64,000 nt of DNA, from assembly GCF_900109035.1 (NCBI RefSeq), contig NZ_FNYD01000007.1, forward strand, positions 186,001-250,000, written 5' to 3'. This document shows, one piece after another, positions 1-64,000 of this stretch (positions are counted from its first letter, which is position 1; every line of letters starts with the position of its first letter). The position numbers and the translations under genes were made by a program. The DNA comes from Cribrihabitans marinus. GTDB lineage: Bacteria > Pseudomonadota > Alphaproteobacteria > Rhodobacterales > Rhodobacteraceae. The notes under the pieces were generated by a model. That model did no database searches and was not told the DNA's origin. It saw nothing but the letters and a program-made list of their open reading frames with translations.

Positions 1-299
1 AGCTGCGCGGACGGGCAGGCATGGACGTTGACCGGGTCCACGACCGGATAGCCGCGCGCGGCCAACGCAGCGTCGAGAGCGTCTTCGCCGGGTCGGATCA
101 TGAAGATTCTCGGCTGGCCCATGTCCCGCATCGCCGCCTCGGCGGCATCGATATCGGCCTCGGTGAACGGACCTTCGGCGCTGGCGGCCGAGACCCGCTG
201 TCCGCCGCCCCGCCCCTCGCGCAGGCGGAAGGGCCCCGCGCGGGTGATGCGCGCGGCAGGCCAGGTGCCGTCGATGACCGCGAACCAGTCGGTGTTCAC
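1..299 (-). CDS. GNAT-family acetyltransferase, N-terminal part (runs off window)
   Basis: An open frame runs on the minus strand from a GTG at 299 to the window edge (99 codons seen). The start is chosen because its GTG overlaps the TGA stop of the upstream CinA-like gene (GTGA), as at several other junctions here. The visible peptide begins VNTDWFAVIDGTWPAARI and continues as a mixed alpha/beta protein with an ITRAGPFRLREG segment and an AAEAAMRDMGQPRIFMIRPG segment. This resembles the N-terminal part of roseobacterial GNAT N-acetyltransferases encoded beside CinA-like proteins. The acetyl-CoA-binding motif would lie beyond the edge, so the family call is inference. Substrate unknown. It is co-transcribed with the CinA-like gene. 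Confidence 0.6.
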   Translation of the reverse strand, partial: MNTDWFAVIDGTWPAARITRAGPFRLREGRGGGQRVSAASAEGPFTEADIDAAEAAMRDMGQPRIFMIRPGEDALDAALAARGYPVVDPVNVHACPSAQ

Positions 300-1018
300 A
301 AGCCCAGCTCGCCGGCCAGCCGCGTCACCGCCGCGTCGATGCGCCCGCCATCGGTGCCGCGCACGACCACGTTGGCCCCGAAGGCGCCGTTGACCTGGAA
401 CGGGTAGCAGCCGATGGACAGGTCGGCGAAATCCGCGGCCAGCTGCGACAGGACCGCCGCGATGTCCCCCTCGCCACGGTTCACCCTCAGCGTCTGCGAC
501 AGCAGCGGCGCGCCGCCGGTCAGGGTCGGCACGACGCTGGCCACCATCGCCTGGAATACCAGCGGCACGCCGGCCATCACGTGCACGTTGCCCAGGGTGA
601 AGCCCGGCGCGGTCGAGACCGGGTTGTCGATCAGCCGCGCGCCGTCGGGGATCCGCGCCATGCGCAGCCGCGCCGGGTTCAGCTCCAGACCCGTGCTTTC
701 GTAGTGCCGTTCCAACAGCGCCCGGGCATCGTCGCGCACGTCGATGCCGACGCCAAAGGCCCGCGCGATGCAATCGGCGGTGATGTCGTCATGGGTCGGC
801 CCGATGCCGCCGCTGGTGAACACGTGGTCATAGGCGTCCGACAGTGCCTTGACCGCCGCCACGATGGCGTCGGCCTCGTCGCTGACCACGCGCACTTCCT
901 TGAGGTCGACGCCCTGCTTGGTCAGTTCGCCGGCCAGGTGGTGCATGTTGGCGTCGCGGGTGCGGCCCGACAGGATCTCGTCGCCGATCACCAGCATCGC
1001 GGCGGTTGGGTTGGTCAT
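296..1018 (-). CDS. CinA-like MoaB/MogA-fold molybdopterin-binding protein
   Basis: 240 residues, the length of the stand-alone MoaB/MogA-like domain (COG1058), without the C-terminal nicotinamide-nucleotide deamidase domain of full-length CinA (about 410 residues). Visible motifs are GDEILSG (residues 12-18) near the N terminus and SGGIGPTHDD (69-78), the phosphate/pterin-binding loop of this fold. Family members are cytoplasmic and annotated as competence/damage-inducible or molybdopterin-binding; the exact reaction of the one-domain form is not established. It is divergent from sfsA with 47 nt between the two starts, and its TGA overlaps the GTG of the next GNAT gene, indicating an operon. 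Confidence 0.85.
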   Translation of the reverse strand: MTNPTAAMLVIGDEILSGRTRDANMHHLAGELTKQGVDLKEVRVVSDEADAIVAAVKALSDAYDHVFTSGGIGPTHDDITADCIARAFGVGIDVRDDARALLERHYESTGLELNPARLRMARIPDGARLIDNPVSTAPGFTLGNVHVMAGVPLVFQAMVASVVPTLTGGAPLLSQTLRVNRGEGDIAAVLSQLAADFADLSIGCYPFQVNGAFGANVVVRGTDGGRIDAAVTRLAGELGL

Positions 1019-1065
1019 GGCTGCCTCGCTTGATCGCCCTTTACGGCAGGTATAGGCCTGTGCCC

Positions 1066-1803
1066 ATGCGCTTTCAAACCCCCCTTGTTCCCGCCACGCT
1101 GATCCGCCGCTACAAGCGCTTCCTGGCCGACTGCCGGTTGGCGGACGGGCGCGAGGTCACGGCCCATTGCGCCAATCCCGGCTCGATGCTGGGCCTCGCG
1201 GACCCCGGCGCGCGGATCTGGCTGGAACCCAATGACGACCCGAAGAAGAAGCTGAAATTCGGCTGGCGGCTGGTTGAGCATGACAACGGGCATTTCACCG
1301 GGGTCGATACCTCGGTTCCGAACCGGGCGCTGAGGGCCGCGCTGGAGGCCCGGGCGATCCCCGAACTGGCGCAATACGGTACGGTGCGGCCCGAGGTGAA
1401 ATACGGACAGGCCAGCCGCGTCGATTTCCTGCTCGGCCAGGACGGGGCGCCGGACGCCTATGTCGAGGTCAAAAGCGTCACCCTGTCGCGCGCGCCCGGG
1501 CTGGCCGAGTTTCCCGACAGCGTGACCGCCCGCGGGGCGCGGCACCTGGGCGACCTGGCGGCGATGGCCACGCAGGGGCACCGGGCCGTGATGCTCTACC
1601 TGGTACAGCGCACCGATTGCGTCCGCTTCGCCGTGGCCGCGGATATCGACCCGACTTATGCCCGGGCCTGCGCCGCGGCGCATGCCGCCGGTGTCGAAAC
1701 CCTGGTCTACACCACGCGCATTTCGCCCGAAGCCATTGAAATCGGGCCTCCGATCGACCATGTGGACAGCCTGCCTCTGGCCCTTTCCGCGCAGGCGGAT
1801 TAA
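1066..1803 (+). CDS. sfsA: SfsA, DNA/RNA nuclease (sugar fermentation stimulation protein)
   Basis: 245 residues from the ATG at 1066, close to the family norm of about 235; an in-frame GTG further upstream would add 20 residues that do not look conserved. SfsA has an N-terminal OB-like nucleic-acid-binding domain and a C-terminal PD-(D/E)xK nuclease domain. Candidate catalytic residues are E110, D120, E134 and K136 (SRVDFLL and VEVKSVTL segments). The FGWRLVEHDNG and GVDTSVPN segments are typical of SfsA. The historical link to maltose-gene activation in E. coli is unlikely to define its role here. It is followed closely by map on the same strand. Confidence 0.92.
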   Translation: MRFQTPLVPATLIRRYKRFLADCRLADGREVTAHCANPGSMLGLADPGARIWLEPNDDPKKKLKFGWRLVEHDNGHFTGVDTSVPNRALRAALEARAIPELAQYGTVRPEVKYGQASRVDFLLGQDGAPDAYVEVKSVTLSRAPGLAEFPDSVTARGARHLGDLAAMATQGHRAVMLYLVQRTDCVRFAVAADIDPTYARACAAAHAAGVETLVYTTRISPEAIEIGPPIDHVDSLPLALSAQAD

Positions 1804-1841
1804 AACAGGTGTCGAGACAAGACCGACGGAGCCCCACCCTG

Positions 1842-2654
1842 ATGAAAGAACATCGCGGCCGTCTGACCCGTGACGGCATCCGCATACACGAAAAGGCCGA
1901 CTTCGCCGGGATGCACGCGGCGGGGGATCTGGCCGCGCGGATCCTGGACGACATCGCCGCGCATGTGTTTCCGGGCCAGACCACCGGCGAGATCGACCGG
2001 CAGATCACCGCGATGGTCGAGGCCGCCGGCGCGACCTCGGCCACCATCGGCTACAAGGGGTATCAGCACGCCAGCTGCATCTCGGTCAACCACGTGGTCT
2101 GCCACGGCATTCCCGGCGACAAGAAGCTCAAGGACGGCGACATCCTGAATATCGACGTCACCGTGGTCGTCGATGGCTGGTATGGCGACACCAGCCGGAT
2201 GTATGTCGCGGGCAAGCTGCCGCGCAAGGCCGAGCGGTTGATCCAGGTGACCCATGACGCACTGTTCAAGGGGATCGAGGCGGTCCGCCCCGGCAACACC
2301 TTCGGCGACATCGGCCACGCCATCCAGACCTATGTCGAGGCGCACCGGATGAGCGTTGTACGCGATTTCTGCGGTCACGGGCTGGGCCGGGTGTTCCACG
2401 CACCGCCCAACGTTCTGCATTACGGCCGCCCCGGCGCGGGCGCGGTTCTGGAAGAGGGCATGTTCTTCACCATCGAGCCGATGGTGAACCTGGGCCGACC
2501 CGAGACCAAGACCCTGGCCGACGACTGGACGGCCGTGACCCGCGACAAGTCGCTGTCGGCGCAGTTCGAGCATTCGGTGGGCGTGACGGCGGACGGGGTC
2601 GAGATCTTCACCCTGTCGCCGGCCGGCAAGTTCCACCCGACCTACGAGGCCTGA
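1842..2654 (+). CDS. map: Methionine aminopeptidase, type I
   Basis: Removes the N-terminal methionine from nascent proteins in the cytosol. The ATG at 1842 is preferred (270 residues, GGAG about 9 nt upstream); a GTG at 1809 would add 11 residues. All five metal ligands of the M24 family are visible: D105 (NIDVT), D116 (GDTSRM), H179 (GHGLGR), E212 (FTIEPM) and E243 (FEHSVGVT). The length fits type I enzymes that lack the N-terminal zinc extension. It probably forms a small transcription unit with sfsA. Its last 13 nt overlap the end of a small convergent gene. Confidence 0.95.
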   Translation: MKEHRGRLTRDGIRIHEKADFAGMHAAGDLAARILDDIAAHVFPGQTTGEIDRQITAMVEAAGATSATIGYKGYQHASCISVNHVVCHGIPGDKKLKDGDILNIDVTVVVDGWYGDTSRMYVAGKLPRKAERLIQVTHDALFKGIEAVRPGNTFGDIGHAIQTYVEAHRMSVVRDFCGHGLGRVFHAPPNVLHYGRPGAGAVLEEGMFFTIEPMVNLGRPETKTLADDWTAVTRDKSLSAQFEHSVGVTADGVEIFTLSPAGKFHPTYEA

Positions 2655-2824
2655 TCGCCGTCCTCCTCGGCCCGCAACAACGCCAGCAGCAGCGTTTCGT
2701 CGCGCCAGGGAATGACCGTGTCGTGAATGAAGACCGGTCCGCGCCGACGCGGCCGGGCCGTCTTTGCGTCGGTCCGCAGGGCCGGGGTCCGCGCCCACCA
2801 GGATGGGGTCATCGCGTGATCCAT
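2642..2824 (-). CDS. Small hypothetical protein (60 aa)
   Basis: A 60-residue frame starts 8 nt after the stop of the HAD phosphatase gene and ends (TAG) inside the 3' end of convergent map. The product begins MDHAMTPSWWARTP, has an arginine-rich middle and an amphipathic acidic C terminus (LLLALLRAEEDGDQAS). No strong ribosome-binding site precedes either ATG (2824 or 2812), so translation may depend on coupling to the upstream gene. I recognise no family. It is retained because it fills the only gap in the block and its hydrophobicity pattern looks protein-like. Confidence 0.4.
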   Translation of the reverse strand: MDHAMTPSWWARTPALRTDAKTARPRRRGPVFIHDTVIPWRDETLLLALLRAEEDGDQAS

Positions 2825-2832
2825 CCCGCAGA

Positions 2833-3504
2833 CTAGGCCGGTTCCGCCGCCTCGGTCAATCCGGACAGGCCCAGCAGGCGGGGCACCGCGCGCATATCGG
2901 CAAAGACCTCGGCCCCGAGCTCGGCCAGCGCGACGCCGTTCCCGTGTGGCGCGTAGCCGAGGCAACGCATACCCGCCCGCCGCGCCGCCAGCACGCCGCT
3001 GCGGCTGTCCTCGATCACCACCGGCGCCTGCGCATCGAAATGCCGGGCGGCGGCCTGGAACAGGGCCGGGTCGGGCTTGCTGACCCCCAGCTCGTAGGCC
3101 GAGAAGATCGCGCCTTCGAACCGGTCCCACAGGCCGGTCTGCCCCAAGGTGATGCGCATCTTTTTAGGACTGCCGTTCGAGGCCACGCAAAAGGGCAGAT
3201 CCGCCCGGTCGGCAAGATCCAGCAGGGCATTTATGCCCGGCACCGCCTCGACCCCCTGCGCCAGCCGCGCATGGGTCTCGGCCCGGATCTCGTCCAGCCA
3301 CTCCTCCGGCAGGTTCGCACCCATGTCGCGTGCGATGTCGCGGACCCCGGCCATGGTTCCACCGACGAACAGCTCCATGCTGCGCGCAAGGTCAAGCTCC
3401 AGCCCGTAGCGTGCCAGGTTGTCCACCAGGCATTGGTTGGACGCCGGTTCGCTGTCCACCAGCACCCCGTCACAGTCGAAGATGATCAGGTCATGGGGTG
3501 TCAT
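2833..3504 (-). CDS. HAD-superfamily phosphatase (beta-phosphoglucomutase / Gph-like)
   Basis: 223 residues from an ATG that overlaps the rsmD stop (ATGA). HAD motif I is IFDCDGVLVD, with nucleophile D10 and D12; motif II is the VASNGSPKK region; motif III/IV is SKPDPALF then VVIEDSRSGVLAA. The helical cap between motifs I and II marks subclass I, which includes phosphoglycolate phosphatase and beta-phosphoglucomutase. Substrate cannot be read from sequence. The SNGSPKK segment resembles the YieH/6-phosphogluconate-phosphatase branch, but this is only a hint. It is the third gene of a minus-strand operon (reductase, rsmD, this gene). Confidence 0.88.
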   Translation of the reverse strand: MTPHDLIIFDCDGVLVDSEPASNQCLVDNLARYGLELDLARSMELFVGGTMAGVRDIARDMGANLPEEWLDEIRAETHARLAQGVEAVPGINALLDLADRADLPFCVASNGSPKKMRITLGQTGLWDRFEGAIFSAYELGVSKPDPALFQAAARHFDAQAPVVIEDSRSGVLAARRAGMRCLGYAPHGNGVALAELGAEVFADMRAVPRLLGLSGLTEAAEPA

Positions 3505-4058
3505 CGGGCCTCCCGCCGCAGCAGAGTGACATGGGTGTCGCCGTATCGCCGTGTGTCCTGCAGGGCAAATCCGGGCGGAGCCGGCATGGCGGCGTGCTCT
3601 TCCCAGACCACCAGGGCGCCGGCGGCCAGCCATCCGCCCGCCTCGGCCGCGAGCAGGGCCTTCTCGCCCAGGCCTTTGCCATAGGGCGGGTCGAGGAACA
3701 CCAGGTCGCAAGGTGTGCCAGGATTGGCCGGCAGTCGCGCGGCGTCGCGGCGGATCAGTTCGGTCCGCTCCGCACAGCCGGTCAGGGCGATGTTGCGCCG
3801 GATCAGGTCCTGCGCCACCCGCCCCTGATCGACAAAGGTGGCATGCGCCGCCCCACGCGACAGCGCCTCGAGCCCCAGCGCCCCGGTCCCGGCGAAGAGG
3901 TCCAGCACCGCCGCACCCTGAACCGCGTCCAGATGGGTCAGCACGCTGAACAGGCTTTCGCGCACCCGGTCCGAGGTCGGGCGCAGATGCCCCCCGGCAT
4001 CGCCCTTGCCGACCGAGGCCAGCGCGCGGCCCCGAAAGTCGCCGGCGATGATCCTCAC
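3501..4058 (-). CDS. rsmD: 16S rRNA (guanine(966)-N2)-methyltransferase
   Basis: 185 residues starting at GTG 4058, which overlaps the TGA of the upstream reductase (GTGA). RsmD methylates the exocyclic amine of G966 in 16S rRNA during 30S assembly. The SAM-binding motif is LDLFAGTGALG (52-62) and the N2-guanine methyltransferase motif is DPPY (123-126). The MRIIAGDFRGR N terminus and RPTSDRVRESLFSVL segment are diagnostic for the family. It overlaps its neighbours at both ends, so translation of the three genes is probably coupled. Confidence 0.95.
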   Translation of the reverse strand: MRIIAGDFRGRALASVGKGDAGGHLRPTSDRVRESLFSVLTHLDAVQGAAVLDLFAGTGALGLEALSRGAAHATFVDQGRVAQDLIRRNIALTGCAERTELIRRDAARLPANPGTPCDLVFLDPPYGKGLGEKALLAAEAGGWLAAGALVVWEEHAAMPAPPGFALQDTRRYGDTHVTLLRREAR

Positions 4059-5266
4059 GCTTTCAGCAGGGGTTTGAGATTGGCCTCGGGGTCGGCGACA
4101 ACCGCGGGGTCGGCGCTCTTGCCCGTCTCGATCAGCCGCTTGCCGACCATGTAGGCGCGCGGATCGTTCATCGCGTCCACCGCCACCAACTCGCCACCTC
4201 GATAGTACCAGAAGGACACCGTGTCGCCCTCGCCCTGCCGGGTGACGACCCGGTCATAGCCGGTGTTCAGCCCGGCGATCTGCAGCTTCACGTCATACTG
4301 ATCCGACCAGAACCACGGCTTTGCCACATACTCGATCCCGGCGCCCAGCATGTTCTGCGCCACCACCTCGGCCTGATCGATGGCGTTGGGCACGCTCTCC
4401 AACCGGATGCGGCCACCGCGATAGGGGAAGGAGGTGCAATCGCCCGCCGCCCAGATCGACGGGTCCGAGCTGCGGCCCTGCGCATCGGTGCGGATGCCGT
4501 TGTCGATCTCAAGCCCCGCTGCCTCGGCCAGCGCGGTGTCGGGCGCGATGCCCACGCCGACCACGACGAAATCCACCGCCAGGTCGGTGCCGTCGCTCAG
4601 CACCGCGCCGGTCACGCGGCCCGCCTCGCCGGTCAGGCGGTCCAGCCCGACACCTTCGCGGATCTCGACACCGTGGCGGTGATGCAGCGCGCGGAAATAG
4701 GCGCTGGTCTCGGGCGCGGCCACCCGCTGAAGGATTCGCTCGGCCATCTCGACCACGGTGACATGAACGCCGCGCTTGGCACAGACCGCGGCCGCCTCGA
4801 GACCGATATAGCCGCCGCCGACCACCAGCGCGTGGGCGCCTTCGCTGACGGCGGGTGCCATCGCGTCCACATCCGCCAGGTCGCGCACCACATGCACACC
4901 CTCCAGATCGCCGCCGATCGCCGCCGGCAGCCGGCGCGGCACCGATCCGGTGGTCAGCGCCAGCTGGTCATAGGCGATCACCTCGTCCGGCAGGGTCACG
5001 GTCTTTGCGTCCGGATCAATCGCCGTCACCCGCGTGCCCATCCGCAGATCGATGTCGTTCTCGGCATAGAAGCTCTCGGGTCGCAGGTAGAGCCGTTCGA
5101 CCTCCATCTCGCCCAGCAGATAGGCCTTGCTGAGCGGCGGGCGCTGATAGGGTGGCACCGGTTCGGCCCCGATCAGGGTGATCCGGCCCTGGAACCCGTC
5201 CTTGCGCAGCCGCGCAACCAGCGACGCACCGGCCTGCCCGGCCCCGATCACCACGATATGACTCAT
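4055..5266 (-). CDS. FAD-dependent NAD(P)H:ferredoxin/rubredoxin-type reductase
   Basis: 403 residues, length and layout of the rhodocoxin/putidaredoxin reductase family. The N-terminal FAD Rossmann motif is GAGQAG (8-13), a second nucleotide motif VVGGGYIGLE lies mid-protein, and WAAGDCTSFPY is the C-terminal FAD-contact motif. Such enzymes pass electrons from NAD(P)H to a [2Fe-2S] ferredoxin or rubredoxin serving a cytochrome P450 or dioxygenase. No ferredoxin or oxygenase gene is adjacent, so the partner is elsewhere. It is the first gene of an operon with rsmD and the phosphatase and diverges from the peroxiredoxin gene across 94 nt that should hold both promoters. Confidence 0.88.
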   Translation of the reverse strand: MSHIVVIGAGQAGASLVARLRKDGFQGRITLIGAEPVPPYQRPPLSKAYLLGEMEVERLYLRPESFYAENDIDLRMGTRVTAIDPDAKTVTLPDEVIAYDQLALTTGSVPRRLPAAIGGDLEGVHVVRDLADVDAMAPAVSEGAHALVVGGGYIGLEAAAVCAKRGVHVTVVEMAERILQRVAAPETSAYFRALHHRHGVEIREGVGLDRLTGEAGRVTGAVLSDGTDLAVDFVVVGVGIAPDTALAEAAGLEIDNGIRTDAQGRSSDPSIWAAGDCTSFPYRGGRIRLESVPNAIDQAEVVAQNMLGAGIEYVAKPWFWSDQYDVKLQIAGLNTGYDRVVTRQGEGDTVSFWYYRGGELVAVDAMNDPRAYMVGKRLIETGKSADPAVVADPEANLKPLLKA

Positions 5267-5360
5267 GTCCCCCGCACTCCCGAAACCGCTGGTCAGCTTG
5301 CGCCGACCAGCTATATGCCGGACAAGGGAGATCCGCAAATCCAACGAAAGGACGTGCAAC

Positions 5361-5846
5361 ATGATTTCGATCGGCGACCAACTTCCCGAGGCGAGCCTGA
5401 CCCGCATGGGCGACAACGGACCCGAACAGGTGAACCTGTCGGACAAGACCAAGGGGCGCAAGGTGGTGATCTTTGCCGTGCCCGGCGCCTTCACGCCGAC
5501 CTGCCATTCGGCGCATGTGCCCAGCTTCATCCGCACCCGCGACCAGTTCGACGCCAAGGGCGTCGAGGAGATCATCTGCGTCTCGGTCAACGATCCCTTC
5601 GTGATGAACGAATGGGGCAAGGCCACCGGCGCGGCAGAGGCCGGGCTGACCATGCTGGGCGATGCCGATTGCGGCTTTACCGACGCCATCGGGATGCGCT
5701 TCGACGCGCCGCCGGCCGGGCTTATCGCGAGGTCCAAGCGTTATGCGATGCTGGTCGAGGACAACAAGGTGACCGCGCTGCATCTCGAGGAGAACCCCGG
5801 CACCTGCGAGACCTCCGCGGGCGAGGCGCTGCTCGAGGCGATCTGA
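5361..5846 (+). CDS. Peroxiredoxin, Prx5-type (redoxin family)
   Basis: 161 residues; reduces hydrogen peroxide and alkyl hydroperoxides in the cytosol using a thiol donor. The peroxidatic cysteine is C48 in PGAFTPTCHSAHVP, the signature of the Prx5 subfamily. A second cysteine near the C terminus (GTCETSAGEALL) may resolve the disulfide. The ATG is preceded by GAAAGGACG. An alternative longer start at 5265 would overlap the divergent reductase start and lacks support. Divergence from an FAD reductase raises the possibility of shared redox regulation, but nothing in the sequence proves it. Confidence 0.93.
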   Translation: MISIGDQLPEASLTRMGDNGPEQVNLSDKTKGRKVVIFAVPGAFTPTCHSAHVPSFIRTRDQFDAKGVEEIICVSVNDPFVMNEWGKATGAAEAGLTMLGDADCGFTDAIGMRFDAPPAGLIARSKRYAMLVEDNKVTALHLEENPGTCETSAGEALLEAI

Positions 5847-5948
5847 ACCCGGCTCGGCGCGCATGGGGTCCGCGCCGGACCCCGTGCCGCCTTGATCCCG
5901 TATCCGGGGACGTATAGGGAATTTCCAGCGTGCAATGCGGAGGTTCCG

Positions 5949-6803
5949 ATGCAGGACGATCCCAAAACCCTGGTGTCCACCGGCTGGCTTGCTACCCATC
6001 TGAAGGATCCCGACCTGCGGATCCTGGACGGGTCGTGGTATCTGCCGCAGCAGGACCGGGACGCCCGGGCCGAATACGAGGCGGCCCACATTCCCGGCGC
6101 GCGCTTCTTCGACATCGACGAGATCTCGGATCATCGCTCGGACCTGCCGCATATGGTGCCGCCGGTCGAGAAGTTCATGTCGCGCATGCGGGCGATGGGC
6201 GTCGGAGACGGGCACCAGGTGGTGGTCTATGACGGCGCCGGGCTGATGTCCGCGGCGCGCGTCTGGTGGCTGTTCAAGCTGATGGGCCAGGACAACGTGG
6301 CCGTGCTGGACGGCGGATTTCCCAAGTGGCAGGCCGAAGGCCACCCCGTCGAGGACATGGAACCGATCATCCGCGACCGCCACATGACCGTGCGGCTGCA
6401 GAACCACCTGCTGCGCGACGTCACGCAGGTGGCGTCGGCCGCCAAGCTGGGCGATCACGAGATCATCGATGCCCGCGCCGCCGGCCGGTTCTCGGGCCGC
6501 GATCCCGAGCCGCGCGAGGGGTTGCGCAGCGGGCATATCCCGGGCTCCAGGAACCTGCCCTATGGCGCGCTGCTGAACGAGGACGGAACGATGAAATCGA
6601 CCGAAGAGTGCCGCGCGCTGTTCGAGGCCGCCGGCGTCGACCTGTCCAGGCCCGCGATCACCACCTGCGGATCCGGCATCACCGCCGCGATCCTGTCCCT
6701 GGCCCTGCACCGGCTGGGCAAGACCGACCACGCGCTTTATGACGGGTCCTGGGCCGAATGGGGCGCCTTCCCCACCCTGCCCGTCGCAACCGGAGACAGC
6801 TGA
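5949..6803 (+). CDS. sseA: 3-mercaptopyruvate sulfurtransferase (two-domain rhodanese)
   Basis: 284 residues with two rhodanese domains: an inactive N-terminal domain (IPGARFFDIDEISD segment) and a catalytic C-terminal domain. The active-site loop is CGSGITA with C240 as nucleophile; the CGSG(V/I)T loop distinguishes mercaptopyruvate sulfurtransferase from thiosulfate sulfurtransferase. It transfers sulfur from 3-mercaptopyruvate to thiols or cyanide. A GGAGG lies 6 nt before the ATG. The TGA overlaps the ATG of the aminotransferase gene by one base. Pairing with a transaminase makes sense because mercaptopyruvate arises by cysteine transamination. Confidence 0.93.
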   Translation: MQDDPKTLVSTGWLATHLKDPDLRILDGSWYLPQQDRDARAEYEAAHIPGARFFDIDEISDHRSDLPHMVPPVEKFMSRMRAMGVGDGHQVVVYDGAGLMSAARVWWLFKLMGQDNVAVLDGGFPKWQAEGHPVEDMEPIIRDRHMTVRLQNHLLRDVTQVASAAKLGDHEIIDARAAGRFSGRDPEPREGLRSGHIPGSRNLPYGALLNEDGTMKSTEECRALFEAAGVDLSRPAITTCGSGITAAILSLALHRLGKTDHALYDGSWAEWGAFPTLPVATGDS

Positions 6804-7987
6804 TGTTCGAAAGCCTCAAGTCCCAGCCCGCCGACAAGATCCTGGCCCTCATGCAGATGTATCGCGACGACCCGCGCGAGCAGAAGATCGACCTGGGCGT
6901 GGGCGTCTACAAGAACGCCGAGGGCGTCACTCCCGTGATGCGCGCCGTCAAGGCCGCCGAGAAGCGCATCTGGGAAGACCAGCAGACCAAGGCCTATACC
7001 GGGCTGGCCGGAGACCCGGCCTATGCCGACGCGATGATCGGACTGATCCTGGGCGAGGCGGTTCCGCGCGACCGGATCGCCGCGGTGGCCACTCCCGGCG
7101 GCACCGGCGCCTGCCGGCAGGCCTTCGAGCTGATCCGCATGGCCAACCCGGACGCGCGCGTCTTTGTCTCGGACCCGACCTGGCCCAACCACACGTCGAT
7201 CCTGAACTACCTGGGAATCGAGACCGTCGCCTATCGCTATTTCGACGATGAGACGCGCGGCGTCGATTTCGGCGGCATGATCGAAGATCTGAAACAGGCC
7301 CGCGCCGGCGACGTGGTGCTGCTGCATGGCTGTTGCCACAATCCGACCGGCGCCAATCTGAACATGGTCGAGTGGCAGGCGGTGGTTGATCTGATCAACG
7401 AACGCGGGCTGATCGCGATGATCGACATCGCCTATCAGGGGTTCGGCGACGGGCTGGACGCGGATGCCGCCGCGACCCGGCTGGTGGCCGGCTCGGTCAA
7501 GGAATGCCTGATCGCGGCCAGCTGTTCCAAGAATTTCGGGGTCTACCGCGAACGTACCGGTCTGCTGATGGCGGTCAGCGCCGATGCGGCGCAGACGGAT
7601 CTGAACCAGAAGACGCTGGCATTTCTCAATCGCCAGAACTACTCGTTCCCGCCCGATCACGGGGCGCGGGTGGTCACCACGATCCTGACCGACGACGCGC
7701 TACGCGCGGACTGGGCGGCCGAGTTGGAGGAGGTGCGCAAGTCGATGCTGGGCCTGCGCCAGCAGCTGGCCGACGAGCTCCAGCGGCTGACCGGGTCCGA
7801 CCGGTTCGGCTTCATCGCGCAGCACCGCGGCATGTTCTCGCGCCTGGGCACCACGCCGGAGCTGGTCGAGAAGATGCGCACCGAGCACGGCATCTACATG
7901 GTCGGCGACAGCCGCATGAACATCGCCGGGCTGAACGCGCGTACCGTGCCGATCCTGGCGCAGGCCATCGTCGACGTGGGCGTCTGA
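6803..7987 (+). CDS. tyrB: Aromatic / aspartate aminotransferase, class I
   Basis: 394 residues, a PLP-dependent fold-type I aminotransferase of the AspC/TyrB branch. The Schiff-base lysine is K243 in ASCSKNFGVYRERTG, and HNPTGANL is the conserved PLP-ring segment. The VGVYKNAEGVTPVM N-terminal region is characteristic of the branch. Likely substrates are aspartate, tyrosine, phenylalanine and possibly cysteine; these cannot be told apart by eye, so the symbol follows the usual annotation in related bacteria. It is translationally coupled to sseA (TGATG). A strong hairpin terminator follows. Confidence 0.88.
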   Translation: MFESLKSQPADKILALMQMYRDDPREQKIDLGVGVYKNAEGVTPVMRAVKAAEKRIWEDQQTKAYTGLAGDPAYADAMIGLILGEAVPRDRIAAVATPGGTGACRQAFELIRMANPDARVFVSDPTWPNHTSILNYLGIETVAYRYFDDETRGVDFGGMIEDLKQARAGDVVLLHGCCHNPTGANLNMVEWQAVVDLINERGLIAMIDIAYQGFGDGLDADAAATRLVAGSVKECLIAASCSKNFGVYRERTGLLMAVSADAAQTDLNQKTLAFLNRQNYSFPPDHGARVVTTILTDDALRADWAAELEEVRKSMLGLRQQLADELQRLTGSDRFGFIAQHRGMFSRLGTTPELVEKMRTEHGIYMVGDSRMNIAGLNARTVPILAQAIVDVGV

Positions 7988-8021
7988 TCCCGAACCGGAA
8001 GAATGAAGAACCGCGGACGCG

Positions 8022-8048
8022 AAAAACCCGGGCCTGGGCCCGGGTTTT
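8022..8048. terminator. Bidirectional intrinsic terminator between aminotransferase and amtB
   Basis: A near-perfect dyad has CCCGGG-containing arms flanked by AAAA on the left and TTTT on the right (AAAACCCGGGCC, then GGCCCGGGTTTT). It lies between two convergent genes and has a U-tract in either direction, so it can end both the sseA-tyrB and glnK-amtB transcripts. Confidence 0.9.
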
Positions 8049-8069
8049 CCGTCTCAACCGGTATGGGCC

Positions 8070-9383
8070 TCAGCCCTTGGCGAATTCCGGATAGGCCTCC
8101 ATGCCCAGTTCCGCCATGTCGAGGCCGTTGATCTCTTCCTCTTCCCCGACACGCAGGCCGACGGTCGCCTTGAGGATCATGAAGACCACGTAGCTGACCA
8201 CGAAGACGAAGGCGCCGATGGCGGCGAAGCCGATGATCTGGGTGACGAAGCTGGCCTCGTCATTGGTCCAGGCCACGATGAAGGTGCCCCAGAACCCGGC
8301 GATCAGGTGGACCGGGATGGCGCCGACCACGTCGTCGATCCGCATCCGGTCCAGCATCGGCACGGTGAAGACCGCGATGACGCCACCGATACCGCCGATG
8401 ATCAGTGCCTGGAACAGGCTGGGCGCCAGCGGCTCGGCGGTGATCGAGACCAGACCCGCCAGCGCACCGTTCAGGACCATGGTCAGGTCGGTCTTGCCGT
8501 ACATCACCTGGGTCAGGACCATCGCGGCAACGGCGCCGGCAGCCGCGGCCATGTTGGTGTTGGCGAAGATCTGCGCCACGGCATCGGCATCCTCCAGCGT
8601 GCCCATCGCCAGCTGCGAGCCCCCGTTGAAGCCGAACCAGCCGAGCCACAGGATGAACGTGCCGAGCGTCGCCAGCGCCAGGTTGGAGCCGGGGATCGGC
8701 ACGACGCGGCCATCCTTGGCGTATTTTCCGATCCGGGGACCCAGAACCAGGGCGCCGGCCAGCGCGGCGAAGCCGCCCGTCGCATGCACCAGCGTCGAGC
8801 CGGCGAAGTCGGCAAAGCCGATCTGGCTCAGCCAGCCACCGCCCCACTGCCAGGATGCCTCGGTCGGGTAGATCACGCCGGTCAGCACCACGACGAAGGC
8901 CAGGAAGGGCCATAGCTTGACCCGCTCGGCCATGGTGCCAGACACGATCGAGGCGGTGGTGGCGCAGAACATCAGCTGAAAGAAGAAGTCGGATGCGTTG
9001 GAGTATCCGCCCGCGTCGATGTCAGACTTGATGTCCTTGGGGCCGATGGTGCCAAAGACGCCTTCGATGATCCAGTTGCCGTCACCGGGATACATGATGT
9101 TGTAGCCGATCAGCCAGTACATGATCGCGGCCAGCGAGAACAGGCCCATGTTCTTGGTCAGCTGCATGGTCACGTTCTTGGACCGCACCAGCCCGGCCTC
9201 GAGCATGGCAAAGCCGGCGGCCATCCAGAACACCAGGAAGCCACCCACCAGGAACAGCAGCGAGTTGAGGATGAATTGCGTCTGCGCGGCGGCGGCCCCC
9301 TCAGGTGCGGCCTCCTGCGCCAGGCCCAGTTGCGGCAGCGCAATCAGCGCGGCGGCGGGGGCGAGTGTCTTGATCAGGTTCAT
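8070..9383 (-). CDS. amtB: Ammonium transporter
   Basis: 437 residues. The N-terminal 23 residues (MNLIKTLAPAAALIALPQLGLA) form a cleavable signal peptide as in proteobacterial AmtB, followed by about 11 membrane segments. Family motifs seen are FWMAAGFAMLEAGLVRSKN, TTASIVSGTMAER, VHATGG (pore histidine) and VHLIAGFWGT (second pore histidine). AmtB forms a trimer in the inner membrane that conducts ammonium and is blocked by GlnK. The ATG at 9383 is chosen because AAGGGA lies 9-10 nt upstream; an in-frame ATG three codons earlier is too close to it. It is co-transcribed with glnK, 35 nt upstream. Confidence 0.97.
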   Translation of the reverse strand: MNLIKTLAPAAALIALPQLGLAQEAAPEGAAAAQTQFILNSLLFLVGGFLVFWMAAGFAMLEAGLVRSKNVTMQLTKNMGLFSLAAIMYWLIGYNIMYPGDGNWIIEGVFGTIGPKDIKSDIDAGGYSNASDFFFQLMFCATTASIVSGTMAERVKLWPFLAFVVVLTGVIYPTEASWQWGGGWLSQIGFADFAGSTLVHATGGFAALAGALVLGPRIGKYAKDGRVVPIPGSNLALATLGTFILWLGWFGFNGGSQLAMGTLEDADAVAQIFANTNMAAAAGAVAAMVLTQVMYGKTDLTMVLNGALAGLVSITAEPLAPSLFQALIIGGIGGVIAVFTVPMLDRMRIDDVVGAIPVHLIAGFWGTFIVAWTNDEASFVTQIIGFAAIGAFVFVVSYVVFMILKATVGLRVGEEEEINGLDMAELGMEAYPEFAKG

Positions 9384-9418
9384 AGGTCCCATTCCCTTGA
9401 AAATTCGGTTTGGCGCGC

Positions 9419-9757
9419 TCAGATCGCGTCCTCGTTGGTTTCGCCGGTGCGCACGCGCATCGCCTGCGCCACGTCCAGCACGAAAATCTTGCCGTCGCCG
9501 ATCTTGCCGGTCTTGGCGGTGCCGGCGATGGTCTCGACCACCTGGTCGGCCATCCCGGCCGGCACGACGAGTTCCAGCTTGACCTTGGGCACGAAATTCA
9601 CGGCGTATTCGGCCCCGCGGTAGATCTCGGTGTGGCCGGATTGCGATCCGAACCCCTTGATCTCGGTCACCATCATGCCGCGCACGCCGATCCCGGTCAG
9701 CGCCTCGCGGACCTCCTCGAGCTTGAACGGCTTGATTGTCGCAATGATGAGTCTCAC
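9419..9757 (-). CDS. glnK: Nitrogen regulatory protein P-II (GlnK)
   Basis: Exactly 112 residues, the canonical PII length, when translated from the GTG at 9757 (AAGGGGAAA upstream). PII is a trimeric sensor of ATP/ADP and 2-oxoglutarate that controls AmtB, NtrB and adenylyltransferase. The T-loop holds Y51 (GHTEIYRGAEY), the uridylylation site; the B-loop is TAKTGKIGDGKIFV. Linkage to amtB identifies it as GlnK rather than GlnB. Transcription is probably NtrC-dependent; the upstream region carries TGCA dyads (see the separate entry). Confidence 0.96.
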   Translation of the reverse strand: MRLIIATIKPFKLEEVREALTGIGVRGMMVTEIKGFGSQSGHTEIYRGAEYAVNFVPKVKLELVVPAGMADQVVETIAGTAKTGKIGDGKIFVLDVAQAMRVRTGETNEDAI

Positions 9758-9788
9758 GTCTTTCCCCTTCACTCCGCAGGCTTGGCCC

Positions 9789-9805
9789 TGCATTTCGCAC
9801 ATGCA
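9789..9805 (-). promoter_or_regulatory. TGCA-N9-TGCA dyad upstream of glnK (NtrC-like site)
   Basis: TGCATTTCGCACATGCA keeps the outer half-site spacing of NtrC sites (TGCA, nine bases, TGCA). It ends 32 nt before the glnK start. A looser dyad, TGCA-N7-TGCA in an A/T-rich stretch, sits at 9875-9889. The first is close to the start codon for an activator site, so it may lie in the leader or be fortuitous. I could not find a clean -24/-12 sigma-54 element. Confidence 0.35.
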
Positions 9806-9847
9806 GAAAAAAGCGCGCCAGAGGGGCGACGGGGAGGGATGAGGGTC

Positions 9848-9871
9848 GGATTCCGGTCCGGATTCCGGTCC
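9848..9871. repeat. Tandem 12-bp direct repeat in glnK / PBP divergent region
   Basis: Two exact adjacent copies of GGATTCCGGTCC (9848-9859 and 9860-9871), followed directly by the A/T-rich TGCA dyad. They lie in the 258-bp region between divergent glnK and the penicillin-binding protein gene. They may be a duplicated protein-binding site or simple slippage. Confidence 0.7.
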
Positions 9872-10015
9872 GGTTGCATATTTTTTGCACATCTTGCCTC
9901 CAACGCACAAAAAATAGGCGGTTGCGAAAGGCAAATTCTTCTGCGAATGCACCTCAACACTCGGGCCGTGCCGGGCTATGGTGCGCGCAGACAAAGAAAC
10001 CGGGCAGGGTTCAGC

Positions 10016-12190
10016 ATGAGCGAGTCGAAGCGGCGCAGACCGCAGTTGGTCGCCGACAAGAGATACGGCACCGCCAGCCGCAAGAAGGCGCCGGCAAAGA
10101 GCAGATCAACCACAAAGCGCCGCGCGCCGCGCAAACCCGCCCGTCGGGGGCCGCGCGGCCCGAGGCGCGGCGGCCCCATCGGCGCGCTGCGGCGCCTGTT
10201 CCGCTGGGTCTTCGGCCTGATCTGGGGGTTCTTCTGGCGCGTCGGCATGGTGGTGCTGCTGCTGACGGCGATTGCCGTGGGATATATCTATACCACTCTG
10301 CCGGATGCGCGGGCGCTGCTGGACGGGCGGGCGCGCGGGTCGGTGACAATGCTGGACCGGAACGGCGACGTCTTCGCCTGGCGCGGCGACCAGTTCGGCG
10401 GCGTGATCACCGCCGACACCGTATCACCGCATCTCAAGAACGCGGTCATCGCCACCGAAGACAAGCGATTCTATTACCACCTGGGCGTCAGCCCGCGAGG
10501 CGTGGCCAGCGCCATCCGCATCAACCTGAGCGAGGGGCGCGGTCCGCTCTCGGGTCATGGCGGTTCGACCATCACCCAGCAGACTGCCAAGCTGATCTGC
10601 CTGGGCGTACCCTACGACCAGACCAAATGGGAATCCGAGGCGGAATACGAAGCCGATTGCCGCCGGGGATCGTTGTGGCGCAAGGTCAAGGAGGCGGTCT
10701 ATGCCCTGGCGATGGAGGCGCGCTACAGCAAGGACGAGATCCTGACAATCTATCTCAACCGGGCTTTCCTGGGCGCGGGTGCCCGGGGGTTCGAGGCGGC
10801 CAGCCAGCGCTATTTCGGCAAGTCCGCGGCCGAGGTCGATCCGGCCGAGTCGGCGATGCTGGCCGGGCTGCTGGTGGCGCCGACGCGTTATGCTCCCACG
10901 AACAACCTGCAGCGCAGCCAGGACCGCGCAACCGTCATCGTCGGCCTGATGGGCGAGCAGGGCTACCTGACCGCGGAGCAGGTAAACCAGGCACGCAATT
11001 CGCCGGCCGTCCTGTCCGAGGCTGCGGCGGCCCGGGCCGGCGGGTATTTTGCCGACTGGGTGATGAGCGAGATCCCCGACTATTTCGGCGACAACACCAC
11101 CGAGGACGTGGTGATCCGCACGACGCTGGACCAGAACATCCAGAGCGCGGTCGAGGAGGCGATGAAGTTCATCTTTCAGGAGAAGGTGCACGAGGACTCC
11201 GAGGCGCAGGCCGCGATCGTGGTGATGTCGGCCGACGGTGCGGTGCGCGGCATGGTCGGCGGGCGCAAGACCCGCGTGTCGGGCGTGTTCAACCGCGCCA
11301 CCCAGGCGCAGCGGCAGACCGGTTCGGCGTTCAAGCCATTCGTCTATGCCACCGCGCTGGACCTGGGCCACTCGCCGCTGGCCACGGTAGTGGACGAGCC
11401 CTATTGCATCGACGTGCCTGGCTCGGGCCGCTACTGCCCCAAGAACTACACGCGCAAGAACTATGGCCGGGTCACGCTGACCGACGCGCTGAAGCGCTCG
11501 CTGAACATCCCGGCGGTCAAGGTGTCCGAGGCGGTGGGCCGCGACAAGGTGCGGCTGGTGGCCAGCGAGTTCGGTCTGGCCAGCGATCTGGCGGCGGGAC
11601 CGGCGCTGGCGCTCGGTGCGTCCGAAAGCACCCTGATCGGGATGACCGGCGCCTATGCGGGCATCCTGAACGGCGGCTCGGCGGTAACGCCCTATGGCAT
11701 CGTGGAACTGACCCTGCAGGGTGATCCCGATCCGGTGATGGGGGCCGAAGGCGGCATCCGCGAGCGGGTGATCCAGAAGGAGGCGGCGGGCCAGCTGATC
11801 TGGATGATGGAGAAGGTGATCTCGGAAGGCACGGGCACACGGGCGCAATTGCCCGGCTGGCAGGCGGCGGGCAAGACCGGCACCAGCCAGGAGGCGCGCG
11901 ACGCCTGGTTCGTGGGCTTCACCTCGCAATATGTGGCCGGGGTCTGGATGGGCTATGACGACAACACGCCGCTGTCGGGGGTCACAGGCAGCGGCCTGCC
12001 CGCCGAGATCTGGAAGGAGACCATGCTGCGCGTGCATGAGGGGCTGGAGCCCGAGCCGCTGCCGCTGATCGTGCCGCAGCAGCCGGTCCGGCAGACCGAG
12101 CAGCGCCCGCAGCCGCAGCGCCAGCAACCTGGCGGCGGCGGACTGGGTCAGGCGGTGGACAACCTGCTGCGCGGAATCTTCGGCAATTGA
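10016..12190 (+). CDS. Bifunctional penicillin-binding protein (class A, PBP1-type)
   Basis: 724 residues. A long basic cytoplasmic N terminus (about 65 residues, rich in K/R/P) precedes one membrane segment (about 70-95). The GT51 transglycosylase domain has catalytic E148 in ATEDKRFYYHLG and GGSTITQQTAK. The transpeptidase domain has the SxxK motif at S437 (TGSAFKPF), SLN in KRSLNIP, and KTGTS at K620. The tail is rich in glutamine and proline. It polymerises and cross-links peptidoglycan in the periplasm. The basic N-terminal tail resembles that of PBP1-type enzymes of alphaproteobacteria; assignment to 1A or 1C is not safe by eye. Monocistronic, divergent from glnK. Confidence 0.95.
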   Translation: MSESKRRRPQLVADKRYGTASRKKAPAKSRSTTKRRAPRKPARRGPRGPRRGGPIGALRRLFRWVFGLIWGFFWRVGMVVLLLTAIAVGYIYTTLPDARALLDGRARGSVTMLDRNGDVFAWRGDQFGGVITADTVSPHLKNAVIATEDKRFYYHLGVSPRGVASAIRINLSEGRGPLSGHGGSTITQQTAKLICLGVPYDQTKWESEAEYEADCRRGSLWRKVKEAVYALAMEARYSKDEILTIYLNRAFLGAGARGFEAASQRYFGKSAAEVDPAESAMLAGLLVAPTRYAPTNNLQRSQDRATVIVGLMGEQGYLTAEQVNQARNSPAVLSEAAAARAGGYFADWVMSEIPDYFGDNTTEDVVIRTTLDQNIQSAVEEAMKFIFQEKVHEDSEAQAAIVVMSADGAVRGMVGGRKTRVSGVFNRATQAQRQTGSAFKPFVYATALDLGHSPLATVVDEPYCIDVPGSGRYCPKNYTRKNYGRVTLTDALKRSLNIPAVKVSEAVGRDKVRLVASEFGLASDLAAGPALALGASESTLIGMTGAYAGILNGGSAVTPYGIVELTLQGDPDPVMGAEGGIRERVIQKEAAGQLIWMMEKVISEGTGTRAQLPGWQAAGKTGTSQEARDAWFVGFTSQYVAGVWMGYDDNTPLSGVTGSGLPAEIWKETMLRVHEGLEPEPLPLIVPQQPVRQTEQRPQPQRQQPGGGGLGQAVDNLLRGIFGN

Positions 12191-12205
12191 GGCCGGCCGG
12201 CCGTC

Positions 12206-12814
12206 TCAGCCCGCGCCGGCCAGGTCGCGGGTCAGCTGGTCGAGATTGCCGCCGCGCCGGTCGAGCATCGCACCGATCTCGGTGCGCTCGGTCAGCAGCA
12301 GGTTCACGCCCTCGATGAACATGTTGAAGAACTTGTCGCGCCCGGACTTGTCCGAGACCAGGAATGTCACCTCGAACGGCGCCTCGCCGCGCAGCTTGAC
12401 GGTGCTGCGCACCTCGTAGCCCGCGCGGATCGGGCGCGTCGAGGTCACGGTGACCTGCCCGCCGATGAATTCGCGGAAACGGCGGCCGTACTTGCGCGCG
12501 ATATAGCCCTGGAACGCCTCGGTGAAGGCATTGAGCTGCGACCGGCTTGCGCTGCGGGCATCCACGCCCAGCGCATAGCGCGCCATGATCGGCACGTCGG
12601 CATAACGCACGAAGAGCCGTTCGAAATCGCGCAGCATCGCAGCCTCGGACTGGCCCGAGGCGATGACGCGGTTGATCTCGGCCACGACACTGTCGACCAG
12701 CTGACGCGCCCCGGCCTCGGTCAGCGCCAGCGCCGGCAAAGGCATCGCGGCCAGACCGGCCCCGGCCAGCGACGAGGTCAGGAAAAGGCGGCGGGAAAAC
12801 GGGTTACTGGGCAT
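12206..12814 (-). CDS. mlaC: MlaC/Ttg2D-like periplasmic phospholipid-binding protein
   Basis: 202 residues starting with SRRLFLTSSLAGAGLAAMPLPALA, a signal sequence with a twin-arginine-like SRRLFL motif. The mature part (TEAGARQLVDSVVAEINRVI, LFVRYADVPIMARYALG, YIARKYGRRF) matches the MlaC family, which carries phospholipids across the periplasm for outer-membrane lipid asymmetry. The start overlaps the 3' end of mlaA by 11 nt, so the two are coupled. The ABC partners MlaFEDB are not in this window. Confidence 0.88.
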   Translation of the reverse strand: MPSNPFSRRLFLTSSLAGAGLAAMPLPALALTEAGARQLVDSVVAEINRVIASGQSEAAMLRDFERLFVRYADVPIMARYALGVDARSASRSQLNAFTEAFQGYIARKYGRRFREFIGGQVTVTSTRPIRAGYEVRSTVKLRGEAPFEVTFLVSDKSGRDKFFNMFIEGVNLLLTERTEIGAMLDRRGGNLDQLTRDLAGAG

Positions 12815-13646
12815 AGGGGTCCTCGTAGGGATCTGAGTAAGGGTCGGCATAGGGATCGGCGGCAGTTGCCGGATCGACCGGGGTTCCGGTGTCGGCATAG
12901 GGATCGGAATACAGGTCAAGATAGGCCGCCTCGTCATCCGATGCCAGTTCGAAGCGGCGCGACTGCATGTAGATCAGCCGGGACTGCGCATAGCTGTCGG
13001 CACTTTCATAGAGAATCGAGTCGATGGTGTCGGAGTATCGTCCGCGGTTGCCCATCCGGCGAACAACCTCGGCCCAGACCCCGGCATTGTCCACCGCCCG
13101 GGTGGGCGAGAAGGTCAGCGGGCTGGTGAACAGGTTCACCACCACCCCCACCGCATCGCGCCGGGTACTGGGGCCATAGAGCGGCAGCTCGACATAGGGG
13201 CCCTCGCCGAAGCCCCAGACATGGAGCGTCTCGCCGAAATCGGTGTCGATCTGCGGGATGTTCATCTCGGTCGCCGGATCGAACAGCCCCGCAACACCGA
13301 AGGTCGAGTTCAGCAGGAACCGTCCCAGGGCGATCCCGGCCTCCCGCGGTTTGCCCTGCAGCAGGTAGTCGACCATCATGCTGGGGTTGGACAGGTTCTC
13401 GGCGAAGTTGTTGAAGCTGGTGACCATCGGCGCCGGAACGACCGCGACGTAGCCCTTCGAGGCGGGCCGGAAGAACACCCGGTCCACGCCGCGGTTGAAG
13501 CCATGAACGCCTCGATTGACGTTTTCGTAGGGGTCGAAGATCTCGTTGCTGCCGCGCTGTTCGGGCGGTTTCGTGGCGCATCCCGACAGGACAAGGGCCA
13601 GGGTCAGCGGGGCGATCAGCAGGTGCGCGCGGCGCAAAATGTTCAT
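12804..13646 (-). CDS. mlaA: MlaA/VacJ outer-membrane lipoprotein
   Basis: 280 residues. Signal peptide with lipobox LSGC (lipidated Cys23). The core matches VacJ/MlaA: DPYENVNRGVHGFNRGVDR, NNFAENLSNP, FLLNSTFGVAGLFDPATEM and a DTDFGETLHVWGFGEGPYVELP stretch typical of MlaA. It sits in the outer membrane and removes surface-exposed phospholipids, handing them to MlaC, encoded next. The C-terminal 35 residues are an unusual D-P-Y-rich tail with repeated (A/S/E)DPY units, absent from E. coli MlaA. Upstream is a divergent region with ridA. Confidence 0.93.
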   Translation of the reverse strand: MNILRRAHLLIAPLTLALVLSGCATKPPEQRGSNEIFDPYENVNRGVHGFNRGVDRVFFRPASKGYVAVVPAPMVTSFNNFAENLSNPSMMVDYLLQGKPREAGIALGRFLLNSTFGVAGLFDPATEMNIPQIDTDFGETLHVWGFGEGPYVELPLYGPSTRRDAVGVVVNLFTSPLTFSPTRAVDNAGVWAEVVRRMGNRGRYSDTIDSILYESADSYAQSRLIYMQSRRFELASDDEAAYLDLYSDPYADTGTPVDPATAADPYADPYSDPYEDPYAQ

Positions 13647-13657
13647 TCCAAATGCTT

Positions 13658-13669
13658 CCGTTCGAACGG
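13658..13669. promoter_or_regulatory. Perfect 12-bp palindrome upstream of mlaA
   Basis: CCGTTCGAACGG lies 12 nt before the mlaA ATG, just upstream of its GGAAG-like ribosome-binding site. It could be an operator or a leader hairpin. No known regulator is recognised. The rest of the 276-bp gap to ridA shows no open frame worth reporting. Confidence 0.35.
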
Positions 13670-13922
13670 TTCGGCCCGCCGAATGCGGGAACCCCCGATC
13701 CCGGCAGCACCCGGCGATTTTCGTCAGGTGCCCGAGACATAGTGGATTCGATCCGGATTTGGAACCGCGTCGCCGCAGCACCGGCCAAAGCGGCGGCCGA
13801 AGCCCTGCCATCGGCACGCCACCGCCATCCGGGTCGGGCGGGCGGCGGGCGAAATTGCCCTTTCCGGCCCGGGCGAACCCGGCTAGCGTCCGGCCAAAGC
13901 GGCACATGAGAGGAGACCAAGA

Positions 13923-14381
13923 ATGAGCATCGAAGCCAGATTGGAGAGCCTGGGCGTGACCCTGCCGGACGCACCGGCGCCGGCCGCCAACTACGTGCCC
14001 TTCGTGGTCGTGGGCCCGCTGGTGCATGTTTCGGGCCAGATCTCCAGCGACGAGTCCGGGCTGATCACCGGCAAGCTGGGCGACACGATGGATGTCGCGG
14101 CGGGCGCGGCAGCCGCGCGGCGCTGCGCGATCAGCCTGCTGGCCCAGGTCAGGGCGGCCTGCGATGGCGATCTGGACCGTCTGGCCCGGGTGGTCAAGCT
14201 GACCGGCTTCGTGAATTCGACCGCCGAATTCACGGACCAGCCCAAGGTCATCAACGGCGCCTCGGATTTCCTGGTCGAGGCGCTGGGCGATGCCGGGCGT
14301 CATGCCCGCTCGGCGGTAAGCGCCGCATCCCTGCCGCTGGGCGTGGCGGTCGAGATCGAAGGCATCTTCGAGATCCGCTGA
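13923..14381 (+). CDS. RidA / YjgF-family protein
   Basis: 152 residues, the length of the extended RidA-like subgroup (YabJ-type). HVSGQISSD matches the family signature and IEGIFEIR the C terminus. Archetypal RidA deaminates reactive enamines made by PLP enzymes, but this subgroup (LESLGVTLPDAPAPAANYVPF N terminus) often lacks the key arginine, so activity is uncertain. AGGAGA precedes the ATG. The TGA overlaps the ATG of the phosphodiesterase gene. Confidence 0.88.
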   Translation: MSIEARLESLGVTLPDAPAPAANYVPFVVVGPLVHVSGQISSDESGLITGKLGDTMDVAAGAAAARRCAISLLAQVRAACDGDLDRLARVVKLTGFVNSTAEFTDQPKVINGASDFLVEALGDAGRHARSAVSAASLPLGVAVEIEGIFEIR

Positions 14382-15154
14382 TGACACCGCCGCTGCCAGA
14401 GGTTTTCCTGCGCCTGCCGATCGCCCATCGCGCCCTGCATGACCTGGCGGATCGCCGGCCCGAGAACGGGCGCGGCGCGATTGCTGCGGCGGTTGCGCAG
14501 GGCTATGGGATCGAGATCGACCTGCAGCCAAGCGCCGACGGCCAGGCGCTGGTCTTTCACGACTACGACATGATGCGCCTGACCGGACTCGCCGGCCCGG
14601 TGCACGGGCTGACCGTGGATCGGGCCGCCGAGGTGCCGCTTTCGGGGGGCGACGGCGAGACGATCCCCACCCTGCCCGAGGTGCTTGCGCTGGTGGCCGG
14701 GCAAGTGCCGCTGCTGATCGAGCTGAAGGACCAGGACGGCGCGATGGGGCCGGGCGGCGGCGATGCGCTGGAGCGGGCGGCGGTTGCGGCGCTGAACGGC
14801 TATGACGGGCCGGTCGCGCTGATGTCGTTCAACCCGCATGTGGTGGCTCGGTTGGCCGACCTGGCGCCGCATCTGCCGCGCGGGCTGGTGACCTCGGGCT
14901 ACGATCCGTCGGACTGGCCGTTGCCGGTCGAAACCTGCGCGCACCTGCGCGCGATCCCGGATTTCGACAGGGTTCGGGCAGGGTTCATCAGCCACGAGGC
15001 AAGCGATCTCGCGCGTCCGCGCGTGGCCGAGCTCAAGTCGCGCGGCGTGCCGGTCCTGTGCTGGACCATCCGCTCGCCCGCGCAGGAGGCGCAGGCCCGT
15101 CGCGTCGCGGACAACATCACTTTCGAGAACTACCTGCCCCCGCTCGCGGGTTGA
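14381..15154 (+). CDS. Glycerophosphodiester phosphodiesterase (GDPD family)
   Basis: 257 residues of TIM-barrel GDPD type. The first catalytic histidine is in AHRALHD (the usual HRG is HRA here), metal ligands are in GIEIDLQPSADG, and the general acid/base histidine is in LVFHDYDMMRLTG. These enzymes cut glycerophosphodiesters to glycerol-3-phosphate and an alcohol. No signal peptide is seen, so it is likely cytosolic. Translationally coupled to the RidA-like gene. Confidence 0.88.
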   Translation: MTPPLPEVFLRLPIAHRALHDLADRRPENGRGAIAAAVAQGYGIEIDLQPSADGQALVFHDYDMMRLTGLAGPVHGLTVDRAAEVPLSGGDGETIPTLPEVLALVAGQVPLLIELKDQDGAMGPGGGDALERAAVAALNGYDGPVALMSFNPHVVARLADLAPHLPRGLVTSGYDPSDWPLPVETCAHLRAIPDFDRVRAGFISHEASDLARPRVAELKSRGVPVLCWTIRSPAQEAQARRVADNITFENYLPPLAG

Positions 15155-15199
15155 ACCCCGGCCTGTCGGCTACAGATTAGAGGCAGGCACGGAGACCAG

Positions 15200-16387
15200 A
15201 TGGACCAGGCACAGATCGAGATCAGGGTTCTGTCATCGCTGTCGCAGATCCCTGCGGCAGAGTGGGATGCCTGCGCCTGTCCCGAGGCGGCGGACGGGGG
15301 CCGGCCCCTGGACCCGTTCACCACCCACCGATTCCTCGCGGCACTCGAGGACAGCGGCTCGGTCGGCACCGGCACGGGCTGGCATCCGCAACACCTGACG
15401 GCCCATCTCGACGGGATGCTGATCGCCGCCGCCCCGGCCTATGCCAAGTCGCACAGCCAGGGCGAATACATCTTCGACCACAACTGGGCGCATGCCTATG
15501 AGCGGGCCGGCGGGCGCTATTACCCCAAGTTGCAGATCGCCGTGCCCTTCACGCCGGCCACGGGGCGGCGGTTCCTGACGCGCCCGGGCTATGAGCGGAT
15601 CGGGCTTGAAGCGCTGGCCCAGGGCGCGGTGCAACTGGCCGAGCGAAACCGCATCTCTTCGGTGCATGTCACATTCTGCACCGGCGCCGAGGCCGAGGCG
15701 GGTGCGGCCGTGGGCCTGATGGCCCGCCGCACGCAGCAGTTCCACTGGCTGAACCGTGGATATGCCGATTTCGACGGGTTTCTGGCCGACCTGTCCTCGC
15801 GCAAGCGCAAGACCATCCGCAAGGAGCGCCGGCAGGCCAACGGTTTTGGCGGGACGATCCGCACCCTGACCGGCGCCGAGCTGCGGCCCGAACACTGGGA
15901 CGCGTTCTGGATCTTCTATCAGGATACCGGTGCCCGCAAATGGGGCTCGCCATATCTGACCCGCGCGTTTTTCGACATCGCGCACGAGACGATGGCCGAC
16001 GACATGACGCTGGTTCTGGCCGAGCGCGACGGGCGCCCGGTCGCCGGGGCGCTGAACTTCGTCGGGCGCGACACGATCTATGGGCGCTACTGGGGCTGCA
16101 CCGAGCATCATCCCTGCCTGCATTTCGAACTGTGCTATTATCGCGCCATCGACATCGCCATCGCGCAGGGCCTGGACCGCGTCGAGGCGGGCGCGCAGGG
16201 CGAGCACAAGCTGGCGCGCGGCTACTTGCCGGCCGAGACCCATTCACTGCATTGGGTGGCCGATCCCGGCTTTGCCGAGGCCATCGCCCGCTATCTCGAG
16301 GCCGAGCGCGATGCAGTGGGCGAGGAAATCGAGTTGCTGACAGAATACGGCCCGTTCAAGAAGACCCAAGTGGAGGAACAGCCATGA
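15200..16387 (+). CDS. FemAB-like / GNAT-fold protein (DUF482-type)
   Basis: 395 residues matching the FemAB_like family (old name DUF482): [29 protein letters not shown] and a [12 protein letters not shown] basic segment are its hallmarks. The fold has two GNAT-like halves resembling peptidyltransferases that add amino acids to peptidoglycan precursors, but the reaction in Gram-negative bacteria is not known. It is cytosolic, without signal peptide. It starts 45 nt after the GDPD gene and its TGA overlaps the phhB ATG (ATGA), so the four genes from ridA to phhB probably form one operon. Confidence 0.85.
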
Positions 16388-16677
16388 CCGAACGCCTGAG
16401 CGAAGAGACCCGAAAACCGCTGCTGGAGCCGCTGTTCCAGAACGGCTGGGCCATGGTCGAGGGGCGCGACGCGATCACCAAGACCTTCGAGTTCGAGAAT
16501 TTCGTCGACGCCTTCGGCTGGATGACCCGCGCGGCAATCTGGGCGGAGAAGTGGAACCACCACCCCGAATGGCGCAATGTCTACAAGACCGTCGAAGTGG
16601 TGCTCAGCACCCATGATGTCGACGGGCTGTCGGCGCTGGATGCCAAGCTGGCGCGCAAGATGGACGCGCTGGTCTGA
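16384..16677 (+). CDS. phhB: Pterin-4a-carbinolamine dehydratase
   Basis: 97 residues. The active-site signature is visible as [23 protein letters not shown], with the paired histidines of [E/D]-x(3)-H-[H/N]-P. The enzyme dehydrates 4a-hydroxytetrahydropterin to regenerate the cofactor of aromatic amino acid hydroxylases. No phenylalanine hydroxylase is adjacent; in many alphaproteobacteria phhB stands alone and may act in molybdopterin or other pterin metabolism. Overlaps the previous gene by 4 nt. Confidence 0.93.
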
Positions 16678-16750
16678 GGTCGCGCCGGCCACTCCGGCCT
16701 GGTCGGGATGTTGCGGGAACATTTCCAGCTCTGTCGAAACGTGCCGGGCC

Positions 16751-17428
16751 TCATCCGGTCTTGGGCTTGCGCTTGGCGGTCAGCTTCATGTCCGGGTTCT
16801 GCAGCCGCTCCGGCGGCCCGGTCCAGGCATAGGCCAGCAGGCAAGGGTCGAGATCGCCCGTGGTGATCCGATGCTCGTCGCCCGAGCGGTTGAGGATCAG
16901 CGAGCCCGGCGCAAACACCGCCGCGTTGTTCTCAGACCAGGCCCCGGAGACCGAGATATAGCTTTCCTCGATCTCCTGGTGGCTGTGTTGCGGATAGGTT
17001 GTGCCCGGCGCGAACAACACGAATCCCAGGATCAGGTCGGCGCATTGCACCGGCCCCTTGGGGCCGAGGATCTCGCAATAGGCGTATTTCCGGCTCAGCG
17101 CCTTGGGCATCCGCTCATAGCCGTATTCCCAGGTCAGATCCTCCTTTACCTCGCGCAGGGCCCTTGCCATGCCCTGCATCGCCGCCCGCTCTCCCAGATC
17201 CAGCGCGCGCGGCAGATGGGCCGTCACCGGCTTCGCCGCGTTGTCCCGCGCAACAAGGTCGGGGTTTTGCGTCATGACTGCCGACAGCCGGTCCCGAACC
17301 CGCTTGCGGTGCGCGCGGATCGCCGCGCTGCCGCCGGCCGAGCCGTGGCGGTAGAGAGCATCGAATTCGCGCAGCAGGTAGAGCCAGTTCGGACTATCCT
17401 TCAGGCACGGGGCGGTCGGGGATGTCAT
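16751..17428 (-). CDS. dddQ: Dimethylsulfoniopropionate (DMSP) lyase, DddQ-like cupin
   Basis: 225 residues from the ATG at 17428, which has GAGGAGA about 7-10 nt upstream; an ATG at 17455 would add nine residues. The N-terminal part is helical (YLLREFDALYRHGSAGGS). The C-terminal cupin carries candidate metal ligands H148, H150, E154, Y157 and H186 in PQHSHQEIEESYISVSG and DEHRITTGDLDPC. KYAYCEILGP and LGFVLFAPGTTYP are typical of DddQ. Such enzymes cleave DMSP to dimethyl sulfide and acrylate. It is a lone gene, convergent with phhB. The assignment rests on remembered motifs; exact residue equivalence to solved structures was not checked. Confidence 0.75.
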   Translation of the reverse strand: MTSPTAPCLKDSPNWLYLLREFDALYRHGSAGGSAAIRAHRKRVRDRLSAVMTQNPDLVARDNAAKPVTAHLPRALDLGERAAMQGMARALREVKEDLTWEYGYERMPKALSRKYAYCEILGPKGPVQCADLILGFVLFAPGTTYPQHSHQEIEESYISVSGAWSENNAAVFAPGSLILNRSGDEHRITTGDLDPCLLAYAWTGPPERLQNPDMKLTAKRKPKTG

Positions 17429-17509
17429 GCAGGGTCTCCTCTTTCGGGATTGCATCGGCTGCCGCGCCGTCAGAGCCGGGTAAATTGACGCCGGCAGAGG
17501 TTCACTGGT

Positions 17510-18328
17510 CTAGTTGCCCAGCTTGGCGTGCACCTCGTCCAGGTCGATCTCACCCACCGGCATCTTGTTGGAGGGATCCTCGAAATCGTATTTGAACAGC
17601 TCGAAATCCCGCTTGTAGATCTCGTAGACCAGGTGCATCGACAGGTCATCGAAATAGTCCTCGACCGGATGCGCCCGCTTCGGCCCATGCCCCTCGCTTT
17701 CGTTGAAGCGCGGGATCTCGGCCAGCTTCACGTCTTGCGGTGTCTCGATCGCATCCAGCACCTTCTGCATCCCGTCGTTGAACGCCTCGGTCCAGAAGAT
17801 GTTGTCATAGCGCCCGCCGTTGCAGATGAAGGTCGAGACATGGCCGGACATGGCCGACCAGTGGATGTCGGGATCCATCGGCCGCCGCCAGCGGATCGTG
17901 TCGCGAACGAACAGCAGGAACCGGCGAAAGCTCTGAACCTGGTCGAATTCCTGCTTGCCGTCCTCGCCGCCGACCTCGACGCCGTATTGGTAGATCAGCA
18001 TCGGCACAAGGTTTCCGCGATAGCGTTTGCCGTTGCGCTGGATGCCACAGATCTTGTCGAAGAACGAGCTCAGAACCCGGGTATAGGGGTTGCGCACGCA
18101 GGTGAAGGCATAGGATTCGTGGCCCTGCACGTTGCGGGTGATCGGCTCCTGGCTGGCCTCGAGCGCCCATTTGTGCAGGCCCGACTGTGCATCATGGATG
18201 TCGCCGTCGAAAAACTCGCCGTGATCGGAGTAATACATGATCTGGCCGATGGTCGAGCAGGCGCATTTCGGCACCACGCGGTAGACCACGCTTTCGCTCT
18301 CCGTCATCCAGGTGCCGGGAAACCCCAT
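17510..18328 (-). CDS. Sulfotransferase-family protein
   Basis: 272 residues. The 5'-phosphosulfate loop is VVPKCACSTIGQ near residue 20, and the 3'-phosphate-binding motif is CVRNPYTRVLSSF, together matching the Sulfotransfer_2 family that uses PAPS to sulfate carbohydrates. No signal peptide is visible, so it would act in the cytosol on a nucleotide- or lipid-linked glycan. It diverges from a GT14 glycosyltransferase across an A/T-rich 145-bp gap, and the two may act on one glycan. GGAGG lies about 12 nt before the chosen ATG; M8 is an alternative start. Confidence 0.83.
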   Translation of the reverse strand: MGFPGTWMTESESVVYRVVPKCACSTIGQIMYYSDHGEFFDGDIHDAQSGLHKWALEASQEPITRNVQGHESYAFTCVRNPYTRVLSSFFDKICGIQRNGKRYRGNLVPMLIYQYGVEVGGEDGKQEFDQVQSFRRFLLFVRDTIRWRRPMDPDIHWSAMSGHVSTFICNGGRYDNIFWTEAFNDGMQKVLDAIETPQDVKLAEIPRFNESEGHGPKRAHPVEDYFDDLSMHLVYEIYKRDFELFKYDFEDPSNKMPVGEIDLDEVHAKLGN

Positions 18329-18473
18329 CCGCCTTGCCTCCGCTGGCCGCGCCGCCTAACCGCACTGTTTTTCTCAAAAAAGCAAATATAGTGTGTTTAT
18401 TCAATCCATCTTGACCGGTAACACGGTAGAACAGTCACAGGACAATACACGGCAAGGACGCATCGCATCTCGT

Positions 18474-20051
18474 ATGGCCAAGATCGCTTATATCCTTCTG
18501 TGTCACAAGGATCCCGACGCGATCATCCTGCAGGCCGAGCGGCTGACCGCCGTGGGCGACTATATGGCGATCCATTTCGACGCCCGCGCCAGGCCCGAGC
18601 ATTTCCGCAAGATCCGCGCGGCGCTGGCGGACAACCCCAACGTGGTCTTCGCGCCGCGGCGCGTGAAATGCGGCTGGGGCGAGTGGTCGCTGGTCAAGGC
18701 GACGTTGCTGGCGCTTGAGGCGGCGGTGGGGGCGTTCCCCCGCGCCACGCATTTCTACATGCTGTCGGGCGACTGCATGGCGATCAAGTCGGCGGAATAC
18801 GCGCACGGTTTTCTCGACGCCGACGACAAGGACTACATCGAAAGTTTCGACTTCCACGAGAGCGACTGGATCAAGACCGGGATGAAGGAAGACCGGCTGA
18901 TCTATCGCCATTGGTTCAACGAGCGCACGCAGAAACGCCTGTTCTACGCCTCCTATCACCTGCAGCAGCGGCTGGGCCTGACCCGCAGGGTGCCCGAGGA
19001 CATCCAGGTGATGATCGGCAGCCAGTGGTGGTGCCTGAGGCGACGCACGGTGGAATGGATCCTGGATTTCACCCGCAAGCGGCGCGACGTGATGCGGTTC
19101 TTCCGCACCACCTGGATCCCGGACGAGACATTCTTTCAGACGCTGGTGCGCCACATGGTCCCCGAGACCGAGATCGAACCGCGCACCCTGACCTTCCTGA
19201 TGTTCTCGGACTACGGGATGCCGGTCACCTTCTACAACGATCACTACCACCTGCTGCTGAGCCAGGATTTCCTGTTCGCCCGCAAGATCAGCCCCGAGGC
19301 GAAACAGCTCAAGGCGCGGCTGGGCCGGCTCTATGCCGCGCGCGACGTGGATTTCCAGATCTCGAACGAAGGGCTGAGCCTGTTCAAGTTTCTCACCGGG
19401 CGGGGGCGGATCGGCCGGCGGTTCGCCATGCGGTTCTGGGAGGCGGAAAGCACCCTGGGCCGCGAACGCGAGCTGATGATCGTGGTGTGCAAGAAATGGC
19501 ACGTCGCCAAGCGCCTGCTGGACCAGATCCGCCAGGTGCTGAACCTGCCGACGATCGAGTATCTGTTCAACGAAGAGGATACCGACCTGCCTGACCTGGG
19601 CGGCATCCAGGCGACACTGGAAAAGCGCACCCGCCACCGCCGGTCGCTGATGCGGATGCTGTTCGAGTATTACGAGACCGACCGGCTGGTGATCTGCCTC
19701 GATCCGTCGAACCTGGAGCTGATGCACGACTTCTTCTCGGACCGGGCGGTGACGCGGATGCTCGAGATCGATTGCCAATTCAGCGACGACTACCTGATCG
19801 GCCACGCCCATCGGGTCGGCCTGGCCGGCGAACGCACGCCCAAGCCCACGCTGGAACGGCTGCTGCCGACTATCCGCAACGACCTGGCCTATGAATCCGA
19901 CCGGATCCGCGATGCCGGTTTCGCCCGATACGCCCGGATTCGCGAATCCGCGACACCCGAACAGAATGCCGAGCGGATCGCCGATTTTCTGACCATCCCG
20001 CCGGAACAGGCGCTCAGCATCGCCCGCGCCGAGCACCTGTTCGCCGATTGA
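18474..20051 (+). CDS. GT14 core-2/I-branching-type glycosyltransferase with C-terminal extension
   Basis: 525 residues from the ATG at 18474, where MAKIAYILLCHKDP starts the catalytic domain; a GTG at 18393 is possible. The N-terminal 290 residues match the beta-1,6-N-acetylglucosaminyltransferase (core-2/I-branching) family: AIHFDAR, WGEWSLVKATL, FYMLSGDCMAIKS and GSQWWCLRR. The C-terminal 230 residues form a second domain found in roseobacterial homologues (sometimes named DUF5928). It likely transfers GlcNAc or a related sugar to a surface polysaccharide. No membrane segment. Paired divergently with the sulfotransferase gene. Confidence 0.85.
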   Translation: MAKIAYILLCHKDPDAIILQAERLTAVGDYMAIHFDARARPEHFRKIRAALADNPNVVFAPRRVKCGWGEWSLVKATLLALEAAVGAFPRATHFYMLSGDCMAIKSAEYAHGFLDADDKDYIESFDFHESDWIKTGMKEDRLIYRHWFNERTQKRLFYASYHLQQRLGLTRRVPEDIQVMIGSQWWCLRRRTVEWILDFTRKRRDVMRFFRTTWIPDETFFQTLVRHMVPETEIEPRTLTFLMFSDYGMPVTFYNDHYHLLLSQDFLFARKISPEAKQLKARLGRLYAARDVDFQISNEGLSLFKFLTGRGRIGRRFAMRFWEAESTLGRERELMIVVCKKWHVAKRLLDQIRQVLNLPTIEYLFNEEDTDLPDLGGIQATLEKRTRHRRSLMRMLFEYYETDRLVICLDPSNLELMHDFFSDRAVTRMLEIDCQFSDDYLIGHAHRVGLAGERTPKPTLERLLPTIRNDLAYESDRIRDAGFARYARIRESATPEQNAERIADFLTIPPEQALSIARAEHLFAD

Positions 20052-20138
20052 CCCGCTCGGCGGATGCCATTCGCGCCTCGGACCTTATTGCCGCCCGACG
20101 TCGGGCTTTCGGGCAAGCGCCGGTCGTCGCTTTCCGGC

Positions 20139-20783
20139 TCACTTCGATTTCCAGCTGTCCAGCCAGCGGCGGAACCGCCCGCGGCGTTCGGAAATCGCAT
20201 CGCCGGCGGCATAGAATCCGTCCTCGACATCCTCGATCATCGGGTCGATCCGCCGCGCGCGGAAGCGCCGCCAGCGCACCCAGATCGCCCAGACCAGCGC
20301 GGCGAAGAGCGTCAGGAAGATGATGTTGAACCAGTTGATTACCCGGTGATCCGGTCCCTCGACCCGCTTGATCGACACCGCGTTGGGATAGATCGACAGG
20401 AACTCGTTGCGCCAGCCGTAATGCATGACCGACACCCATTTCGGCGCTTCTCCGGTGGACACCGCATCATTGGCGTCGGTGAACAGGTTCGACGTGTCGA
20501 ACTTGAAATAGGGCGGCCAGCCCCAGCCGGTATCCTCGTTCCGGTAGACCACGTTGCCGTCGTCGGGCCGCTTGGCATAGATGAATTGCACGTCCCGATT
20601 GCTGAGGCTGGTCGATTGATCCTCGGGCTCGGACCAGAAGATGCGGGTCCAGTCGTTCAGGTCGATCCGCTCGACATTGGTGTTGACGATCCGCACCACG
20701 TCATATTGCGGCAGCGTATAGTGCAGGAACCCGCCCACCAGCAGCCAGAAGGTCAGGATGATCGTCCATTTGACATAGGCCAT
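20139..20783 (-). CDS. DUF1523 membrane protein, last gene of the AAA cassette
   Basis: 214 residues: membrane segment 1 at about 5-23, a periplasmic domain of about 125 residues (YDVVRIVNTNVERID, SNRDVQFIYAKRPD), membrane segment 2 at about 150-169, then a basic cytoplasmic tail. The region from HYTLPQYDVVRI on matches DUF1523, a family of unknown function common in Rhodobacterales. It starts 10 nt after the small membrane protein and ends the six-gene run. The topology places a folded domain outside the membrane, as in an anchor or sensor. Confidence 0.85.
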   Translation of the reverse strand: MAYVKWTIILTFWLLVGGFLHYTLPQYDVVRIVNTNVERIDLNDWTRIFWSEPEDQSTSLSNRDVQFIYAKRPDDGNVVYRNEDTGWGWPPYFKFDTSNLFTDANDAVSTGEAPKWVSVMHYGWRNEFLSIYPNAVSIKRVEGPDHRVINWFNIIFLTLFAALVWAIWVRWRRFRARRIDPMIEDVEDGFYAAGDAISERRGRFRRWLDSWKSK

Positions 20784-20793
20784 GGTGGAACCC

Positions 20794-21060
20794 TCACATG
20801 AAATTCACGACATAGATCAGGGCGGCGATCGCCACCCAGGGTACGATATAGACACCCAGGATCAGTTTGCGACGGAACGAGCCGTCGTATTTCTTCAACC
20901 CACGGTCGACGAACGCCTCGCGGTCGCCGGTCAGCCCCTTTGCGTCCCAATGCGCCTCCAGCTTGCCGCGCCGCACGCGGCGCGAATAGAGCGACAGCGC
21001 CACATAGGCCACCGTCTGCACCACGAACAGGATCAGCAATAGCCGCAGCAATCCCAGCAT
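20794..21060 (-). CDS. Small two-helix membrane protein of the AAA cassette
   Basis: 88 residues: hydrophobic helix at about 3-23, a basic and charged loop of about 45 residues (RRVRRGKLEAHWDAKGLTG), and a C-terminal helix at about 67-87. No family recognised. The ATG lies one base after the stop of the 446-residue gene, so translation is almost certainly coupled. It could be a membrane anchor for the soluble cassette proteins; that is inference from context. Confidence 0.78.
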   Translation of the reverse strand: MLGLLRLLLILFVVQTVAYVALSLYSRRVRRGKLEAHWDAKGLTGDREAFVDRGLKKYDGSFRRKLILGVYIVPWVAIAALIYVVNFM

Positions 21061-21061
21061 G

Positions 21062-22402
21062 TCAGCGCCTCCTCACCGCGCCCCAGGGGCCGACGCGATC
21101 GATCAGGTCGTCCTCGCGCGGCGGCTCGCCGCTCATGTCCGGCTCGGAACCATAGAGCTCGGCCCGCGCACCGGCCTTGTCCACCTGATACTCGCGCGCC
21201 AGGAAATCGGCAACATAGGCGCGCTTGGCCTCGGGCCAGCCGGCATAGGTGCGATAGAACAGCTCCTTGTGGCAGATGAACAGCTGCCGCGCGTCCAGCG
21301 GCGTCAGCTCCGCCAGGGCCATGTTGACAACGTCGCGGTCCGGACCGGGTGCGGCGCGCAGCGTGTAGAAATAGGCCGGATCGTCCGAGCTGATGCGCGG
21401 CCAGCCCCCCTCGCCCAGCGCCCAGCGGCGCAGGTCGGCCAGCCCGTGATATTCGGCCGGCAACCGGGCGGCATGTGTCCGCGCCAGCCGGCGCATGTCC
21501 AGCCGGTCCAGATCGGACAGGTCCAGCCCGGCATCGCAGGCGGTGTCCAGCACGATGAAATCCATCTTCTGCTGCAGGATTCCCGCCGCCTGAGGCCCGC
21601 GCGCGCGCACCACCGGCTCCACAAGCGCGTTCAGCTCGAAGAACTTCGCGATCTGGCGCCGCTGGCCCAGGTCGAACACGTAAGGAACCGGCAGGTCGGC
21701 TTCGGGCCGGCCGCCCGCCGCGATCACCGCCGGGTGGTCGAGATCGGGAAACAGGTAGAGTCCGCCGAAATGCGCCGTCCAGACGTTGCGCTGCTCGAAC
21801 TCTGTGTGCTTCAGCCGCACCGGGTTGCGGGTCACGTCGCCGGTTTCGCTGGCGATGCCGATCATCTCGGCGATCAGCACATCGTCGAACCAGGCGTCAT
21901 CCTCGGTCTTGAACCGCTCCACCAGCCCGGCCAGCTTGTCGGCCTTCTCCAGCGTGCCCTTGGTGGTGTCGGCCTCGACCCTGATCCGGCGGATGTCGAA
22001 CAATTGTCGGGGCGAGGCGACATGCAGCACCGAATTGACCAGCTCGCCCGCCACCGCATCGGTCGCGGTTAGCGCAAAGAGCTGCGCCTCGTTCTCCTCG
22101 ATGAACTGGCGCAGGATGCTGCGTGAGGACGAGAACTTGACGTTCAGCAGCGGCGCGCGTTTCTGCTCGGTGGTGAGCAGGATGAACTGCCGGTTGACCC
22201 CGTTGGGGTTGAGATAGAGGTGATCGCCCAGCTCGTCGCCCACCTCTGGGCTGTAGCCCGAGATATCCACATGGAAATCCGTGAGCGCCGTGGCCTTGCC
22301 GGTCAAATGCATCAGCGCGCGGTTGTAGCGTTCCACCAGCGCCGGCGCGGCGACATGGATCAGGTTGCCGAACATGAGGCCCTTTTCGATCAACCGCCGC
22401 AT
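21062..22402 (-). CDS. Conserved hypothetical protein of the AAA cassette (446 aa)
   Basis: 446 residues, soluble, mixed alpha/beta, acidic C terminus. No catalytic motif stands out. Segments such as LTDFHVDISGYSPEVGDELGD, ILLTTEQKRAPLLNVKFSSS and HFGGLYLFPDLDHPAVIAAGG look structured rather than low complexity. A GGAGGG ribosome-binding site precedes the ATG. It lies between the AAA+ ATPase gene (157 nt upstream) and the small membrane protein gene (1 nt downstream), so it is probably a dedicated partner of the cassette. Function unknown. Confidence 0.85.
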   Translation of the reverse strand: MRRLIEKGLMFGNLIHVAAPALVERYNRALMHLTGKATALTDFHVDISGYSPEVGDELGDHLYLNPNGVNRQFILLTTEQKRAPLLNVKFSSSRSILRQFIEENEAQLFALTATDAVAGELVNSVLHVASPRQLFDIRRIRVEADTTKGTLEKADKLAGLVERFKTEDDAWFDDVLIAEMIGIASETGDVTRNPVRLKHTEFEQRNVWTAHFGGLYLFPDLDHPAVIAAGGRPEADLPVPYVFDLGQRRQIAKFFELNALVEPVVRARGPQAAGILQQKMDFIVLDTACDAGLDLSDLDRLDMRRLARTHAARLPAEYHGLADLRRWALGEGGWPRISSDDPAYFYTLRAAPGPDRDVVNMALAELTPLDARQLFICHKELFYRTYAGWPEAKRAYVADFLAREYQVDKAGARAELYGSEPDMSGEPPREDDLIDRVGPWGAVRRR

Positions 22403-22479
22403 TGCGACCCTCCGCAGGGGTGGACCCCGTCGGTCCCCTCCCGCTCAGCGTGCCGCGGCAGGGAAACCAATCCAAAACC

Positions 22480-22544
22480 GCCCCGGACCTGATCCGGGGC
22501 CTCGCACTGAGCCGATGCCAGAGGTCCCGGGTCAAGCCCGGGAC
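22480..22544. repeat. Pair of REP-like palindromes inside the AAA cassette
   Basis: Two palindromes, GCCCCGGACCTGATCCGGGG(C) at 22480-22500 and GTCCCGGGTCAAGCCCGGGA(C) at 22524-22544, sit 23 nt apart in the only sizeable gap of the cassette. The pattern resembles the REP-like intergenic palindromes scattered through alphaproteobacterial genomes. They may stabilise the upstream mRNA or partly end transcription after the ATPase gene. Confidence 0.65.
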
Positions 22545-22559
22545 GGGTCGGACCAACCA

Positions 22560-24494
22560 TCACCCCTTCCCCTCCAGATACCGCTTCTTCGCCTCTTCCT
22601 GCCGCCCGAAATCGCGCACCATCGCCTCGATGGCCACCTCGTCGGACTTGTCGGCATAGCGGAACTCTGAATCCGCGTACCGGTTGATCTCCTGGATCAC
22701 CATCTCCACCGTGATCGGCCGGCGCAGTTCGGAAATCATCGCGCATTTGGTGTCGTAGTCGCGGAACAGGAACAGCTCGGGGTCTTCCATCCATTCATCC
22801 GGCAGTTCGAAATCCATCGCCCGCACCTTCACCGCGTCGGTGATGTTCTTGATCGCGCGGCCCGTGAACCGTTCATCCGCCGCCTGGATCGCCTTCAGAT
22901 AGGTGCCCAGCTTGGCGATGGTGTCCAGCGCGCCGATCTCGCCCTCGACCCGCTCCCACACCTTCAGCAACCCATCCTCATGCGGCCGGTTGTGGCTTTC
23001 AAAAGACGCGGCCACCGCCTTCTTGATCTGCTGCGCGGCGTAAAGCTCGTGATCGCCCAGCGGGATGTCGTGGTTCCTGCCCATCAGCAGCGCCAGGATG
23101 TCGATATAGTCGTCCCGCGTCTGCGGCCCGTCCACCAGGAACCGCGCGCCCGCCCGCTGGCGCAGGGCGTCGTCCACGTTCTCGGGGTAGTTCGAGAACA
23201 TCCCGAAGGTGCAATTGCCGCGCACCACCGTGTTGGCCCCGGCGAAGGCCTCCATGAACACCGCCGTCACCTCCTGCTGGCCCGCCGAGGACTGCCGGTC
23301 GCCGCGCTTGCCGGCAATCTGGTCGATGTCGTCGATGGTGCCGAAGCCGATGACACCCGGATCCAGAACGTTCTGCACGAAGGCCTTGGCGTTCTGGCCG
23401 GACTTGCCCTGGTAGCTGTCGATATTGTCGATGCCGAAATTCTGATAGCGGAAGGGATAGCCCGCATTCTGGCAATACTCATGGATCAGCCCGGCCATCA
23501 TCTGAATGAGCGTGGTCTTGCCCGTCCCCGGCGCACCGTCGCCCATGAAGGTGAAGATGAATCCGCCCAGTTCCGCAAACGGGTTCAGCCGCCGCTCGAA
23601 ATCATAGGCCATCAGCATCTTGGACAGCCGCAGCGCCTGGTATTTGGCGATATGGTTACCCACCACCTCGTTGGGCTTCTTGAACGTCATGGTCAGGGTG
23701 GTCGATTTCGCCCGCGCCGCCGGTTCGAAGCCGCGGATGGTCAGATCGTCCGCCTCGACCCGCCAGGTTGCGCCGGTGAACGGGCCGAGATGCGCCGCCG
23801 ATTGCGCGCGCAGCCGCACTTTCTCCATCAGCTGCTCGGCATGGGCGGCGCAGGTCGCCACCAGATGCGCGTCGTCAGGTGCGTGCTGGCCCAGCTTCTG
23901 ATCCAGCTCCCACAGCGCGCCATGCAATGCCAGCGGCGCGTTGTCGGTCAGCACCTCCTCGGCCTCGCCGACCTCGACCGTCACCTCGCCCAGATGCGAG
24001 GACAGCAGATAGGCCAGCGCGTTGCCGAAGACCTGGAGCGCAATCAATGCTTCGGCGGTCAGCAGCTCGGTGAACTCGCCCTTGCGCGCTGCCGGCAGGT
24101 CTCCCGCCAGGTTGGCCCGCTTCAACTCGCCCAAGGGTGTCTGCTCGCCAAAGGCGTCTCCCATTGCCAGCGCAATCGCCAGCGCCCGCCGGATCGCCTG
24201 CATCACGGTGGCCTGCGGCGGCGAGACCAGCGTGTCGCCATCATCCGCCGCCTCGATCCGCTCGCGCAGATGCACCCCGTCGGGCCGGCTTGTCTGTCGC
24301 GTGACCAGCCCCGGCGTGGTCGACCGGAACCGCCGCCCCAGGGTGATCCCGGGCGAGCGCTCGGACGGCGCGGCATCCGCGGATTTCGCGATCCGCGGCG
24401 CATGGTCGAACCCCTCCAGCAGCGCCGTTGCCGCAGGGTAGTGCTTGCGGATATCCGCCTCGCGCAGCTCCATCTGGTCCGATGTCAGGCTCAT
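22560..24494 (-). CDS. AAA+ ATPase with Asp in place of the Walker B glutamate
   Basis: 644 residues. An N-terminal region of about 290 residues has no recognised fold. The AAA+ core follows: KPNEVVGNHIAKYQALRL, Walker A GDGAPGTGKTTL (K326), Walker B GFGTIDDIDQIAGKRGD with D388-D389, sensor region FSNYPENVDDALRQR and arginine R/RAGAR. The order matches classic AAA proteins, where the segment reads IDEIDAIAGKR; the catalytic Glu is Asp here. A helical C-terminal lid follows. It is cytosolic, probably hexameric, and may remodel its cassette partners. No protease or helicase domain is seen. Confidence 0.9.
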   Translation of the reverse strand: MSLTSDQMELREADIRKHYPAATALLEGFDHAPRIAKSADAAPSERSPGITLGRRFRSTTPGLVTRQTSRPDGVHLRERIEAADDGDTLVSPPQATVMQAIRRALAIALAMGDAFGEQTPLGELKRANLAGDLPAARKGEFTELLTAEALIALQVFGNALAYLLSSHLGEVTVEVGEAEEVLTDNAPLALHGALWELDQKLGQHAPDDAHLVATCAAHAEQLMEKVRLRAQSAAHLGPFTGATWRVEADDLTIRGFEPAARAKSTTLTMTFKKPNEVVGNHIAKYQALRLSKMLMAYDFERRLNPFAELGGFIFTFMGDGAPGTGKTTLIQMMAGLIHEYCQNAGYPFRYQNFGIDNIDSYQGKSGQNAKAFVQNVLDPGVIGFGTIDDIDQIAGKRGDRQSSAGQQEVTAVFMEAFAGANTVVRGNCTFGMFSNYPENVDDALRQRAGARFLVDGPQTRDDYIDILALLMGRNHDIPLGDHELYAAQQIKKAVAASFESHNRPHEDGLLKVWERVEGEIGALDTIAKLGTYLKAIQAADERFTGRAIKNITDAVKVRAMDFELPDEWMEDPELFLFRDYDTKCAMISELRRPITVEMVIQEINRYADSEFRYADKSDEVAIEAMVRDFGRQEEAKKRYLEGKG

Positions 24495-24520
24495 GTTGCG
24501 ACCGCCTCTCTCATCCTCTT

Positions 24521-24546
24521 GCCGAAAATATCCCCGCCGGAGGCAA
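24521..24546 (-). repeat. Dispersed hairpin plus TATTT element, copy 1
   Basis: Read on the minus strand, GCCTCCGGCGGGGATATTTT forms a short G+C stem-loop followed by a T-rich tail, then a purine-rich GAGGATGAG. It lies directly after the stop of the 372-residue gene and before the ATPase ribosome-binding site. Four similar copies occur elsewhere in the window. Confidence 0.6.
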
Positions 24547-24550
24547 AACC

Positions 24551-25669
24551 CTAATAGCGCAGCACCTGCCCGGCCTCACTCACCACGAATTTGCGTACAT
24601 CCGAAAACCCCGGCGGGTTGCGCTCGGCCAGCACCTGGAACGGCCGCTGCGGCAGGATGATCGCGCGGTGGGTATGCGTGGCCCCGGTCTCGGCCCCGCG
24701 CCCACCGAACGGGTCCAGCGCGAATACCTCGCGATCCACCGTGCCGAACCAGCCCGAGCGCTCCTCGGTCACCCGCTCGCTCTCCAGTTCCTCCATGGTC
24801 CAGGCCAGCGCCCAGTCCTGCCCTTCGGGCGCCGCCGCATCCTCCAGTACCTGGCGCAGCGGCCCGGTCTGCTCGGTGAAGGCCGAGGAATACATCGGCC
24901 CCACATGGATGCGCCGCAGATGCTTGGGATGCAGGTCGTCGAAATCCGCGTCGAACCCCTTGGCGATGGTCACCAGCTTGAGCGCGCCCAGCGACTGCGC
25001 CATCAGATGCGCTTGGCATTCAGGCCAGCGCCGCTGATCCTTGGGCAGCGCCTCGCGCCCGCTATCCTCCAGCCGCATCAGGTAGATCACCGGCAGGTTG
25101 ACCTGGCTGTCATAGACCGCCCAGTGCAGCAGGAATTGCCGCCGCTCACCCGCATTGCCCATCCAGTGGCATTCGGGATCGTTGCGCGCCCAGAACAGGT
25201 TGCCCTTGACGAGTTCCTCGTAATAGAGCCGCTGCGACAGCGCGAACTGCAGCTTGGTGGGGATCTCGCGGTCGCCGATGATGGTCTGCACCATCTCGTC
25301 CTTCAACGCCGCCTCCGATGGCATCCCCTCCAGGTGCCGCGCCGCCTGCTGGGCGTCATTGGCCATGGTCATCAGCTCGGTCGCTACCGGAAACCCGCTG
25401 TCGCGCTTGTCCATCGCGAGGCTGCCGAAGAACCGGCCCGTATCGCGACCGACCAGCAGGTATTTCATGCTGAGCGCGCGAAAGGTGTAGAGCAGCCCCG
25501 AGAGGTAGCGCGAGATGGTTTTCACCTCGTCGCGGCCGATCGCACCTTCCGCCTCCATGTTCGCGGCCACCCTCAGCAGATGCAGCGAGATCGTCTCGAA
25601 CTTGCGGAAATAGCGGCGCGAGGCGAAGGTGTCGGTCAGGCCGGTATGGTCTTTCGCCAGATCGGTCAA
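24551..25669 (-). CDS. Conserved hypothetical protein of the AAA cassette (372 aa)
   Basis: 372 residues, soluble, largely helical in the first two thirds (FETISLHLLRVAANMEAEG, SRYLSGLLYTFRALSMKYLLVG), with a beta-rich C terminus. No known motif. The start is a TTG at 25669: reading back in frame there is no ATG or GTG before the stop codon of the preceding gene, and the next in-frame ATG is 37 codons further in, inside a well-formed helix. A G-rich stretch (GGGGGCCGGA) precedes the TTG. A weak start here may keep this subunit below its neighbours. Gaps are 39 nt upstream and 56 nt downstream. Confidence 0.82.
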   Translation of the reverse strand: MTDLAKDHTGLTDTFASRRYFRKFETISLHLLRVAANMEAEGAIGRDEVKTISRYLSGLLYTFRALSMKYLLVGRDTGRFFGSLAMDKRDSGFPVATELMTMANDAQQAARHLEGMPSEAALKDEMVQTIIGDREIPTKLQFALSQRLYYEELVKGNLFWARNDPECHWMGNAGERRQFLLHWAVYDSQVNLPVIYLMRLEDSGREALPKDQRRWPECQAHLMAQSLGALKLVTIAKGFDADFDDLHPKHLRRIHVGPMYSSAFTEQTGPLRQVLEDAAAPEGQDWALAWTMEELESERVTEERSGWFGTVDREVFALDPFGGRGAETGATHTHRAIILPQRPFQVLAERNPPGFSDVRKFVVSEAGQVLRY

Positions 25670-25708
25670 TTCCGGCCCCCATGGCGCGGTCCGCCGTCCC
25701 TCACGTCG

Positions 25709-26788
25709 TCATCCGCCATAGAGGTTCTTGTCGTGCTTCTCGACGATCGCCTGGAACCGGCGCGCGAACCGCTCATCGGCCTTGGCCTTCTTCTCCAGCA
25801 CGTCGCGGGCGAACACCATGTGGCCCTCATGCGCCTCCAGCATGTCGGCCATCTTCTGGTTGGTGGCGGTGCCGATCGAGGCCATGGCGGTCTGCGCCTC
25901 CTTGTCGGTCTCGACCCCGATCTCGTTGATCCGGTGCGCCACGTCCTGCTGCTGTGCGGTCTTCAGCGATTTGGTCAGCGCGTCATAGAGCACCACGCGC
26001 TGCTGGGTATCCGTCTGCAGCTTGTTGATCAGCACCATCTGGGTCGCCGCCTGGTTCTGCAGGGAATCGACCCACGACTTGCCCTTCTCGATATAGCGCT
26101 CCAACGTCTGGCTCTTGGCCAGCTTGACCTGCTCGTCCTGCACCTTGGCATTGTACTGCTTGTTCAGCTCCGCCAGCTCGGTCTCCAGCTTGGTGCGCGC
26201 CGCGGCGTCCTGCTCCACGGAAATCTTGTTCTCCAAAGTGATGATCTGCGGGTCCATCGCCTGGATCTCGGCGCGCACGCTTTCCAATGCCGCCACCGTC
26301 GCCTCGCGGTCATCGAGCGTGCCGGTCAGGTTGGTCTCCACCTTCTCGCGCTGCTCTTCCAGCACCGCCAACTGCCCCTGCAGCAGCTTCACGATCACGT
26401 CCGACTTGGCGATCAGGTCCTGCAACTTGTCGTCGATGCTGGCGCCGCGCATCCGCTCCTGCCGCAGCGACTCCGACTTGCCGCGCGAGAAGATGCCGAC
26501 AAAGCTCTCCCACCCGGTCTTCGAGCGCATCTCGTCGAAATCCTTGGAAAACGCCGCCGTCACATCATCCAGACCCATGATCAGCTCGGCGATATTGGCG
26601 TTCATCACTTCCGTATGGGCGTGCACATCCTCCAGGGTGGCATTCTCGATGTCGATATCGGCCTCGGCAGTGCCGATCTTCTCCCGCGCCGCCTCGATCC
26701 GGCCGGTCAACCCCTCGATCTGCGACTGGCTTTCGCGCACCTTGCGCTGGGTTTCCTCGATCATCTTGTCAAACTGGACATTCGCCAC
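25709..26788 (-). CDS. Coiled-coil protein, first gene of the AAA cassette
   Basis: 359 residues from a GTG start at 26788. Nearly the whole protein is predicted helix with heptad-like repeats: EETQRKVRESQSQIEGLTG near the N terminus, long runs about 115-215, and QNQAATQMVLINKLQTDT near 240. There is no signal peptide or membrane segment. The architecture recalls PspA-like and TelA-like helical proteins, but no diagnostic motif of either is seen. As first gene of the cassette it may form filaments or a scaffold on which the AAA+ ATPase acts; that is inference. Confidence 0.85.
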   Translation of the reverse strand: MANVQFDKMIEETQRKVRESQSQIEGLTGRIEAAREKIGTAEADIDIENATLEDVHAHTEVMNANIAELIMGLDDVTAAFSKDFDEMRSKTGWESFVGIFSRGKSESLRQERMRGASIDDKLQDLIAKSDVIVKLLQGQLAVLEEQREKVETNLTGTLDDREATVAALESVRAEIQAMDPQIITLENKISVEQDAAARTKLETELAELNKQYNAKVQDEQVKLAKSQTLERYIEKGKSWVDSLQNQAATQMVLINKLQTDTQQRVVLYDALTKSLKTAQQQDVAHRINEIGVETDKEAQTAMASIGTATNQKMADMLEAHEGHMVFARDVLEKKAKADERFARRFQAIVEKHDKNLYGG

Positions 26789-26901
26789 TGTTCAGATCCC
26801 TCAAATTGCCACGCCAGACAGATAGGCAATGTTAAAGGCCATTACATCACCTTGCCCGCACTATTTCCCCACTGTTGCAAATGCTGCGGCAGCTGCAAAC
26901 G

Positions 26902-26932
26902 AAAAAAGACGGGGCCGCATATGCGCGCCCCG
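26902..26932 (-). terminator. Intrinsic terminator after creatinase
   Basis: On the minus strand GGGGC-GCGCATATGCG-GCCCC is followed by GTCTTTTTT, a clean stem and U-tract. It ends the creatinase transcript about 55-85 nt after the stop codon and insulates the AAA cassette, whose promoter must lie between here and 26789. Confidence 0.85.
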
Positions 26933-26940
26933 CCCTTCAT

Positions 26941-26968
26941 CTTTTTGAAAATACTCTCGCCGAAGGCA
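26941..26968 (-). repeat. Dispersed hairpin plus TATTT element, copy 2
   Basis: On the minus strand, GCCTTCGGCGAGAGTATTTT then CAAAAAGATGAAG. It follows the creatinase stop codon directly and precedes the strong intrinsic terminator at 26902-26932. Confidence 0.6.
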
Positions 26969-26986
26969 TGGCCCGGCACGGGCCAT

Positions 26987-28207
26987 TCACCCCACGACGT
27001 TGAACTCGGGCCCGTAGGGATAGCCGGTGATGTTCTCGTTGCCGTCCTCGGTGATGATCAGGATGTCATGCTCGCGATAGCCTCCCGCGCCCGGCTTGCC
27101 ATCGGCAATGGTCAGCATCGGCTCCATCGAGATCACCATGCCCGGCTCCAGCACCGTGTCGATATCCTCGCGCAGCTCCAGCCCCGCCTCGCGGCCATAG
27201 AAATGCGACAGCACGCCAAAGGAGTGGCCATAGCCGAAGGTCCGGTATTGCAGCAAGTCACGCTCGGCGAAGAAGTCGTTGATCCTGTGCGTCACCTCGG
27301 CACAGCTGATCCCCGGCTTCAGCAGGCTCATGCCATATTCATGGGCGCTGACATTGGCCTCCCAGATCTTCAGGCTGGCGGCGTCCACCTCGCCCACGAA
27401 CAGGGTGCGTTCCAGCGCGGTGTAGTAGCCAGAGATCATCGGAAAGGTGTTCAGAGACAGGATGTCGCCGCGTTGCAGCCTGCGTCCGGTGACCGGGTTG
27501 TGGGCGCCGTCGGTATTGATGCCCGACTGGAACCAGACCCAGCTGTCGCGGTATTCCGCGTCGGGAAACCGCCTGGCGATCTCCAGTTCCATCGCGTCCC
27601 GCCCGGCCATCGCCACGTCGATCTCGCGCACGCCCTCCTTGACCGCCTCGCGGATGGCATAGCCGCCGACATCGGCCACCTGCGCGCCGTGACGGATCAG
27701 CGCGATCTCGGCCGGCGACTTCATCATCCGCTGGCGCATCGTGGTCTCGCAGAGATCCACCATCGTCGCGGGCTTGAGGAAATCCTCCAGCTTGTCGCGC
27801 TGCATCAGGGTCAGGTGATCGCCCTCGTACCCGATCACCGCGCCCTCGCCGGTGACCGAGCGGATCGCCCGCCAGTAATTGTCGCGGGTCCAGTCGGTAT
27901 AGGTGATGTTGTCGCCGTGACAGCGCCGCCAGGGTTGCCCGGCGTCGATCCCGGCGCTGATCGTCACGCTCTCGCGCGCCGTGACGACCAACCCATAGGG
28001 CCGCCCGAAGGAACAATACAGAAAGCCCGAGTAATAGGCGATGTTGTGCATCGAGGTGAACACGGCGGCGGTGACGCTCAGCGCCTCCATCCGATCGCGC
28101 AGCCCGGCAAGGCGGGCCTCGTATTCCTCGGGCGGGAATGGCAGCGTGGCTTTCTGGCCGTTGTGATAGCGGTAGAATTCCGGACGGGGTGTGAACATTG
28201 CGGTCAT
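26987..28207 (-). CDS. Creatinase (creatine amidinohydrolase)
   Basis: 406 residues, pita-bread (M24) fold, hydrolysing creatine to sarcosine and urea. Strong resemblance to Pseudomonas creatinase: FTSMHNIAYYSGFLYCSFGR, SGINTDGAHNPVTGR (H236, the catalytic histidine position), FGYGHSFG, REAGLELREDIDTVLEPGM and PGAGGYREHDILI. M24 peptidases would keep five metal ligands; here the His/Glu catalytic set of creatinase is present instead. Cytosolic dimer. No creatininase, sarcosine oxidase or urease gene is adjacent. Divergent from gabD with 274 nt of shared regulatory DNA. Confidence 0.9.
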   Translation of the reverse strand: MTAMFTPRPEFYRYHNGQKATLPFPPEEYEARLAGLRDRMEALSVTAAVFTSMHNIAYYSGFLYCSFGRPYGLVVTARESVTISAGIDAGQPWRRCHGDNITYTDWTRDNYWRAIRSVTGEGAVIGYEGDHLTLMQRDKLEDFLKPATMVDLCETTMRQRMMKSPAEIALIRHGAQVADVGGYAIREAVKEGVREIDVAMAGRDAMELEIARRFPDAEYRDSWVWFQSGINTDGAHNPVTGRRLQRGDILSLNTFPMISGYYTALERTLFVGEVDAASLKIWEANVSAHEYGMSLLKPGISCAEVTHRINDFFAERDLLQYRTFGYGHSFGVLSHFYGREAGLELREDIDTVLEPGMVISMEPMLTIADGKPGAGGYREHDILIITEDGNENITGYPYGPEFNVVG

Positions 28208-28264
28208 GTGACCCTCCTTCGCAAAGAAAGGTCCCGGCGTTCAGGACGGTTTTTGATAGGGGCG

Positions 28265-28280
28265 CATGCCGCGCGGCATG
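28265..28280. promoter_or_regulatory. Perfect 16-bp palindrome between creatinase and gabD
   Basis: CATGCCGCGCGGCATG is a perfect 16-bp palindrome 58 nt upstream of the creatinase ATG. Its position fits an operator for the creatinase promoter. No known regulator consensus is recognised. Confidence 0.4.
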
Positions 28281-28378
28281 AGGCGACGCCATCGCCGTGC
28301 CCGAATATCCCATGCGCCAAAGCCGCGTTTCGATCAAGGAAAAAGTCGGGCCGGCCATCGGTGGCGCCGCTCAGGAGC

Positions 28379-28390
28379 ATTTGATCAAAT
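28379..28390. promoter_or_regulatory. Perfect 12-bp palindrome upstream of gabD
   Basis: ATTTGATCAAAT lies 91-103 nt before the gabD ATG, in the most A/T-rich part of the divergent region. Its core resembles half of an FNR/LysR-type box, but no second half is present. Candidate operator for gabD. Confidence 0.4.
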
Positions 28391-28481
28391 AGCGATTGAT
28401 TCTCCGCCGGGACTGACCCTACACATCCAGCAGGGCGCCGGTCTGTCCGCGCCCCGACCGTTTTCAACCGGAGGATACCCG

Positions 28482-29957
28482 ATGCTGGACGCACCGACCG
28501 ACCTGAAATCCCTGCTCAAGGACCCGTCGCTGCTGGTGACGCAAGGCTATGTCGGCGGCCAGTGGACCGACGGCGAGAACGGCCGTTTCGACGTGACAAA
28601 CCCGGCCCGCGGCGACGTGGTGGCGCAGGTCGCCGATCTCAGCCGCGCTCAGGTGGCCAAGGCGATCGCCGCCGCCGCAAAGGCGCAGAAGGACTGGGCC
28701 GCCTGGACCGGCAAGGAACGCGCCGCCGTGTTGCGCCGCTGGTTCGACCTGATGATGGAGAACCAGGACGACCTGGGCACGATCCTCACCGCCGAGCAGG
28801 GCAAGCCGCTGGCCGAGGCGAAGGGCGAGATCGCCTATGGCGCGTCCTTCATCGAGTTCTTCGGCGAAGAGGCCAAGCGGGTCTATGGCGAGATGATTCC
28901 CGGCCACCAGCGCGACAAGCGCATCATGGTGCTGAAACAGCCCATCGGCGTGGCCGCCTCGATCACGCCGTGGAACTTCCCCAACGCGATGATCACCCGC
29001 AAGGCCGGCCCGGCGCTGGCCGCCGGCTGTTCCTTCGTCGCCCGCCCCGCCGCCGAAACCCCGCTCTCGGCGCTGGTGCTGGCGGAACTGGCGCATCGCG
29101 CCGGCATCCCGGCCGGCGTGTTCAACGTGGTGCCCTCGTCGCGCTCGTCCGAGGTGGGCAAGGAATTCTGCGAGAACCCGGCGGTGCGCAAGCTCACCTT
29201 CACCGGCTCGACCGAGGTGGGGCGCATCCTGCTGCGCCAGGCCGCCGACCAGGTGATGAAATGCTCGATGGAACTGGGCGGCAACGCGCCCTTCATCGTC
29301 TTCGACGACGCCGATCTGGATGCCGCCGTCGAGGGTGCGATGATGTGCAAGTTCCGCAACAACGGCCAAACCTGCGTCTGCGCCAACCGCATCTACGTGC
29401 AGGCCGGGGTCTATGACGCCTTCGCCGAAAAACTGAAGGCAGCGGTCGAAAAGCTCAACGTGGGCGACGGGCTGGCCGAGGGCACGACCACCGGTCCGCT
29501 GATCAACAAGGACGCGGTCGAAAAGGTGCAGGAGCATATCGAGGACGTCACAAACAAGGGCGGCAACGTAGTGACCGGCGGGCTGCCGCACGATCTGGGC
29601 GGCACCTTCTTCCAGCCCACGATCGTCACCGGCGTCACCCAGGACATGAAGGTCGCGACCGAGGAAACCTTCGGCCCCCTCGCGCCGCTCTTCAAGTTCG
29701 AGGACGAGGACTCGGTGATCGAGATGGCCAATGACACGATCTTCGGCCTGGCCGCGTATTTCTACGCCAAGGACCTGTCGCGCGTCTACAAGGTCGCCGA
29801 AGCGCTGGAATACGGCATCGTCGGCGTGAACACCGGGATCATCTCGACCGAGCTCGGGCCCTTCGGCGGCGTCAAACAGTCCGGCCTTGGCCGGGAAGGC
29901 AGCCATCACGGGATCGAGGATTACCTCGAAATGAAATACGTCTGCCTGTCGGTCTGA
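28482..29957 (+). CDS. gabD: NAD(P)-dependent succinate-semialdehyde dehydrogenase
   Basis: 491 residues, aldehyde dehydrogenase superfamily, GabD branch. Catalytic residues are C298 (NGQTCVCANR) and E264 (MELGGNAP); PWNFPNAMITRK is the oxyanion/N-site segment. It oxidises succinic semialdehyde to succinate, linking 4-aminobutyrate or homoprotocatechuate breakdown to the TCA cycle. R188 (FVARPAAETP) replaces the lysine of the usual KPA motif that contacts the NAD(P) ribose. CCGGAGG precedes the ATG. Within this window it could take up the succinic semialdehyde released by HpaI. Confidence 0.92.
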   Translation: MLDAPTDLKSLLKDPSLLVTQGYVGGQWTDGENGRFDVTNPARGDVVAQVADLSRAQVAKAIAAAAKAQKDWAAWTGKERAAVLRRWFDLMMENQDDLGTILTAEQGKPLAEAKGEIAYGASFIEFFGEEAKRVYGEMIPGHQRDKRIMVLKQPIGVAASITPWNFPNAMITRKAGPALAAGCSFVARPAAETPLSALVLAELAHRAGIPAGVFNVVPSSRSSEVGKEFCENPAVRKLTFTGSTEVGRILLRQAADQVMKCSMELGGNAPFIVFDDADLDAAVEGAMMCKFRNNGQTCVCANRIYVQAGVYDAFAEKLKAAVEKLNVGDGLAEGTTTGPLINKDAVEKVQEHIEDVTNKGGNVVTGGLPHDLGGTFFQPTIVTGVTQDMKVATEETFGPLAPLFKFEDEDSVIEMANDTIFGLAAYFYAKDLSRVYKVAEALEYGIVGVNTGIISTELGPFGGVKQSGLGREGSHHGIEDYLEMKYVCLSV

Positions 29958-30010
29958 CCCCGACCGAATGAAGACTGCCGGCCGGATGTGGTAAGGATTC
30001 CTTGTTCATC

Positions 30011-30040
30011 TGGCCGGAAAATACCTCGGGCGAGGCGCCC
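30011..30040 (-). repeat. Dispersed hairpin plus TATTT element, copy 3
   Basis: On the minus strand GGGCGCCTCGCCCGAGGTATT(TT) forms a stem (GGGCG/CGCCC) followed by GAGGTATTTT and CCAGATGAAC. It lies just after the stop of the RibD/DHFR-like gene, between convergent genes. Confidence 0.6.
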
Positions 30041-30074
30041 GAAACGGGCGACGGGGGCAGCGCCTCCGCACCGC

Positions 30075-30614
30075 TCAGCCCGGGTGCCGCACTGCGTATT
30101 CCTGGTAGGCATATCCGCCCTCGAAGACCCGGCTCACCTCGCAGGTCAGGCGCGGGGCGGAACCCGCCCCGGCAAACAGCGGCGTGCCGCCCCGCAGCAG
30201 GATCGGCGCCCGCTTGAGGCGCAGCCGATCGATCTCGCCCCGTGCCAGAAGCGACCCGGCAAACCGGCCGCCACCGCACAGGTAGATCGGGCCGGAACTC
30301 ATCTGTCGCAGCGCCGCCAGCACGTCCCGGCCGTCGCCGCGCACCAGTTCGACCTGGCGATCGGGCGGCAGGTCCAGGCTGTCCGAGAACACCAGCGTCC
30401 GCATGGATGGATAGGGGTTCTGGCCCGGCGTCAGGTCAAAGCGATGGCCGAACTCGTAGGTGGCCCGACCCATGATTGCGCAGGCATAGGCGACCAGCCG
30501 CGCCATATAGGCCTCGACGACCTCGCCTTCCCGGGCAAAGCCCGAGATGTCCCCTCCGGGACCGGCGATGAAACCGTCGACCGACACGGCGACGTCATAG
30601 ATGATGGATTGCAT
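30075..30614 (-). CDS. Dihydrofolate reductase / RibD C-terminal-domain-like protein
   Basis: 179 residues from the ATG at 30614 (GGAG about 7 nt upstream). MQSIIYDVAVSVDGFIAGPGGD at the N terminus and YLCGGGRFAGSLLARGEIDRL near residue 115 match the RibD_C/DHFR-fold family, which binds NADPH. These stand-alone proteins are called dihydrofolate reductase family but seldom act on dihydrofolate; the substrate here is unknown. Monocistronic; convergent with gabD. Confidence 0.87.
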   Translation of the reverse strand: MQSIIYDVAVSVDGFIAGPGGDISGFAREGEVVEAYMARLVAYACAIMGRATYEFGHRFDLTPGQNPYPSMRTLVFSDSLDLPPDRQVELVRGDGRDVLAALRQMSSGPIYLCGGGRFAGSLLARGEIDRLRLKRAPILLRGGTPLFAGAGSAPRLTCEVSRVFEGGYAYQEYAVRHPG

Positions 30615-30748
30615 GGGGTGCTCCGATGGCAAGCGTTCCGAATGGCCTTGCGGGCCGGATTGGGCGGGAACTTACTTGATCACCGGTTGGGCACTCCTGA
30701 TTTGCTCGTGGAATCCTGCCATATCGGCGGCGGATCCGGCAAGCAAAT

Positions 30749-30778
30749 CCGCCCCGTGTCTGGAGGGGCACGGGGCGG
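30749..30778 (-). terminator. Intrinsic terminator after the small heat-shock gene
   Basis: A 10-bp perfect stem, CCGCCCCGTG/CACGGGGCGG, with a 10-nt loop. On the minus strand it is followed by ATTTGCTT, a moderate U-rich tail. It lies 79 nt after the Hsp20 stop. Confidence 0.7.
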
Positions 30779-30856
30779 CGCGATAACCGAGGGACTTGGC
30801 GACTATCGCGTTGCACTCACGGGACCGGAGATCGGCCCGGCCCCGCAAGATGGAAG

Positions 30857-31324
30857 TCAGTTCACCGACTTCGATTCCACCAGGTTCGCGGAGTCGGGTT
30901 GCGACGTGGCGATCTCGATCCGGCGCGGCTTCAGCGCCTCGGGCACCTCGCGCTTGAGGTCGATATGCAGCATGCCGTTCTCGTGGCTGGCGCCGGTCAC
31001 GCGCACGTGGTCGGCCAGGGTGAACCGGCGCTCGAAGGCGCGGGTGGCGATGCCGCGGTGCAGATAGGTCCGCTCTTCGTCCTCCTCGGCCTTGCGGGCC
31101 GACACGACGAGGGCGTTTTCCTTGACCTCGACCGAAAGGTCGCTTTCGGTAAAGCCGGCCACGGCAATCGAGATGCGGTAGCTGTCGGCGTCGGTCTTCT
31201 CGATGTTGTAGGGCGGATAGCTGGGCTGTGCCATGTCACTGGTCATGACCCGGTCCATCAGATCGGCGATCTGGTCGAAGCCGATGGTTGCACGGTGCAG
31301 CGGTGCAAAATCAAAGTGTCGCAT
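30857..31324 (-). CDS. Small heat-shock protein (Hsp20, IbpA-like)
   Basis: 155 residues. The alpha-crystallin domain spans about 40-130: YPPYNIEKTDADSYRISIAVAGF, VEVKENALVVSARK, GIATRAFERRFTLADHVRV, with a C-terminal KPRRIEI (the I-x-I-like anchor). As an ATP-independent holdase it keeps unfolding proteins soluble in the cytosol. GAGGAT precedes the ATG. A heat-shock sigma-32-type promoter overlaps the end of the upstream protease gene and implies a leader of about 90 nt. Confidence 0.94.
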   Translation of the reverse strand: MRHFDFAPLHRATIGFDQIADLMDRVMTSDMAQPSYPPYNIEKTDADSYRISIAVAGFTESDLSVEVKENALVVSARKAEEDEERTYLHRGIATRAFERRFTLADHVRVTGASHENGMLHIDLKREVPEALKPRRIEIATSQPDSANLVESKSVN

Positions 31325-31424
31325 GTGTCTTGTATCCTCTTCATTCGAGCGATTGACAATGAGCCCTCCGTCAGGACGGGCATCGGTCTTGTGCCGGACC
31401 CCGAAAGTGGCGATCCGACACCGC

Positions 31425-31455
31425 AAAAATGGGAGGCGCGAAACCCGGTTTCAAG
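31425..31455 (-). promoter_or_regulatory. Sigma-32 (RpoH)-type promoter for the Hsp20 gene
   Basis: On the minus strand CTTGAA (31455-31450), a 16-bp spacer, then CCCATTTT (31433-31426) match the heat-shock consensus closely. The -35 overlaps the TGA of the upstream protease gene. Predicted start near 31418, giving a leader of about 94 nt to the ATG at 31324. Confidence 0.75.
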
Positions 31456-32263
31456 ACCCTCCGGGGCGCACGAACTTGGCCCCCGCGGTGCTCCGCCCGC
31501 TGCCGGCCTGCAACCGGCGGACACTCGCCCGCGGCGCCGGCGCATCGCGGCGCATCTGGCGTTTCAGCCGGTCGACGATGCCGTCCAGTTCCATACCGTA
31601 TCCAACCACCCGGCCGTCGATCTTGCCGCCGGTCGACACCACCGAAAGGATGCGCCCGCGCGTGCCTTCCCGCGCCAGGATCGCGGATCCCGACGAGCCG
31701 AAGGTGACGTTGCAATCGAACGCCATCAGCCCCTGATCGCGCCACAACAGGCTGCATGACCGCTGACGCGAGATCGCCTCGGTCCGGCCGCGACCATAGG
31801 ACGACACGCTGACCTCGCTGCCGCGGAGGTCGCCGGAATGCAGCGCGAAGGGATCGGCCAGCGCGGTGGGAATTGGGGTTTCCAGCCGCATCAGGGCGAT
31901 GTCCACGCGAATCCGCTCGGTCGAGATCGCCCCGCGGGCGGCGAATTCGGGTGGCGTCTCGATCTGCACGACCTTGCGGTCGGCAACCGAGACCCCGTCG
32001 CGCAGGCCGGCCTGAAAGAGCACCTGCCCCGGGGCAAAGTGACGGCCCGTCGCGTCGTCGAAGGCGCAATGCGCGGCGGTCAGCACCAGGTCGGGGGCGA
32101 TCAGGGTTCCGGTGCAGATCCCTCCGCCGTTCAGGTTCAGGCGCCCCACCGCCTCCCATCCGAACAGGTCGTCGCGGTCGGTCAGGCGGCGCAGGCCGCT
32201 GTTCTGGGCTGCAACCGGCAGCGCGATGACCAGCGCCAGGGCAAATGCGGTCAAGGTCTTCAT
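31451..32263 (-). CDS. Secreted trypsin-like serine protease, copy B
   Basis: 270 residues. Signal peptide MKTLTAFALALVIALPVAAQ, then a chymotrypsin-fold domain with the full triad: His in LTAAHCAF, Asp in VDIALMRLE, Ser in FGSSGSAI. Two cysteines (CTGT...AAHC) form the usual bond. It would be periplasmic or exported. Its ATG overlaps the stop of the preceding paralogue (ATGA) and the two have the same length and domain plan, so they arose by tandem duplication. Both end in GAKFVRP. Substrate unknown. Confidence 0.9.
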   Translation of the reverse strand: MKTLTAFALALVIALPVAAQNSGLRRLTDRDDLFGWEAVGRLNLNGGGICTGTLIAPDLVLTAAHCAFDDATGRHFAPGQVLFQAGLRDGVSVADRKVVQIETPPEFAARGAISTERIRVDIALMRLETPIPTALADPFALHSGDLRGSEVSVSSYGRGRTEAISRQRSCSLLWRDQGLMAFDCNVTFGSSGSAILAREGTRGRILSVVSTGGKIDGRVVGYGMELDGIVDRLKRQMRRDAPAPRASVRRLQAGSGRSTAGAKFVRPGGS

Positions 32264-33072
32264 GGCCGGACGAACTTCGCGCCGGTCCTGTTGCGCGCGC
32301 CTCCGACTGTGATCCGGTTGGTGCGCGGTGCGGGCTCCTGGAATACGCCATGCCCTGCGGCCAGTTCGGCCCTGAGAAGCACCAGCGACTGTTCCAGCGC
32401 CGTGCCCAGCGCCACGCGGGTTCCCTGCACCTCGGCCTTGGCCGAGACAACCGAGACGATCCGCGGCGCGCCGCTTTCGTATGAGAAGATCGGCGCGCCC
32501 GAGGAGCCGAAATCGACATCGCAGGACATCACCAGCACGCCCTGCTGGCGCGCCATCACCCCGCAGACTTCCTGAAGCGAGGGCGCCTCCGACCGGTCGA
32601 GCGCATAGGACACGACGCCGACCTGGTCGCCCTTGTGCGGGCGCGGGCCGGTCTGAAACGGGATCACCATGGTGTTGCGGATCGGCTGGTCCAGCTCGAG
32701 CAGCGCCACGTCGTTGCGCACCCGCTCGGTCGAGGCCGCGCCGCCATAGGCATAGTCGGGATGCACCACCGCGCGGCGGATGTTGCGATAGGCCGACGCG
32801 CTGCCGCGCCGCCAGCCGGCCAGGAACTCGATCCGCGCGGGGTCGATCCGCTGCGTCGTGGCCTTGTCGAAAAGGCAATGCGCTGCGGTCAGGACAAGGT
32901 CGGGGGCAATCAGTGACCCGGTGCAGAATCCCGTCCCGTCGATATCCAGGCGCCCGACGCCCATCCATTCGCGCCCGGAATCCATTGTCTCCAGGCTTTG
33001 CAGGCGGCTGTCCTGTGCCGCGGCCGCCGCCGGCAGAAGGGCCAGCAGGCACATCATAAACACTTTCCGCAC
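32260..33072 (-). CDS. Secreted trypsin-like serine protease, copy A
   Basis: 270 residues if started at GTG 33072 (GGAGG upstream, giving MRKVFMMCLLALLPAAAAAQ, a good signal peptide); GTG 33063 and ATG 33057 are alternatives. The triad is complete: His in LTAAHCLF, Asp in NDVALLELD, Ser in FGSSGAPI. It shares length, layout and the C-terminal TGAKFVRP with copy B. The -S-G-A-P/-S-G-S-A active-site sequences place both among divergent bacterial trypsin-like proteins, possibly specific processing enzymes. Confidence 0.88.
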   Translation of the reverse strand: MRKVFMMCLLALLPAAAAAQDSRLQSLETMDSGREWMGVGRLDIDGTGFCTGSLIAPDLVLTAAHCLFDKATTQRIDPARIEFLAGWRRGSASAYRNIRRAVVHPDYAYGGAASTERVRNDVALLELDQPIRNTMVIPFQTGPRPHKGDQVGVVSYALDRSEAPSLQEVCGVMARQQGVLVMSCDVDFGSSGAPIFSYESGAPRIVSVVSAKAEVQGTRVALGTALEQSLVLLRAELAAGHGVFQEPAPRTNRITVGGARNRTGAKFVRP

Positions 33073-33146
33073 AAACCCCTCCACGCCCTGATCGCCACCC
33101 GCTTCTAGAAAGAGCATTGGGCAAAAATGCGGCAATGCCGAGGCAT

Positions 33147-34469
33147 TCAGCGCAGGATCGGCACCGTTGATGCGGAATTGTCGCGGCCCGACAGCGCCGG
33201 GGGCACCGGCCCGCCGCTGGCCCAATCGAGCAGTTCAACCGTATGAACCACCGGCACCGCCGTTCCCGATCCGATCTGCATCATGCAGCCGATATTGCCC
33301 GCCGCGATCACGTCCGGGGCCTTCGCCTCCAGCGTCCGGACCTTGCGCGTCTTCAGCTTGGCCGAGATCTCGGGCTGCATCAGGTTGTAGGTGCCCGCGC
33401 TGCCGCAGCACAGGTGGCTGTCGGCCGGCTCGACCACCGTGAAACCGGCGCGTTTCAGCAGGTCCTTAGGAAAGGTCTTGATCTTCTGCCCGTGCTGCAG
33501 CGAACAGGCCGCGTGATAGGCCACCGTCAGTCCTTGATCGGTGCCTTCGGGCAGGTCCAGCCGCATCAGCAGCTCGCTCACGTCCAGCGCGATCTCCGAC
33601 ACCCTTTTCGCATCCTCCGCCAGGGCATCGGCACGGAACATGTGCCCGTAATCCTTCACCGTCGTGCCGCAGCCGCTGGTGTTGATGACGACGGCATCCA
33701 GCCCCGCGCCGTCCATCTCGCGGGTCCAGGCGCGGATGTTCTTCGCGGCCGTCTCGTGCGCCTCCGAGGTCTTGCCCATGTGATGGGTCAGCGCGCCGCA
33801 GCAGCCCGCGCCTTCGGCCACCACCACCTCGCAGCCCAGCCGCCGCAGCAGGCGGATGGTGGCGTCGTTGATGTCGGTGTTCAGCGCCTTTTGCGCACAG
33901 CCCGTCATCAGCGCCACCCGCATCCGCCGCGCGCCCTGCGGGGCAAAGCTCTGCGGATCGTCGTTGCGGCTGACCGGCGGGATCTGCCTGGGCGCCATCT
34001 CGAGCATCGCGCGCAGCCGGGCATCGGGCATCCAGCCCTTGAACGGGCGGGCCAGCTTGGCCCCCAGCATCGCCAGCCGGAACCGCGTCGGATAGGGCAG
34101 GATCCGCGCCAGCACCCAGCGCAGCGCGCGGTCGGACAGCGGCCGCTTGTAGCGCCGCTCGATATAGTCGCGGGCGTGGTCCACCAGATGCATGTAATGC
34201 ACACCCGAAGGGCAGGTCGTCATGCAGGCCAGGCAGCTCAGGCAGCGGTCGACATGCTTGACGGTGCGCGCATCCGGCACCCGGTCATTCTCCAGCATGT
34301 CCTTCATCAGGTAGATCCGCCCGCGCGGGCTGTCCAACTCGTCGCCCAGCACCTGGTAGGTCGGGCAGGTCGCCGTGCAGAACCCGCAATGCACGCAGGA
34401 GCGCAGGATCTCGTTGGCCCGCGCGGTGCCCGGGTCGCGCAACTGCTCTTCGGTGAAATGCGTCTGCAT
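33147..34469 (-). CDS. glcF: Glycolate oxidase, iron-sulfur subunit
   Basis: 440 residues. Two [4Fe-4S] motifs at the N terminus, CVHCGFCTATCP and CLSCLACMTTCP, are followed by two CCG domains (GCAQKAL...GAGCCG and HAACSLQHGQ...HLCCGSAG). GlcF passes electrons from the flavin subunits to the membrane quinone pool. It is the last gene of glcDEF, 3 nt after glcE. Length is slightly above the E. coli protein (407) because of a C-terminal extension. Confidence 0.95.
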   Translation of the reverse strand: MQTHFTEEQLRDPGTARANEILRSCVHCGFCTATCPTYQVLGDELDSPRGRIYLMKDMLENDRVPDARTVKHVDRCLSCLACMTTCPSGVHYMHLVDHARDYIERRYKRPLSDRALRWVLARILPYPTRFRLAMLGAKLARPFKGWMPDARLRAMLEMAPRQIPPVSRNDDPQSFAPQGARRMRVALMTGCAQKALNTDINDATIRLLRRLGCEVVVAEGAGCCGALTHHMGKTSEAHETAAKNIRAWTREMDGAGLDAVVINTSGCGTTVKDYGHMFRADALAEDAKRVSEIALDVSELLMRLDLPEGTDQGLTVAYHAACSLQHGQKIKTFPKDLLKRAGFTVVEPADSHLCCGSAGTYNLMQPEISAKLKTRKVRTLEAKAPDVIAAGNIGCMMQIGSGTAVPVVHTVELLDWASGGPVPPALSGRDNSASTVPILR

Positions 34470-34472
34470 GAC

Positions 34473-35573
34473 CTACCCCATCAATCCCGGATTGAACACG
34501 CCCCTGGGGTCGAACCGCGCCCGCAACCCGGCGCCGATCCTGGCCAGTGGCGCCGGCTCGGGCTGGAACATGCCCAGGCGCGCGCGCGTCTCCGGCGCGC
34601 CGCGCACCAGCGTGGCATGGCCCGAGAACGCGCCCAGCCGCGCGCGCAGGTCCGTGCCCTCGGGCACACGCGCCCAGATCAGCCCGCCGCCCCAGTCGAA
34701 CAGCAGCGCCTCGGCCTGCGCCCGCGCGGCAATGTCCGGGGCATTGCCCGGCTTGACCGAGATCCGCCAGACATCGCCGGGCCGGTCATGAAACGCCGCC
34801 ACATCCCGCAGGCTCCGCCACAGCGCGGCGCTGTCATCGGCCCGTGAAACCGTGCCGAACTGGTCCAACAGGGCCTCGAGCCGCCCGGCACGGTAATCGA
34901 CCGAGGCCGCGAACCCCTCGACCCGCAGGAGCGCCAGCCCGGCAGCCGGGTCATGGGCCGCCCCCGTGACCTCGAAGGGCGAGCCCAGCGCCGCCGACAA
35001 AACCCGCACGGCCGATTTGGCATCCGGCACCGCGACCTGCACGGTGGCCTCAGCCTCAGGCACCGGCAACACCTTCAGCGCCACCTCGCTCAGGACGCCC
35101 AGCGTGCCCCAGGATCCGGCCATCAGCTTGACAAGATCATAGCCGGTCACGTTCTTCATCACCCGCCCGCCATTGCGGATCACCTGGCCCGCCCCGTCGA
35201 CGAAGCGCACGCCCAGCAGGAAATCGCGGCACGCGCCCACCTGCACCCGGCGCGGCCCCGAGACATTGGCCGCCACCACGCCGCCGATCGTCGGCGCTCC
35301 TTCCGTGCCCAGCAACCCGCGATGGTCCATCGGCTCGAAGGCCAGCCGCTGGCCCTCTTCCGCCAGCGCCGCCTCGACCTCGGCCACCGGCGTGCCCGCC
35401 TGCACCACAAGCGTCAGCGCCCCCGGCTCGTAGGTCACGATGCCACGCAGGCCGGCGGTGCTCAGAACCGGACCGGTGTCTGCCAGCCGCGTTCCGCCGC
35501 CGGCAATCCGCACCGGCGCATCCTGCGCGGCCACCATCTCGGCCAGTTCGGCCTCGTTCCCGGGTGTCAGCAT
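34473..35573 (-). CDS. glcE: Glycolate oxidase, FAD-binding subunit
   Basis: 366 residues, FAD-binding type 4 (PCMH) fold: VRIAGGGTRL, GLLGTEGAPTIGGVVAANVSGPRR, NVTGYDLVKLMAGSWGTLGVL. It is a shorter companion of GlcD; both are needed for glycolate oxidation to glyoxylate. Start at ATG 35573, 50 nt after glcD. That gap holds copy 4 of the dispersed hairpin element. Confidence 0.94.
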   Translation of the reverse strand: MLTPGNEAELAEMVAAQDAPVRIAGGGTRLADTGPVLSTAGLRGIVTYEPGALTLVVQAGTPVAEVEAALAEEGQRLAFEPMDHRGLLGTEGAPTIGGVVAANVSGPRRVQVGACRDFLLGVRFVDGAGQVIRNGGRVMKNVTGYDLVKLMAGSWGTLGVLSEVALKVLPVPEAEATVQVAVPDAKSAVRVLSAALGSPFEVTGAAHDPAAGLALLRVEGFAASVDYRAGRLEALLDQFGTVSRADDSAALWRSLRDVAAFHDRPGDVWRISVKPGNAPDIAARAQAEALLFDWGGGLIWARVPEGTDLRARLGAFSGHATLVRGAPETRARLGMFQPEPAPLARIGAGLRARFDPRGVFNPGLMG

Positions 35574-35580
35574 GTCTTCA

Positions 35581-35622
35581 TCTTTTTCCAAATACTCACG
35601 GATGCCGCCGCCAGGCGGCAGC
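35581..35622 (-). repeat. Dispersed hairpin plus TATTT element, copy 4
   Basis: On the minus strand a GCCGCC-TG-GCGGC stem-loop is followed by GTGAGTATTTGG and AAAAAGATGAAG, then the glcE ATG. It begins at the glcD stop codon. Placed between two genes of one operon, it may set the glcD:glcE ratio. Confidence 0.6.
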
Positions 35623-35623
35623 C

Positions 35624-37072
35624 CTATTCGGCCGCCATCCGCACGACCCGCCGCCGATAGGAAGAGGCCAGCGGAAACACCTTGGCCGGATTCAGCAGCC
35701 AATCCGGGTCGAACACATCCTTCACCGCCATCTGTGCCTCAAGGTCGGCCGCCCCGTATTGATGCAGCATCAGGTCGCGCTTTTCGATGCCGACCCCGTG
35801 CTCGCCGGTCAGGCAACCGCCGGCATCGACGCAGAGGCGCAGGATATCCGCCCCGAATGCCTCGCATTTCTCCAGATCGCCGGGCTTGTTCGCGTCGAAC
35901 AGGATCAGCGGGTGCATGTTGCCGTCGCCTGCGTGAAAGACGTTGCCCACGGCCAGCCCGTAGTCCTTGCTCAACTCCCCGATCCGGCGCAGCACCATCG
36001 GCAGTTCCGAGACCGGGATGGTCCCGTCGAGGCACATGTAGTCGTTGATCTGCCCCATCGCCCCGAACGCCGATTTCCGGCCCAGCCAGATCCGCGCGCT
36101 TTCCTCTTCCGAGCCGCTCTCGCGCAGCTCCACCGGGTCATGGGTCCGGGCGATCTCGAGGATCCGGCCCAGCTGCGCGTCGATCTCGGCCTCCGAACCC
36201 TCGACCTCGACGATCAGCAGCGCCTCGCAATCGGGATAGCCCGCGCCGGCGAATTCCTCGCAGGCCCGGATGCACAGGCGGTCCATGAACTCGATCGCCA
36301 CCGGCAGCACGCCGGCCTTGATGATGTCGCTCACGCACTGGCCCGCCACTTCGGTCGAATCGAACCCCATCAGCACCGGCCGCGCGCCTTCCGGCTTGGG
36401 CAGGATGCGCAGCGTGGCCTCGGTCACCACGCCCAGCTGTCCCTCGCTGCCGCAGATCACGCCCAGCAGGTCCAGCCCGCCCGCGTCCAGATGCGCGCCG
36501 CCGATTTCCGTCACTGTGCCGTCCATCAGCACCAGCTTGACGCCCAGCAGATTGTTGGTCGTCACCCCGTATTTCAGGCAATGCGCCCCGCCGGAATTCA
36601 TCGCGATGTTGCCGGCGATGGCGCAGGCCAGCTGCGAGGACGGGTCGGGGGCGTAGAAGAACCCCTCTTCCTCGACCGCGCCGGTGACGCTCAGGTTGGT
36701 GCGCCCCGACTGCACCCGCACGAACCGGTTGTCATAGTCGACTTCCAGCACCTCGTTCATCCGCGCCACGCCCAGGATCACGCTGTCCGCGGTGGGCAGC
36801 GACCCGCCGGCCAGCGAGGTGCCGGCACCGCGGGGCACGACCGGCACGCCCTCTTCATGGCAGATCCGCAGAATGGCGGCGACGTCCTCGGTCCGAGACG
36901 GCAGCACCACGCACAGCGGCGGGCAGCGATAAGCGGTCAGGGCATCGCATTCATAGGCCCGGGTTTCGGCCTCGTCATGTATCACCGCATCCGACGGCAG
37001 CACCGCCTGGAGACGGCGGACCAGACGATCCTTGCGGGCCAGAACGCGCGGGTCCGGCGTCGGCATGTCCAT
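35624..37072 (-). CDS. glcD: Glycolate oxidase, catalytic FAD subunit
   Basis: 482 residues from ATG 37072 (AAAGGAAG upstream). The FAD type 4 motif is PVVPRGAGTSLAGG, with AIAGNIAMNSGGAHCLKYG and NVFHAGDGNMHPLIL typical of GlcD and D-lactate dehydrogenases; a CLTGEHGVGIEKRD signature lies near the C terminus. With GlcE and GlcF it oxidises glycolate, a major phytoplankton exudate, to glyoxylate. D-lactate may be an alternative substrate. A promoter with an overlapping dyad lies just upstream. Confidence 0.95.
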   Translation of the reverse strand: MDMPTPDPRVLARKDRLVRRLQAVLPSDAVIHDEAETRAYECDALTAYRCPPLCVVLPSRTEDVAAILRICHEEGVPVVPRGAGTSLAGGSLPTADSVILGVARMNEVLEVDYDNRFVRVQSGRTNLSVTGAVEEEGFFYAPDPSSQLACAIAGNIAMNSGGAHCLKYGVTTNNLLGVKLVLMDGTVTEIGGAHLDAGGLDLLGVICGSEGQLGVVTEATLRILPKPEGARPVLMGFDSTEVAGQCVSDIIKAGVLPVAIEFMDRLCIRACEEFAGAGYPDCEALLIVEVEGSEAEIDAQLGRILEIARTHDPVELRESGSEEESARIWLGRKSAFGAMGQINDYMCLDGTIPVSELPMVLRRIGELSKDYGLAVGNVFHAGDGNMHPLILFDANKPGDLEKCEAFGADILRLCVDAGGCLTGEHGVGIEKRDLMLHQYGAADLEAQMAVKDVFDPDWLLNPAKVFPLASSYRRRVVRMAAE

Positions 37073-37087
37073 GCGGGCTTCCTTTCT

Positions 37088-37124
37088 TTGGTAAAAAGAT
37101 ATTACCAATTTTATGATCTGACAA
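37088..37124 (-). promoter_or_regulatory. glcD promoter with operator dyad over the -10
   Basis: Read on the minus strand: -35 TTGTCA (37124-37119), a 17-bp spacer, -10 TATCTT (37101-37096). The -10 is the centre of a perfect 7-bp inverted repeat, TTGGTAA-N7-TTACCAA (37108-37088). TGGT/ACCA half-sites are typical of FadR-type GntR regulators such as GlcC/LldR/PdhR, though their usual spacing is shorter. Position over the -10 implies repression. No regulator gene is adjacent. Confidence 0.75.
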
Positions 37125-37236
37125 GAGATATCCGGCGACCGGACCGAGTGTAAGCGATAGCTCCGATACGATAACATCAAAACGCGTCACGCAGAAATGA
37201 CTGCCAGCCCACGCGCCGTTGCGCTAGGCTGCGCCC

Positions 37237-37584
37237 ATGCGTTTCCTGGTCCCACTGCTCGCCCTCGCCGCGCCCGCACTCGCCGATCCGCCAGTGATCG
37301 AGTCCGTCTCGGCCCGCCAGTCGGGCGACATCTGGCGCTTCGACGTGACGCTCTCGCATCCTGACACCGGCTGGGGGCATTACGCCGACGGCTGGCGCGT
37401 GCTGGCGATGGACGGCACCGAGCTGGGCATGCGGGTCCTGGCCCATCCGCACGTGACCGAGCAGCCCTTCACCCGGTCGCTCGGCAATGTGCGCGTGCCG
37501 GCGGGCGCCACCGAGGTGCAGATCGAGGCGCGCTGCCTGGTCGATGGCTGGGCCGGCGCGCCGGTCACGGTTTCGCTTCGCTGA
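37237..37584 (+). CDS. Small periplasmic protein, function unknown
   Basis: 115 residues. Signal peptide MRFLVPLLALAAPALADP, then one predicted beta-sandwich domain (VIESVSARQSGDIWRFDVTL, GWGHYADGWRVLAMDGTELG, EVQIEARCLVDGW). No family name is recognised but the pattern is that of a secreted domain. Its last 20 nt overlap the end of the convergent mechanosensitive channel gene. Confidence 0.75.
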   Translation: MRFLVPLLALAAPALADPPVIESVSARQSGDIWRFDVTLSHPDTGWGHYADGWRVLAMDGTELGMRVLAHPHVTEQPFTRSLGNVRVPAGATEVQIEARCLVDGWAGAPVTVSLR

Positions 37585-38908
37585 CACTCACCGGCAGGTC
37601 CTCGTTCATCACCCGAACCTCGCGCTGCGGGAACGGGATCGAGATCCCCTCGTCCTGGAACGCGTCCCACAGGGCGAGGAAGACATGGCCGCGGATATTG
37701 GTCAGGCCCCCGGTCGGATCGCTGATCCAGAACCGCAGGATGTAATCGACGCTGCTGTCACCGAAGCCCACGATATGGCACACCGGCTTGCGCCCAGGCC
37801 CGTCCAGCACGCGGTTTACCCCCTCGGCGGCGCGGATCGCCACCGCGCGCACCTTGTGGGGGTCGTCGTCATAGGCGGTGCCGAAATTCAGGTCCAGCCG
37901 CACGAACCGGTCGGAATGAGACCAGTTCACCACCTGGCTGGTGATCAGGTCCTCGTTCGGGATCAGGTATTCCTTGCCGTCGCGGGTGACGACGCTGACA
38001 TAGCGCGCGCCCAGCGCGTTGATCCATCCGAACGTGTCGCCCAGGCTGATCACGTCGCCCGGCTTTATCGACCGGTCCATCAGGATGATGATCCCCGAGA
38101 TCAGGTTCGACACCACCTTCTGCAGGCCGAAGCCGATGCCCACGCCGATGGCCCCCGACAAGAAGGCCAGCCCGGTCAGGTCGAAGCCCAGCGCGCGGAT
38201 GCCCATCATCAGCACCGTGCCGTAGAGCAACACCTGGACCGCCTTGGCCAGAAGCACCTGCATCGAGGGCGAGATGTCCTCGTTGCGCTTGAGCGCGGTG
38301 CCGGTCGCCTGCGTGACCAATCGGGCGGTCGTCAGCAGAACGCCGATCAGCAGCGCCGCCTTGAGGATGCCCAGAATCGAGATATGCAGCGTGCCGATTT
38401 CCAGCGCGACGCCATCGAGGAACGAGGCCACGTCGTCCACCAGGTCCAGCGCCACCAGCGTGGCGTAGATCCACATCGACCACTTGAACAGCAGGCGCAG
38501 CGTGCCGTTGCGCACCAGCCGCGCCAGGAAGGCGATCAGCAGCCAGGCGGTGGCCAGGGTGGCCACCACGCCGATGATGTAGCTGCGCGAGGGCCAGGTC
38601 ACCTGCTGCATCACCAGGTAGACCAGCCAGCACAGCACCATGAAATAGATCAGCGTCTGCCGCCTGAGGCATTGCACCAGGATACGCAGCCGCCATTTCG
38701 GCCAGCCCGCCCGGGCCCGCGCCCAATTCTCCCAGCGGGTCTCGGTCGCCTTTTTCAGCAGCCACGCCAGAACAAGAAGGCCCAGCACGATCAGCAACTG
38801 GTATTGCCGCCAGCCCGGCGTCAGGACCAGTTCGGCGATCCGGTCCGCGCGCTCCAGGAACGCCGCGATCACGTCCCAGATGGTCTCGGGCAACAGTTCT
38901 TCGGTCAT
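37565..38908 (-). CDS. MscS-family mechanosensitive ion channel
   Basis: 447 residues with about five to six membrane segments before the MscS core. The pore helix region reads SGAIGVGIGFGLQKVVSNLI and continues GIIILMDRSIKPGDVI, diagnostic of MscS; the cytoplasmic vestibule follows (GARYVSVVTRDGKEYLIPNE). The extra N-terminal helices make it longer than E. coli MscS (286), as in YbdG-like members. It releases solutes on osmotic downshift. GGAGG precedes the ATG at 38908. Confidence 0.93.
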   Translation of the reverse strand: MTEELLPETIWDVIAAFLERADRIAELVLTPGWRQYQLLIVLGLLVLAWLLKKATETRWENWARARAGWPKWRLRILVQCLRRQTLIYFMVLCWLVYLVMQQVTWPSRSYIIGVVATLATAWLLIAFLARLVRNGTLRLLFKWSMWIYATLVALDLVDDVASFLDGVALEIGTLHISILGILKAALLIGVLLTTARLVTQATGTALKRNEDISPSMQVLLAKAVQVLLYGTVLMMGIRALGFDLTGLAFLSGAIGVGIGFGLQKVVSNLISGIIILMDRSIKPGDVISLGDTFGWINALGARYVSVVTRDGKEYLIPNEDLITSQVVNWSHSDRFVRLDLNFGTAYDDDPHKVRAVAIRAAEGVNRVLDGPGRKPVCHIVGFGDSSVDYILRFWISDPTGGLTNIRGHVFLALWDAFQDEGISIPFPQREVRVMNEDLPVSVSEAKP

Positions 38909-39013
38909 TCGCGTGCCTCCCGGCCCCAAGAGACCGCTTTCCCGAAAGGATGGCAAGCACCGCACCCCATTCCCGCCTTGATCGGCAGGCGGCGGCGGGG
39001 TATCCCAACCGGC

Positions 39014-39112
39014 ATGACAAACGCCCATACCCCGGATTTCGGACTGCAGGACCGTGCGCGGCTGCGCGAACGGTTCTACGGCGCCGCCCATTCGGTTCTG
39101 GCCCGCCCCTGA
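39014..39112 (+). CDS. Possible 32-residue peptide upstream of leuC
   Basis: An ATG at 39014 opens a 32-codon frame ([20 protein letters not shown]..., ending SVLARP) that stops 52 nt before leuC. It has three leucine codons that are not clustered, so it does not look like a leu attenuator. No strong ribosome-binding site. It may be chance in G+C-rich DNA; reported because it lies in the leuC leader. Confidence 0.2.
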
Positions 39113-39164
39113 GGCGCGGCCACCCCTGAACAGCCAATCTCACAGCCCATCGGGAGAGGACCTC

Positions 39165-40571
39165 ATGTCCCCCAAGACACTCTATGACAAGATCTGGGAT
39201 GCCCATCTCGCGCATCAGGCCGAGGACGGCACCTGCCTTCTCTATATCGACCGCCATCTGGTGCACGAAGTGACCAGCCCGCAGGCCTTCGAGGGGCTGC
39301 GCATGGCCGGGCGCACGGTGCGCGCACCCGACAAGACCATCGCGGTGCCGGATCACAACGTGCCGACCACGCCGGGCCGCAACGACCCCGAGCAGATGCC
39401 CGAGGACAGCCGCATCCAGGTAGCCGCGCTGGACTCCAACGCGCGCGAGTTCGGCATCCACTACTACCCGGTCAGCGACATCCGCCAGGGCATCGTGCAT
39501 ATCGTCGGCCCCGAGCAGGGCTGGACATTGCCGGGCATGACCGTGGTCTGCGGCGACAGCCACACCGCCACCCACGGCGCGTTCGGTGCGCTGGCCCACG
39601 GCATCGGCACCTCCGAGGTCGAGCATGTGCTGGCCACCCAGACGCTGATCCAGCGCAAGGGCAAGAACATGAAGGTCGAGATCACCGGCCAGCTGCAGCC
39701 CGGCGTGACCGCCAAGGACATTACCCTTGCGGTCATCGGCGAGACCGGCACGGCCGGCGGCACCGGCTATGTGATCGAGTATTGCGGCGAGGCGATCCGG
39801 TCGCTGTCGATGGAAGGCCGCATGACCGTTTGCAACATGGCGATCGAGGGCGGCGCGCGCGCTGGCCTGATCGCGCCGGATGAGACCACGTTCGAGTATG
39901 TGAAGGGCCGCCCCCACGCGCCGAAAGGCGCCCAGTGGGAGGCCGCGCTGGCCTGGTGGAAGACGCTCTATTCCGACGACGACGCGCATTGGGACAAGGT
40001 CGTCACCATCCGCGGCGAGGACATCGCGCCGGTCGTGACCTGGGGCACCTCGCCCGAGGATGTGCTGCCGATCACCGGCACCGTGCCCAGCCCCGAGGAT
40101 TACGAGGGCGGCAAGGTCGACGCGGTGCGGCGCTCGCTGGACTACATGGGCCTGAAATCCGGCACGCCGCTTTCCGAGATCGAGATCGACACGGTGTTCA
40201 TCGGCTCCTGCACCAACGGACGGATCGAGGATCTGCGCGCGGCGGCAGAGATCCTGAAGGGCAAGAAGGTCAAAGACGGCCTGCGTGCCATGGTCGTGCC
40301 CGGCTCGGGCCTGGTGCGGGCCCAGGCCGAGGAAGAGGGTCTGGCCGACATCTTCAAGGAGGCCGGGTTCGAATGGCGGCTGGCGGGCTGTTCCATGTGC
40401 CTGGCCATGAACCCCGATCAGCTCAGCCCCGGCGAGCGTTGTGCCGCCACCTCGAACCGCAATTTCGAGGGCCGGCAGGGTCGTGGCGGACGGACCCACC
40501 TGCTCAGCCCCGCGATGGCGGCGGCGGCAGCGGTCACGGGACGTCTGACGGATGTGCGGGAACTGATGTAG
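39165..40571 (+). CDS. leuC: 3-isopropylmalate dehydratase, large subunit
   Basis: 468 residues, aconitase superfamily. The [4Fe-4S] cluster cysteines are in FIGSCTNGR and GCSMCLAMN. With LeuD it isomerises 2-isopropylmalate to 3-isopropylmalate in leucine synthesis. CGGGAGAGGA lies before the ATG. It is followed by an HdeD-like gene and then leuD, an uncommon interruption of the leuCD pair. Confidence 0.97.
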
Positions 40572-40608
40572 GCTGCCGACATCTGTCGGATCTTCAAAGG
40601 AAAAAACC

Positions 40609-41130
40609 ATGAGCGACTGGCTGAAACTGCTTCTTCTGGGACTCCTGTCCATTGTCTTCGGCGTAATTGTCCTGGCGGCGCCGGTCGTCGCCTCGGTGGC
40701 GATCACTGTCCTGACCGGCATCCTGCTGCTGATCAGCGGGGGCTTGCAGGCCATCGGCGGCTTCACTGTCGAGGGCGCCTTGAACAAGGTCCTGGGAATC
40801 GTGATGGGCCTGATCATGCTGTTTCTCGGCTGGTCGTTCCTGGCCCACCCGCTCGAGGGCACGCTGACGCTGGCCACGGTGGTGATGATCCTCTTTGCCG
40901 CGGGCGGCATCGCGCGGATCATCCTGTCCTTCCAGATGCGCGACACGCAGTTCTTCTGGCCGATGCTGATCTCGGGCGCTCTGTCGCTGCTTCTGGCGGG
41001 ATACATTCTGGCCAATGCCGGCGCGGGTCTGGCGCTCAGCCTGCTGGGCATCCTGCTGGGCATCGAGATGCTGTTCAACGGCTTCGGGCTGGTCTTCGCG
41101 TCACTCTTCATGCGCAGCGCCTCGCGGTAG
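40609..41130 (+). CDS. HdeD-family (DUF308) membrane protein
   Basis: 173 residues with about six hydrophobic helices and short loops ([19 protein letters not shown] at the N terminus, [19 protein letters not shown] at the C terminus). This matches DUF308, which includes E. coli HdeD, linked to acid resistance at high cell density. Its insertion between leuC and leuD, 37 nt after leuC, suggests co-transcription but no clear functional link. Confidence 0.88.
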
Positions 41131-41210
41131 CGCGGGCGCCGCGCCTCAACCTCATCTGGCCGACACGGCCAATCGCCTGCGCATCGCAGGCCGGAAGCAG
41201 GAAAGCTCAC

Positions 41211-41816
41211 ATGGAAAAGTTCATCAAGCTCACAGGGGTCGCGGCGCCGATGCCGCTGGTCAATATCGACACCGACATGATCATCCCCAAGCAGTTCCTC
41301 AAGACGATCAAGCGCTCGGGACTGGGCATCAACCTGTTCGACGAGATGCGCTATGACGACAATGGCGACGAGATCCCCGATTTCGTCCTCAACAAGCCGC
41401 AATACCGCGATGCGCAGATCCTGGTGGCGGGCGACAATTTCGGCTGCGGCTCGTCGCGCGAACACGCACCCTGGGCGCTGCTGGATTTCGGCATCCGCTG
41501 CGTGATCTCGACCAGCTTTGCCGACATCTTCTACAACAACTGCTTCAAGAACGGCATCCTGCCCATCGTCCTGCCGCAAGAGGAGGTGGACAAACTGATG
41601 GACGACGCGGCGCGCGGCGCGAACGCGGTGCTGACCGTCGATCTGGAAAACCAGACGATCTCGGGCCCGGATGGCGGCACGATCGGGTTCGAAGTCGATT
41701 CGTTCCAGAAGCATTGCCTGCTGAACGGGCTCGACGATATCGGCCAGACTCTCGAAAAAGGCGCCGCCATCGACGCGTTCGAGGCCCAGGCCGCCCAGGC
41801 CCGCCCCTGGGTCTGA
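41211..41816 (+). CDS. leuD: 3-isopropylmalate dehydratase, small subunit
   Basis: 201 residues. [20 protein letters not shown] and [17 protein letters not shown] are the swivel-domain hallmarks. It completes the LeuCD heterodimer. The gene starts 80 nt after the HdeD-like gene and is followed by a strong intrinsic terminator. Confidence 0.97.
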
Positions 41817-41837
41817 AATTTCCGTAGCGTCAAGTTT

Positions 41838-41871
41838 GGGTCGGCGGTTCTTCGCCGACCCGGCCTGTTTT
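41838..41871 (+). terminator. Intrinsic terminator after leuD
   Basis: A perfect 9-bp stem GGGTCGGCG/CGCCGACCC with loop GTTCTT, then GGCCTGTTTT. It lies 21 nt after the leuD stop and ends the leuC-leuD transcript. Confidence 0.88.
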
Positions 41872-42133
41872 GGGGCGGGCGGCATCCGATCCGCAAGATC
41901 TTGCGACAGCCTCTAAACCTGCCCCGACCCCGCGTTTTCAATGATGCAAGATCGCACCAGTTTCGCCATGTTTTCGCCTGAAATCAGGTATTTCGTGAGT
42001 CGACGACTTGAGCGAATGGCTGAATGACGGCACAAATGGGGCCAAAATGAGGCATTCGTCCCTGGGGGACGGGTTCAAGTTGGAACAAGGGTTCGGCGAC
42101 GTACCGGCCTGTCCAGTTTGAAGGGATCGGACA
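41872..42133. other. Intergenic region between the leuD terminator and a membrane-protein gene
   Basis: With the terminator this gap is 317 bp. It is richer in A+T than the coding DNA around it and contains no convincing open frame. A small hairpin CGTCCC-TGG-GGGACG (42057-42071) lies 62 nt before the next gene and may be a leader element. I see no clear promoter or known regulator site. Confidence 0.5.
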
Positions 42134-42967
42134 GTGATTACACGGATCACGGGCGCAATATTGCGTGGTGTCTTGGTGGCCGCAATGGTTGCCACCCCGG
42201 CATTGTATTTGCCGGGCTACCTGACGAATTCGTCGGAGATCGTGGTGCTGATCGCGATCCTTGGCTTCATGCTGACATTCGCCGAATACAATTCGACCTT
42301 TCCCAGCTTCATCGAGTTCCGTGACGCGCCGCCGTTGAACCGCCTGCGGTTCATCGCGCTGATGTCGATCGTCACGATCCTGACGCTGATCGCCAAGCAC
42401 GAGTTCGAGCCGACCAACGTGACTGCCCTGTTCGAGGGCTTCGGCCTGTTGCTCGCGCATGTGGCCGATTTCCCCTATTCGCCGGTGCGCCTGGTGCTCT
42501 TGATGCTGCCCGAGCACGCGCCCTTCGAACTGATTGCGATGGTGCGAACCGCCGCAAGCGTGGCCTATGTGATTGCCCTGTCGGCGATCCTGGCCTTCTG
42601 GTTCGCGGTTCGCGTGCGCGGCTGGCCGACCGGCAACGGCGCGTTCAACGTCTGGATCAACCTGCCGCTCTTCGACCCGACCACCGGCGGCGACGTGGTG
42701 GCGCGCTTGCAGCGCGACGGCCGTATCAACACGATCATGGGCGTCCTGCTGCCCTTCATGATCCCGGCCCTGGTCAAGCTCGGCTCGGGCCTGATCGACC
42801 CGATGCTGCTGCAGAACCCGCAGACCCTGATCTGGACCATCAGCGCCTGGGCCTTCGTGCCCGCCAGCATGGTCATGCGCGGCCTGGCGATGCTGCGGAT
42901 CGCCGATCTGATCGAAGAGAAGCGCCGCCGCGCCTATGCCAACGCCGAGACGATGATGGTGGCATGA
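42134..42967 (+). CDS. Multi-pass membrane protein, function unknown
   Basis: 277 residues from GTG 42134 (AAGGGA upstream). About six membrane segments: near 10-30, 33-50, 72-88, 135-160, 195-220 and 235-258, with a loop holding GWPTGNGAFNVWINLPLFDPTT. No family recognised. Its TGA overlaps the ATG of the next gene (ATGA), so the two products are probably made together and may work together at the envelope. Confidence 0.8.
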   Translation: MITRITGAILRGVLVAAMVATPALYLPGYLTNSSEIVVLIAILGFMLTFAEYNSTFPSFIEFRDAPPLNRLRFIALMSIVTILTLIAKHEFEPTNVTALFEGFGLLLAHVADFPYSPVRLVLLMLPEHAPFELIAMVRTAASVAYVIALSAILAFWFAVRVRGWPTGNGAFNVWINLPLFDPTTGGDVVARLQRDGRINTIMGVLLPFMIPALVKLGSGLIDPMLLQNPQTLIWTISAWAFVPASMVMRGLAMLRIADLIEEKRRRAYANAETMMVA

Positions 42968-44037
42968 TCCGCGCCCTGTGGCTTGCGCTTGCGCTGGCCA
43001 CGACCGGCGCGCAGGCCGACACCATCCGCATCGCCAGCTTCAACGCCGAACTGCATCGCGACGGCCCGGGGCTGCTCCTGCGCGACATCCGGTCGGGCAA
43101 GGACGCCCAGGTCGAAGCGGTCCTCGAGGTGATAGCCGCGACCGACCCCGACATCCTCGCCCTGCAGGGCGTCGACTGGGATCTGGAGAGCCGCGCCCTC
43201 GGCGCCCTGGCAGAGCGGCTGGCCGAGGCCGGCACCGCCTATCCGCACCGCGTCGCCCGACAGCCCAACAGCGGGCTGGCCACCGAGCTGGACCTCGACG
43301 GTGACGGCCGGACCGGCGGGCCGGGCGATTCCCAGGGATGGGGCGAATTCACCGGGCGGAACGGCATCGCCCTGCTGTCGAAATACCCGATCGAGACCGA
43401 TGCGATCCGCGATTTCTCGGAACTGCTGTGGCGCGACCTGCCGGGTGCGATGCTGCCCCAGCGGGATGGCGCGCCGTTCCCGTCGCCGGCGGCGCAGGCC
43501 GCGCAACGTCTGTCCTCGACCGGGCATTGGGTGGTTCCCATCGACCTGCCCGGCGGCCGGCTGCACCTGCTGACCTTCCAGGCCGGGCCGCCGGTCTTCG
43601 ACGGCCCCGAAGACCGCAACGGCCTGCGCAACCGCGACGAGATCCGGTTCTGGCCGGTCTTTCTGGACGGCGCGTTCGGGCCGCCGCCCGAGAGCCGCTT
43701 CGTGATCGCCGGTGGCGCCAACCTGGACCCCTGGGACAGCGACGGGCACGGCGCGTCGATCCGTGACCTGCTGGCCGACCCCCGGCTGCAGGATCCGCGA
43801 CCCCAAAGCCCCGGCGCCGCCCAGGCCGGATCACAGGGGCACCGTACGCCCGACGCGCTGGACACGGTGGACTGGCCTCGGCCGGGCCGGATGCGGGTGG
43901 ATTACGTGCTGCCCTCGGCCGACTGGACTGTGGCGGCCGCGGGCGTCGTCTGGCCGGCCCCCGGCGAACCCGGGCATGACGCGGCGATCCGGGCCAGCCG
44001 GCATCGCCTGGTCTGGGTCGACCTGCGCGTGGATTGA
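42964..44037 (+). CDS. Secreted endonuclease/exonuclease/phosphatase-family protein, diverged
   Basis: 357 residues with signal peptide MIRALWLALALATTGAQA. The EEP fold is suggested by IRIASFNAELHRDG, DPDILALQGVDWD, FVIAGGANLDPWDSDG and RVDYVLPSADW. Two catalytic positions look changed: the metal-binding Glu expected after LQ is Gly (LQGVD), and the final S-D-H motif reads SRHRLVW, keeping His but not Asp. It may be a diverged hydrolase or a binding protein. Coupled to the upstream membrane-protein gene. Confidence 0.82.
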   Translation: MIRALWLALALATTGAQADTIRIASFNAELHRDGPGLLLRDIRSGKDAQVEAVLEVIAATDPDILALQGVDWDLESRALGALAERLAEAGTAYPHRVARQPNSGLATELDLDGDGRTGGPGDSQGWGEFTGRNGIALLSKYPIETDAIRDFSELLWRDLPGAMLPQRDGAPFPSPAAQAAQRLSSTGHWVVPIDLPGGRLHLLTFQAGPPVFDGPEDRNGLRNRDEIRFWPVFLDGAFGPPPESRFVIAGGANLDPWDSDGHGASIRDLLADPRLQDPRPQSPGAAQAGSQGHRTPDALDTVDWPRPGRMRVDYVLPSADWTVAAAGVVWPAPGEPGHDAAIRASRHRLVWVDLRVD

Positions 44038-44148
44038 ACGCGATACGGGTAAGTTGGCGGAATCTGCGCCCCCTTGCGGCCGGTCGTCGTTGACCCCCCA
44101 TGCGCCACGCGCTAGGGCGATGGCAACCCAACGCAAGGAGTCCCGCTG

Positions 44149-45255
44149 ATGTCCAACCCCTCGCTCCTCATCCTGCCCGGCGACGGGATCGGCCCCGAGG
44201 TCATGGCCGAAGTGCGCAAGATCATCGACTGGTACGGTGCCAAGCGCGACCTGGCCTTCGACGTGAGCGAGGACCTGGTCGGCGGCGCGGCCTATGACGC
44301 GCATGGCACGCCGCTGCATGAGGACACGATGGCCCGCGCGCAGGGGGTGGACGCGGTGCTTCTGGGCGCAGTCGGCGGCCCGAAATATGACAACCTCGAT
44401 TTCAGCGTGAAGCCCGAGCGCGGCCTGTTGCGTCTGCGCAAGGAGATGGATCTGTTCGCCAATCTGCGCCCGGCGCAGTGTTTCGACGCGCTGGCGGATT
44501 TCTCGTCGCTGAAGAAGGACGTTGTGGCCGGGCTCGACATCATGATCGTGCGCGAACTGACAAGCGGCATCTATTTCGGCGAGCCCCGGGGCATCATCGA
44601 GGAAGGCAACGAGCGGGTCGGCATCAACACCCAGCGCTATACCGAATCCGAGATCGACCGGGTGGCGCGGTCGGCCTTCGAGCTGGCGCGCAAGCGCGGC
44701 AACAAGGTCTGCTCGATGGAGAAGGCCAACGTGATGGAGTCGGGCATCCTGTGGCGCGAGGTGGTCCAGAAGGTGCATGACGAGGATTACGCGGATGTCG
44801 AGTTGAGCCACATGTATGCCGATGCCGGCGCCATGCAGCTCTGCCGCTGGCCCAAGCAGTTCGATGTGATCGTGACCGACAACCTGTTCGGTGACCTGCT
44901 GTCGGACGCCGCCGCCATGCTGACCGGCTCGCTTGGGATGCTGCCCTCGGCCAGCCTTGGCGCGCCGATGGCCAATGGCCGGCCCAAGGCACTCTACGAG
45001 CCGGTGCACGGCTCGGCCCCCGACATTGCCGGCCAGGGCAAGGCCAACCCCATCGCCTGCATCCTGAGCTTTGCGATGGCGCTGCGCTACAGCTTCGACC
45101 GCGGCGACGAGGCGACCCGCCTTGAAAAGGCGGTGGAGACGGTGCTGGCCGATGGCCTGCGCACGGCCGACCTGCTGGGCGAAGAGGGCGCGACCCCGGT
45201 ATCGACCGGCGAGATGGGCGACGCTATCGTCGCGGCGCTTGACGCGAGCCTTTGA
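44149..45255 (+). CDS. leuB: 3-isopropylmalate dehydrogenase
   Basis: 368 residues. [17 protein letters not shown] at the N terminus and [19 protein letters not shown] near the C terminus are diagnostic. It oxidatively decarboxylates 3-isopropylmalate with NAD+ to the leucine precursor 2-oxoisocaproate. AAGGAG precedes the ATG. It is separated from leuD by the membrane/EEP gene pair and a terminator, so it is likely expressed from its own promoter. Confidence 0.97.
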
Positions 45256-45370
45256 GGCACTGCCCCGGCGGCGGCGCGCCAGCCTCCGCCGGATCGCCAC
45301 ATGATGCCTTTACCCCGGCCGCGCGATCAGAAATGATGGCGCTAACACCATTCGATCGCAGCGGACATCC

Positions 45371-46366
45371 ATGACCAGACCTCAGTCCTCCGGCAACCTG
45401 CAGGGGGCGCTTTTCGCGCTCCTGGGCTTCGGCATCTTCTCGACCCATGATGTCTTCATCAAGTTCCTCGGGAGCAGCTACTCGCCGATCCAGATCCTGT
45501 TCTTCTCGGGGCTTCTGGGCTTTCCCCTCGTGCTCCTGATGCTGATGAGCGACGCGACCAAGGGAACGCTGCGGCCGGTTCATCCCGGCTGGATGGCGCT
45601 GCGGTGCCTGGCGACCATGACCAGCGCGCTTGGCGCATTCTTCGCGTTCTCGACGCTGCCGCTGGCTCAGGTCTATGCGATCCTCTTCGCCTCGCCGCTG
45701 CTGATCACGGTCCTGTCCATCCCGATCCTGGGCGAGACGGTGCGCCTGCGCCGCTGGGCCGCCGTACTCGTCGGGTTGGTCGGGGTGCTGATCGTGCTGC
45801 GGCCCGGCCAGGCCGAGCTGACCTTCGGCCATCTCACGGCGCTGCTGGCGGCGATCGGCGGCGCCACCAACTCGGTCATCGTCCGCAAGATCGGTCGCGA
45901 GGAGCGGTCGGTGGTGATGATGGTCTATCCGATGCTGTCGACCTTCCTGGCGCTGGCACTGGCGCTGCCCTTCGTCTATCGGCCCATGCCGATCGCGGAT
46001 TTCGGCGCGATGGCACTGATTGCGGTGCTGGCCTTCCTGGCGATGCTCTGCGTGATTCGCGCCTATCGCGCCGGAGAGGCGGTGATTGTGGCGCCCATGC
46101 AGTATTCCCAGATCCTCTGGGCCACGCTCTACGGCTATCTGTTCTTTGGCGAGCGCCTGGATGCGCCGACCGCCTGGGGGGCCGCCGTGGTGATCGCCAG
46201 CGGGCTCTATATCCTGTTCCGTGAAAGCCGCGGCACGGCCTCGCGCAACCGGCCCGTTCTGCGCACGCGGACGCGCGCCGGCGAGACCCTGCGCGTGGGC
46301 GCATTCCTCAAGCGCAACATCGGAGCCGACAGCCGAAACGGCGAGCCGGACGGGCCGGCAAAATGA
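45371..46366 (+). CDS. EamA-type (DMT superfamily) transporter
   Basis: 331 residues with ten predicted membrane helices in two EamA repeats. PLAQVYAILFASPLLITVLS and PMQYSQILWATLYGYLFFGE are the typical repeat ends. The substrate is unknown; relatives export amino acids or metabolites. A C-terminal hydrophilic tail of about 45 residues, rich in arginine, is longer than usual. The tRNA-Pro gene follows 74 nt downstream. Confidence 0.9.
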   Translation: MTRPQSSGNLQGALFALLGFGIFSTHDVFIKFLGSSYSPIQILFFSGLLGFPLVLLMLMSDATKGTLRPVHPGWMALRCLATMTSALGAFFAFSTLPLAQVYAILFASPLLITVLSIPILGETVRLRRWAAVLVGLVGVLIVLRPGQAELTFGHLTALLAAIGGATNSVIVRKIGREERSVVMMVYPMLSTFLALALALPFVYRPMPIADFGAMALIAVLAFLAMLCVIRAYRAGEAVIVAPMQYSQILWATLYGYLFFGERLDAPTAWGAAVVIASGLYILFRESRGTASRNRPVLRTRTRAGETLRVGAFLKRNIGADSRNGEPDGPAK

Positions 46367-46440
46367 CGTTCCGCGCGGCAAATTTCCTGCGCATCGCTCT
46401 TGCCAAGCCGCCGGGTTGGAGTTAACCCAACCGTCACGGT

Positions 46441-46517
46441 CGGAGTGTAGCTCAGCCTGGTAGAGCACTGTCTTCGGGAGGCAGGGGTCGTGAGTTCGAA
46501 TCTCGCCACTCCGACCA
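46441..46517 (+). tRNA. tRNA-Pro (anticodon CGG)
   Basis: 77 nt including an encoded CCA. The acceptor stem is CGGAGTG/CACTCCG with discriminator A. The anticodon stem CTGTC/GGCAG closes a 7-nt loop TTCGGGA with anticodon CGG, reading CCG proline codons. GTTCGAATC forms the T-loop region. CCG is likely a common proline codon in this G+C-rich genome. Confidence 0.97.
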
Positions 46518-46629
46518 GATCATCCAGATATCCACGCGGGTCGGTCGATCAGGCAGCAACCGGCCTGTGGCAACGGCGCGATTTGCGCTAGGCTTGCCCC
46601 GAACGCAATTCGGCGGAAGGAGCGGCCCC

Positions 46630-47121
46630 ATGCAATCACGCCTCAGGGATGGCGAACGCACGGTCGAGGCCCCGGCGTCCGACGATGCCGGGCTGCATTT
46701 CATCGGCCGCATCCGCACCCCCTGGACCCGACGCGCGGATTGCCCGCGGCAGGGGCGGCAGGACGGGCCCGATTGCCGGATCGAGCTGTTCGACCCGTGG
46801 GGCGATGCGCTTCTGGGGATCGAGGATTACGACCAGTTGGAAATCCTCTACTGGCTTGACCGGTCGCGGCGGGATCTGGTGATCCAGAACCCCAAGAACG
46901 ACGGCAAGCGCTTCGTCGGCACCTTCGCCTTGCGCTCACCGCAGCGGCCGAACCCGATCGGCACAGCATCGGTCCGGCTGATGGGCGTCGAAGGCCATTG
47001 CCTGATCGTCCGCGGCCTCGACTGCCTCGACGGCACACCGCTGGTCGACATCAAGCCGGATCGTTGCGACTTCTCCCCCGAGGCGCCCTGGAAGGCAGCG
47101 GACCAGACGCCGCCGGAATGA
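46630..47121 (+). CDS. trmO: tRNA t6A37 N6-methyltransferase (TrmO / TsaA-like)
   Basis: 163 residues. The fold is the beta-barrel class VIII SAM methyltransferase: LHFIGRIRTPW at the N terminus, PKNDGKRFVGTFALRSPQRP and NPIGTASVRL in the middle, and LVDIKPD near the C terminus. It N6-methylates t6A37 in a threonine tRNA to tune decoding. The C-terminal extension of E. coli TrmO is absent, as in shorter bacterial forms. GGAAGGAG precedes the ATG. Confidence 0.88.
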   Translation: MQSRLRDGERTVEAPASDDAGLHFIGRIRTPWTRRADCPRQGRQDGPDCRIELFDPWGDALLGIEDYDQLEILYWLDRSRRDLVIQNPKNDGKRFVGTFALRSPQRPNPIGTASVRLMGVEGHCLIVRGLDCLDGTPLVDIKPDRCDFSPEAPWKAADQTPPE

Positions 47122-47142
47122 CCGGCGGGCCGACGCGGGGGT

Positions 47143-47580
47143 CTAGCGACCGTCCCGCACGTCAAGGTCATTCAGCAGGTCCAGCAGGGCCTCGTAGCGT
47201 TCGGCGCCCATGCGGTCGCGGATCTCGTCAAGCAGGGCCAGGCTGGTCTGGAGATTGTCGCGGATCACCTGCTCTCCCTGGTCCGAGATCCGCACGATCT
47301 GCTTGCGGCGGTCATCGGGGTCGGCCTGACGCTCGATCAGGTGCTTGCTTTCCAGCTTCTGCAGGATCCGCGTCAGGCTGGGCAGCAGCAGACAGGCCTG
47401 CTCGGCGATGCGGGTCGGATCTTGCGGCCCCTCTTCTTGCAGAACCCGCAGGACGCGCCATTGCTGCTCGGTGATTCCCACATCCGCCAGCATCGCGCGA
47501 ATCGGCCCCATCACCCGCTCCCGCGCCCGCAGGAGCGCAATAGGGAGGGACCGGGAGGTGCGCGGCAAATCACTGGACAT
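47143..47580 (-). CDS. hpaR: MarR-family repressor of homoprotocatechuate degradation
   Basis: 145 residues, winged-helix MarR fold: ITEQQWRVLRVLQEEGPQDP, LLLPSLTRILQKLESKHLIER (recognition helix) and DDRRKQIVRISDQG (wing). The SRSLPIALLRARERVMGPIR N terminus matches HpaR. It should repress the hpa operon until homoprotocatechuate or a related phenol binds. It diverges from hpaF with 102 nt between starts. ATG 47580 chosen; an in-frame ATG at 47601 would add seven residues. Confidence 0.92.
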   Translation of the reverse strand: MSSDLPRTSRSLPIALLRARERVMGPIRAMLADVGITEQQWRVLRVLQEEGPQDPTRIAEQACLLLPSLTRILQKLESKHLIERQADPDDRRKQIVRISDQGEQVIRDNLQTSLALLDEIRDRMGAERYEALLDLLNDLDVRDGR

Positions 47581-47636
47581 GCGCCATTTTCGCGGAATCA
47601 TCGGGAACCCGCAACCGCCGCCGCGACGGGAGGGGA

Positions 47637-47669
47637 TTGACAGGGTCCTAAAAACTTCACATGTTAAGT
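47637..47669 (+). promoter_or_regulatory. hpa operon promoter with MarR-type operator
   Basis: A perfect -35, TTGACA (47637-47642), is followed after 17 bp by a weak -10 CATGTT (47660-47665). The -10 lies in the near-perfect dyad ACTTCACATGTTAAGT (47654-47669; one mismatched pair), the size of a MarR-family operator. The hpaF ribosome-binding site AAGGAGG starts just after. Binding of HpaR here would block polymerase. Confidence 0.7.
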
Positions 47670-47682
47670 AAAGGAGGAGACG

Positions 47683-48073
47683 ATGCCGCATGTGATCCTG
47701 GACTATTCGGCCAATATGGAAGAGCGGATCGACATGGGCGCCCTGTGCGACACACTGCGCCGGGCCGCGGCCGAAACCGGGGTCTTTCCGGCGGCGGGCA
47801 TCCGGGTGCGGGCTTTGCGCGCAGATCACGTCTCGATCGCCGACGGACACCCGGCGCATGGCTATGTCGACATCTCTGTCCGCCTGCGGGCCGGGCGCGA
47901 CCTGGAGACACGCAAACGGGCGACGGGGCATATCTTTGCCGCGGCCGAGGCCGCGCTGGAACCCGCGATGCGCCGACATCCCATCGCGCTGTCGCTGGAA
48001 ATGCGCGACATCGACCCCGACCTGTCGCCCAAGACCGGAACCATCCGCGATCACCTAGGAAAGGGACCGCCCG

Positions 48074-48081
<8 letters not shown>
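47683..48081 (+). CDS. hpaF: 5-carboxymethyl-2-hydroxymuconate isomerase
   Basis: 132 residues starting MPHVILDYSANMEE; after Met removal Pro1 (P2) becomes the catalytic base, as in the tautomerase superfamily. GIRVRALRADHVSIADG and GYVDISVRLRAGRD match the HpaF/CHMI family. It isomerises 5-carboxymethyl-2-hydroxymuconate in the homoprotocatechuate meta-cleavage route. First gene of the operon; overlaps hpaE by 8 nt. Confidence 0.93.
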
Positions 48082-49585
<1,504 letters not shown>

Positions 49586-49593
49586 TCTTCCTC

Positions 49594-49640
49594 TCGCGTC
49601 AAATACCTCGGGGAGTGTGAGGGGCTGGCCCCTCACTCCC
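49594..49640. repeat. Hairpin between hpaE and hpaD; dispersed TATTT element, copy 5 (inverted)
   Basis: A long imperfect stem-loop (GGGAGTGTGAGGGGC with GCCCCTCACTCCC, 49611-49640) lies in the intercistronic gap. On the minus strand it continues GAGGTATTTGACGCGAGAGG, the same layout as the other four copies but opposite to the genes. It may protect the upstream mRNA or cause partial termination within the operon. Confidence 0.6.
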
Positions 49641-49677
49641 GCAGCCGGCCACCGACATCGAACCGAGGAGGTCCAGA

Positions 49678-50658
49678 ATGCCCGTCCCGAAACCCAACCT
49701 CTACCCGCCCTTCAACATCGTCCGGCTGTCCCACGTGGAATACCGGGTGACCGACCTCGCCGCCTCGCGCGCCTTCTATGTCGACACGCTCGGGCTGCAG
49801 GTCACGCACGAGGATGACGACCGCATCTGCCTGCGCGCCATGGAAGAGCGCGGCCATCACTGCATCGTGCTGCAACGGGCCGACGCGGCAGATGTCGGCG
49901 TGTTGGGATTCAAGCTCTACGACGAACCGGACCTGGACCGGGCAGCCGAATTCTTCGCCGGGCGCGGTCTGCCGGTCGACTGGATCGAACGCCCGCATAT
50001 GGGCCGCACCCTGCGCACCCGCGATCCCTGGGGCATCCCGCTGGAATTCTACGTCAAGATGGACCGCCTGCCGCCGATCCATCAGAAGTACGCGCTCTAC
50101 AAGGGGGTCAAGCCGCTTCGGATCGACCATTTCAACATGTTCGCCTCGGATGTGGATGCCAGCGTCGCCTTCTATAACGACCTAGGCTTCCGGGTCACGG
50201 AATATACCGAGGATGACGAGAGCGGCCGGCTCTGGGCGGCGTGGATGCATCGCAAGGGAGGGGTGCATGACGTGGCCTTTACCAACGGGCTGGGACCGCG
50301 CCTGCACCACACCGCGTTCTGGGTGCCCAATCCGCTCAACATCATCGACCTGCTCGACCTGATGTCGACCACCGGCTATGTCGCCAATATCGAGCGTGGG
50401 CCGGGCCGGCACGGCATCTCCAACGCCTTCTTCCTCTATATCCGCGATCCCGACGGCCACCGGATCGAGATCTACTGCTCGGACTACCAGACCGTCGACC
50501 CGGACCTGGAGCCGATCAAGTGGTCGCTGACCGATCCGCAGCGCCAAACCCTGTGGGGCGCGCCGGCACCGCGCAGCTGGTTCGAGGAAGGCTCGGTCTT
50601 CGCCGGGGTCGAACCGGTGCCCAGCGCGCTCAAGGCGCAGCCCATCGTGGCCCCCTGA
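49678..50658 (+). CDS. hpaD: 3,4-dihydroxyphenylacetate 2,3-dioxygenase (VOC type)
   Basis: 326 residues with two vicinal-oxygen-chelate domains. The C-terminal catalytic domain has candidate Fe/Mn ligands H151 (IDHFNMF), H210 or H211 (LHHTAFWV) and E264 (GHRIEIYC), spaced much as in the Brevibacterium and Arthrobacter enzymes. It opens the homoprotocatechuate ring extradiol-wise. E. coli HpaD is a different, LigB-type protein, so this operon uses the other, unrelated dioxygenase class. Confidence 0.93.
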   Translation: MPVPKPNLYPPFNIVRLSHVEYRVTDLAASRAFYVDTLGLQVTHEDDDRICLRAMEERGHHCIVLQRADAADVGVLGFKLYDEPDLDRAAEFFAGRGLPVDWIERPHMGRTLRTRDPWGIPLEFYVKMDRLPPIHQKYALYKGVKPLRIDHFNMFASDVDASVAFYNDLGFRVTEYTEDDESGRLWAAWMHRKGGVHDVAFTNGLGPRLHHTAFWVPNPLNIIDLLDLMSTTGYVANIERGPGRHGISNAFFLYIRDPDGHRIEIYCSDYQTVDPDLEPIKWSLTDPQRQTLWGAPAPRSWFEEGSVFAGVEPVPSALKAQPIVAP

Positions 50659-50669
50659 GGAGACGGCAG

Positions 50670-52082
50670 ATGGATTGGGACGACTTCGCCGATTGGGGCC
50701 ACCGGGTGACCGACTGGGCACGGGATTATCGCAAGACGGTCAGTGAGCGCCCGGTGCGGGCACGAACCGAACCCGGCGAGGTTCTGGATGCCTTGCCACA
50801 GGCGCCGCCAGAAGCACCCGAGCCGATGCAGGACATCTTCCGCGATTTCGAGGACATCGTGATGCCCGGCATCACCCATTGGCAGCATCCCCGGTTCTTT
50901 GCCTATTTCAGCGCCAATGCCGCCGCGCCCTCGGTGCTGGCCGAGTTCCTGACCGCCGCCATCTCACCGCAATGCATGTTGTGGCAGACCTCGCCGGCGG
51001 CGACCGAGATGGAAACCCGGATGATGCAATGGCTGGGCGGCGCCATCGGCCTGCCGGACGACTTTGCGGGCGTCATCCAGGACAGCGCGTCCTCGGCCAC
51101 CCTGGCCGCGGTGCTGACCATGCGCGAGCGCGCGCTGGACTGGCAGGGCAACCGGGCGGGCCTGTCGGGTCAACCGCGGCTGCGGGTCTATTGCTCGTCC
51201 GAGGTTCACACATCGGTCGACCGCGCCATCTGGGTCGCCGGGATCGGGCAGGATAACCTGGTGCGCGTGCCGATCCGCGGCGATTGGCGAGGTATGGATC
51301 CGCGGGCGCTGGAGGACGCGATCAACGCCGACCACGACGCGGGTCACCGACCCGCCGGGCTGATCCTCAGCGTCGGCGCGACCGGAACCGGAGCGACCGA
51401 CCCGGTTGCCGGCTGCCTGGAGGTGGCCGAACGCCACGGGCTCTATACCCATGTCGATGCCGCCTGGGCCGGGGCGGCGATGATCTGCCCCGAATTCCGC
51501 AGCTACTGGCAGGGCGTCGAACGCGCCGACAGCATCGTCTTCAACCCGCATAAATGGCTGGGCGCGCAGTTCGACTGCTCGGCGCATTTCCTGCGCGACC
51601 CGGATGACCTGGTGCGCACACTGGCGATCCAGCCGGAATACCTCAAGACCCACGGCAAGGATGGGATCGTCAACTATTCCGAATGGTCGGTTCCGCTGGG
51701 CCGCAGGTTCCGCGCGCTCAAGATCTGGTTCCTGATCCGCACCTACGGGCTGGAGGGTCTGCGCGACCGGCTGCGCAACCACGTCGCCTGGTCGCGCGCG
51801 CTGCATGACAGGCTGGCCGAGACGCCGGGCTTCGAGATCGTGACCCCGCCGATGTGGTCGCTCTGGACCTTCCGCTATCTGCCCGAGGGCGCGCGGGATC
51901 CGGATGCGCTGAACCTCGCGCTGGTCAACGCGATCAACGATGACGGGCGGATCTACCTGACCCAGACGCGGGTGGACGGCAAGCTGGTGATCCGGTTCCA
52001 GGCCGGGCAGTTCGACACCACCGAGGCGGATGTGATGTCCGCCCATGATGTGATATGCGAAATTGCAGGGAGGCTGGGGTGA
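50670..52082 (+). CDS. PLP-dependent aromatic L-amino acid decarboxylase
   Basis: 470 residues, group II decarboxylase. The PLP lysine is K295 in FNPHKWLGAQFDCS; HVDAAWAG is the PLP Asp segment; MPGITHWQHPRFFAYFSAN is typical of the DOPA/tryptophan decarboxylase clade. It would make amines from tyrosine, DOPA, phenylalanine or tryptophan. It sits 11 nt after hpaD (GAGGAGA ribosome-binding site) and its TGA overlaps the hpaG GTG. A decarboxylase within an hpa operon suggests the substrate is an aromatic amino acid that leads to (di)hydroxyphenylacetate. Confidence 0.9.
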   Translation: MDWDDFADWGHRVTDWARDYRKTVSERPVRARTEPGEVLDALPQAPPEAPEPMQDIFRDFEDIVMPGITHWQHPRFFAYFSANAAAPSVLAEFLTAAISPQCMLWQTSPAATEMETRMMQWLGGAIGLPDDFAGVIQDSASSATLAAVLTMRERALDWQGNRAGLSGQPRLRVYCSSEVHTSVDRAIWVAGIGQDNLVRVPIRGDWRGMDPRALEDAINADHDAGHRPAGLILSVGATGTGATDPVAGCLEVAERHGLYTHVDAAWAGAAMICPEFRSYWQGVERADSIVFNPHKWLGAQFDCSAHFLRDPDDLVRTLAIQPEYLKTHGKDGIVNYSEWSVPLGRRFRALKIWFLIRTYGLEGLRDRLRNHVAWSRALHDRLAETPGFEIVTPPMWSLWTFRYLPEGARDPDALNLALVNAINDDGRIYLTQTRVDGKLVIRFQAGQFDTTEADVMSAHDVICEIAGRLG

Positions 52083-52936
52083 CACGCATCGCAAGCTATG
52101 TTTCGGGCGGGCAGGCCTTCTATGGCGCGGTGGCCGAGGGAGGGATGATCGCGCTTTCGCCCGCCTTTCATCAATGGCCGACCCTGCGCGAGGTGATCGA
52201 GGCGGGCGCGCTCTATGACCTGGCGGTGGCCGCGCGTGACAAGCCGGTCAGCCATCCCGACGGCAGTTTCGACTACACGATCCCGATCCCCGTCCCGGAA
52301 AAGATCATCTGTGTCGGCGTGAACTTCCCCGACCGCAATGCCGAGTACCGGGACGGGCAGGACGCGCCGCCCAACCCCTCGCTCTTCATCCGCTTCCCGC
52401 GCAGCTTCACCGGCCACGGCCAGCCGCTGATCCGGCCGCCCGAGACGCCGCAGCTGGATTACGAGGGCGAGATCGCCGTGGTGATCGGCAAGCTGGGCCG
52501 GCGCATTTCCGAGGACGCCGCCCATGACCACATCGCCGCCGTCACGCTCTGCAACGAGGGCACGCTGCGCGACTGGGTGCGGCATGCCAAATTCAACGTC
52601 ACCCAGGGCAAGAACTGGGACCGATCGGGCGCGATGGGGCCGTATCTGGTGCCATTCACGGCAGCGGCGCAGCTCGACGACATTCGCCTGACGACGACAG
52701 TGAACGGCGAGCTGCGGCAGGACGACCGCACCTCGCGCATGATCTTTCCGATCCGGCGGCAGATCGCCTATATCTCGACCTTCACCACGCTGGTGCCCGG
52801 CGACATCATCGTCACCGGCACACCCACCGGCGCGGGCGCCCGTTTCGATCCGCCGCGGTTTTTGCAACCGGGCGACGAGATTGTGGTCGAGGCCGAGGGC
52901 ATTGGCCAACTGGTCAACACGGTGGCCGACGAATGA
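52079..52936 (+). CDS. hpaG: Fumarylacetoacetate-hydrolase-family protein (HpaG-type decarboxylase/isomerase)
   Basis: 285 residues from GTG 52079 (GGGAGG upstream), overlapping the decarboxylase stop (GTGA). FAH fold: PEKIICVGVNFPDRNAEYRD, DYEGEIAVVIG (metal-binding E-x-E), VPGDIIVTGTPTGAGARFDP. In E. coli HpaG is a two-domain protein of about 430 residues; here only one FAH domain is present. It should decarboxylate 5-oxopent-3-ene-1,2,5-tricarboxylate. Confidence 0.85.
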   Translation: MTRIASYVSGGQAFYGAVAEGGMIALSPAFHQWPTLREVIEAGALYDLAVAARDKPVSHPDGSFDYTIPIPVPEKIICVGVNFPDRNAEYRDGQDAPPNPSLFIRFPRSFTGHGQPLIRPPETPQLDYEGEIAVVIGKLGRRISEDAAHDHIAAVTLCNEGTLRDWVRHAKFNVTQGKNWDRSGAMGPYLVPFTAAAQLDDIRLTTTVNGELRQDDRTSRMIFPIRRQIAYISTFTTLVPGDIIVTGTPTGAGARFDPPRFLQPGDEIVVEAEGIGQLVNTVADE

Positions 52937-53733
52937 CGCCGGAGCAGCACGAGGCGGCCGCCGAGGCGTTGCACCGGGCCGAAGCCACGGGCCAGCAATG
53001 CCGGCTGCTGTCCCTGCAATATCCCGGCATGACATTGGACGACGCCTATGCGGTGCAGGCGGCCCTGGTGGCGCGCAAGCTGGCCGAGGGGCGGCGGCGG
53101 ATCGGCTGGAAGATCGGGCTGACCAGCCGGGCAATGCAGGACGCGCTGGGCATCGACACGCCCGACAGCGGCGTGCTGCTGGACGACATGGCCTTCGCCT
53201 CGGGCGCCACGGTGCCGGCGGGCCGTTTCATCCAGCCACGGGTAGAGGCCGAGATCGCCTTTGTCATGCGCGCGCCCCTGGCGGGGGCCGACTGCACCCG
53301 CAAGGACGTGCTGGCGGCCACCGGGCATGTCGCCCCGGCGCTGGAAATCCTCGACACCCGGATTCTGCGCGCGGATCCCGACACCGGGCAGGCGCGCATC
53401 GTTACCGACACGATCAGCGACAATGCCGCCAATGCCGGCGTGGTTCTGGGGGCCGCGCGCCACGCGCCCGACGCCTTCGACCTGCGCTGGGTCGGAGCCA
53501 TCGTCACCTGCGGCGGCACCGTCGAGGAGACCGGCCTCGGCGCGGGTGTGCTGAACGATCCCGTCACCTCGGTCCTGTGGCTGGCGCGGCGTCTGGCCGA
53601 ATACGGGCAGGCGATCGAGGCCGGCGACATCGTCCTGTCCGGCTCGTTCATCCGCCCGATCGAGGCACCGCCGGGCACTGCCATCACCGCCGATTTCGGG
53701 CCCTTCGGCTCGGTCGCCGTCCAGTTCACCTGA
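52933..53733 (+). CDS. hpaH: 2-oxo-hept-4-ene-1,7-dioate hydratase
   Basis: 266 residues of the MhpD/HpaH family, related in fold to FAH enzymes. IGWKIGLTSRAMQDALGI, GRFIQPRVEAEIAFV (metal-binding glutamates) and VLSGSFIRPI are typical. It hydrates 2-oxohept-4-enedioate to the 4-hydroxy acid that HpaI cleaves. Overlaps hpaG by 4 nt (ATGA). Confidence 0.92.
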   Translation: MTPEQHEAAAEALHRAEATGQQCRLLSLQYPGMTLDDAYAVQAALVARKLAEGRRRIGWKIGLTSRAMQDALGIDTPDSGVLLDDMAFASGATVPAGRFIQPRVEAEIAFVMRAPLAGADCTRKDVLAATGHVAPALEILDTRILRADPDTGQARIVTDTISDNAANAGVVLGAARHAPDAFDLRWVGAIVTCGGTVEETGLGAGVLNDPVTSVLWLARRLAEYGQAIEAGDIVLSGSFIRPIEAPPGTAITADFGPFGSVAVQFT

Positions 53734-53743
53734 GAGGTTCCCC

Positions 53744-54523
53744 ATGCCCCCACCCACAAACCGTTTCAAACAGGCCCTGACCGAGGGCAAGCGCCAGATC
53801 GGCTGCTGGCTGAGCTTTGCCGACCCCACCGCCGCCGAGGTGATGGGCACCGCCGGGTTCGACTGGCTGGTGATCGACGGCGAGCATGCGGCCAACGACA
53901 TCCGGTCGATCCGCGACCAGCTGATGGCGCTGGAAGCGTCGCCCTCGCATCCGGTGGTGCGGGTTCCCATCGGCGAGACCTGGATCATCAAGCAGGTGCT
54001 GGACGCCGGCGCGCAGACCGTGCTGGTGCCGATGGTGGACAGCGCCGAGCAGGCGCGCGAGCTCGTGCGCGCCTGCCGGTACCCGCCCTTCGGCACACGT
54101 GGCGTGGGGGCGGCGGCGGCCCGGGCCACCGGCTTCGGTGCGATCCCCGATTACGTGGCCACCGCAGATGACCAGATCTGCCTGCTGGTGCAGGTCGAAA
54201 GCCGCAAGGGCATCGACGCGCTGGACGAGATCCTGGAGATCGAGGGCATCGACGGGGTGTTCATCGGCCCCGCCGACCTGTCCACCGACATGGGCCTCAA
54301 GGGCGACAGCGCCGATGCTGCCGTCCAGGCGGTGATTGCCGATGCCCTGTCGCGCATCCGCGCGGCGGGCAAGGCGCCGGGCGTTCTGGGGCTGAACGAT
54401 GCGGCAACGCAGGGCTACCTGGACATGGGCGCGCAGTTCCTTGCCGTGGGGATCGACCTGCTGATCCTGGCGCGCAACGCCCGCGCCCTGTCCGAGAAAT
54501 GGATCAGGGCGCAGCCGACTTGA
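53744..54523 (+). CDS. hpaI: 4-hydroxy-2-oxoheptanedioate aldolase
   Basis: 259 residues, class II HpcH/HpaI aldolase. DWLVIDGEHAAND (catalytic His region), VQVESRKGIDALDEIL (metal-binding Glu) and GVFIGPADLSTDMG (Asp ligand) are visible. It splits 4-hydroxy-2-oxoheptanedioate into pyruvate and succinic semialdehyde. Last gene of the operon; its 3' end overlaps the convergent DUF3095 gene by 20 nt. Transport genes (hpaX) and a hydroxylase (hpaBC) are absent. Confidence 0.93.
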   Translation: MPPPTNRFKQALTEGKRQIGCWLSFADPTAAEVMGTAGFDWLVIDGEHAANDIRSIRDQLMALEASPSHPVVRVPIGETWIIKQVLDAGAQTVLVPMVDSAEQARELVRACRYPPFGTRGVGAAAARATGFGAIPDYVATADDQICLLVQVESRKGIDALDEILEIEGIDGVFIGPADLSTDMGLKGDSADAAVQAVIADALSRIRAAGKAPGVLGLNDAATQGYLDMGAQFLAVGIDLLILARNARALSEKWIRAQPT

Positions 54524-55661
54524 GCTGCGCGGCGGCGCGCGCATAGCCGCCCGCCGCCCCGTCGATCAGGTGCACATGGTCATCCTGCGTGACCGAGGGC
54601 ACGAAACAGGTGATCATCGCCTCGTCCTGCTCGAACAGGCCGAACTGCACGGTTCCGTCGGCGTCGGCGCGTTCGAGAACCTCGGTGATTTCCGCGACCG
54701 AACCGGAATCGCAGTCCAGCGTCATCTTCAGCCCGTCGTCGAACTTGCGGAAATCGGCATTGCTGCTGACGGTCTTGGCGTAATGCACCGGATCGAAACC
54801 GCCCGCCTTCAGCCCGGTCTTGAAGAAGACCCAGGCGATCAGGTTCTCGACCAGCAACTGCACCTTGCGCCAGGCCAGCGACGACTTGCCCCGCGAGACA
54901 TGTGCCTCGAGCTCCAGCCCCGGCGGCGGCCAACGTACGCCGGACCCCTGCGGCGGCAGGGGATGACCGCCCCGGTCCAGCCGTTCCGCCACCGCGACGA
55001 TCCGGTCGGCCACCTCGGCATAGGCCTGCAGCGACGCACCCGGCGCAGGCTGCAGTACCAGCGACAGGATCACGCCGTTGCGCGAACGCGCGTTGTTCCA
55101 GCGGCAGGAGAGGCCCGTGAGGTCCGGCACCGATCCCGGCGCGGCAAGGGGCACGGCAAAACGCCCGGCCTTCATCTCGGCCTCGGACCAGGTCACGCCG
55201 CCACCGGCGAACATGGCATAGTCGAGCCCCGGCGCGGCCTGGTATCGGGCCACGCGCACATCCAGGCCTGCCGCCCGGATATCCGCCACCGGCACCTGCG
55301 CGGCCCGCAGGGTGACGCCGAATTCCTCCTGCGCCCAGCGCGCCATGATCCCAAGCACCTGCCGGGACGACTCGGCACGTTCCGGCCCGCAGGCAAAGAC
55401 CGCTCCGTCGCCACCGAACACGAAGGGCAGGCCAGCCCGCCCATCCGCGTTGATCTGCGACGAGATCACCGCGGCGCCGATCACGTTGACCATCTTGTAC
55501 CGCCCCTCGGCGATCAGCTCGGTCGAGCCCACGATGTCGGCGGCGCCGATCACCCAGCCATCGGGCAAGGGCACATAGCTTCCGTCGCGGGTCAGCGCGG
55601 CAAATGAGGCGATGCGCGGCAGCGACTCGTAAAAGCCGGCGTGCTCGGTATCATCGGACAT
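54504..55661 (-). CDS. DUF3095 protein with nucleotidyl-cyclase-like motifs
   Basis: 385 residues matching DUF3095 overall. Near residue 40 it reads VIGAADIVGSTELI, close to the metal-binding D-I-x-G-(F/S)-T motif of class III adenylate/guanylate cyclases, and about 40 residues later PFVFGGDGAVFA resembles the second metal/turn motif. The C-terminal half (LLVENLIAWVFFKTGLKAGGF) is specific to the family. No membrane segment. Cyclase activity is not established for this family; the motif reading is mine. Confidence 0.85.
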   Translation of the reverse strand: MSDDTEHAGFYESLPRIASFAALTRDGSYVPLPDGWVIGAADIVGSTELIAEGRYKMVNVIGAAVISSQINADGRAGLPFVFGGDGAVFACGPERAESSRQVLGIMARWAQEEFGVTLRAAQVPVADIRAAGLDVRVARYQAAPGLDYAMFAGGGVTWSEAEMKAGRFAVPLAAPGSVPDLTGLSCRWNNARSRNGVILSLVLQPAPGASLQAYAEVADRIVAVAERLDRGGHPLPPQGSGVRWPPPGLELEAHVSRGKSSLAWRKVQLLVENLIAWVFFKTGLKAGGFDPVHYAKTVSSNADFRKFDDGLKMTLDCDSGSVAEITEVLERADADGTVQFGLFEQDEAMITCFVPSVTQDDHVHLIDGAAGGYARAAAQLKSAAP

Positions 55662-55778
55662 GCGGCGGGCGGCCTTTCGAAATGCGGGTGCGTCCGCAGC
55701 ATGTGCGCCATCCGCGCCTTGCGTCAAGCCGCCGGTCATGCAACGCAGCAGACGGGCAAAGATCCGGGGGACCCGCCA

Positions 55779-56813
55779 ATGCAGGACGTGCGCGTCATCG
55801 CTCCGAACCTCAAGCGCCGCTTGTCGGGCGTCACCGCCACCATCGCGCGGCTGGTGCCCCTGCAGGCGCAGTGGATCGATATCGCCGCCACGGGCCCGGG
55901 CCTGCCCCGGGACATTCCGCATATCCCGCTCGCCGGGTTGCCTTTCCTGTCACGCGGGCCGCTGCGTGTCTGGCATGCGCGCCGCAACACCGAGATGCTG
56001 CTGGGGCTGATCCTGCGCCACGTGTTCCGGCTCAGGCTCAAGCTTCTGTTCACCAGCGCCTCGCAGCGCAGCCACAGCGGTTACACCAAGCGGCTGATCT
56101 CGCGGATGGACGCGGTAGTCGCCACCTCGCGCAAGACCGCCGGCTATCTCGACCGCGACGCCGATGTCATCATGCACGGCATCGACCTGCAGGGTTTCAC
56201 GCCGCCCGAGGACAAGCCCACCCTGCGCCGTCAGCTGGACCTGCCCGAGGGGCTTCTGCTGGGCTGCTACGGGCGGATCCGCCACCAGAAGGGCACCGAC
56301 GCCTTCGTAGAGGCGATGATCGGCCTGTGCGAAAGCCGCCCGGACGTGAGCGGCATCGTGATGGGACGAGCCACCGACAGCCACTCGGCCTTTCTCGAAG
56401 GGCTCAAGGCGCGGGTGGACGAGGCCGGGATGGGCAAACGCATCCTGTTCCGGCCCGAGGTCACGGTGGATCGCATCGCCGACTGGTACCGGGTGCTCGA
56501 CCTCTTCGTCGCGCCGCAGCGGTGGGAGGGGTTCGGCCTCACCCCGCTCGAGGCGATGGCCTGCGGCGTGCCGGTGCTGGCCACCGATGTGGGGGCGTTT
56601 TCGGAAATCGTCACCAGCCCCGAGCTGGGCCGCGTGGTTCCGCCCGATGACATCCCCGCCCTGACCCGTGCCGCGCAGGAAATGCTGGCGGATGCCGACG
56701 CGCTGGCGCGTGCATCGCAGGCCGTGCGCGCCCATGTCGAGGCGCATTTCGACATCGAGGGCGAGGCGCAGGCCCTGGTGGCGCTCTATCGCCGGCTGCT
56801 GGACGAAAGCTGA
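55779..56813 (+). CDS. GT4-family glycosyltransferase
   Basis: 344 residues, GT-B fold. LLGCYGRIRHQKGTDAFVEA is the donor-site segment and APQRWEGFGLTPLEAMACGVPVLATD the E-x7-E motif of retaining GT4 enzymes. Related proteins in roseobacters sit in lipopolysaccharide or capsule loci; here it is isolated. No signal peptide or membrane anchor. The ATG at 55779 lies 118 nt from the divergent DUF3095 start. Confidence 0.92.
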   Translation: MQDVRVIAPNLKRRLSGVTATIARLVPLQAQWIDIAATGPGLPRDIPHIPLAGLPFLSRGPLRVWHARRNTEMLLGLILRHVFRLRLKLLFTSASQRSHSGYTKRLISRMDAVVATSRKTAGYLDRDADVIMHGIDLQGFTPPEDKPTLRRQLDLPEGLLLGCYGRIRHQKGTDAFVEAMIGLCESRPDVSGIVMGRATDSHSAFLEGLKARVDEAGMGKRILFRPEVTVDRIADWYRVLDLFVAPQRWEGFGLTPLEAMACGVPVLATDVGAFSEIVTSPELGRVVPPDDIPALTRAAQEMLADADALARASQAVRAHVEAHFDIEGEAQALVALYRRLLDES

Positions 56814-56912
56814 CGCCGATACCCGCAGCGCCCTGGCGGTGCCTGCGCTTACCCCTTTAATCCCGGCGCAATGGCGGCTATAGACGCGCGGCCTCAACAT
56901 TGGAGTCGAGAC

Positions 56913-57935
56913 ATGGGTTATCGCGTCGTCATCGCAGGCGCCACGGGCAACGTGGGCCGCGAAATGCTGAACATCCTGGCCGAACGCCAGTTCCCGGTGG
57001 ATGAGATCGCCGTCCTGGCAAGCCGCAGGTCGCTGGGCACCGAGGTAAGCTTTGGCGACAAGACCCTGACCACGCAGGATCTGGACGCCTTCGATTTCAC
57101 CGGCTGGGACATGGCGCTTTTCGCCATCGGCTCGGACGCCACCAAGAAATACGCGCCCAAGGCCGCCGCCGCCGGCTGCGTGGTGATCGACAACAGCTCG
57201 CTCTACCGCTACGACGCCGACGTGCCGCTGATCGTGCCCGAGGTGAACCCGCAGGCGATCCACGGCTATGACAAGAAGAACATCATCGCCAACCCGAACT
57301 GCTCGACCGCACAGATGGTCGTGGCGCTGAAGCCGCTGCATGACCGCGCCCGGATCAAGCGCGTGGTGGTCTCGACCTACCAGTCGGTCTCGGGCTCGGG
57401 CAAGGAGGGGATCGACGAGCTCTGGGACCAGACCAAGTCGATCTACAATCCTACCGACGACAAGCCGGCCAAGAAGTTCACCAAGCAGATCGCCTTCAAC
57501 GTGATCCCGCATATCGACGTGTTCATGGACAGCGGCGACACCAAGGAGGAATGGAAGATGGTCGCCGAGACCAAGAAGATCGTCGATCCGTCGATCAAGG
57601 TCACCGCGACCTGCGTCCGGGTGCCGGTCTTTGTCGGCCATTCCGAAGCGGTGAACATCGAGACCGAGGATTTCCTGGACGAGGACGAGGCGCGCGACAT
57701 CCTGCGCGAGGCGCCCGGCATCATGGTGATCGACAAGCGCGAGGACGGCGGATACGTCACGCCGGTCGAATGCGTCGGCGATTTCGCCACTTTCGTCAGC
57801 CGCATCCGCCAGGATTCGACCATCGACAACGGCCTGAACCTGTGGTGCGTGAGCGACAACCTGCGCAAGGGCGCGGCGCTGAACGCGGTGCAGATCGCCG
57901 AGTTGCTGGGCCGCGAGGTTCTCAAGAAAGGTTGA
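56913..57935 (+). CDS. asd: Aspartate-semialdehyde dehydrogenase
   Basis: 340 residues. NADP-binding GATGNVG near the N terminus; the active-site cysteine is in NPNCSTAQM; TYQSVSGSGKEGIDEL and CVRVPVFVGHSEAV complete the signature. It reduces aspartyl phosphate to the semialdehyde shared by lysine, methionine and threonine synthesis. Monocistronic, followed by a G+C hairpin. Confidence 0.97.
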   Translation: MGYRVVIAGATGNVGREMLNILAERQFPVDEIAVLASRRSLGTEVSFGDKTLTTQDLDAFDFTGWDMALFAIGSDATKKYAPKAAAAGCVVIDNSSLYRYDADVPLIVPEVNPQAIHGYDKKNIIANPNCSTAQMVVALKPLHDRARIKRVVVSTYQSVSGSGKEGIDELWDQTKSIYNPTDDKPAKKFTKQIAFNVIPHIDVFMDSGDTKEEWKMVAETKKIVDPSIKVTATCVRVPVFVGHSEAVNIETEDFLDEDEARDILREAPGIMVIDKREDGGYVTPVECVGDFATFVSRIRQDSTIDNGLNLWCVSDNLRKGAALNAVQIAELLGREVLKKG

Positions 57936-57952
57936 CCGCCAAGGTCCCGCCG

Positions 57953-57983
57953 CCGGCCCGGAGCCACGCGCATTCCGGGCCGG
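57953..57983 (+). terminator. Possible terminator hairpin after asd
   Basis: Stem CCGGCCCGGA/TCCGGGCCGG with an 11-nt loop, 18 nt after the asd stop. No U-tract follows directly, so termination strength is uncertain. Confidence 0.45.
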
Positions 57984-58068
57984 GGCCAATGCCCGCCCCT
58001 GCCCTGAGCTTGCTTTTGTGCGGCCCGCTTGCAACGCTGGCCGGAACAACAGCCAAGGCAGGTGCATC

Positions 58069-59700
58069 ATGCGCAACCCCATCCTCGCGATTGCCTTACT
58101 GGCGCTGCAACCGGCCTATGCCGAGACCATCGCCGTCTCCAGCCGCGTCACCGAAGTGACGATGCACCCCGACAGTGCCGCCATCTTGCGGCGCGCCGAG
58201 GTGTCCTTGCCCGCCGGCCGTCACCGGCTGGTGCTGCAGGGCGTGCCCGCCTCGGCGGTTTCCGAAAGCCTGCGGGTCGAGGTGGAGGGCGCGCGTCAGA
58301 CCGGTACGTTGCTGCGCCAGGATCGGGTCCCGCCCCGCGATGCGGATACGCCCGAGATCGACGCCGCACGCCAGCGCATAGAAGAGATCGAAGACCGGAT
58401 CCGCGGCGTCGAGGATGATGCCCGCAGGGCCCGGCTGGCCGGCAGCGCAGCCGAGGCGTCCCTGACATTCCTGCGCGGGCTTGGCGAGAACGAGGGCCTG
58501 GCCGAGGCCGGCCCCGACACGCTGCGAGACATCGCCCGGATGATCCGCGACGAGGCCGGAGCGGCCGGGGCGGCGGCGCTGGATGCCGAGATCGCGGCGC
58601 GGCGGATCGAGGACCAGCTGAGCGACCTGCGCGACGAACTGAAGGCCGCGCAGCAGGCCCTTGCCGCGCTCACGGTCGAGGATGAGGACCGCCTGTTCAT
58701 CGCAATCGAGGTCGACGCGCCAGAGGCGGCCGATGCCACCGTCACCTTGCGCTATCTCGTGCGCGGCGCAACCTATTGGACACCGGCCTATGACCTTCGG
58801 CTTGCCACTGGCGATGCGCCGTCGCTGACGCTGGAGCGGAGCGCGCTGGTGCGGCAGACCACCGGCGAGAACTGGACCGACGTGGCGCTGCACCTGTCGA
58901 CTCTGGCCCCGGTCGGGCGGGCGGAGCCGAACGCATTGTTGCCCCTGCGCCTGCGGATCGGCCCACCCGAGGCCCCGGTGCGTCAGAGTCGGAGCCAGCC
59001 CGAATCCGACGGCCTCGCCTCACTGGTCGCCCCTGCGCTGGAGGCGCCCGCGCCGCCCCCACCGCTCTGGAAGGTCGCCGAGGGCCCGGGCGTCACCTAC
59101 AGCTACGCCGTGCCGGTTTCGATCGCGTCCAGTGCCGACCTGCTGCGGCTGCGGCTCGACAGCCTGTCGCAACCGGCGCAGGAACGCGCCCTGGCGGTGC
59201 CCTTCCACGATCAGACCGCGTTTCACATGGCGCGTGTCGAGGACGGCTGGGGCGAGGAGCTTCTGCCCAGCCAATACGCCGCGCGCTATGTCGACGGGGT
59301 TCTGGTCGGCACGAGCGGGTTTCCCGGACTGGCCGCCGGCCAGGAGGCCGAGTTCGGCTTCGGCCCGATCGACGGGCTGCGCATCAAGCGCGACGTCCTG
59401 GACCAGAGCGAGGGCGACCGCGGCCTGATCAACCGCTCGAGCGAGCGGAACGAACGGGTCGAGATCGAGGTCGAGAACCTGACCGGGCGGGACTGGCCGC
59501 TGCGCGTGCTCGACCGTGTGCCCTATTCCGAGCAGGAAGACCTGGAAATCTGGTGGACCGCGTCGCCGCGGCCCGACGAAGATGATGTCGACAAGCAGCG
59601 CGGGATCCTGGCCTGGGACTTTGATCTGGGTACGGGCGACACGCGGACGATCCGCATCGACACCACCCTGACTTGGCCCGAGGGCATGGTTCTGCGCTGA
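58069..59700 (+). CDS. Secreted DUF4139-family protein
   Basis: 543 residues. Signal peptide MRNPILAIALLALQPAYA, then a DUF4140-like N-terminal segment (SSRVTEVTMHPDSAAILRR), a coiled coil about residues 105-205 (IDAARQRIEEIEDRIRGVED), and a DUF4139 beta-rich C-terminal half (LRYLVRGATYWTPAYDLRL). Such proteins are sometimes called mucoidy-inhibitor MuiA-like. Periplasmic; function unknown. In the C terminus DRVPYSEQEDLEI is family-typical. Confidence 0.88.
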   Translation: MRNPILAIALLALQPAYAETIAVSSRVTEVTMHPDSAAILRRAEVSLPAGRHRLVLQGVPASAVSESLRVEVEGARQTGTLLRQDRVPPRDADTPEIDAARQRIEEIEDRIRGVEDDARRARLAGSAAEASLTFLRGLGENEGLAEAGPDTLRDIARMIRDEAGAAGAAALDAEIAARRIEDQLSDLRDELKAAQQALAALTVEDEDRLFIAIEVDAPEAADATVTLRYLVRGATYWTPAYDLRLATGDAPSLTLERSALVRQTTGENWTDVALHLSTLAPVGRAEPNALLPLRLRIGPPEAPVRQSRSQPESDGLASLVAPALEAPAPPPPLWKVAEGPGVTYSYAVPVSIASSADLLRLRLDSLSQPAQERALAVPFHDQTAFHMARVEDGWGEELLPSQYAARYVDGVLVGTSGFPGLAAGQEAEFGFGPIDGLRIKRDVLDQSEGDRGLINRSSERNERVEIEVENLTGRDWPLRVLDRVPYSEQEDLEIWWTASPRPDEDDVDKQRGILAWDFDLGTGDTRTIRIDTTLTWPEGMVLR

Positions 59701-59995
59701 CCGATCCGGCCCGCCGCGGTAACACGAGGCGCGCGAATCGCACCCTGGAAAACTGCAACTGTGAGGCGAAGTCGCCGCCCGTTTCGAATCAGTTAAAACC
59801 CACATCAAATCCTGTGTTTCGCAGGTCGAAAAAATCGGGCCGACCGCCGGCAATAATGCGTCACACAGTAGACAATCATTTGTCAGAATTGTGATTTGCC
59901 GCTTTTCAGCCTCAAGAATGATCAATTCCCGCCTCAATCTGAGCCAAACCTTAACGGTGTTCGCAAACCGCATACTCAGGGAAAGGAGGCAGCGA
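59701..59995. other. A/T-rich region upstream of three tiny genes
   Basis: 295 bp, markedly richer in A+T than its surroundings between about 59790 and 59970. It must carry the promoter of the small-gene cluster; TTGTCA (near 59881) with a T-rich element 17 bp on is a weak candidate. An in-frame extension of the first tiny gene runs through it but lacks a ribosome-binding site. No dyad of note. Confidence 0.45.
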
Positions 59996-60157
59996 ATGAC
60001 CACCAGTTCGCTTTCTCTCGATACCGGCAAAGTTGTGTCGGCTCCCGCTCCGGGAAACCCGGTGACGAAAACCGGCGCAACGCGGCGCCTGCCATCGCTC
60101 GCCTGTTCCGACCTGGACAGGATGTTCGAGCAGGCACAGAGCCGCGGCACCGGCTGA
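59996..60157 (+). CDS. Tiny protein 1 of a three-gene cluster (53 aa)
   Basis: 53 residues, MTTSSLSLDTGKVVSAPAPG at the N terminus and a short charged helix LACSDLDRMFEQAQSRGTG at the end. It starts at an ATG with an ideal AAAGGAGG 7 nt upstream, the best evidence that it is translated. No family recognised, no signal peptide or membrane segment. Followed 98 nt on by a second tiny gene. Confidence 0.6.
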   Translation: MTTSSLSLDTGKVVSAPAPGNPVTKTGATRRLPSLACSDLDRMFEQAQSRGTG

Positions 60158-60255
60158 CACATGCGGCGGCGCGGTTCCTGCCAGGGCCCGCCAAGACCGT
60201 GACGACGAAGCAAGACGCGGGCCAAGACCGCCCGGCACAAACAAAGGGGATGACC

Positions 60256-60435
60256 ATGACCAGTATTCTGACATTCACACCGGGCACTCAGACCCGCCGC
60301 GCACCGGCCCCCAGGGCGATGACGCAGAACGTCGTTTCCATGGACGACTGGCGCAATGCCCCGCACCCGATCCGCACGCCGCACGGTGTCTTCTTCGTCA
60401 CCAACGTCTGGGGGTCGTCCGGCGACGCCGCCTGA
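60256..60435 (+). CDS. Tiny protein 2 of a three-gene cluster (59 aa)
   Basis: 59 residues, starting MTSILTFTPGTQTRRAPAPR, with a likely folded C-terminal part (VVSMDDWRNAPHPIR then GVFFVTNVWGSSGD). AAAGGGG precedes; ATG 60256 gives better spacing than ATG 60250. No family recognised. 48 nt separate it from the third tiny gene. Confidence 0.6.
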   Translation: MTSILTFTPGTQTRRAPAPRAMTQNVVSMDDWRNAPHPIRTPHGVFFVTNVWGSSGDAA

Positions 60436-60483
60436 AACCCCTCTCTTTCGCCCTCACACCAATCCGAATCCAGGAGAACCAAA

Positions 60484-60675
60484 ATGACCATCTCGCTCGC
60501 CGCCCAAGCCCGCAGCAACCGCCTCGCCGCACTGGCGCATCTGCGCACACTCCGCGAAAACGAAGGAGAAGGCGGCACCATCTGCGATCTGGCCGCCGCG
60601 CGCTCCAGCCGCAAGCCCACGCCGGTCTTCTTCTCGCGCCGCATGCAGGCAGAGCCGGAGCGGATGGCGGCCTGA
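60484..60675 (+). CDS. Tiny protein 3 of a three-gene cluster (63 aa)
   Basis: 63 residues, MTISLAAQARSNRLAALAHL followed by a charged helix and FFSRRMQAEPERMAA. Predicted mostly helical and basic. CCAGGAGAACC lies just before the ATG. No family recognised. A strong 13-bp hairpin follows at 60722. Confidence 0.62.
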   Translation: MTISLAAQARSNRLAALAHLRTLRENEGEGGTICDLAAARSSRKPTPVFFSRRMQAEPERMAA

Positions 60676-60721
60676 CCTCCGCGACAGCACCCGACAATCC
60701 GGCCACTCACACAGCCGAAAC

Positions 60722-60752
60722 CGAAGGGGCAAGCCAGGCGCTTGCCCCTTCG
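60722..60752. terminator. Hairpin between tiny-gene cluster and carbonic anhydrase
   Basis: Perfect 13-bp stem CGAAGGGGCAAGC/GCTTGCCCCTTCG with a 5-nt loop, between convergent units. There is no U-tract on either side, so it may work with Rho or protect 3' ends. Confidence 0.65.
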
Positions 60753-60766
60753 CCGTGAAAGGCGGT

Positions 60767-61417
60767 CTAGACCGCGATGAACCGGCCGGCGTCGGGGTCG
60801 TAATACTCCAGCCCGCCTTCGCCGATATCCGTCCAAAGGCCATGCAGCGTCAGCGAGCCGTCGGCAACCGCATCGGCGACGAAGGGAAAGGTCATGAGGT
60901 TGTCGAGCGAGGCCAGCACCGCCTGGTGCTCGAAACTGCGGGCTTGCTGGGTCGCGTCCTCGATATCCGCAACCGAGTCGAATTTCGGTCGCAGGATGTC
61001 CATCCAGCGTCCCACGAAGCTCTCCTTGGCCTCCAGTTCGGGTGCCTTTCCCTTGCACATGTCGATGCAGCCCTGCACGCCACCGCATTGCGAATGGCCC
61101 AGCACGATCAGATGCGCCACCTTCAGCACGGTGACCGCGTATTCCACCGCGGCGCTGGTGCCGTGGTGATCGCCGTCCGGCTCGTAGGGCGGCACCAGGT
61201 TGGCGATGTTGCGGTGAATGAAGAATTCGCCCTGGTCGGCCCCGAAGATCGAGGTCACGTGGACCCGGCTGTCACAACAGGAAATCACCATTGCGCGTGG
61301 CCGTTGCCCCTCGGAGGCCAGCCGTCGATACCAGGTCTTGTTCTCTTGATAGGCCGTGGCCTTCCAGCCGTGATAGCGTTGCACCAGGTAGCTGGGCAAG
61401 GGTTGAGCAATCGTCAT
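60767..61417 (-). CDS. Beta-class carbonic anhydrase
   Basis: 216 residues from ATG 61417. Zinc ligands: C47 in the CxDSR motif (SCCDSRV), H108 and C111 in LGHSQCGG; D49/R51 form the catalytic dyad. It interconverts CO2 and bicarbonate in the cytosol, supplying bicarbonate to carboxylases. Length fits clade B bacterial enzymes. Alternative start at 61453 adds 12 residues without support. Confidence 0.95.
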   Translation of the reverse strand: MTIAQPLPSYLVQRYHGWKATAYQENKTWYRRLASEGQRPRAMVISCCDSRVHVTSIFGADQGEFFIHRNIANLVPPYEPDGDHHGTSAAVEYAVTVLKVAHLIVLGHSQCGGVQGCIDMCKGKAPELEAKESFVGRWMDILRPKFDSVADIEDATQQARSFEHQAVLASLDNLMTFPFVADAVADGSLTLHGLWTDIGEGGLEYYDPDAGRFIAV

Positions 61418-61574
61418 CCTGTCTGTCCCGTCTTTCCGTTCACAAGGCCTCACTAGTCCGGATTAGCCGCGAATTCGAGGCATAATGCCCCGCGCGGGCA
61501 ACCTTTTGCAAACGCCGCCGCGCGCAGGATGCCCCGGTACCGTGGGGGTGCAAACAGCATTTGGGGTGAGACCG

Positions 61575-61955
61575 GTGGACAAGGTGACAGCAATCAAACA
61601 CAGCGAATCCGTCCGGCTGGACCGAGACAGGCTGCGCGGCCTGTATCGACAAATGGGCGACTCGGGGGCCGAGGACGTGCTGTGCCGCGCGATCGAGGAA
61701 CTGGCGGTGCGCCTGTCGAGCTGCGAGCGCCTCTGGCGCGAAGGCCGGCGCAAAGAGCTGCGCAAAGCCGCCCGGTCGCTGTCGGCGATCGCCGAACAGA
61801 TCGGCATGACCGAGATCGTGCGTGTCGCCTCGGACACGGTCGGCGCAATCGACGGCGGCGACAGCGTGGCGACAGCGGCGACGCTCTTTCGACTGATCCG
61901 GGTCGGCGAGCGCTCGCTGACCGCGGTCTGGGATCTGCAGGACCTCTCGATCTGA
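61575..61955 (+). CDS. HPt-like four-helix protein lacking the phospho-His
   Basis: 126 residues from GTG 61575 (GGGGTGAGA upstream). Predicted all-helical: LRGLYRQMGDSGAEDVLCRA, RLSSCERLWREGRRKEL, KAARSLSAIAEQIGM. The last segment aligns with the HPt motif (A-H-x-L-K-G-x-A-x-x-I-G), but the histidine is Arg and the K-G is S-A. It may bind a sensor kinase or receiver without taking a phosphoryl group. Family call is inference; no kinase is adjacent. Divergent from carbonic anhydrase. Confidence 0.65.
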   Translation: MDKVTAIKHSESVRLDRDRLRGLYRQMGDSGAEDVLCRAIEELAVRLSSCERLWREGRRKELRKAARSLSAIAEQIGMTEIVRVASDTVGAIDGGDSVATAATLFRLIRVGERSLTAVWDLQDLSI

Positions 61956-62027
61956 GCGGCCGGGGGTTGCGGCCCCGGGCGCGGTCGCTACTCTGTGCGC
62001 AACTGACGACCCGGACGGAAAGACCCC

Positions 62028-63410
62028 ATGAGTTTGAGCTTTGCCGACCCGCAAGAGGCCGCCTTGTCGTTACACGTGATCGCGCAACCGGATCTGCGGA
62101 CATGGTGGGAAAGCCAGCCTGCCCCGGTGCGCCGCTGGGTCGAGGCCAGCGGTTTCACCGGCGCCATCGGGCAGGCCCTGCTGGTGCCCGACGCGGACGG
62201 CGCCCCCGCCCTGGCGCTCGCCGGTTACGGCACCCCGGCCAAACGCGCCCGCAAGCGCTTCGTCCTGGCCGCCGCGGCCGAGAAACTGCCCCAGGGCACC
62301 TACCGGCTGGCCGGCGGCGTCGCGGATGATGCGCTAGAGGCGGAGTGTTTCGGCTGGCTGATGACCGGTCATGTCTTCGACCGGTACAAGGCGCGCAAGG
62401 CCGGCACGGCGCGGCTGATCGCCCCGGACGGCATCGATGCCGCCCGGGTCGAGGCGATGGCGGCGGGCGAGGCGCTGATCCGCGACCTCATCGACACCCC
62501 GGCTCAGGACATGGGGCCCGATGCGCTGCAGCAGGCCACCGAGGCGCTGGCCGCAGAGTTCGGCGCGAGTTGCACGAGTGTCGCCGGCGACGACCTGCTG
62601 GCGCGCAACCTGCCGATGATCCACGCGGTCGGGCGCGCCTCGGACCGGGCGCCCCGGCTGATCGACATGACCTGGGGCACCGAGGGGCCGCGCCTGACGC
62701 TGGTCGGCAAGGGCGTGTGCTTCGACACCGGCGGGCTGGACCTGAAACCGGCCTCGGCGATGGGGCTGATGAAAAAGGACATGGGCGGCGCGGCCAACGT
62801 GCTGGGCCTCGCGCGGATGATCATGGCGCTGAACCTGCCGCTGCGGTTACAGGTGCTGATTCCGGCGGTCGAGAACGCGGTCGCGGGCAACGCTTTTCGG
62901 CCCGGCGATGTCCTGACCTCGCGCAAGGGCCTGACCGTCGAAATCAACAACACCGATGCCGAGGGGCGGCTGGTCCTGGCCGACGCGCTGGCGCTGGCCG
63001 ACGAGGAGGACAGCGACCTGATCGTGTCGATGGCGACCCTGACCGGCGCCGCCAGGGTTGCCGTGGGTCCCGACCTCGCACCGTTCTACACCGATGACGA
63101 ACCGGCTGCGGCGGCACTGGCCGAGGCTGCAGGTCCGGCCGCTGATCCGGTCTGGCGGATGCCGTTCCACACCCCCTACGAGGCGATGATCGAGCCCGAC
63201 ATCGCCGATCTGGACAACGCGCCTTCCGGCGGGTTCGCCGGCTCGATCACCGCGGCACTGTTTCTGCGCCGCTTCGTCGAACGCGCGCCCTATATGCATT
63301 TCGACATCTACGGCTGGAACCCCGCCAAGGCGCCGGGCCGGCCAAAGGGCGGAACCGGCCAGGGGCCGCGCGCGCTGCTGGGCGCCCTGCCGCGGATGCT
63401 GAAGCTGTGA
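62028..63410 (+). CDS. Leucyl aminopeptidase family protein (M17)
   Basis: 460 residues. Catalytic C-terminal domain with VGKGVCFDTGGLDLKPA, LMKKDMGGAANVLG and the NTDAEGRLVLADAL signature, which hold the two-zinc ligands and catalytic Lys/Arg. The N-terminal macro-like domain is diverged. It trims N-terminal residues from peptides in the cytosol. Its TGA overlaps the GTG of the NlpC/P60 gene, a pairing that hints at turnover of cell-wall peptides. Confidence 0.94.
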   Translation: MSLSFADPQEAALSLHVIAQPDLRTWWESQPAPVRRWVEASGFTGAIGQALLVPDADGAPALALAGYGTPAKRARKRFVLAAAAEKLPQGTYRLAGGVADDALEAECFGWLMTGHVFDRYKARKAGTARLIAPDGIDAARVEAMAAGEALIRDLIDTPAQDMGPDALQQATEALAAEFGASCTSVAGDDLLARNLPMIHAVGRASDRAPRLIDMTWGTEGPRLTLVGKGVCFDTGGLDLKPASAMGLMKKDMGGAANVLGLARMIMALNLPLRLQVLIPAVENAVAGNAFRPGDVLTSRKGLTVEINNTDAEGRLVLADALALADEEDSDLIVSMATLTGAARVAVGPDLAPFYTDDEPAAAALAEAAGPAADPVWRMPFHTPYEAMIEPDIADLDNAPSGGFAGSITAALFLRRFVERAPYMHFDIYGWNPAKAPGRPKGGTGQGPRALLGALPRMLKL

Positions 63411-64000
63411 GCGACCGGCGCCTCTCCCCCGTCAACGCCCGCGTCGCCGCGGCGCATCTTGCAGAGGCGCCCGCCGGTCTCGCGCGTGTGCCCGGCACGC
63501 CGCGCTGTGTGGCGCGCCCGGTTGTGGACCTGATGCGCGCACCCGGCGGCCCGCGCGACCGCCAGCTGCTCCTGGGCGAGGCGGTGGATGTCTACGAAGA
63601 CCGCGACGGCTGGGCCTTCGTGCAATCGGGCCGGGATGGCTATGTCGGCTATGTCGAGACCACCGCGCTGGGGCCGGCCATCGACGCGGGCCATTGGGTC
63701 TGCGCGCCGGCCACCCATGCCTATGCCGCGGCGGACCTGAAATCACCCGAGCGCCTGGCGCTCAGCTTCGGCAGCCGGGTGCGCGTGACAGGCACCGCCG
63801 GCGGATTCGCAGAAACCGCGCAAGGACATATCCCCGAGGTGCACCTGGCGCCGGTCTCCCAGCGGCTGACCGACCCGGTGGCGGTGGCGGCGCTGTTTCT
63901 CGGCACGCCCTACCTGTGGGGCGGCAACAGCCGCGCGGGCATCGACTGCTCGGGTCTGGTGCAGGCCGCGCTTCTGGCCTGTGGCCGGGATTGTCCGGGC
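63407..64000 (+). CDS. NlpC/P60-family peptidoglycan hydrolase, truncated by window end
   Basis: 198 codons seen, open to the edge, from a GTG overlapping the aminopeptidase stop (GTGA). N-terminal residues about 35-165 form SH3-like domains (RDGWAFVQSGRDGYVGYVET). The NlpC/P60 domain begins LFLGTPYLWGGNSRAGIDCS, with the catalytic Cys in GIDCSGLVQ; His and the third residue lie beyond the edge. No signal peptide, so it likely acts on recycled muropeptides in the cytosol (cell-wall endopeptidase of the gamma-D-Glu-DAP type). The start is inferred from overlap. Confidence 0.88.
   Translation, partial: MSDRRLSPVNARVAAAHLAEAPAGLARVPGTPRCVARPVVDLMRAPGGPRDRQLLLGEAVDVYEDRDGWAFVQSGRDGYVGYVETTALGPAIDAGHWVCAPATHAYAAADLKSPERLALSFGSRVRVTGTAGGFAETAQGHIPEVHLAPVSQRLTDPVAVAALFLGTPYLWGGNSRAGIDCSGLVQAALLACGRDCPG

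Follow-up and report, generated by a model that had tools for sequence, protein, structure and literature searches.

A conserved cassette of tiny genes beside carbonic anhydrase in Cribrihabitans marinus and its promoter block of phased 11-bp repeats

Three tandem small genes and their chromosomal surroundings

The window, meaning the whole 64-kb stretch of Cribrihabitans marinus DNA that was analysed, carries three tandem open reading frames (ORF1, ORF2 and ORF3) ahead of a convergent carbonic anhydrase gene (Table 1). An initial annotation, made from the sequence alone, had described three consecutive tiny genes of 53, 59 and 63 residues, each with its own Shine-Dalgarno sequence, behind an A/T-rich region and ahead of a 13-bp hairpin, and all of these features were recovered. 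ORF2 has two in-frame ATGs, at 60250 and 60256, giving proteins of 61 and 59 aa, respectively, and the second is most likely the start because of the AAAGGGG Shine-Dalgarno sequence in front of it. Spacers of 98 and 48 bases separate ORF1 from ORF2 and ORF2 from ORF3, and neither folds better than shuffled sequence. The A+T content of positions 59780-59995 is 52% versus 33% across the window; a simple scan found no sigma-70-like promoter. The segment from 60715 to 60765, which contains the hairpin, has a folding energy of -29.5 kcal/mol (z -4.2). The hairpin has no T-run and was missing from the list of a simple terminator scan; stems are also found behind ORF3 in relatives (13 nt, 92% complementary, and 17 nt, 88%, in L035 and L036; 9 nt, 89%, in L030), and the hairpin is a probable end of the transcript.

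Table 1. Features of the small-gene locus and its neighbours (window positions)
Feature	Position	Strand	Size or sequence	Characteristics	Evidence
asd, aspartate-semialdehyde dehydrogenase	56916..57935	+		Conserved upstream neighbour	Pfam, synteny
Mucoidy inhibitor MuiA family (DUF4139/DUF4140)	58018..59700	+		Immediate upstream neighbour in the window	
Promoter block	59890..59941	+		Phased 11-bp direct repeats	Motif discovery, periodicity, leave-one-out
Shine-Dalgarno of ORF1	59982..59989	+	AAAGGAGG		Sequence
ORF1	59996..60157	+	53 aa	Family motif around R-x-L-P-x-L-x(5)-E/D-x-x-F	Homologues
Shine-Dalgarno of ORF2	60243..60249	+	AAAGGGG		Sequence
ORF2	60256..60435	+	59 aa	Core NVVSMxxWR...RTxxGVFFxTN; C-terminus GDAA	16-member alignment, pN/pS, synteny
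Shine-Dalgarno of ORF3	60472..60476	+	AGGAG		Sequence
ORF3	60484..60675	+	63 aa	N-terminal helix with ARxNRxAAL, later F-x-S-x-R; C-terminus RMAA	17-member alignment, pN/pS, predicted helix 5-30
Hairpin	60722..60752 (arms 60722-60734/60740-60752)	.	13 bp, 100% complementary	Between ORF3 and the convergent carbonic anhydrase gene	
Carbonic anhydrase (Pro_CA)	60767..61411	-		Conserved downstream neighbour	Pfam, synteny

Conservation with synteny had been proposed as a check on the initial annotation, and the homologues of ORF2 and ORF3 do retain their order and position. Of 24 cassette loci searched with the proteins that flank the cassette in the window plus an sbtA protein (a set excluding L061, which coincides with L032, and the ORF3-only loci L132-L142), 18 retain one or more of the conserved neighbours asd, muiA, carbonic anhydrase, a gene for a 127-aa protein, pepA and sbtA. 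The genes asd, carbonic anhydrase, the 127-aa gene and pepA were all found in L033, L036, L037, L062, L065, L071, L072 and L074; six loci (L032, L063, L064, L068, L069 and L073) had none of the neighbours searched for. The muiA gene (DUF4139), upstream of the cassette in the window, is on its downstream side in L030 and L031; in L033-L036 the search did not detect it. Sodium-bicarbonate transporter (Sbt_1) genes are located close to the cassette in L070, L071 and L130, beside a P-II-like protein in L070 and carbonic anhydrase in L071.

Homologues, selection and family relations

Homologues were sought in 394 genomes of the window's family. A single-sequence search with ORF3 (E 0.001) matched 6 of these and a two-row ORF2 alignment (E 0.01) matched 19, while profile searches, which scored 16 candidates per genome and whose counts are thus lower bounds, matched at least 21 genomes with a 16-row ORF2 profile and at least 67 with a 17-row ORF3 profile (E 0.01 per genome). 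Fifteen genomes fell below 1e-15 with the ORF2 profile, every one of them already a row of that profile, and six lay at 0.003-0.009; G157, among these six, is on the evidence of its locus a real cassette, because ORF3 adjoins and the promoter array described below is present. With the ORF3 profile 18 genomes fell below 1e-10, comprising 16 profile members and two new ones (G157 and G337), and several of the weakest matches are probably false, namely fragments inside long frames. In a class-wide ORF3 search of 190 genomes, the only strong matches came from two members of the window's family, namely its own genome and G079, and two further genomes gave marginal ones (0.002-0.004). Nine loci belong to named relatives: six Ruegeria (including R. 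spongiae, R. marina and R. pomeroyi), one Aliiroseovarius and two Maritimibacter, of which Ruegeria and Maritimibacter are placed by NCBI taxonomy in the Roseobacteraceae, order Rhodobacterales. ORF2 and ORF3 are present twice in at least three loci (L037, L038 and L065), and eleven other genomes (L132-L142) carry ORF3-like genes with no recognised ORF2 nearby, often with L-x-x-KARxGR near the start.

ORF2 and ORF3 are real protein families that are under purifying selection in close pairs. In close Ruegeria pairs (within L033-L035, and L030/L031) pN/pS was 0.06-0.27 for ORF3 and 0.23-0.41 for ORF2; in distant pairs, where synonymous sites are strongly diverged, it was higher, up to 1.00. Only one pair could be compared for ORF1 (pN/pS 0.54, 11 changes), and the case for this gene therefore depends on its homologues, which were found in eight other loci (L030, L031, L037, L064, L065, L066, L069 and L072) and, weakly, in L073 (E 0.04). 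ORF1 has been lost in Ruegeria L033-L036, in which its start region is gone and part of its DNA is still recognisable, and by these comparisons it is less constrained than ORF2 or ORF3. The region holds many spurious ORFs of similar size, as would be expected if the three frames had arisen by chance in GC-rich DNA, but homology, selection and synteny refute this origin for ORF2 and ORF3 and the homologues of ORF1 counter it there, leaving chance hardly credible as an explanation. It is also improbable that the transcript acts mainly as an RNA, either a leader or a small RNA element, to which the small ORFs are secondary. A DNA block close to TACCGGTAAAGTTGT, located before ORF2, is conserved in Ruegeria L033-L036 despite the loss of ORF1, as such an element might be; however, between close pairs ORF2 and ORF3 have clearly more synonymous than replacement changes, Rfam at gathering cut-offs yielded only a tRNA in the window and no match at the cassette, and the two spacers show no folding beyond that of shuffles.

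No family had been recognised for the three proteins in the initial annotation, and searches of Pfam, NCBIfam and PADLOC bear this out. Pfam gave no convincing family among 7 ORF1, 16 ORF2 and 17 ORF3 members, NCBIfam gave none for the ORF1-ORF3 proteins, and no PADLOC family matched any of the three proteins of the window up to E 1; lone stray matches in these libraries had E values of 0.03-0.14 and concerned one member each. Searching the PDB by sequence with ORF2 and ORF3 revealed nothing below E 0.5, PHROGs produced a single match to a nameless family in 1 of 17 ORF3 members (E 0.003), no match was found on plasmids (ORF2 and ORF3 queries) or in phages (ORF2 query), and among the open-access titles listed none was on these proteins. 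We conclude that these small genes are real and conserved, and that the libraries searched contain no description of them.

A common ancestry of all three proteins had also been suggested, and this holds in part. In a profile comparison ORF2 and ORF3 align over NVVSxxDxR...F (probability 77%, P 2e-5), and because of this shared core their common ancestry is supported and they are probably old duplicates; comparison of ORF1 with ORF2 or ORF3 gave no signal, and for ORF1 the suggestion is not borne out. Relatives do not share two of the proposed family features, the M-T-x-S start and the TQTRRAPAPR segment; in their alignment the part of ORF3 that is conserved is F-x-S-x-R within SRKPTPVFFSRR. 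The structural model of ORF3 consists of one confident helix (residues 5-30, mean pLDDT 80), and the AF2 model of ORF2 of a short helix and a hairpin with low confidence (mean 68).

The promoter block and its candidate regulator

Motif discovery on 22 of 25 upstream regions, with three near-duplicates left out, revealed a 44-bp promoter block of phased 11-bp repeats, which is newly identified here together with the C-terminal Ala-Ala bias of ORF2 and ORF3 described below. In the window its 44-bp core begins 100 bp upstream of the ORF1 start, with in-phase triplets GCC (59898), GCC (59909), GAT (59920) and GCC (59931). L074, which has two ORF3-like genes at the asd/carbonic anhydrase place, had no array site and is not included in the subsequent counts, which are based on 21 sites. 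At a lag of 11 bp the identity was 0.382 versus 0.252 in shuffled sequence, with a z of 10 that is not readable as a probability because the sites are related by descent, and there were lesser peaks at 10 and 21-22 bp. In a leave-one-out analysis that also removed some close relatives, and whose site alignment was itself built from all sites, 21 of 21 sites were the top-scoring place within the 350 bp upstream (scores 13.7-30.3); the window site scored 20.9 versus 7.2 for the next best place in the 64 kb, and the maximum in a background of 30 chvI loci was 9.2. A search of the window's own genome gave E 3.3e-7 at the window site, itself one of the model's 21 rows, and 0.04 at the next place. 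Strong arrays (23.8 and 23.0) were also present at two untrained loci that came from a protein search after training, L130, which adjoins asd/sbtA, and L131, which adjoins carbonic anhydrase; the remaining 11 of the 13 untrained loci L130-L142 scored 9.2 or less. Upstream of the 11 ORF3-like genes the mean 3-unit score was 4.2 versus 0.3 in background windows, and 3 of the 11 fell below p 0.05. The array lies 93-110 bp before the ORF1 start in the eight sites with a recognised ORF1 and 163-341 bp before the ORF2 start in the 13 sites without one.

Other readings of the promoter were dropped by eye, sigma-54 for its spacing of 9 instead of 10, and CtrA and GANTC for want of conservation in the window. 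Further in-phase GCC-N8 repeats occur at 42015-42058 on the reverse strand and 41949-41981 on the forward strand, between leuD (named by eye) and a gene for a 277-aa protein without a Pfam match, and rank with the window's highest-scoring sites for the repeat unit. Elsewhere in the same genome (L077-L083) the promoter model matched more weakly, in several cases near what look by eye like genes for a zincin peptidase, exonuclease III, RNase D and thiamine pyrophosphokinase.

OmpR-class regulators typically recognise direct repeats spaced by one helical turn, as is also stated in PMC9275681, and the array is likely to be read by a response regulator of the OmpR/PhoB class, for which ChvI is the leading candidate. 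The consensus for Sinorhizobium meliloti ChvI, as cited in PMC9731502, is N-GCC-N8-GCC, and a repeat of this type is present in the window at 59898 and 59909, with a third GCC in phase at 59931; a different motif, TTGC-N3-GCAA, is reported for Caulobacter crescentus ChvI. In the window's own genome, L085 encodes a regulator (Response_reg, Trans_reg_C) beside a kinase (Sensor_TM1), adjoining an hprK-like gene (PF07475), and the pair was named ChvI/ChvG because of this gene and domain layout; relatives of ChvI were found in 31 of 41 genomes at E 1e-60. ChvI autoregulation through the array was unsupported, as the upstream regions of chvI in 19 loci (the window's own genome and 18 relatives) have no consistent array, the best 3-unit scores, uncontrolled for A+T bias, ranging from -1.3 to 9.8 with 9.1 in the own genome.

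The same microprotein operon might instead have its phased repeats read by CenR or by an unrelated architectural protein, which we consider possible without being probable. CenR of Rhodobacter sphaeroides, also OmpR-class, recognises the direct repeat TGA-N8-TGA in the account given in PMC9275681, where the spacing is stated as 10 bp; by our own count it is 11 from start to start, the same as in the array. Read by eye, a TGT-N8-TGA shortly precedes the array in the window as well as in L033, L036 and L062, and the inconsistency of the array at chvI itself would likewise fit another reader. Against this, the conserved core of the unit is GCC/GAC and not TGA, and GCC-N8-GCC corresponds to the S. 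meliloti ChvI report as cited in PMC9731502. The promoter resembles a response-regulator target, which fits a signal-induced operon. The initial annotation likened the proteins to stress-induced microproteins; stress induction is a hypothesis, and the array at 59890..59941 provides a concrete promoter on which it can be checked.

C-terminal Ala-Ala and a working model

The cassette proteins are biased at their C-termini. Ala-Ala ends 24 of 27 ORF3, 14 of 25 ORF2 and 4 of 9 ORF1 proteins, which are related to one another and include near-duplicates (L030/L031, L033-L035), versus 3 of 125 in a background set, drawn from these loci by length (at least 250 aa), in which some ORFs may be spurious or mutually orthologous. 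A final Ala is found in 26 of 27 ORF3 and 23 of 25 ORF2 proteins, and the residues preceding Ala-Ala are variable. In the window ORF2 and ORF3 both have the form xAA and ORF1, ending in RGTG, does not; the tmRNA tag of the same genome, ANDNRAPVALAA, ends in ALAA. This pattern suggests that the C-terminal Ala-Ala may be a built-in degron of the ClpXP type. The Caulobacter CtrA sequence DPNEQVNAA is presumably that protein's C-terminus. In a table of PMC8138137 it is labelled N-terminus.

A possible degron of the sort found on antitoxins, in small, tandem, fast-evolving genes that are duplicated in at least three loci (L037, L038 and L065), might be taken to indicate a toxin-antitoxin or defence cassette. 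We regard this as very improbable, given that the three window proteins have no PADLOC match, the cassette keeps a stable place beside housekeeping genes in 18 of 24 loci, ORF2 and ORF3 are unmatched on plasmids and ORF2 in phages, and ORF1 is lost in some relatives.

Building on the observed protein families, selection, synteny, promoter repeats and C-terminal bias, we infer an operon under an OmpR/PhoB-type regulator, with ChvI the leading candidate, that makes short-lived, partner-binding microproteins, a reading to which we give a probability of about 0.5. The response regulator would bind the row of 11-bp repeats, each one helical turn, approximately 100 bp before the first start codon and, on receiving its stimulus, switch on a single ORF1-ORF2-ORF3 transcript. 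ORF3 would contact its partner by the N-terminal helix and ORF2 by its small helix and hairpin, and the terminal Ala-Ala would target both to ClpXP-type proteolysis, so that their levels would closely track promoter activity. More speculatively, and in our view rather unlikely, one response regulator, ChvI or a relative, could drive a family-wide regulon in which phased 11-bp arrays control both the asd/carbonic anhydrase cassette and the weaker ORF3 relatives, with ssrA-like C-termini giving a pulse-type output on envelope or inorganic-carbon physiology by partner binding. Small proteins are the least annotated fraction of bacterial genomes. The two families described here are clearly under selection, occupy a constant chromosomal location and have a well-delimited promoter, and the laboratory model Ruegeria pomeroyi belongs to the group in which they occur. 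Their function is testable, with the promoter array giving access to the regulator and the Ala-Ala tails to protein turnover.

Several known systems invite comparison. DUF1127, which we take to be PF06568, comprises tiny alphaproteobacterial proteins and is like the ORF1-ORF3 proteins in this respect; unlike them, no cassette member matched its Pfam model (0 of 7 ORF1, 0 of 16 ORF2 and 0 of 17 ORF3 members at E up to 5, in a search whose HMMER filters drop most weak matches). Three DUF1127 proteins of Agrobacterium tumefaciens bind the sensor kinase PhoR, according to PMC12501420. With ssrA-type C-degrons and ClpXP substrates, including the tmRNA tag of the same genome and Caulobacter CtrA, ORF2 and ORF3 share the xAA end, which is absent from ORF1 of the window and from 10 of the 11 ORF3-like proteins of L132-L142; the latter speak against the Ala-Ala end as a general rule. 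The promoters of the ChvI regulons (ExoS/ChvG-ChvI, BvrS-BvrR) resemble that of the cassette in sequence, through the GCC repeats spaced by N8 in S. meliloti, whereas the cassette array is longer and phased. The CenKR regulon of R. sphaeroides likewise has an OmpR-class direct repeat, with TGA as the half-site there and GCC in the cassette array.
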